Part shown: in pieces, positions 1 through 22,665 of the stretch
Position numbering within the stretch: position 1 is the first letter of the stretch
Layout of the letters: each line of letters starts with the position of its first letter
Virus record (IMG/VR): IMGVR_UViG_3300042891_000428
Coordinates: 1-22,665 of that record
Reading direction: 5' to 3' (one strand)
Length of the DNA stretch: 22,665 nucleotides
Source: a virus
Notes under the pieces: model-generated
Told to the model about the DNA's origin: nothing
Databases searched by the model: none
What the model saw: only the letters and a program-made list of their open reading frames with translations
Made by a program: the position numbers and the translations under genes

Positions 1-162
1 TTCTTCTTCACCCTCGATTTCATTTGTTAGTTTTGTTGCTAACATTCTTTCTAAACGAGGAGCAAAGGCTTCTTGTAAAGCAATTTTAGCGTTTGCTAAA
101 GCAGTTTCTTTAACAGCTTTTGCATCGGCGATTGCTTCTTTTAGCAAGTCTGATTTTGCCAT
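1..162 (-). CDS. Prohead core scaffold-like protein (N-terminal part)
   Basis: This gene runs off the left edge; only its first 54 codons are present. The start at 162 is well fixed by an AAGGAG ribosome site six bases upstream. The visible peptide starts MAKSDLLKEAIADAKAV and is a charged, alanine-rich helix with no Cys or Trp. Several Leu-x-Glu sites appear (LKE, LQE, LER context), which is the kind of site a T4-type gp21 prohead protease cuts. Its place downstream of portal and protease matches T4 gp22, the scaffold that precedes the major capsid gene and is degraded during head maturation. A major capsid gene should therefore follow just outside the window. The scaffold role is inferred from position, helical composition and cleavage-like sites; I cannot see the full protein. 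An unrelated small head protein remains possible. Confidence 0.6.
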   Translation of the reverse strand, partial: MAKSDLLKEAIADAKAVKETALANAKIALQEAFAPRLERMLATKLTNEIEGEEE

Positions 163-168
163 TGTTTT

Positions 169-174
169 CTCCTT
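169..174 (-). promoter_or_regulatory. Strong Shine-Dalgarno site of the scaffold-like gene
   Basis: The coding strand reads AAGGAG, then six bases, then ATG. This is the closest match to a full Shine-Dalgarno sequence found ahead of any gene here. Most other genes have A/T-rich leaders or only weak GGA or AGGG sites. The site fixes the start of the gene at 162. Confidence 0.75.
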
Positions 175-263
175 AAATTTGTTTTTTGGAAATAAGATTA
201 TTGAGAATCTTAATAGAAATATATTAAATACTAGACACTATATAGGAAATAGCGTATTTACAA

Positions 264-271
264 ATAAATAT
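264..271 (-). promoter_or_regulatory. Candidate late promoter motif ATATTTAT (scaffold gene)
   Basis: The coding strand carries ATATTTAT about 100 bases before the scaffold-like gene and just downstream of the terminator that closes the bS21 gene. A new transcript must start between the terminator and the gene, so a promoter is expected here. The same 8-mer lies in six other intergenic gaps. This is the only copy far from its gene, which leaves a leader of roughly 90 bases containing a weak hairpin (arms 194-199 and 206-211). Confidence 0.4.
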
Positions 272-292
272 GAGCATGTTTTAAAAAACAGT

Positions 293-321
293 AAAAAAGC
301 TCTAACTTTTTTTGTTAGAGC
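293..321 (-). terminator. Rho-independent terminator after the bS21 gene
   Basis: On the coding strand GCTCTAAC, a loop of seven A, and GTTAGAGC form a perfect 8-bp stem (arms 314-321 and 299-306), followed at once by six T (293-298). This is a textbook intrinsic terminator pointing left. It starts about 22 bases after the bS21 stop codon. It separates the terminase-to-bS21 block from the scaffold-like gene. It is the only clear intrinsic terminator I found in the window. Confidence 0.88.
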
Positions 322-343
322 CTTAAACTTTAATTAATTTTTC

Positions 344-589
344 TTAAAAAGAATTTAAATCTTTAATTCTTTGAATAAATTGTGCTGCTTGTAATTGTTT
401 TCTTTTTCTCACACTAGGCTTTTCAAATTCTTTTCGATCTTTAATTCGTTCTAAAATTCCAGAATTTTTAACTTTGCGTTTCCATACTTTAAGAGCAAAT
501 CCTAAATCTTCTCTTTGTGTACCTACTACATTAACTGCTAAAGAATTCCCTGGAACTATAGTTTGATGTTGTTTTTGTTTTTTACTCAT
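344..589 (-). CDS. rpsU: Phage-encoded ribosomal protein bS21
   Basis: This 81-aa basic protein matches the small-subunit ribosomal protein bS21. The core, about residues 30-78, reads LGFALKVWKRKVKNSGILER and continues with a KEFEKPSVRKRKQ-like stretch. That is the bS21 pattern of a variable-FKR segment, an SGIL/AGVL turn, a YEKP/FEKP element and a basic helix. An extra N-terminal tail of about 28 residues precedes the core. bS21 sits by the 3' end of 16S rRNA near the anti-Shine-Dalgarno site and affects initiation. Phage copies of bS21 are known from metagenomic phages, where they are thought to enter host ribosomes. The gene has no SD of its own (leader AATTTAATAT), follows its neighbour by nine bases and is closed by a terminator. 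Family assignment is firm; the effect on host ribosomes is inference. Confidence 0.88.
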   Translation of the reverse strand: MSKKQKQHQTIVPGNSLAVNVVGTQREDLGFALKVWKRKVKNSGILERIKDRKEFEKPSVRKRKQLQAAQFIQRIKDLNSF

Positions 590-598
590 ATATTAAAT

Positions 599-1084
599 TT
601 AAATTTCTGGTTGCGGTGCTTTTGGTTTTTGTTGTCTAACGTTAAATCTAAAATGTTTTAATTCAGGTTTCTGTGCTAAATATCCTTGAAGCTTTTGTGA
701 TTCTAAACCTGGGTCTTGTCCTAATCTAAAATAAAAATATCCAATTTTACCTGATGGCGATATTGTATGTTTAACTACAGTAAATCCTTTTCTTTCAGAC
801 CATTCTTTAATTTCTTGTGCTACTGCTTTTGCCTCAGCTGGATTTCTTAATACATATTCAATCCCGCCTCTATAATCTGTAATATGATTGATCAATTGAG
901 CTTCTTCTAGATCAGACTCTGTTTTCATGGCATTATTCATATCTTTTAACGCCGTAGCCATATCTTTAGCATTTTGAACATCATCTTTTGTAAACTTCGG
1001 TATGCCTGATGGTGCTGCACCAGGTGTCGATTGTTCTGTTAATCCAAAAAATTGTTTATATAATTTTTTAAATTTGCTCATCAT
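599..1084 (-). CDS. Unknown head-cluster protein, possible prohead core component
   Basis: This 161-aa protein is not recognised. It begins MMSKFKKLYKQFFGLTEQ, a short basic/aromatic leader with an L-T-E site at about residues 15-17. A Gly/Pro/Ala-rich linker follows, then a helical middle with an L-E-E site. The C-terminal part, about residues 70-150, has mixed alpha/beta character (GFTVVKHTISPSGKIGYFYF) and could be a small folded domain. No catalytic motif is visible. It lies between the prohead protease region and bS21, where T4-like phages place small core or internal head proteins. A role as a processed core or internal protein is inferred from place and LxE sites only. Two ATG codons are adjacent; either could start the protein. 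Confidence 0.75.
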   Translation of the reverse strand: MMSKFKKLYKQFFGLTEQSTPGAAPSGIPKFTKDDVQNAKDMATALKDMNNAMKTESDLEEAQLINHITDYRGGIEYVLRNPAEAKAVAQEIKEWSERKGFTVVKHTISPSGKIGYFYFRLGQDPGLESQKLQGYLAQKPELKHFRFNVRQQKPKAPQPEI

Positions 1085-1123
1085 TCTACCTATATTATAA
1101 TAATACTTTTTATATTATCCAAA

Positions 1124-1501
1124 TTAATTAACATCAAAGTAACGATTTAAATGTTGTCCAATATTTTCATATGCTAATGACATTCGATCTTGTGCCTCTT
1201 TCAATTCTCGAGCTGCTTGTTCAAAATCGCGGTAATCTTCATGCATACGTTTATTGTTCTTTTTGTGTGCAACATTTGACATCCAATCATCACTTTCAGT
1301 CATGATGCGTTCCGCACGTTCTACGATCGCTTTAACTCGTTCTACAATTTCTTCTAAATTACCTTTTCCGTATACAGAATCACCTAACGCAGAGAAATTT
1401 GCAACTTCTTGTACAAATTGTTGTTTCTCTTCACGAGTCATTGGTTTTGGCTGATCTTCTAAAATTGTTTCTAGAATGAATTTCAAATTAGGCGTTTTCA
1501 T
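1124..1501 (-). CDS. Unknown small helical head-cluster protein
   Basis: This 125-aa protein is predicted almost wholly helical and charged, with no Cys. It starts MKTPNLKFILETILEDQPKP, so I-L-E sites occur within the first 16 residues, like the cut sites of a gp21-type protease. Its ATG overlaps the stop codon of the prohead protease by one base (TAATG), which suggests translational coupling and related timing. A weak GGAT site lies a few bases upstream. T4 has small core proteins (gp67, gp68) near its protease gene; this could be a functional counterpart, but I see no sequence match that proves it. Confidence 0.75.
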   Translation of the reverse strand: MKTPNLKFILETILEDQPKPMTREEKQQFVQEVANFSALGDSVYGKGNLEEIVERVKAIVERAERIMTESDDWMSNVAHKKNNKRMHEDYRDFEQAARELKEAQDRMSLAYENIGQHLNRYFDVN

Positions 1502-2133
1502 TATATTATCCTACATTTTCCATCTTCACATAAAATCGATGTAATGATGTCGTTTACTTTGTTATATTTGTTATTTGGTATATTTTTATTTATAGATTCG
1601 TGCATGTTAATAGGACGCATAAAAGCCCCATGAGTAGATGGATTAGACACGAAGTCCCAACATATTAATTCAAAATCTTCTTGAACTTCAACCGTTCCTT
1701 CACTGCGTAATTCTTTAACTGATCCTAATCCACGAGAAGAAATGCCCAATGTAATACCTGCTTTAAATAATTCTTTTAAAATTTTACCTGATGGTGTTTC
1801 TAAGATTTGAACTGCACCCATTAGGTCATCACCATTCCACCAAATTTTTAAAATATTGTGCGAAACATTATTTAAGTTAACAATAGACGATTCTGGGTGA
1901 TCTAATTCACCTAATGCTCTATGTTGATCAATATATTCTTTTTGATATCGTATGCATTCTCTTTGTAGAATTTGTTTTGGATATACTCGGCCGTTTTGAT
2001 TTTTAGCTGCTGCTCTTTGTAAAACGCCTTGTACAACAAAACCACCAGGTATTCCATATGCATCGCCAGATGACTCAGTTAATGAGCCAATTGGTTTGAA
2101 TGGTACATATTCTACTAATAATTTTTTTGACAT
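1501..2133 (-). CDS. 21: Prohead maturation protease, T4 gp21-like
   Basis: This 210-aa protein is a serine protease of the phage prohead assemblin-like fold. It cleaves scaffold and capsid proteins inside the prohead. The early strand with GFVVQGVLQRAAAKNQNGRVY is typical of T4-type gp21. The catalytic His lies in GELDHPESS (His79) and the Ser in GISSRGLGSV (Ser132 or Ser133). A further conserved block, DFVSNPSTHGAFM, follows at about 160-172. Length matches T4 gp21 (about 212 aa). It begins MSKKLLVEY, so an L-V-E site near its own start would allow self-removal of a leader. The start has an AGGGGA ribosome site. It lies three bases after the 235-aa gene and overlaps the next by one base. 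Confidence 0.92.
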   Translation of the reverse strand: MSKKLLVEYVPFKPIGSLTESSGDAYGIPGGFVVQGVLQRAAAKNQNGRVYPKQILQRECIRYQKEYIDQHRALGELDHPESSIVNLNNVSHNILKIWWNGDDLMGAVQILETPSGKILKELFKAGITLGISSRGLGSVKELRSEGTVEVQEDFELICWDFVSNPSTHGAFMRPINMHESINKNIPNNKYNKVNDIITSILCEDGKCRII

Positions 2134-2136
2134 GAT

Positions 2137-2844
2137 CTATTCCCCTAATGCTCTTACTCGCTCTGATATTTTAATTAGTTTTTCTGAAATTTTAGTTAAT
2201 GCATTTTGCGTACTAGAACCATATGTTGAAGCTGACACCCCGGATTCTGTTTTTAATTTTGTATTGTAATTAACTAATGTTTCAATTTCTTGTAATTTTT
2301 TAGCTAGCTCCTTGATTGTATTTTTTACTTTTTTTTCAGGGCTTAAATGTTTATCTTCTGTTGCAAATCGTCTATATGATTCTATAAGTTGTTCATATTT
2401 ACGATCCATCATTTCATATACTTTAGATGATTTATCTGTAATATTTGCAGTACCATATGGCTGATTTGTAAATTTAACTGGATATTCTTGATCTTTATTT
2501 GTCCATTTGTCTGTGTCGTTAGAGAATGGAAACTTATCTTGAGATGTTTCTTCTGGCGATTCTGGTTTTTGATAACCTGTATCTTTCCATCTAAATGTCG
2601 GAGGCGTATTTACAGATTCTTTAATTTTTACACGTTTCATGCCTAATGCTTCAACCGTATCATCATCTGCACCTGTTTTACTAAATGCATTTGGCGTATT
2701 ATAACCAGCTACGCCGCCGGTGGTAGATATTTCATCGAGTTCAGATTCGTCACATACGCATTGCGATTTTACTCTATCACACGCATCACAGTAATCTTCC
2801 AATTCCATGAATTTTTCTTCCATTTCTTTTAAGAAAGATTTCAT
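2137..2844 (-). CDS. Unknown head-cluster protein with N-terminal Cys cluster
   Basis: This 235-aa protein lies between the portal and the prohead protease. Near the N-terminus is a compact Cys cluster, YCDACDRVKSQCVCDE (Cys19, 22, 29, 31; CxxC-x6-CxC), that could bind one zinc. It is followed by ELDEISTTGGVAGYNTPNAF, a Gly/Asn-rich stretch I associate with structural proteins of marine myoviruses, from memory only. The middle is polar and probably disordered (about 75-140). The last 90 residues are helical and probably coiled coil. The start overlaps the stop of the upstream 283-aa gene by one base (TAATG), so the two are likely co-translated. A role in scaffold or core assembly is inferred from position alone. 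Confidence 0.78.
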   Translation of the reverse strand: MKSFLKEMEEKFMELEDYCDACDRVKSQCVCDESELDEISTTGGVAGYNTPNAFSKTGADDDTVEALGMKRVKIKESVNTPPTFRWKDTGYQKPESPEETSQDKFPFSNDTDKWTNKDQEYPVKFTNQPYGTANITDKSSKVYEMMDRKYEQLIESYRRFATEDKHLSPEKKVKNTIKELAKKLQEIETLVNYNTKLKTESGVSASTYGSSTQNALTKISEKLIKISERVRALGE

Positions 2845-3695
2845 TAGTGCATCCCTTTTAATTCTCGAACTAGATCAAAATAACGTAACAAAGAAAGTAT
2901 ATGTGATTCTTTGATTGTTTTCATATTTTCTACAGTACATAACATTTCTGAAAGTTTTTGTACTTTAATCTGCGTAACTTTATCAGTTATTAATTTTGCT
3001 TGATTTGCTAAATCTTTTTTAATTTCTGGAATAATAACTTGAATGTATTCTTTTAAAGCATTAGTATCATTAACATTGGTAATGTATTTATTTAAAAGTT
3101 GTTTTTGCGATTCATCTAAGTTATTTGAATATTTTTCATTGAATTTATCAATCATTAATTTGTATGTTAACAAACGTACATCTTTTGGTTGTGATTGAAA
3201 TTTTTCTAATGTTAAATCTTTTTCTTGTTGTTTTCTTTCAACTAAAATTCCATTAGACAGTATTACATGTTTACATTCCATTAGCTGTTTTGGATTATCC
3301 GTTTCTTGATATTCAAATATCATGTAAATTGATGCTAATGTTTTATAGTTATTAATATGTATTTTTGAAATATCATCAAAATTAAATCGTTCGGAAATTT
3401 CTTTAACGAGATTGTAACGTTGTCTTTTAAGTAAACTTTGATTTAATTTATCATGAGTTGCTTTAACACTACGAATATAATCTAGTGCTTGTGCTTCACT
3501 TCGATATTGTTCTTTTAATAATGAATTATATAAATACAATTCTTTAGCTAATTCTGTATTTTTTCCGAAATATTTTTTGATTATATCAATAGTAGTTGAT
3601 TTATTTGATGATAATGTTTCTGATGTTAATTTTCTAACTAACATTTCGAAAAGTATCCCGGTATTTTTATATTTCGAATGTTTTAATTTTTTCAT
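2844..3695 (-). CDS. Unknown head-cluster protein downstream of the portal
   Basis: I place the start at the ATG at 3695 (MKKLKHSKYKNTGILFEMLV, 283 aa). The frame is open two codons further to a TTG at 3701, which is less likely. The protein is highly charged, Lys/Leu-rich and helical throughout. It has no Cys pattern or enzyme motif beyond a single LMECKHVIL segment near the middle. It directly follows the portal gene, and its stop overlaps the next start, which points to head assembly. A candidate promoter 8-mer lies 25 bases upstream. I do not recognise the family. A scaffold, core or portal-associated role is only inference. Confidence 0.78.
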   Translation of the reverse strand: MKKLKHSKYKNTGILFEMLVRKLTSETLSSNKSTTIDIIKKYFGKNTELAKELYLYNSLLKEQYRSEAQALDYIRSVKATHDKLNQSLLKRQRYNLVKEISERFNFDDISKIHINNYKTLASIYMIFEYQETDNPKQLMECKHVILSNGILVERKQQEKDLTLEKFQSQPKDVRLLTYKLMIDKFNEKYSNNLDESQKQLLNKYITNVNDTNALKEYIQVIIPEIKKDLANQAKLITDKVTQIKVQKLSEMLCTVENMKTIKESHILSLLRYFDLVRELKGMH

Positions 3696-3720
3696 ATTCA
3701 ATACAGTTCTTTTTTATTTA

Positions 3721-3728
3721 ATAAATAT
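3721..3728 (-). promoter_or_regulatory. Candidate late promoter motif ATATTTAT (283-aa gene)
   Basis: The coding-strand 8-mer ATATTTAT lies between the portal stop and the 283-aa gene, 25 bases before that gene's ATG. The following base is T, giving TATTTATT rather than TATTTATA. It is one of seven intergenic copies. Confidence 0.4.
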
Positions 3729-3736
3729 GTTTGAAT

Positions 3737-5569
3737 TTATAAAATGTTCTTTTCATCTAACATAGTGCCTTGATCTAAATCTTTCTTCTTATTTTTCAAA
3801 GTTTCTGTTATAATATTAGGCCCTTTTGATTTATTTAAATAACGAAGTATGTTATGACTTTCAGTTGCTACCGGTCTAACTGCTTTATCAAAACGTTTAT
3901 CTGGAAAGAATGTTGTTTTTTGATTGTCAGGGTTAAATGCTTGATCAAGTTCTTTTTTACCTGTCGGATCCCATCCGAATGCATTTTTGTGTTGCCCAAA
4001 TTTAATTCCTTCTTTTGGTCTTCCTCCTAAATCTTTTTCTTCAACATCATCACTGCTCATATGCATTGAAGCTAAATCATGAGGCGTACCAAATGACACG
4101 CCAGTTACTGCAGGATCATTACCTTCTTGTTCAATTTGGTTTTGTCGGAATCGAAGTTTAAGATCTTCAACAACATCATTTCTTTGTTGCAACCATTCAT
4201 CTTCTGACATATTGAATATAAACTCATATATGTATTTATCTGAAACTAATTTGCTATCTTTCATTGCCGTTGCTAATGTCATTTTTTCAGTCATTAAAGC
4301 AACTTTTTGTTGATCATATATAATTGATGGAGCTGTTAATTCTAATTCAAACCCAACTAAATCTTCTCCTTCATAACCTTGTGCATATAAATGTACAATT
4401 GCAATTTTAGTTAATTCAGACATTACTATTCGCTGAACACGTTCAATTGTTCTTGCAAAACGAATATCCATAGATGCTAATGTAGTTTTTCCTTCTACCG
4501 CTTCTGCATAGCCTAAAAATGGTTTAGGAACTTTTAATGCAGCCATCATTTTATCTTTTATATATTCTAAGTCTTCAGTACCAGTCCAAGTCATTCCTGG
4601 TAATGTATCAATTGATGTAGTCGAATTGCCGCCGCGAACAGGTAGATAATAATCTTCTAACATGTTCATTAAATTAAATTTTAAATTGTATTGACCTGTT
4701 TGTTGATCAATATGTGGAATTTTTTTCATTTTATTGATAATCTGTTCCATGAATGAATCAACTTCATTTGGAGGAATATTACCAATATCAATTTTAAATA
4801 CACGTTTTTCCGGAGCTCGCATAATACGATGAATTAACATTGCATCTTCCATCATCATTAATTTTTGAAATTCTTTACGTGCTCCTTCTAACATTGATCT
4901 ACCATATGGTAAAAAGTTAGAATCTGATAACATACGGAAATGTGCTATTTCAAAAACTTCAAAATCTTTTCTAGAATCTGCTACATGTTTGAATTTGATT
5001 TTATATTCGCCAGTTGCTTCATCATATTCTTCCCAACGCTCAATTTCATAACTAGAAAATGGTCGAGCATTAACAATTCCAATTTCATCAGCAATATCTA
5101 ATTTTAAAAAGAAATCGCCATATTTTGTCATGTTTCGAATCCAAGTCCATAGATTAAATTCGATATTCAAAATATCATAAAATAAATTATAAAGAATTTT
5201 TTGTATTTGTGTTTTATTAGTTTTGATAGTTAAAATATCACCGAACTGATCTGCTAATGTAGATTCATCAGAGTATATATCAAGTGCTGAACTAATAATT
5301 GGATCGCGATCCATCATCTCATAATCAGCATACAGTTGCATACGATTCTGATGCATATAGTAGTTAGAATCATATCCACCCATACCTCCAACCATGTGCT
5401 TATTTGCACCATGCATTCTGGTATATCGATCAGCTACTTTAGTTTGATTTAAGTTACCAATTGCTTGTAAACGATTAGTATCGACTACGCGTAATTTATC
5501 TTTTCCATACGCACGAACAATAACATTCGTTGCAAATAGATTCTGTAAACGTTTTCTTAGAGACGCCAT
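3737..5569 (-). CDS. 20: Portal vertex protein, T4 gp20-like
   Basis: This is the dodecameric portal, through which DNA enters the head and on which the prohead is built. At 610 aa it is longer than T4 gp20 (524 aa). Typical gp20 blocks appear in order: MDRDPIISSALDIYSDEST (about 86-104), KYGDFFLKLD (about 149-158), MRAPEKRVFKIDIGNIP (about 250-266), EDYYLPVRGGNSTTSIDTLPG split around 305-325, and VPKPFLGY (347-354). The C-terminal 120 or so residues are polar and probably less ordered, ending in a Lys/Asp-rich tail; this accounts for the extra length. It lies 33 bases after the terminase gene. In T4 the tail sheath and tube genes 18 and 19 lie between these two; here they are missing. Confidence 0.93.
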   Translation of the reverse strand: MASLRKRLQNLFATNVIVRAYGKDKLRVVDTNRLQAIGNLNQTKVADRYTRMHGANKHMVGGMGGYDSNYYMHQNRMQLYADYEMMDRDPIISSALDIYSDESTLADQFGDILTIKTNKTQIQKILYNLFYDILNIEFNLWTWIRNMTKYGDFFLKLDIADEIGIVNARPFSSYEIERWEEYDEATGEYKIKFKHVADSRKDFEVFEIAHFRMLSDSNFLPYGRSMLEGARKEFQKLMMMEDAMLIHRIMRAPEKRVFKIDIGNIPPNEVDSFMEQIINKMKKIPHIDQQTGQYNLKFNLMNMLEDYYLPVRGGNSTTSIDTLPGMTWTGTEDLEYIKDKMMAALKVPKPFLGYAEAVEGKTTLASMDIRFARTIERVQRIVMSELTKIAIVHLYAQGYEGEDLVGFELELTAPSIIYDQQKVALMTEKMTLATAMKDSKLVSDKYIYEFIFNMSEDEWLQQRNDVVEDLKLRFRQNQIEQEGNDPAVTGVSFGTPHDLASMHMSSDDVEEKDLGGRPKEGIKFGQHKNAFGWDPTGKKELDQAFNPDNQKTTFFPDKRFDKAVRPVATESHNILRYLNKSKGPNIITETLKNKKKDLDQGTMLDEKNIL

Positions 5570-5588
5570 AATATTATTTTACTTTATT

Positions 5589-5596
5589 ATAAATAT
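5589..5596 (-). promoter_or_regulatory. Candidate late promoter motif ATATTTAT (portal gene)
   Basis: The coding-strand 8-mer ATATTTAT, extended to TATATTTATA, lies in the 33-base gap between terminase and portal, 19 bases before the portal ATG. The portal has no Shine-Dalgarno site (leader AAAATAATATT). Confidence 0.45.
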
Positions 5597-5602
5597 AACT
5601 TG

Positions 5603-7180
5603 TTACAGAAGCCAGGTCAAATTTTCATTATAATGACCATTGTTCCAATCCCACCCATCAGTTCCAGAAGATGGTTTGCCTGTAAATATAACTTGTTGTG
5701 AAGATTTTTGAAATTGACTTAATGTTTTTTTATGAAGTTCAATCCCTTGTTGACGTAATTTTAAAGATGTATCTCGAAGCCACAAACCAATAGCAAATGA
5801 CATAACAAGGTCATCATTATATCCATTTTGTGCTTGAGCTTTGCCATTTAACCAAACAAATACAAATAATTCTTGAATTAATCGTTTACTTCGTATAACT
5901 GGTGTTTTTTCTCGCATATACATTTCTAGAGCTGAAATCATTAATGGACGTGTACGAGATGTTGTTGATACTCCAGGAACCATTTGGCTTTTATCTTTCA
6001 TATCATAACCTTTTTTAAGTTGTACATCTACATCTACATAACCATCATCTTTATATGTATAAAATAGATTTTCATACCCTCGGTCTAATACAGGCTGAAT
6101 TGCTGCCCATCCAATATTGGCATTTTCAATTGCAAGTAGTGCATTATTCCATTCAGTTGCAACTGATACTAACATGTTCCCAAAATCTTTAGGCGGAAGT
6201 TTGCCTTTATATTCTGCAACTTGTACTACATCTTGTACATCAATAACATGAAATGTCGACCAGTCGCCGCCATCGCCTCGTGCAACGTCAGCTACTACTA
6301 TATAATCTTTCTCATAGTTTGGATATTCCCAAACCCAATATGCATTATCATATCCGCGTTTTTCGATAGGATCGGTACATTTTAATTCATAATCCATTAA
6401 TATACCGCCATCTACTACAGTATGTCCGGACGAAATAAAGTCACAGTCACATTCTTGTGCTGCACCTCGTTCACCAAGAAGTTTAGTTTGTTCATCTCGC
6501 CAATATTGATCTCGGTCTGGGTGTACTGTCCAATGTAGCTTAATTGTATGAAACCCATTTATTTCTTGTTCAGCTTCTGACCACACAGAGTGAAACCAGT
6601 TACCAACTCCGTTAGGTGTTGATAATACAATAGCACCACCACCTGTAGATAATGTTGCTTGCGATGCTACCCAAATTTCTTCAATGTTACGAATAAAGGC
6701 AGCCTCATCTATAATTAGCAATGAAAGTGCTTCAGAACGTGCACCGGTTGTTGCTGATGATACTGCTTTAATTTGTGAGCCGTTTTTAAATTTAAGAGAA
6801 AGTTTGTTATCTGCTTCAATATTACCTTTTAACCAACTAGGTAAATTGTCGTGCATGACACGTACTTTTGTTACTAAGTTTTTTGCTACTTCTTGAGTTG
6901 TTGCAATAACAAGTACGTTAAAATCTTCTTTGAATAACATGCTCCATAGAGCAAAGCCCGCTGAAAGAGTTGATATACCTAACTGACGAGACTTAAGAAT
7001 TACATTGTATCGATTATCTCGTAATTCTGTTAATGAATCTTCCTGAAACGGATATAGGTTAAATTTAATTTTACCTCGTTTAGGATGTTGTATATAACAA
7101 TATTGTTTCATGAAAAAAACAGGATCTTTAGCACACATAGTATACTGTTGTTGTATGATCTGTTTTATATTTTGAGACAT
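5603..7180 (-). CDS. 17: Terminase large subunit, T4 gp17-like
   Basis: This 525-aa protein is the DNA-packaging motor: an N-terminal ATPase followed by an RNase H-like nuclease. ATPase motifs: adenine-contact region NLYPFQED (about 41-48), Walker A KSRQLGIST (63-71), Walker B LLIIDEAAF (154-162) with catalytic Glu159, and coupling motif STPNG (187-191). Nuclease motifs: VVADVARGDGGDWS with Asp298, AIENANIG with Glu352, and GYNDDLVMSFA with Asp456/457. All expected acidic residues are present, so it should be active. It is shorter than T4 gp17 (610 aa), mainly at the ends. No intein or frameshift is visible. I could not identify a small terminase subunit by sequence; the genes just upstream are candidates by position only. 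Confidence 0.95.
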   Translation of the reverse strand: MSQNIKQIIQQQYTMCAKDPVFFMKQYCYIQHPKRGKIKFNLYPFQEDSLTELRDNRYNVILKSRQLGISTLSAGFALWSMLFKEDFNVLVIATTQEVAKNLVTKVRVMHDNLPSWLKGNIEADNKLSLKFKNGSQIKAVSSATTGARSEALSLLIIDEAAFIRNIEEIWVASQATLSTGGGAIVLSTPNGVGNWFHSVWSEAEQEINGFHTIKLHWTVHPDRDQYWRDEQTKLLGERGAAQECDCDFISSGHTVVDGGILMDYELKCTDPIEKRGYDNAYWVWEYPNYEKDYIVVADVARGDGGDWSTFHVIDVQDVVQVAEYKGKLPPKDFGNMLVSVATEWNNALLAIENANIGWAAIQPVLDRGYENLFYTYKDDGYVDVDVQLKKGYDMKDKSQMVPGVSTTSRTRPLMISALEMYMREKTPVIRSKRLIQELFVFVWLNGKAQAQNGYNDDLVMSFAIGLWLRDTSLKLRQQGIELHKKTLSQFQKSSQQVIFTGKPSSGTDGWDWNNGHYNENLTWLL

Positions 7181-7181
7181 A

Positions 7182-7580
7182 TTATTTTATAAATTGATTG
7201 ATTAATATTCCAGTACCTAAAGTAGATAAAAATCCAAATCCAAACCAAACTGATTTTTTATCATGCCATTTTGGCTGTAATAAATCAATTTTCTTTTCTA
7301 AATCCGTTACGATATTTTTTTGATATACAATAATACTATCTTGTTTACTAATTTGAACTGAATCTAATATAATTAATGAATCTTGTTTTTTTATTAATTT
7401 TTTATATGAAGCAATTAATTCATTATTAATATCATCAGCTGCCCACAATGAATCTAAAACAAAAGAAATATCCGCTGCTTGTTCTTTAGTAAAACAAACA
7501 GTATCGGGTGCAACTTTTTTAGTTTTTTGAGCATAACTCAATGTTGCAACAAACAATGATAATAACAATATCTTTTTCAT
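7182..7580 (-). CDS. Secreted coiled-coil protein with C-terminal membrane segment
   Basis: This 132-aa protein has a clear signal peptide, MKKILLLSLFVATLSYAQ, with probable cleavage near residue 16-18. SYAQ/SFAQ endings are common in Bacteroidota secreted proteins and help point to the host. Residues about 50-105 form a polar helix with heptad-like spacing (KQDSLIILDSVQISKQDSII). Residues 111-130 (VWFGFGFLSTLGTGILINQF) look like a transmembrane segment. There is one Cys (29) and no lipobox. An envelope-spanning lysis (spanin-like) role would fit the layout of exported N-terminus, coiled coil and C-terminal anchor, but no homology proves it. It lies one base after the 111-aa membrane protein gene and one base before terminase, so the three are probably co-translated. 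Confidence 0.78.
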   Translation of the reverse strand: MKKILLLSLFVATLSYAQKTKKVAPDTVCFTKEQAADISFVLDSLWAADDINNELIASYKKLIKKQDSLIILDSVQISKQDSIIVYQKNIVTDLEKKIDLLQPKWHDKKSVWFGFGFLSTLGTGILINQFIK

Positions 7581-7581
7581 A

Positions 7582-7917
7582 TTATGCCTTTTTAGGACGG
7601 CCTCTGCGCGTTTGTTTTAAGATATTTTCTTTTACTTCTTCTGTTGGCTTTTCTTCTACTACTAAATTTTCTTTAGCTGTTTCTAACTCTGCAATTTCTT
7701 GTTTTACTTCAGCAATTTCTTTTTTAACTGCTTTACGTTTCTTTTCAACTTGTTTTACTTCAGTTTCAATACGCGCGACATGTTCTTTGTTTTCTGCGAC
7801 TGCTTTATCAAGTTTTTCAATTTTGTTTGATTTTCTTTTTCCTGTAAATAAGAAAAATGCAATAATTGCTCCAACGATTCCAGCAACTGCTAATGCAATG
7901 TTTTTAATTGTTTTCAT
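7582..7917 (-). CDS. Small membrane-anchored coiled-coil protein with AT-hook-like tail
   Basis: I choose the ATG at 7917 (MKTIKNIALAVAGIVGAIIA, 111 aa). An in-frame ATG at 7935 would add six residues and deepen the overlap with the upstream gene. The first 25 residues form a transmembrane helix, followed by a basic GKRKSNK cluster. By the positive-inside rule the rest is cytoplasmic. Residues about 35-85 are a Lys/Glu coiled coil (VKQVEKKRKAVKKEIAEVKQ). The last residues, TRRGRPKKA, contain the GRP core of an AT-hook flanked by basic residues, a minor-groove DNA-binding element. A protein that tethers AT-rich DNA to the membrane is conceivable, but the tail could equally be a simple basic end. 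The family is not recognised. Confidence 0.72.
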   Translation of the reverse strand: MKTIKNIALAVAGIVGAIIAFFLFTGKRKSNKIEKLDKAVAENKEHVARIETEVKQVEKKRKAVKKEIAEVKQEIAELETAKENLVVEEKPTEEVKENILKQTRRGRPKKA

Positions 7918-8554
7918 TTGTAGTTTCAACTCCATTTAGTTTATTTAAAAAATTTTCTTTGAATTTATTGAATTCTTTCTGTATAGTTTCTTCGAATTCT
8001 TCCGGGGTCATTTTTGCTGCCCACGTTTCTGTTTCACCTTCTGCATTTGATATAAAGTTTGCTGCTTGTGTATATGCTTGTTTCAAAAGCTCTACATCTC
8101 GTTCAGCATCTTGTAACCACGCTAATGCATTTTCTCGTACTTTGTTTCGAGCATATTCATCAAAGGTTCCATCTTTTTTCATTTCATGTTCCATTTCGAT
8201 GACACAATCAAAACACATACCATGCACACTTCTCATTTTTTGATCTAACATATGAGCACTAGTACATGTACATACATCTTTCCTGCAATTAGGAAATGAT
8301 CGTATTTCTTCGCGTATAGATTGAAATATTTCTGAATTTTTTGTTTTACGTATACGAAAACCATCTTTTTGTTCTACAACGTATGTAACGCCATGAACAT
8401 CCGTTTCTTCCCAAACATCTCCTACTTCATGACGCTCACTACGTTTAGCTGCATCTTGTGCATCGGAAAATCCTACTGTTTTTTTTGTTTGAAACTTATG
8501 AGTGCCATCTAACATTTGATTGATGGCTTTAATGTTTTGTAACTTATTTGACAT
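7904..8554 (-). CDS. Unknown protein with a zinc-ribbon-like Cys cluster
   Basis: This 216-aa protein starts MSNKLQNIKAINQMLDGTHK and continues with FQTKKTVGFSDA, a leader I do not assign to a named family. In the middle a Cys cluster, NCRKDVCTCTS with HGMCFDC (Cys90, 95, 97, 114, 117), probably binds zinc. A long charged helix (about 135-215) follows, with a WAAKMTPEEFEETIQ segment and probable coiled coil. It lies upstream of terminase in the same run of genes, and its 3' end overlaps the next gene. A small terminase subunit or packaging partner is possible by position, but small terminases are not usually zinc proteins, so I leave the function open. The leader has no Shine-Dalgarno site. 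Confidence 0.75.
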   Translation of the reverse strand: MSNKLQNIKAINQMLDGTHKFQTKKTVGFSDAQDAAKRSERHEVGDVWEETDVHGVTYVVEQKDGFRIRKTKNSEIFQSIREEIRSFPNCRKDVCTCTSAHMLDQKMRSVHGMCFDCVIEMEHEMKKDGTFDEYARNKVRENALAWLQDAERDVELLKQAYTQAANFISNAEGETETWAAKMTPEEFEETIQKEFNKFKENFLNKLNGVETTNENN

Positions 8555-8565
8555 ATAACTTTTAT

Positions 8566-9480
8566 TTAGTTTTCATTTGACCCAGATTCTTGATCTTGAT
8601 CTATTTTTTTATATTTTTTTGCAATCGTCCGTAACATTAATCGATAAAAATTTTTGATATCAATTGGATCTGCATCTTCAAATGTTTGATCAATTCCTTT
8701 AAATAATGTTTCAATTCTACTTAAATTAGAACGTTCTGCAGATAACACATCTTTGATTTTCGAAACACTTAATGTTTGTCGTTCTTCAGGACCTGGCTCT
8801 TGTTGAGTTTCAGCGCCGGCTGCTGGGGGTGTAGTTGCCGGTGTTTCTGTTGATGCAGCTGCTGCTCCTACTGCTGCGCCTGCTGTTCCTATTGCAGCTC
8901 CTGCTGCATCTGGCGTTGCCGCGGCATCTGGTGTTGCTGCTGCGTCTGGCGTTGCTGCAGCATCCGGGGTTGCGCCTGCATCTGGTGTTGCTGCTGCGTC
9001 GGTAGTAGCATCTGGAGTTTCTTCTGCAGGTGGCTCTTCTGCGGGTGGCTCTTCAGTTGTTGGCTGTTCTAACAATATTTTTTCTATTTTTCTACGAACA
9101 TATTCTCTAACTAAACGTTCTTTTTGTTCGCGAGTTAAATTTTCAATTTTATCTTTCAAAACATCCTTAACATCTTTTTCTTCATCATCTTGTCGTTTCT
9201 TTAAACGTTTTGCTGCAGTTTTTGGATCATAATCTCCATCTTCAATATCTTTATAAAGACGATCATCGGCATTATACGTTGGATACATTTTTCCATCGTC
9301 TTGCATTTTTTTATCAGTTTTGCGAAGTACGTTAAGATGTTTTTCTTTAGTAGAATTGGGATTCAATCCGCCATATTTATCATCGGCGGTGTAATCTTTT
9401 AAATCTTTTCTTGCATTAGGTTTTTGAGATTTTTCTAAATCTTTTGGTGCTTTGTACTTGCTTTTATGTTTTTCAGCCAT
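8566..9480 (-). CDS. Unknown charged protein with TPDAAA repeats
   Basis: This 304-aa protein has three parts. Residues 1-140 are very rich in Lys and Asp, with a helical stretch at about 95-137 (TREQKERLVREYVRRKIEK). Residues 141-229 are low complexity: two PPAEE units, then TPDA units, then an Ala/Gly run (GAAIGTAGAAVGAAAAS) and a Thr/Pro stretch. Residues 235-304 are a compact helical end (SKIKDVLSAERSNLSRIETL). There is no Cys and no enzyme motif. The pattern of two ordered ends joined by an Ala/Pro linker suggests a structural or scaffold protein, but no family is recognised. A candidate promoter 8-mer lies 20 bases upstream. Confidence 0.75.
   Translation of the reverse strand: MAEKHKSKYKAPKDLEKSQKPNARKDLKDYTADDKYGGLNPNSTKEKHLNVLRKTDKKMQDDGKMYPTYNADDRLYKDIEDGDYDPKTAAKRLKKRQDDEEKDVKDVLKDKIENLTREQKERLVREYVRRKIEKILLEQPTTEEPPAEEPPAEETPDATTDAAATPDAGATPDAAATPDAAATPDAAATPDAAGAAIGTAGAAVGAAAASTETPATTPPAAGAETQQEPGPEERQTLSVSKIKDVLSAERSNLSRIETLFKGIDQTFEDADPIDIKNFYRLMLRTIAKKYKKIDQDQESGSNEN
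8905..9018 (-). repeat. 18-bp tandem repeat coding for TPDAAA
   Basis: Within the 304-aa protein the unit TPDA occurs at residues 155, 165, 171, 177, 183 and 189, with an exact six-residue (18-base) period over the last five. The copies differ mostly at third codon positions (Ala, Asp and Pro codons vary). This suggests the repeats are not a very recent DNA-level expansion and are kept at protein level. Confidence 0.85.
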
Positions 9481-9481
9481 G

Positions 9482-9497
9482 ATTATAATCCAATTTT
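9482..9497 (-). repeat. Duplicated 16-bp intergenic element, copy 1
   Basis: The coding-strand sequence AAAATTGGATTATAAT lies directly ahead of the 304-aa gene. It is identical to 22014-22029 ahead of the 555-aa gene. In both places it follows the ATATTTATA motif by a few bases and includes a weak TTGGAT ribosome site. It looks like a shared promoter and leader cassette. Confidence 0.8.
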
Positions 9498-9500
9498 AAT

Positions 9501-9508
9501 ATAAATAT
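9501..9508 (-). promoter_or_regulatory. Candidate late promoter motif ATATTTAT (304-aa gene)
   Basis: The coding strand reads TATATTTATAT right after the stop codon of the 674-aa gene, 20 bases before the ATG of the 304-aa gene. It is followed by the duplicated 16-bp leader. Confidence 0.45.
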
Positions 9509-9509
9509 A

Positions 9510-11534
9510 TCAACGTGCATATTTCAATACTCCTAGTAGTTGATTGACTGGAGCAAATGCTCCTGTTAATTTGTATGTGTGTCCACCAAATACGAATACT
9601 ATACCTTCAGACGGTATAATTGCTTCGAAGCCTCCTAATCGTTGTATACGACGTAATTCGTGTTCTAATTTTTTAATTGTGCTAGGATCTTCACTTACTT
9701 GCAACTCTTTAATCAATTGTGCTAAATCTGCTTTTAATTCTTGAACTGATTCTGTTGGATTTGCTGCTAAGAAATTTTCTGCATTTTTTAATACTACTGC
9801 ACCTAATCTCAAAAAGATTGTTTCAAATGGTTCCATATTTTGTTTTTGGTACACTTTAAAATCTTTTTTATCAAATTCAGTTACCCATGCTTCGAAGTCT
9901 GGGTTTGTAATTTCTTTTTTTAATACAGAAATATTAGTAGATTTATCATTAAATGCCCAACGATAAATTAATGCAGTTAAAATATTTTCTGGAATATCAT
10001 ATCCTAATTCTTTAGCTTTAGTTTGAATAATATCATTCCACCAAGCCTTATGATATTCAGTAACTCGATCCGTTTCTTTTAAATTATAACGTTGTCTTAA
10101 CTGATTAATTTCGTTAAAGAATGCAGATTGTTGATCTTCAAAATCATATACTCTACCTAATTTAATTTTTTGTGGCGGAATAAATGAAAATGTTTTTTGA
10201 AGATGTGCATTTGCATCTTGAATAATTCTTTGTAATGTTGCACCGCCAGTCATATCAGTTTCTACAACATTTGCTTTATCATCATATTCAACTAAATTAT
10301 GAAATTGTAATACTGCTACATTATATGATATTACATTTTTAGTTGCAGGATAAATAATTTCCATGTTAGCAAACACGCGGCCGTTTTTAAATATTCGATT
10401 TAATTCATCTGGATTAATTTTACTAAATGCTTCAGCTAAATCTTCAGCGGCGCCTCCGAATGCATCTGATATAGGTCCTCTTCCGCCAAATTTATCTTGC
10501 AATTCCTGTACAGACATTGGATTAATTACAGTTCCTTTATTACGTGCAAATCCAATTTGTCCATCTTTCCATGTCACTTGAATATTTTGACCATCTGTTT
10601 TTTCAGTAACTGCAGATTCTATATCTAATCGTCCTTCTAATGCTCTAGAAACTAATTCTTTCATTTCATTGAAAGTTAATCCATGATCATCATATGGATG
10701 TGCCATATGTCCTGCAGCGCCGCCTTCTGTTAATATTTGATTTTCAATTAATTCGGCGCCCATTACTGTTTTTGGAAATTTATCAAAATCATAAACAAAA
10801 CTTTCATCATCTTGTCGATCTAGAAAATTACTTAATTTATTAATTTTCTTTTTATGTCGTTTTGTTTCTGCTTTATTCATTGTTGCAGCAAATACTTCAT
10901 CAACATCTTCTTGTAATGCAGAAGTCCACCAATCTGTAGTAAATAATGCAGCTTCTTGTACTCCTTTAAGTATTTGCCAAGCATTTTTTACATATGCATC
11001 TTCATATTGCGGATATGATGCACGAAATGTTTCATAATCATTATTCATTAATGATTGTCTAACTACTGTAGCTGAAATGGGCGTACCATTTGAATATGCT
11101 AATGGATCTACGTTGATACTTAATTCTGTTGCGTCAATGCCTGCAGGCATCTTACGACCCGTTTTATCTCCAATTGTAATGTATTTATCTACATTTGGAA
11201 CAAAATCTTTTGTTCGGACATAATCATCTCCTTTAGATGATGCAGCCATAGCAAAGCGTCCAGTTGAGTCTTCTGGCAATGCAAATAGATATTCATATGC
11301 TGCCATGATTGGAGAATTAAATTCAGTAGGTTGTATTTTAATTTTTGGATTTGAATTTAATAATTCAAACATTTCAATTGTTTTATCTCGTGTAATTCCA
11401 TCTCGTTCTTTAGGTCCAATTAAAAGAATTACTTGATTAACTTCAGGATGCTCTGCATAACGTTGTGCTAATGCTAAATGAGCTCCCGTTAAAGGTTTAA
11501 ATCCTCCGGGAAATAAAACTGTTATTTTGTTCAT
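9510..11534 (-). CDS. Fusion of NMNAT-like adenylyltransferase and ligase-type nucleotidyltransferase
   Basis: This 674-aa protein joins two enzyme domains. Residues 1 to about 175 form a nucleotidylyltransferase Rossmann domain: FPGGFKPLTGAHLALAQRY (8-26) holds the HxGH-type active site as T-G-A-H, and GTPISATVVRQSL (150-162) is the ISSTxxR-type motif of NMNAT-like enzymes. From about residue 270 a covalent nucleotidyltransferase of the DNA/RNA ligase type appears: motif I EKTDGQN with nucleophile Lys312, Arg331 in ARNKG, motif III-like VFANMEIIY with Glu392, motif IV SEGIVF (642-647) and motif V TYKLTG with Lys655. A helical insertion of about 230 residues separates motifs III and IV. The first domain would make a dinucleotide such as NAD from a mononucleotide and ATP. 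The second would adenylate itself and seal or cap nucleic acid. The true substrates are unknown. Confidence 0.85.
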   Translation of the reverse strand: MNKITVLFPGGFKPLTGAHLALAQRYAEHPEVNQVILLIGPKERDGITRDKTIEMFELLNSNPKIKIQPTEFNSPIMAAYEYLFALPEDSTGRFAMAASSKGDDYVRTKDFVPNVDKYITIGDKTGRKMPAGIDATELSINVDPLAYSNGTPISATVVRQSLMNNDYETFRASYPQYEDAYVKNAWQILKGVQEAALFTTDWWTSALQEDVDEVFAATMNKAETKRHKKKINKLSNFLDRQDDESFVYDFDKFPKTVMGAELIENQILTEGGAAGHMAHPYDDHGLTFNEMKELVSRALEGRLDIESAVTEKTDGQNIQVTWKDGQIGFARNKGTVINPMSVQELQDKFGGRGPISDAFGGAAEDLAEAFSKINPDELNRIFKNGRVFANMEIIYPATKNVISYNVAVLQFHNLVEYDDKANVVETDMTGGATLQRIIQDANAHLQKTFSFIPPQKIKLGRVYDFEDQQSAFFNEINQLRQRYNLKETDRVTEYHKAWWNDIIQTKAKELGYDIPENILTALIYRWAFNDKSTNISVLKKEITNPDFEAWVTEFDKKDFKVYQKQNMEPFETIFLRLGAVVLKNAENFLAANPTESVQELKADLAQLIKELQVSEDPSTIKKLEHELRRIQRLGGFEAIIPSEGIVFVFGGHTYKLTGAFAPVNQLLGVLKYAR

Positions 11535-11550
11535 TATGTTTCCGTTTTAT

Positions 11551-11558
11551 ATAAATAT
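11551..11558 (-). promoter_or_regulatory. Candidate late promoter motif ATATTTAT (674-aa fusion gene)
   Basis: The coding strand reads TATATTTATATAAAA immediately after the fibre-like gene's stop codon, 16 bases before the ATG of the 674-aa fusion gene. It is nearly identical to the copies at 14750 and 22032. Confidence 0.45.
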
Positions 11559-11559
11559 A

Positions 11560-14500
11560 TTATGTCCAAGAACCAGTAGTAAACATTACATTCCAACGAC
11601 CTAATCCATTGCATACAAGTTTCATTGCAGAATTAATTTGTGTTGTTGTTTTTGATGTAACGCCGTCGATTGTATCAGTGCCGGCTGCATCTATTTCAAA
11701 AGTACCACCGGTTTGACGATATTTAAATTCTAAAACTCGTCCAGTTTCTCCACGAGATCCAGTAGGCAATGATACAATCGTTGTTCCTGATGTATTTGTT
11801 GCTGTTATAAAATAATCATTTATACTTGCTGAATAATTAGATGAAATTTCCGTATATGGATAATTGACTCCAGCGTTTATCATCGTTCGCCGGGTGTTTC
11901 CATCACTTGAACCAGAGAATGCAATAAATGGTTCAGTTGCATTTGCAGTGCCTTTAAATATACCCATATACGGGTCATTTAATCCTAAAGCAGTAGTAGT
12001 AGAAGTATTTCCAGCTATCGATAATACATAAGATTCTCCTAATGAACCATATACAGAAGAACTATTTAATAATTTTATATAATCTAATTTATTGGTACCG
12101 GTTAAATTGCTATCTTTTCGTATAGTAATTTGTCCTCCGGTTACATCACCATCGCCTATATCTAGATTTCGTCTAAATGTATATGGGGTCGGGGTTTCAG
12201 TACCACCGAGACTATAGTTATTTCCGCTAACTTTTACAAAATTTAATACTGCACCATCTGTTATATCAATTATATCATATATTGATGGTGAAGGTAAAGA
12301 TTTATCGATAAATAAATTATATAGTTGATTACTACTAGTGTCGTTTAATATCGTAAATGTAGATTGGCCGGCGCCGCCAATCGGATTTGATGGTAATATT
12401 ACTGGTCCAATTGGGTATAATAATTGACAAGTTATTCGTATATAAACACCTAATTCTCCTCCTAGAGCTCCATCTAAACGTATTCTATATGATGTTTGTG
12501 TAGGACTAGTTCCTGGTAAATTATATGTTTGAAGATAACTAGACGAATTTGCTGCTGTTATTGTTATCATTTTATTAGTAATAATATTTGCTAACGCAGT
12601 ACCTGAAAATATGCCGTCATTTGCATATAGATTACCACTACTACTTAATAAAAAATTACTAGAAGAAATTTGTATTAATCCATTACTACCACTAATATAT
12701 GAAGAAGATGGATTGCCAAAAAAGAATTTATCAGTTCTAACATCAATTTCCGAATCTGCAGTTGAATATCTAAAATAGCTAGCAGTATTTGCATAAAGTT
12801 CTAATCCAACGCCAGAATATAATTGTCCCTTAGAAGTTTGTCCTGGCAATGCAGAACCTGACCATAATAAAAATCCAGCAAATCCAGCATCGAATCCTTC
12901 ATAACCTAATGATCTAACGAATCCAGAATTAGGATAGCCAGATATACCAATACCACTTTCTAATGAATCTGCAACATACAAAGACCCAGTAAGCATAGAA
13001 TAATTGCCATCAATGTAGCGATTTCCGCCTTCCCAATCTTTATTATTCACATAAGATATTTGTTTGCTTTTTTCGCCATTAACATTGTAATACTCAACTT
13101 TAAAAGAAATTTGATTATCAAGTTTGTGTGTTGTATTAACTAATGATTTAATTCTTGTATAATTAGGAGTATAGCCGGCGTCATTATCTGATGTTACATG
13201 TATATCAGATACAATCCAATCTCCAGATTCTACTACGAGCAATAAAACACCAGTACCATTATAATTTGATTCGAAACTAAATACTTGATCATCAAATCTT
13301 TGTGTAGTGCCAGTAACTGTTATTTCGCCAAGTCGCTTCCCTAATTTTTTAGGAAATGTTTGATTAAAGTAATCAGTTGGATCTTGATAAAAAGAACTAC
13401 CAGATAAATATATTGATAGTTTTGCTTGTGTAGTTGTTGTTTGTGTTCCTATAGCATCTAATGAAACTTTATATGACGAACTTGCTAAAAATACGCCAGC
13501 ATAATTAGATTTAATTTGTGCTATTAATATTTGATTATCTGCATCTAAATTTAATGATGATGATGTAATACGCATTCCATTTTCTATAGAAGCGGTAGTC
13601 CAAGTTAATGTAGCAGGAGCTAATGTTTGAGCACCATTGTATGATATGCCTTCCCAATATGTATTGATAATACTTTGTGTAGTAAAAATACCAATTGATT
13701 TATCAGGATACATTGATGCCGTACTAGGAACAAATATTTCTGTTTCTTCTAATTCAATATCATTGATTAACTCCCAAGTTCCTACAGTACCATTATTGTT
13801 AGTAAAAACTTTAATTCTAGAAACATCTCCGGCTGCTGGTTCTAATCCAGCTACTTGTATGTATGCAAATGATTGTGAATTTTGTGTTTCTACATATGTA
13901 GGGGTTTGTTCATATGCTAACGAAAATGCAGAATAATCAAATTCATTGTATGTATGAACTGATATACTTTGGCTACTAAGTGCTGTATACTCCGTGTCTA
14001 ATAGTGCTACGGTTGGGTTTAATATCTTTTTAATCGTAGACACATACGGCGTTGTAGATATGGCGTAATTAGGTAATGGAATAGGATTATTTGGAGCAGC
14101 AATAGTAATCGTACCATTTGCCATATCACTTGAAAATGTACCACCTTGTATTTCTATTGCTGGCTTACCATTAAATGAAAAATATTTTACAGTTCCAGTT
14201 GAATATGTAGGAAACTGAATATTATTCGGATATGCTCTATCTAATTGAACTCCAATTAATTCATCAACCGTTACCGTTGGTGTTTGTTCAAAAATAATTT
14301 CCGATACATTTGATATGTTTGGGTTAACCGGTGCAGAACGAGTCCATTTAACATTTGCTCGTCCTTGCCATTCTGTAGGTACCGGAAATCCATTTATAAC
14401 AGCTGCCTCTGCCAATATTGTAACTGTACAATCTCCAGGAGAAGTATCTTCATAAATATAAATTGCAATGACGCGACTCTTATCTTCGTCGATGTAATTT

Positions 14501-14730
14501 ATAACTTCAGAATATATAGGATTTCCATTATAATCTAAAACTTCAAAATTTAGAACTCCACCTACCTTTAAATTAGTTGGATGACCTCGAAGTTTAAATA
14601 AATTTTTGCCGGCAGTTAATTTAGCTGGAAACTCAGTTATTTGAAAATAATCTGGCGATGTTGCCGTATTATCTTGAAAATAAACATCAATAAATTCTAA
14701 ACCTTTATATACAGCTTCTTTGCGTTTCAT
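11560..14730 (-). CDS. Large tail-fibre or other virion surface protein
   Basis: I start at the ATG at 14730 (MKRKEAVYKGLEFIDVYFQD, 1056 aa). The frame is open two codons further to a TTG at 14736. The protein is Ser/Thr/Asn/Gly-rich and beta-rich with almost no Cys, as expected of fibres. The N-terminal 110 residues look like a compact beta domain that could attach to the virion. Segments near residues 645-745 (SGSNGLIQISSSNFLLSSSG, then NLYANDGIFSGTA) resemble the repeated shaft elements of phage fibres. The C-terminus (TTTQINSAMKLVCNGLGRWN) resembles C-terminal fibre domains that carry a free tip. It is probably part of the adhesion apparatus. The exact part (long fibre, short fibre, whisker) cannot be told. 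No chaperone gene follows; the next gene is the 674-aa enzyme fusion. Confidence 0.75.
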   Translation of the reverse strand: MKRKEAVYKGLEFIDVYFQDNTATSPDYFQITEFPAKLTAGKNLFKLRGHPTNLKVGGVLNFEVLDYNGNPIYSEVINYIDEDKSRVIAIYIYEDTSPGDCTVTILAEAAVINGFPVPTEWQGRANVKWTRSAPVNPNISNVSEIIFEQTPTVTVDELIGVQLDRAYPNNIQFPTYSTGTVKYFSFNGKPAIEIQGGTFSSDMANGTITIAAPNNPIPLPNYAISTTPYVSTIKKILNPTVALLDTEYTALSSQSISVHTYNEFDYSAFSLAYEQTPTYVETQNSQSFAYIQVAGLEPAAGDVSRIKVFTNNNGTVGTWELINDIELEETEIFVPSTASMYPDKSIGIFTTQSIINTYWEGISYNGAQTLAPATLTWTTASIENGMRITSSSLNLDADNQILIAQIKSNYAGVFLASSSYKVSLDAIGTQTTTTQAKLSIYLSGSSFYQDPTDYFNQTFPKKLGKRLGEITVTGTTQRFDDQVFSFESNYNGTGVLLLVVESGDWIVSDIHVTSDNDAGYTPNYTRIKSLVNTTHKLDNQISFKVEYYNVNGEKSKQISYVNNKDWEGGNRYIDGNYSMLTGSLYVADSLESGIGISGYPNSGFVRSLGYEGFDAGFAGFLLWSGSALPGQTSKGQLYSGVGLELYANTASYFRYSTADSEIDVRTDKFFFGNPSSSYISGSNGLIQISSSNFLLSSSGNLYANDGIFSGTALANIITNKMITITAANSSSYLQTYNLPGTSPTQTSYRIRLDGALGGELGVYIRITCQLLYPIGPVILPSNPIGGAGQSTFTILNDTSSNQLYNLFIDKSLPSPSIYDIIDITDGAVLNFVKVSGNNYSLGGTETPTPYTFRRNLDIGDGDVTGGQITIRKDSNLTGTNKLDYIKLLNSSSVYGSLGESYVLSIAGNTSTTTALGLNDPYMGIFKGTANATEPFIAFSGSSDGNTRRTMINAGVNYPYTEISSNYSASINDYFITATNTSGTTIVSLPTGSRGETGRVLEFKYRQTGGTFEIDAAGTDTIDGVTSKTTTQINSAMKLVCNGLGRWNVMFTTGSWT

Positions 14731-14749
14731 ACACAATACAATCTTTTAT

Positions 14750-14757
14750 ATAAATAT
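14750..14757 (-). promoter_or_regulatory. Candidate late promoter motif ATATTTAT (fibre gene)
   Basis: The coding strand reads ATATTTATATAAAA beginning at the last bases of the stop codon of the Mre11-Rad50 gene, 19 bases before the fibre ATG. It marks the switch from recombination genes to virion genes, where a change of expression class would be expected. Confidence 0.48.
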
Positions 14758-17700
14758 TAGGCATGATTGATCTGGCTGAATCCGTTTGTCTTGTTTACTT
14801 CAATTAAATTATCTACCATATCACGCATAGAGTCAACGTGTGAAATGATAATTGAAAAATCAAATTTAGTTCTAAAATAATCAAATAAATTTACTACCGC
14901 AGAAATATGTTCTGAATCTAATGAACCCCATCCTTCATCGATTGCAATAAAATTGGGACGAGGTAATGCTGAAACATTAATAAGTGCAATGCGTATTGCT
15001 AATGAAGAAATAAATCGTTCCATTCCGCTTGTTAATTCTAATGGCCAATAATTATCTTCATCGTATATAATATATCCATTGATATTCTTACCATCAGTAT
15101 TTAACACCATGTTAAATTCAACAATTTGATTGAGAACATTGTTTATTTCAGATTCAATTTTAGGAAGAGCCTTTGCAACTAATTCATATGGAATACCATT
15201 GCGCTGAACTGCTGCTAAATAATATTCATATGCTTTATATTCGGTTTCTAATTGTTGATATGATTCTAAATTTTTAAGTGCAGTGCCACGATTTGTTTTT
15301 GCAACTTCAATTGCACCGAAGAGTGATTTAATTTGCGATTGAATTTCTTTTATATCTTCCGTATACATTTCAATATCATCCTTACATAGTCCAATCTTAA
15401 GATCAATACGCCGATTATGTTTGATTGCAGTTTCATTTTTTGTAAATGATTCTTGTCGTTCCAAACATGTTTCTAATTCAGATTCTCGAGTTTGTAATTC
15501 AGATTCTAATAATTGAAGGCGAAGTTCTTTTCGTTCAATATCAGTTGCAGTTACCTTGTATGTTTGAGAATAATAAGTTAACTCATCTCGTTGCACCTGG
15601 TAAATTGAAACTGCTTCAATATCAGTTTCTAATGCATCAAAGCGTCGTTCTAATTCTGTTAATATTGATCTATCCGAATCAATTGTATCCTGGGCTTCGA
15701 TTGCATCTTGTACAAAAACGTTAGATGTACAGTATTTACAATTTGGATCGTATTCATGAGCTTCGAGATGTTTAATTTTTTGTTCTTTTGCATCAATAAC
15801 TCCTTGTTGGGTTTTTATTTGCATTGAAATCTCGTTATGAGCTTCTAATAAATTATTGTGTGTTTCAATATTGGTTTGAATTTCTTTTAAATTGTAACGC
15901 GTTTGCATTAGCAATTTAAGTTCGGCATTGCGTTGTTTGAACTCGCTTATTTCTTGTTCTGCAGTCTCGATATCAGTTTGTAAAGTCTCGATTTTATCAA
16001 CTAGTTTCGTTTCTTGTTGAGCTAACACATCGATATCTGGACCTTCATATGTAGTTGGTAGTTTTGATTCAATAAGCTTAACAATATGATTTTGCAAGTC
16101 GTTTCGATTTTCTTGAGCTTTATCTTCTTGTGTTTCTAATGTTTGAATTGTGTCTTGGTTTGCTGAAATTACTGCATCTGCTTGTATCATGATTTCCGCA
16201 AAATCTGTTTTCTTATATTCTTTTAAACGTCCCGCAGTTTCTTTGATTTCATCTGCAGCAAGTTGATATAATTGTTCAAATACTGTAATATCTAAAAATT
16301 GTGATAATAAGTCTTTACGTTCTTTTTGAGACTTTTCAATAAAGTTATTATTATCAGCTTGAAGTGAAAATGCAGTTAAGATAAAATCATCATATGTGCC
16401 TAAATAACGACGAATATTTTTATTTGTTTCACTGCGCTCTTCTCCGTTTAAATTTTCTGATTCAGTGTAAAAATCGACATCTACTTTTACATGTGTTTCT
16501 TTTTTCTTGTTTTGAGTGCCTCGTCGTTCTATAGTATAAATAACACCATTCATTTCAAAACGAAATACACCTCGGAACCAATCTTTTTTATTGTTTAATA
16601 CTTCATTTGCTTTGCCAGTTTTACTACATTTATCAAATATAGTATATGTAATTGCATCAAGCAATGATGATTTACCCGACGTATTTGCAGCAAATAAACC
16701 ACATACATCTTGTAGATTTTCAAAATTTAAAATATTACCTTCGCCATAACTAAACATGTTATCGAATTCAAAAGATATCGGATGCCATGTTGTGTGACGT
16801 ACTGACTCAACTGCTGGTAATTTAGAATTAATTGTACGATTAATATGTCTAATTGCATCTTGTTCTTGCGTAGTTGCTTGCGGAAAATTATTATCAATAT
16901 ATTCTGTTAACAATGTATTTTGATATTCAACATCTCGAACATTGCCAATTGCTAAACTAGATGAAGCAGCTATTTCAGTTGAACCAATTGTTCTTTGAAT
17001 TGTGATATCTTCTACTGCATATTTTTTTCTAATCGATGCAATAAGTTTTTTCATATCTGCTGCACTAGTGCCGTTAAATTTGATACGAATCCTAGGACGT
17101 TTTGGTATTCGAGCCGGTGCATTAATGATAGACGATCCTTGAGTTTCAATAGTTACATAACCATATTCATTTTCAATTTCAGCAAAATCTGCAGTGCGTC
17201 GTTCTAAGTCCCAAACTAATATACCATGTATAAGTGTTTCGCCATGGTTTTGTTGAATTAAAGATCCTGGATACGCTATAGTCTTTGCATCATCTAAAAA
17301 TTGTGCTGGTTTATGAATATCTCCTAATAATGTAATGTCATGACCTTCAAATAAATCGATTCCAACATGTTCATTTGATATTTGATAACCAATATCTGTT
17401 TTAGCAGTATTCACTGCACCATGGTGCATAGCAATTTTATATGTAGCATTAAAATCTTTTGCACGAATATAATCTGCAGGTGTCTTATCAACCGCCATAT
17501 GATTCCATGTAGCGCCGCCTAATTCAAATAAACCATTCTCTTTAATAAAATGTATATTAGGATTCTTGATAACATCTAAGACCGGCGAGACTGCATCTAC
17601 ACGGTGCATATTGTTTAGGTTCATATCATGATTACCTAAAATAACAACGGTAGGAATAGTAAACCCATTGAAAAAATCTACAAGCATTTGAACTAGCTCC

Positions 17701-17906
17701 GGGGACATATCTAATTTACTATGTACAATATCTCCTGTCACAACGGCAACACTATTGCCTGTTGCATGAGTTTCAATATAATTGAATAAGTTTTTAAATA
17801 CCTGACGATATTCCTTATGTCGTTTCAATGTACGAATATGCACATCTGAAATGTGGAATATTTTGTCAATTTTTTCAATACTAGTGTCTATATGTCTTAT
17901 GTCCAT
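14757..17906 (-). CDS. Mre11-Rad50 (gp47-gp46/SbcDC) single-chain fusion
   Basis: This 1049-aa protein carries both halves of the SbcCD/Mre11-Rad50 nuclease in one chain. Residues 1 to about 280 are the Mre11/gp47 metallophosphatase: SDVHIR (Asp21, His23), TGDIVHS (Asp59), LGNHDMN (91-94), MHHG (161-163) and LGDIHKP (His198). After a linker (about 310-370) comes the Rad50/gp46 ATPase: Walker A FAANTSGKSSLLD (405-417), long coiled coils at about 560-900 with a zinc hook CKYC (723-726), signature ELTSGMERF (957-965), Walker B FIAIDEGWGSLD (986-997), and switch His1023 in ISHVDS. All key residues are intact. In T4 gp47 (339 aa) and gp46 (560 aa) are separate and resect ends for recombination-dependent replication. 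No internal stop or second ribosome site is visible at the junction. The start overlaps the primase gene by ten bases. Confidence 0.95.
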   Translation of the reverse strand: MDIRHIDTSIEKIDKIFHISDVHIRTLKRHKEYRQVFKNLFNYIETHATGNSVAVVTGDIVHSKLDMSPELVQMLVDFFNGFTIPTVVILGNHDMNLNNMHRVDAVSPVLDVIKNPNIHFIKENGLFELGGATWNHMAVDKTPADYIRAKDFNATYKIAMHHGAVNTAKTDIGYQISNEHVGIDLFEGHDITLLGDIHKPAQFLDDAKTIAYPGSLIQQNHGETLIHGILVWDLERRTADFAEIENEYGYVTIETQGSSIINAPARIPKRPRIRIKFNGTSAADMKKLIASIRKKYAVEDITIQRTIGSTEIAASSSLAIGNVRDVEYQNTLLTEYIDNNFPQATTQEQDAIRHINRTINSKLPAVESVRHTTWHPISFEFDNMFSYGEGNILNFENLQDVCGLFAANTSGKSSLLDAITYTIFDKCSKTGKANEVLNNKKDWFRGVFRFEMNGVIYTIERRGTQNKKKETHVKVDVDFYTESENLNGEERSETNKNIRRYLGTYDDFILTAFSLQADNNNFIEKSQKERKDLLSQFLDITVFEQLYQLAADEIKETAGRLKEYKKTDFAEIMIQADAVISANQDTIQTLETQEDKAQENRNDLQNHIVKLIESKLPTTYEGPDIDVLAQQETKLVDKIETLQTDIETAEQEISEFKQRNAELKLLMQTRYNLKEIQTNIETHNNLLEAHNEISMQIKTQQGVIDAKEQKIKHLEAHEYDPNCKYCTSNVFVQDAIEAQDTIDSDRSILTELERRFDALETDIEAVSIYQVQRDELTYYSQTYKVTATDIERKELRLQLLESELQTRESELETCLERQESFTKNETAIKHNRRIDLKIGLCKDDIEMYTEDIKEIQSQIKSLFGAIEVAKTNRGTALKNLESYQQLETEYKAYEYYLAAVQRNGIPYELVAKALPKIESEINNVLNQIVEFNMVLNTDGKNINGYIIYDEDNYWPLELTSGMERFISSLAIRIALINVSALPRPNFIAIDEGWGSLDSEHISAVVNLFDYFRTKFDFSIIISHVDSMRDMVDNLIEVNKTNGFSQINHA

Positions 17907-18841
17907 AACATGCCCATTTTGAGTTGCATAATACCCTCAAAAGTTAAAATATCCGTATCATTTAATATTTCACGAATACGTTCGAATCCTAATTCAGATG
18001 CATCAGCATCTTGCAATTCTACGAAATGTACATTTAATCCTTCTGCCATGAATCGTTCTGCAATTTGAATTGCATTCTTTAATGCGTCGGCATCTAAACA
18101 AATATAAATGTCTCGTACTCGTTTTTCTATAATCTTTTTTTGTAAAGCTGGTTGTATAATTTTTCCAAATAACGGAATTGCATTGCGTTTTATTGCAATT
18201 GCATCAAATGCACCTTCGCAAAGAATAATCGGTTCATTCCAATTGATAGTTAAATCAAACCCAATGATGTCTTTTGATATCTTAGGGTTCTTATGTTTTT
18301 GTTTATCTGCCTTATAAAAAGCTCGACTAACAAAATAATTCAATTGGCCTGTATCATCATAACTTGGTATGATTATTTTACCAGAATATTCGCCAGATTC
18401 ACAATATCCAATTCGATATTTTAAAATATCAAACATTGTTACTCCTCGATTTTTTAAATATGCAATGGCATTTCTATAATCAGGAGTTTTCTTTGGTTTC
18501 CATAATGGAATATAATCTTGTGGTAATTGTATACTAGCATTTTCTCGTTTTGTTTCTTCATGAGTTCGATAACGAGCTGATTGTACAATGCGTTCTAATT
18601 GTTCATGATATTGTTTAGGCAAGTTCATTTGCTTAAACAAACTAGAAATAGATCGTCCTTTTTTATCTGATATCCAACAATGCCAAGCATTTTCGCCAGT
18701 GTGTGTTGTATTAATATCGATTTCTAACTTCGGTTTGTAATGTGAAGTAAATGGAGAGAAGAAAGCAATGTTATTACCAGATGTAGATTTACCTTTACCT
18801 AATACTGATTCTAGTAATTGTAATAACTTAAGATTCTTCAT
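17897..18841 (-). CDS. DNA primase with TOPRIM domain, zinc ribbon decayed
   Basis: This 314-aa protein is a DnaG/T4 gp61-type primase that lays RNA primers for lagging-strand synthesis. TOPRIM motifs are intact: PIILCEGAFDAIAIK with Glu209 and YICLDADALKNA with Asp250/Asp252. The segment FVSRAFYKADKQKHKNPK (170-187) is a basic catalytic-core element. The N-terminal zinc-ribbon region is recognisable by its frame, FFSPFTSHYKPKLEIDI (27-43) and AWHCWISDKKGRS (52-64), but three of the four expected Cys are Ser/Thr/Ser (29, 32, 58); only Cys55 remains. Length is close to T4 gp61 (342 aa). No helicase gene is in the window. The start at 18841 has an A/T-only leader. Confidence 0.9.
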   Translation of the reverse strand: MKNLKLLQLLESVLGKGKSTSGNNIAFFSPFTSHYKPKLEIDINTTHTGENAWHCWISDKKGRSISSLFKQMNLPKQYHEQLERIVQSARYRTHEETKRENASIQLPQDYIPLWKPKKTPDYRNAIAYLKNRGVTMFDILKYRIGYCESGEYSGKIIIPSYDDTGQLNYFVSRAFYKADKQKHKNPKISKDIIGFDLTINWNEPIILCEGAFDAIAIKRNAIPLFGKIIQPALQKKIIEKRVRDIYICLDADALKNAIQIAERFMAEGLNVHFVELQDADASELGFERIREILNDTDILTFEGIMQLKMGMLWT

Positions 18842-18898
18842 TATTTAAATAATAATAAAATTCTGTAAGGATTCCAATTAATATAATAATTAATATTA

Positions 18899-18930
18899 GT
18901 TAAGCACATACATTACATTCCTGGCTTAAC
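18899..18930. repeat. Inverted repeat in the endonuclease-primase gap
   Basis: GTTAAGC (18899-18905) and GCTTAAC (18924-18930) are perfect 7-bp inverted arms with an 18-base spacer. The gap between the endonuclease and primase genes (18842-19012, 171 bases) is otherwise A/T-rich with no confident gene. There is no T-run after the stem, so it is not a classic terminator. It could be an operator or an RNA structure in the primase leader. A 16-codon minus-strand open frame (18950-18900, ending ECNVCA) ends inside the left arm. Confidence 0.5.
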
Positions 18931-19012
18931 GATCGATTCAATAAATTCATCAATCTATTAATAAAATAAATTTCATTAATACATGAACAATATATTAAAA
19001 ATTTTTCGTAAA

Positions 19013-19492
19013 TCAAAAGAATTTCTTAATTATTTTTGGTTCTTCACCTTTTTTCAAACATTCTTCAAGCCATTCACTTGGAATATCCTTTTTTGCAACA
19101 TGGTGAATACCTAATTTTTGAGCATATGCTTCATATGTAGTAGGAGATCCTTTAGATATTTTTTGCCCTGGATTTTGAAATACCATTCGTATATCAATAC
19201 CCGGGTTTGACGACAATACATGTTTCATTTTAGTACGATCAGCAGTAGTCCATCGTCCTTTTGTTTCAATATACATTGTTTCACCATTACGTTTCGTAAA
19301 AACAAAATCTGGAGTGTATTTTGCTTTTCGCTCCGGTACTATATATTTTAATGTTTCTGTCTCGTAATTCAAAGGATATTCTGTTTGATTTATCTGTACA
19401 GAAACTGATAATTCTAAACCTGATTTATAACCATGCTTTAAAGCATTAGCTCGCTTTGAATTTCCGGAGCTATGAAAATGATTTTTTGCCAT
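19013..19492 (-). CDS. Holliday-junction resolvase, T7 endonuclease I-like
   Basis: This 159-aa protein matches T7 gp3 endonuclease I, which resolves branched DNA. The full active-site set is visible: Glu27 in KSGLELSV, Asp62 in YTPDFVF, and Glu76 and Lys78 in YIETKGRW. The block PGIDIRMVFQNPGQKISKGS followed by PTTYEAYAQKLGI (98-129) follows the T7 enzyme closely, including the KGSPTSY-type segment. Length is near T7's 149 aa. T4 itself uses the unrelated endonuclease VII (gp49), so the T7-type enzyme is a substitution in an otherwise T4-like gene set. It sits upstream of primase and the Mre11-Rad50 fusion, which suggests a recombination/replication module. The leader lacks a Shine-Dalgarno site. 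Confidence 0.92.
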   Translation of the reverse strand: MAKNHFHSSGNSKRANALKHGYKSGLELSVSVQINQTEYPLNYETETLKYIVPERKAKYTPDFVFTKRNGETMYIETKGRWTTADRTKMKHVLSSNPGIDIRMVFQNPGQKISKGSPTTYEAYAQKLGIHHVAKKDIPSEWLEECLKKGEEPKIIKKFF

Positions 19493-19501
19493 ATAACTAT
19501 T

Positions 19502-20344
19502 TTATAAATAATTCCAATTGAATGTTAATGTTTTACGTTTATATAAATTTGTATCAGTATCTAATTTAAAATAATCAACATCAAATTTTTCACTTCGACC
19601 ATCTAGTATAGCTTGATATAAAATATCAATAATTTCTCGTATACGCTGTATATTTTCTAAATCTTCACGCGATGTATTTGTATCTGATTCTATTTGTTTT
19701 AATTTAGTTTTATAAGTTTCAAAACGATTTATTAATTTAGCTGCAGCGCCTTCTTCATTATCTCCAATGCCAGGTGCAAAAGGATTCCATGAATAAAATT
19801 GTTTAAAATACCCAGCTGGATTTTTTGTTGATATATCGTAATATGCACCAATTAAATCTACTAAAAATTTATTATTCTTTCTATTGGTATAATTTGGACT
19901 AGATAATTGTTTACCTCGAATAAAATCAACATGAACGTGATTGTAGTGCGGATGTACGCCATCATATGAACCTTTTCGAAAATTAGTACTTCGATTCCAA
20001 TCTTCTCGATACCATATGATTAATTGTATGTCTAAATCGTCGACGTGTTGCAATAAAAAATCTTTAACACGATCACCAAGAATCTTACCTTCCGGCGTTG
20101 CCACGCGATGCTTTTTATGAGAATCGCGCTCTACCGGACCATATTTTAATTCATCTGGAACATGGAAATCGACAGCATTACCAAATGCATGTTGAGATTT
20201 TATAGACGTACCAGCAACGTTTCTATCATTAAATGTACCAATCATTGGAAATGAACTTCTACCAAATTCTTTTGTTACAACTTCTATACATTTTTTAGCA
20301 GCTGGAGTAAGTTGGCCTTCTATTAAAAGATCTTTTAGTTTCAT
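19502..20344 (-). CDS. Zinc D,D-peptidase-like protein with capsid-targeting-like leader
   Basis: This 280-aa protein carries the metal site of VanY/M15-type peptidoglycan peptidases. SQHAFGNAVDFHV holds His52 and Asp59 in the SxHxxGxAxD pattern, and HPHYNHVHVDF (131-141) supplies the third ligand (His136 or His138). Such enzymes cut D-Ala- or D-Glu-containing wall peptides. The domain spans about 12-145. The rest (about 150-280) is a helical and aromatic extension of unknown role. No signal peptide is present. The N-terminus MKLKDLLIEGQL resembles a T4 capsid-targeting leader, with a gp21-like cut after L-I-E. It follows the SH3b protein by three bases. A virion-borne wall-degrading role is plausible; endolysin is the alternative. 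Confidence 0.78.
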   Translation of the reverse strand: MKLKDLLIEGQLTPAAKKCIEVVTKEFGRSSFPMIGTFNDRNVAGTSIKSQHAFGNAVDFHVPDELKYGPVERDSHKKHRVATPEGKILGDRVKDFLLQHVDDLDIQLIIWYREDWNRSTNFRKGSYDGVHPHYNHVHVDFIRGKQLSSPNYTNRKNNKFLVDLIGAYYDISTKNPAGYFKQFYSWNPFAPGIGDNEEGAAAKLINRFETYKTKLKQIESDTNTSREDLENIQRIREIIDILYQAILDGRSEKFDVDYFKLDTDTNLYKRKTLTFNWNYL

Positions 20345-20347
20345 TGA

Positions 20348-22015
20348 TTAAACTTTCTTTACATCGGTATTGAGAATATAAACTAATTGACCAGAGACTT
20401 TAATTTCATAAAATGTTTTTTTAGTAGACGTACCTTCAATTTTACCTTCTTTAGTAGTAATAATTTCATAATTATTATTTTTTAATGGTACGTTTGCATA
20501 TATTTTTTTAAATCTACTAGCTCCAGAATTCCATGTATATAAATTAGACGTCGTTGCAGTTACTTGAATTTTTGGATTGGTTACAGGCGGTTCTATATTC
20601 AATATTTCTTTGTTTAATTCTTTAACGCGTTCCGGGTCTTGTATTATTGTAAAAACATCTTTTACACTAGAATCGAAACTATTTTCTTGAAAATTATTTT
20701 TTGTAGTTTCACCCCATGCATCTAAACTAGGAATACGTACATATACATTACTATACAATTTATATACCGTTATAACACCGTAATCATTAGAATTCCATTC
20801 ATATGGAAATGTCAAATCACCGGTTGTTTTAAGCTTACCATTAATATACTGTCCTAAAATTTGTTTTTGTTTATTATATAATGTACCATTTAATGGACTG
20901 CCTTTTGGTGCAGTTTTAGAATCCGCCGGTGCAAATTTTCCTTTAAACGTAAGTCCATTTCCATATTCAATTTCGCCTTCTAGTAAATACAAACTAGATA
21001 TTAAATTGTCAGCATCAGATATAACTCCAACTCGTCCGGTAAACGTTCCATCAATATCTTTACCTAAACCGCGAATTGTTACTGTACCAAAATCTGGCAA
21101 TCCTTTTATAAATTTACCATCAAATTCCATTTCGCCCATAGCATTGCCAACCCAATAGCTAGCTATCATACTACCTTCTAACGGCGTAAATAAATAGTTA
21201 TCACCAGTTGCAGATATACTCATTAATGCTTTACCAGAAAATCCACCGACTAATGTAATTTTTATATTTTTATATAATAAATATTCATCTTCAAAGCCGC
21301 CCAATATGCCATTATTTGTTCGATAAACATTATAAATATTTCCGCTGACGTCTCGTTTTTGCAAATATACAATTTGAGATTCTGGTATACTAGTATCTTC
21401 AACGTCTTGAGATTGTTTTATATCAATTAAAGTTGGTAATCTTAATTCAGTTGTTAAATTAGATTTTTTTAATAAAGTAAACCAATTATTAGCCATATCA
21501 TAACTCATAAATGTTATTTTATCAATTTCATCTATTTTAGATGCATCTATAATAGCAGTTCCGGATGCTGGGCGCTGATATATTTTTTCTTGTTGTTTTA
21601 ATAATTCTTGAACTGCTGAGTTAATTCCGCTACGTTTCTTATCAATTGCCCAAACATTCCAAACTTTTTTCTTTGGCTTATTTACAACTTGCATATATAC
21701 GAATAATGTTGTTGTAGGGTTAAACTGGCCTGGGATAACAACGTCATCAAACATTTTTTTAACATCTGATATCAGTTTCGAATCATTAGTTTCTTTTTTA
21801 CCACGTTTACGAGCAATAACCATCAATCCAGTTAATGCTCCATTTTCTTTAGCAGTATTATTAGCTTTTTGTCCGCGTATACTTTTTGAACTAGGAATAA
21901 CAAAATTCCAACCAGACTCCGTATCTACAGTTATATCTTTATCTGCTTCATTTAATGATTCAGATAATTTTTGTATGTTATTATTAATATATTTCCTAAT
22001 AAGCTGATCTATCAT
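20348..22015 (-). CDS. Unknown 555-aa protein with MORN-like segment and C-terminal SH3b-like domain
   Basis: The family is not recognised as a whole. The N-terminus is a helix, MIDQLIRKYINNNIQKLSES, with an L-N-E site after it. Residues about 35-150 form a mixed domain. Residues about 285-400 contain successive G-x-(Y/F)-x-G-x-(F/L) elements (GEMEFDGKFIKG, IDGTFTGRVG, GLTFKGKF, LNGTLYNK, LGQYINGKLK) like MORN repeats. The last 70 residues end in YEIKVSGQLVYILNTDVKKV, which fits a bacterial SH3 domain of the kind that binds cell wall. The next gene is a wall-peptidase-like protein three bases away, so the pair may work on the envelope. A baseplate, tail or internal virion protein is possible. 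The ATATTTAT motif lies 16 bases upstream. Confidence 0.72.
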   Translation of the reverse strand: MIDQLIRKYINNNIQKLSESLNEADKDITVDTESGWNFVIPSSKSIRGQKANNTAKENGALTGLMVIARKRGKKETNDSKLISDVKKMFDDVVIPGQFNPTTTLFVYMQVVNKPKKKVWNVWAIDKKRSGINSAVQELLKQQEKIYQRPASGTAIIDASKIDEIDKITFMSYDMANNWFTLLKKSNLTTELRLPTLIDIKQSQDVEDTSIPESQIVYLQKRDVSGNIYNVYRTNNGILGGFEDEYLLYKNIKITLVGGFSGKALMSISATGDNYLFTPLEGSMIASYWVGNAMGEMEFDGKFIKGLPDFGTVTIRGLGKDIDGTFTGRVGVISDADNLISSLYLLEGEIEYGNGLTFKGKFAPADSKTAPKGSPLNGTLYNKQKQILGQYINGKLKTTGDLTFPYEWNSNDYGVITVYKLYSNVYVRIPSLDAWGETTKNNFQENSFDSSVKDVFTIIQDPERVKELNKEILNIEPPVTNPKIQVTATTSNLYTWNSGASRFKKIYANVPLKNNNYEIITTKEGKIEGTSTKKTFYEIKVSGQLVYILNTDVKKV

Positions 22016-22029
22016 TATAATCCAATTTT
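22014..22029 (-). repeat. Duplicated 16-bp intergenic element, copy 2
   Basis: This is identical to 9482-9497. The coding strand reads AAAATTGGATTATAAT, and here its last two bases are the first two of the ATG of the 555-aa gene. It follows the promoter-like 8-mer just upstream. Confidence 0.8.
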
Positions 22030-22031
22030 AT

Positions 22032-22039
22032 ATAAATAT
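22032..22039 (-). promoter_or_regulatory. Candidate late promoter motif ATATTTAT (555-aa gene)
   Basis: The coding strand reads CATATTTATATAAAATTGG between the kinase-like gene and the 555-aa gene, 16 bases before the ATG. Together with the 16-bp leader it almost duplicates the region at 9482-9508. Confidence 0.45.
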
Positions 22040-22042
22040 GTA

Positions 22043-22579
22043 TCACCAATCAACCATTACCATTTTACCATTCCACATCATGATATTATCTGTTCTAAAA
22101 TCTAAATCTAAATCAAATTCCGGAATATTTAATTTTTCTACATCTGTTTGTAAAGCATTCAAAAAATTATCAAGTCGAGCATCAATATTATCAGTAACTG
22201 ACATGAAATCAAATATAGAAACTTCGCCGCCTTCTATGCTAGCATAGTTATTATATTCTACTATAAATCGATTAAACATAACACTATCTTTTCCATTTAA
22301 TGGATTTGCATTAGCCATGATATACATATCTTTACCATTAACATAATATACAGGAATAAACGTAGTAAATTCGGTATATCGATTAACAATTTTTTCTGCT
22401 ACAGCATATTCATCGCGTTCTTTAGTAATTTTAAATGCTTTATCTTCGCCATCAATTTCATATACACGACCATTATCGCCAGATCCAATTAATTTAAATT
22501 GATTGTTTTTTATTTTTGTTAAACAACGATCTATGTCTGATTCATTCATTTCTCGTAATAAATGTTTTAATCGTATCAT
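22043..22579 (-). CDS. Short protein-kinase-like protein with capsid-targeting-like leader
   Basis: This 178-aa protein has the N-terminal and catalytic-loop marks of the protein-kinase fold. The glycine loop is IGSGDNGRVYEI (31-42). The ATP-binding Lys is in KAFKIT (Lys50), with a helix C Glu nearby (Glu57 or Glu62). The hinge is near YIMANANP (86-93). The catalytic loop LDFRTDNIMM (159-168) matches RDLKPENIL, with Asp160 and Asn165. The DFG-like Asp177 is in MVDW, where the protein ends. So it has ATP and metal residues but no activation segment or full C-lobe. The N-terminus MIRLKHLLREMNES resembles a capsid-targeting leader with an L-R-E site. An AAGGAT ribosome site is six bases upstream. 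It may be a minimal kinase, a small-molecule kinase or a pseudokinase. Confidence 0.72.
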   Translation of the reverse strand: MIRLKHLLREMNESDIDRCLTKIKNNQFKLIGSGDNGRVYEIDGEDKAFKITKERDEYAVAEKIVNRYTEFTTFIPVYYVNGKDMYIMANANPLNGKDSVMFNRFIVEYNNYASIEGGEVSIFDFMSVTDNIDARLDNFLNALQTDVEKLNIPEFDLDLDFRTDNIMMWNGKMVMVDW

Positions 22580-22581
22580 TA

Positions 22582-22665
22582 TTATCCTTTAAATACAACG
22601 TTATTATCTAAATCTAAACGTATTAAAAAATTCATATCAACATCACTACGTTTTTTTATTGGCTG
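22582..22665 (-). CDS. C-terminal end of an unidentified gene
   Basis: The last 27 codons of a gene that begins beyond the right edge are visible, ending in a TAA at 22582. The peptide ends DVDMNFLIRLDLDNNVVFKG, an acidic and hydrophobic mix that does not identify the family. Its last codons contain the AAGGA ribosome site of the kinase-like gene, whose ATG starts two bases after the stop, so the two are tightly linked. Confidence 0.65.
   Translation of the reverse strand, partial: QPIKKRSDVDMNFLIRLDLDNNVVFKG

Follow-up and report, generated by a model that had tools for sequence, protein, structure and literature searches.

A T4-like phage fragment encodes an intact two-domain protein that may be the precursor of RNA-repair enzymes carried in the phage head. 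The gene, a single open reading frame on the minus strand that runs from 11534 to 9510 (674 aa plus stop), fuses an NMNAT-like nucleotidyltransferase (NTase) to an RNA-ligase-like covalent nucleotidyltransferase. It starts with ATG, and GGAAAC just upstream is a plausible ribosome-binding sequence. It lies in a fragment of 22,665 bases (by "the window" we mean this whole stretch of DNA, which is what we analysed), where the genes for the head protease, portal, terminase, SbcC/D-like protein, and primase are also all on the minus strand (Table 1).

We give about even chances to the following explanation. The fusion would be a late gene of the head module, and its product a polyprotein made up of an adenylyltransferase of the NMNAT superfamily and an RNA ligase of the ATP type that has a helical insertion. 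Across the wider family, this ligase also occurs as a module of longer chains, together with polynucleotide-kinase-like and, rarely, CCA-adding, HD, or exonuclease modules. In most of the distant relatives, an N-terminal capsid-targeting leader would bring the chain into the prohead core. The phage's gp21-type protease would cut the chain at [L/I]-x-E junctions, and the cut enzymes, enclosed in the capsid, would enter the host with the DNA. RNA end-healing and sealing could then start at once, most plausibly as the repair of tRNAs that were cut by host defence nucleases.

Table 1. Features of the window that bear on the fusion gene and its product (vertical bars mark predicted cuts here and throughout).
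Feature	Positions	Strand	Evidence or remark
Fusion gene	9510..11534	-	intact ORF; viral contigs that share it number in the hundreds
Domain 1, residues 1-175, NMNAT/PPAT-fold nucleotidyltransferase	11010..11534	-	Foldseek PDB; relatives' profile
HxGH position, T16-G17-A18-H19	11478..11489	-	family comparison
ISATVVR (153-159), ISSTxxR-type ATP motif	11058..11078	-	S154, R159 conserved
FTTDWWTSALQE209|D, candidate internal targeting/cleavage element	10908..10943	-	F[ST]K[DE]WWxxxLxE, low-confidence linker (pLDDT < 50)
L268-T-E270|G-G, candidate prohead-protease site, cut after E270	10719..10733	-	between both enzymes
Domain 2, residues 271-674, RNA-ligase-fold covalent nucleotidyltransferase	9513..10724	-	Foldseek; Pfam RNA_ligase sub-threshold
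Motif I K312-T-D-G315, predicted nucleotidyl-lysine	10590..10601	-	K, D, G in 46/46
Motif III N390-M-E392	10359..10367	-	E392 in 46/46; weak alignment to T4 Rnl1 NFE159F
Mostly helical insertion, motifs III-IV, about residues 430-632	9639..10247	-	DSSP on models
Motif IV E643-G-I-V-F647	9594..9608	-	E, G, V, F invariant
Motif V Y654-K655-L-T657-G658	9561..9575	-	K655, T657, G658 in 46/46
gp21-type head maturation protease, candidate processing enzyme	1501..2133	-	phrog_207 E 2.9e-54
Portal protein	3737..5569	-	phrog_213 E 1e-61
Terminase large subunit (terL)	5603..7180	-	phrog_2 E 8e-43
Fibre-like gene	11560-14736		fusion gene directly after, in close clade
SbcC/D-like	14757-17906	-	
Primase	17897-18841	-	
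TATTTATA, candidate promoter	11550..11557	- (minus-strand reading)	15 nt upstream of fusion-gene ATG
TATTTATA copies, short intergenic gaps	5588-5595, 9500-9507, 11550-11557, 14749-14756, 22031-22038	minus-strand reading	start of a structural gene 12-19 nt further on

Two confident domains

The AlphaFold2 model of the window protein (from a 63-sequence alignment; mean pLDDT 78.8) has two confident domains, and its only low-confidence segments are two linkers, at residues 192-228 and 243-275. A preliminary description, made from the sequence alone, had proposed that one protein joins an NMNAT-like domain to a covalent nucleotidyltransferase, and both AlphaFold2 and Foldseek bear this out. All of the motifs that it named are present: the TGAH box, which falls within LFPGGFKPLTGAH (residues 7-19), ISATVVR, and ligase motifs I, III, IV, and V. 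Given the residues that are invariant across the ligase domains, these motifs are far from chance. Single-sequence searches of Pfam, PHROGs, and the PDB with the window protein gave no significant match, and a domain search found no embedded peptidase in it.

The best match to domain 1 in the PDB is NaMNAT/PPAT (Foldseek, E = 2e-5, prob 1.00). The profile of the relatives' NTase domains matches the archaeal NMNAT MJ0541 best (E = 2.7e-6); it also matches NCBIfam arch_NMN_Atrans (E = 1.5e-7), and NadM-type enzymes are among its best matches as well. Because of these matches to archaeal and NadM-type NMN adenylyltransferases, NMN is our best guess for the substrate, and this is among the least certain parts of our explanation. 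The window protein itself scores 16.8 bits against TIGR00482, far below the equivalog cut-off of 112.45.

The HxGH box had been singled out as altered, and the change to TGAH is real: the window's clade departs from the strict HxGH of NMN and NaMN adenylyltransferases. The box is not fixed in the family, though. Distant relatives have GPHH (many of them), HSGH, HPGH, HAGH, HRGH, or GIHH, and the final His is the sole constant position. TGAH is thus one clade's version of a motif that is variable throughout the family. The second NTase motif is kept in the relatives as ISxT or SGTxxR (the latter as in archaeal NMNAT) and is of the ISSTxxR type in the window protein. The NTase domain also occurs by itself, as a 207-aa protein in Lak megaphages (L084 10001-10621), with no match to the ligase domain in that locus.

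When the ligase half was modelled alone, its top matches in the PDB were all RNA ligases (E = 4.5e-4 to 7e-3, the best with prob 0.91). The best matches include two archaeal homodimeric ligases (one of them from Palaeococcus), T4 Rnl1, T4 Rnl2, and a Naegleria ligase (E = 4.5e-4 to 0.04), and the matches in a viral library include phage RNA ligases, among them RM378 and RnlA. The region around Lys312, on whose fold the preliminary description had staked its case, therefore has an RNA-ligase fold. Ten residues (K312, D314, G315, R331, E392, E643, G644, K655, T657, and G658) are identical in 46 of 46 ligase domains, so that the Lys of motif I (KxDG), the Glu of motif III, the EG of motif IV, and the first Lys of motif V are all in place. 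K312, E392, E643, and K655 are also kept in 65 of 65 divergent homologues. Homologues that had lost Lys312 and the ISATVVR motif would have told against the preliminary description, but both features are conserved.

Because of the fold matches and the invariant catalytic residues, domain 2 very probably has RNA-ligase-type chemistry. It belongs to an unnamed branch of RNA ligases, as judged from three features. First, E392 and E643 (motifs III and IV) are 251 residues apart, versus 68 in T4 Rnl1. An insertion of about 230 residues had been described; its kind and place were right (it is mostly helical, by DSSP on the models, and lies between motifs III and IV), but its size is about 185 residues beyond T4 Rnl1. 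Second, motif V is KxT instead of KxK, with Thr in place of the second Lys in all members. Third, Pfam RNA_ligase (PF09414) matches 29 of the 46 members only weakly and below threshold (best E = 0.0012; 16 bits, versus a curated cut-off of 27). Used as a profile against the PDB, the ligase alignment gave only chance matches and no link to solved ligases. Alignments (hhalign) of the family to T4 Rnl2, Rnl1, and DNA ligase were weak, though motifs I and III of Rnl1 lined up with those of the family. The missing second Lys of motif V and the lack of a profile tie to solved ligases count against our explanation.

Gene neighbourhood and a candidate late promoter

The fusion gene stays with the head genes. 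Among loci of at least 10 kb, terL is present in 47 of 49 close loci and 46 of 48 distant loci, and the portal gene is present in 42 of 49 and 45 of 48. Clades whose ligases share only about 40% identity still have these genes in one order: NTase-ligase, g7904, terL, portal, g2844, g2137, protease.

In the close loci, TATTTATA is found 12-20 nt before the start of the fusion gene (43 of 57), portal (32 of 37), g8566 (37 of 42), and the fibre-like gene (29 of 32). It was not found upstream of terL, g7904, protease, or SbcCD in the close relatives. Because the fusion, portal, g8566, and fibre-like genes have TATTTATA in common, we infer that the fusion gene may be co-expressed with structural genes, and TATTTATA is a candidate late promoter. 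The T4 late promoter TATAAATA was tried as a signal and rejected, as it showed no overall enrichment (10 occurrences versus 6.3 expected); the informative signal is the reverse complement of TATAAATA, upstream of structural genes.

Other genes of the window include an apparent fusion of an SbcD-like phosphoesterase with an SbcC-like ATPase in one ORF of 1049 aa (14757-17906, minus strand). A gene for a bS21-like ribosomal protein (344-589, minus strand; phrog_21469, E = 4e-6) lies beside the head genes, and it is found at the same place in Microcystis phage Mel-JY01, where it is annotated as RpsU, and in other relatives. There are no tRNA genes within the window.

[L/I]xE junctions and leaders

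In T4, the head protease gp21 cuts after L/I-x-E, and the internal proteins enter the head by means of N-terminal propeptides of 10-19 residues, which gp21 removes (PMC9026906). In our family, [LI]xE directly precedes the ligase (just before GG) in 150 of 157 loci, and its middle residue varies widely (T, I, M, L, K, V, F, S, R, A, or Q). The exceptions include one lineage with LLM|GG and a relative (L082) with neither the E nor the GG. If we count only contexts that are less than 60% alike, the motif is found at offset 0 before the ligase in 46 of 56 contexts, at offset 9 before the DDGP module in 9 of 11, and at offset 3 before the kinase in 9 of 14, against a background of 0.98% per residue. 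The nominal binomial tails are 1e-82, 4e-17, and 2e-15, respectively, and these overstate the significance because the sequences are related: the junction and leader counts are phylogenetically non-independent. Also, [LI]xE is short, and structure may explain the conservation of some sites.

Both candidate sites of the window protein are in the low-confidence linkers: LTE270|GG is within 243-275 and LQE209 is within 192-228. The longer element that ends in LQE209 is kept in 69 of 80 close loci. In distant relatives, the F[ST]K[DE]WWxxxLxE element is directly before the ligase, as in FSKDWWKKELLLE|GGA, and the F[ST]xxWW element was not found in other phage proteins of the related loci. The predicted products of the window protein would be the NTase, ending at residue 209 or 270, and the ligase, made up of residues 271-674.

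Outside the window's clade, [LIV]xE lies among the first 25 residues of 41 of 43 distinct complete members, most often around residue 15 (for example, MNKLTKWLVESILTE|A, MDKLTEFLTKPFLNE|G, and MKFLKSYEEFLNENLILE|G). The same type of leader precedes different modules. The leaders, which most of the distant relatives have and which are about 15 residues long, resemble the capsid-targeting sequences of T4. Such a leader is missing from the window protein and from its close clade, which start directly with the NTase; because of this, packaging of the window's own member is less certain, though its internal sites are kept. In the genomes of this family, the capsid homologues of gp23 carry V/I-K-E|A/S at the position that corresponds to the T4 gp23 cleavage site, LTE65|A. 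A generic search of all ORFs for an IPIII-like leader was at the level of chance (5 versus 4.5 expected), so the argument from leaders rests on the family's own leaders.

Cultured phages have stand-alone relatives of the family's kinase, and these begin with MKTFAELQE|GV (Melnitz), MIPFILKE|GL, or MKSFKQFTESTLTE|A (Klebsiella phage KMI7). The last is close to the start of T4 IPI, MKTFKEFTSTTTPVSTITE|A. The KMI7 protein (QEG10190.1) is a Zeta/PNK-type kinase (L272 229-1068) whose predicted cut follows LTE14, and this kinase has matches in about 110 other Klebsiella phage records. Kinases of the KMI7 type may be an unrecognized injected internal protein of T4-like phages.

The strongest alternative is that the fusion is a late RNA-repair enzyme of the cytoplasm, which would have the same ligase chemistry and be made with the timing of structural genes but would never be packaged, with LxE as a feature of linkers. 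The ligase chemistry is well supported, and the leaderless state of the window's clade fits this alternative. Nevertheless, we think it unlikely: it does not account for [LI]xE at specific positions in low-confidence linkers with a variable middle residue, for the leaders on most of the distant relatives, or for the synteny with the head module.

Relatives with additional enzymes

In IMG/VR, we found 279 relatives of the window protein, 304 relatives of its counterpart in Mel-JY01, and at least 583 relatives with the ligase profile. Among 50,697 phage records, the ligase is present only in Mel-JY01 and two uncultured giants. Mel-JY01 is the single isolate in which the full fusion was found (WWT39297.1), and the predicted cut in its protein is IIAE|GGLGG. 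Among GTDB genomes, matches are confined to six MAG contigs, and we take these matches to be phage sequence because both of the contigs that we examined (L167 and L169) carry the same phage head genes. The family belongs to a large and nearly uncultured group of T4-like phages.

The long relatives (about 950-2430 aa) hold additional enzymes in the same chain. An AAA_33/zeta-type P-loop kinase is present in 16 of the 31 long members that we scanned, and the profiles nearest to it are seryl-tRNA(Sec) kinase (E = 0.0016) and the kinase domain of Clostridium thermocellum Pnkp (E = 0.006). Fusions with other RNA enzymes are rare (one or two members each): a CCA-adding enzyme (PolyA_pol/CCA) with an HD domain in L166, a second CCA-adding enzyme in L169, and an RNase_T exonuclease (DnaQ/RNase T-type) in L202. 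One of the 31 (L157) has a Zn-protease-like PF05618 domain, and L082 has a ParB-like domain. The ligase domain stands alone in L083/L165 and in L211, and L168 has the order reversed, with the ligase first and the NTase second. Phages are known to use RNA ligase, polynucleotide kinase, HD phosphatase, and CCA-adding enzyme as a tool set for tRNA repair (PMC7824862), and by guilt by association, the partners of our ligase place it in a set that heals and seals RNA ends.

Four relatives (L130, L111, L157, and L166) have an uncharacterized module of about 180 aa between the NTase and the ligase. It begins with [D]DGPPTFYKGFSDYKK, starts about nine residues past an [LI]xE site, and has no Pfam match. 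In another locus (L065 6912-8782), the fusion gene is split into two ORFs of 93 aa and 540 aa, possibly by an assembly error or because the gene is decaying.

A second alternative centres on NAD: domain 1 would make NAD+, or refill it against a defence that depletes NAD, and domain 2 would be either unrelated or a partner that uses NAD. The preliminary description leaned towards this kind of logic, and it was right in that NMN adenylyltransferases are closest to the NTase half, whose fold matches NaMNAT. ATP is the normal cofactor for RNA ligases of this fold, and the HxGH box is altered in the window's clade. The NAD-centred logic is weakened because the ligase occurs alone, in swapped order with the NTase, or with kinase, CCA, HD, or RNase_T modules, which point to RNA repair. 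Pathways by which phages rebuild NAD are known (PMC12774641), but when 11 related contigs (all of them fragments) were surveyed for neighbouring NAD genes, as had been suggested, no gene of the NAMPT type was found, so the NARP2-type two-gene route (NAMPT plus NMNAT) is not visible there. We consider the NAD route improbable, and an RNA-repair polyprotein is the better-supported reading.

Third, the fusion could be an assembly factor. T4 Rnl1 (gp63) is annotated both as an RNA ligase and as a catalyst of tail fibre attachment, and our protein could likewise act mainly in virion assembly, in conjunction with the adjacent fibre-like gene that the fusion gene directly follows in the close clade. 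This seems very unlikely, as a fibre-like neighbour was detected in only 3 of 48 distant loci while terL and portal stay, and as the NTase, kinase, and CCA modules and the leaders would be left unexplained.

Finally, both domains transfer nucleotidyl groups and the covalent nucleotidyltransferase superfamily includes capping enzymes, but RNA 5' capping (which had also been suggested) or another transfer of nucleotidyl groups to RNA or protein by the paired domains is the least probable of these alternatives, given that the top structural matches are RNA ligases instead of capping enzymes, that the scanned relatives have no triphosphatase or methyltransferase module, and that the modules of the relatives point elsewhere.

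Comparison with known systems

Packaging and injection have been predicted for the polyvalent proteins of phages and conjugative elements (Iyer et al., 2017; PMC5512222). Like them, our family has several unrelated enzymes per polypeptide and is encoded beside portal and terminase. In that survey, release was attributed to embedded peptidases, RNA ligases never accompanied the 2H domains, and the text does not mention an NMNAT-like domain. In contrast, the chain of our family holds an RNA ligase and is apparently divided at [L/I]xE sites that suit the head protease, and the window protein lacks the embedded peptidase that is common (though not universal) in polyvalent proteins.

The T4 internal proteins IPI-III and Alt resemble our family in three respects: most of the distant relatives have a short leader that ends in [L/I]xE, the window's genome has a gp21-type protease, and the capsid proteins of the family's genomes have a similar motif. 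Unlike them, the family has a multi-enzyme chain with several internal sites, and the window's member is leaderless. For this reason, and because its packaging is predicted from sequence, we do not claim strict membership in the T4-type internal proteins.

Domain 2 shares its fold, motifs I, III, and IV, and the first Lys of motif V with T4 Rnl1 and Rnl2 and archaeal Rnl3; it differs from them in its helical insertion, in KxT, and in falling below the Pfam cut-off. Domain 1 shares its fold and the G-x-F-x-P...H and [I/S]S/GTxxR motifs with archaeal/NadM NMNAT, NaMNAT, and PPAT, and it differs from them in its HxGH box and its score. The RNA-repair systems of jumbo phages have the same set of ligase, polynucleotide kinase, HD, and CCA-adding enzyme, chiefly as separate genes (PMC7824862), whereas the modules of our family are fused and encoded in the head gene cluster. 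In the open-access papers that we searched, we found nothing relevant on cyanophage capsid targeting, NMNAT-RNA ligase fusions, or phage Mel-JY01.

Implications

More broadly, and with a little less than even confidence, we propose that the virions of this T4-like lineage hold a ready-made RNA-repair kit that is targeted to the prohead, cut by the head protease, and injected to counter, from the outset, defences that target tRNA or NAD. Its modules would be an RNA ligase, a polynucleotide kinase, an NMNAT-like enzyme, and sometimes a CCA-adding enzyme, an HD domain, or an exonuclease. Phage RNA repair has so far been known as something that is made after infection. If we are correct, then a packaged kit that is released by a protease could act before phage translation stops, and the head protease would be a polyprotein processor, as in eukaryotic RNA viruses. 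There would also be a simple sequence rule for finding other injected phage enzymes, namely modules that are bounded by [L/I]xE and lie behind a leader of about 15 residues, and this rule covers kinases of cultured T4-like phages of Klebsiella and Methylophilales.
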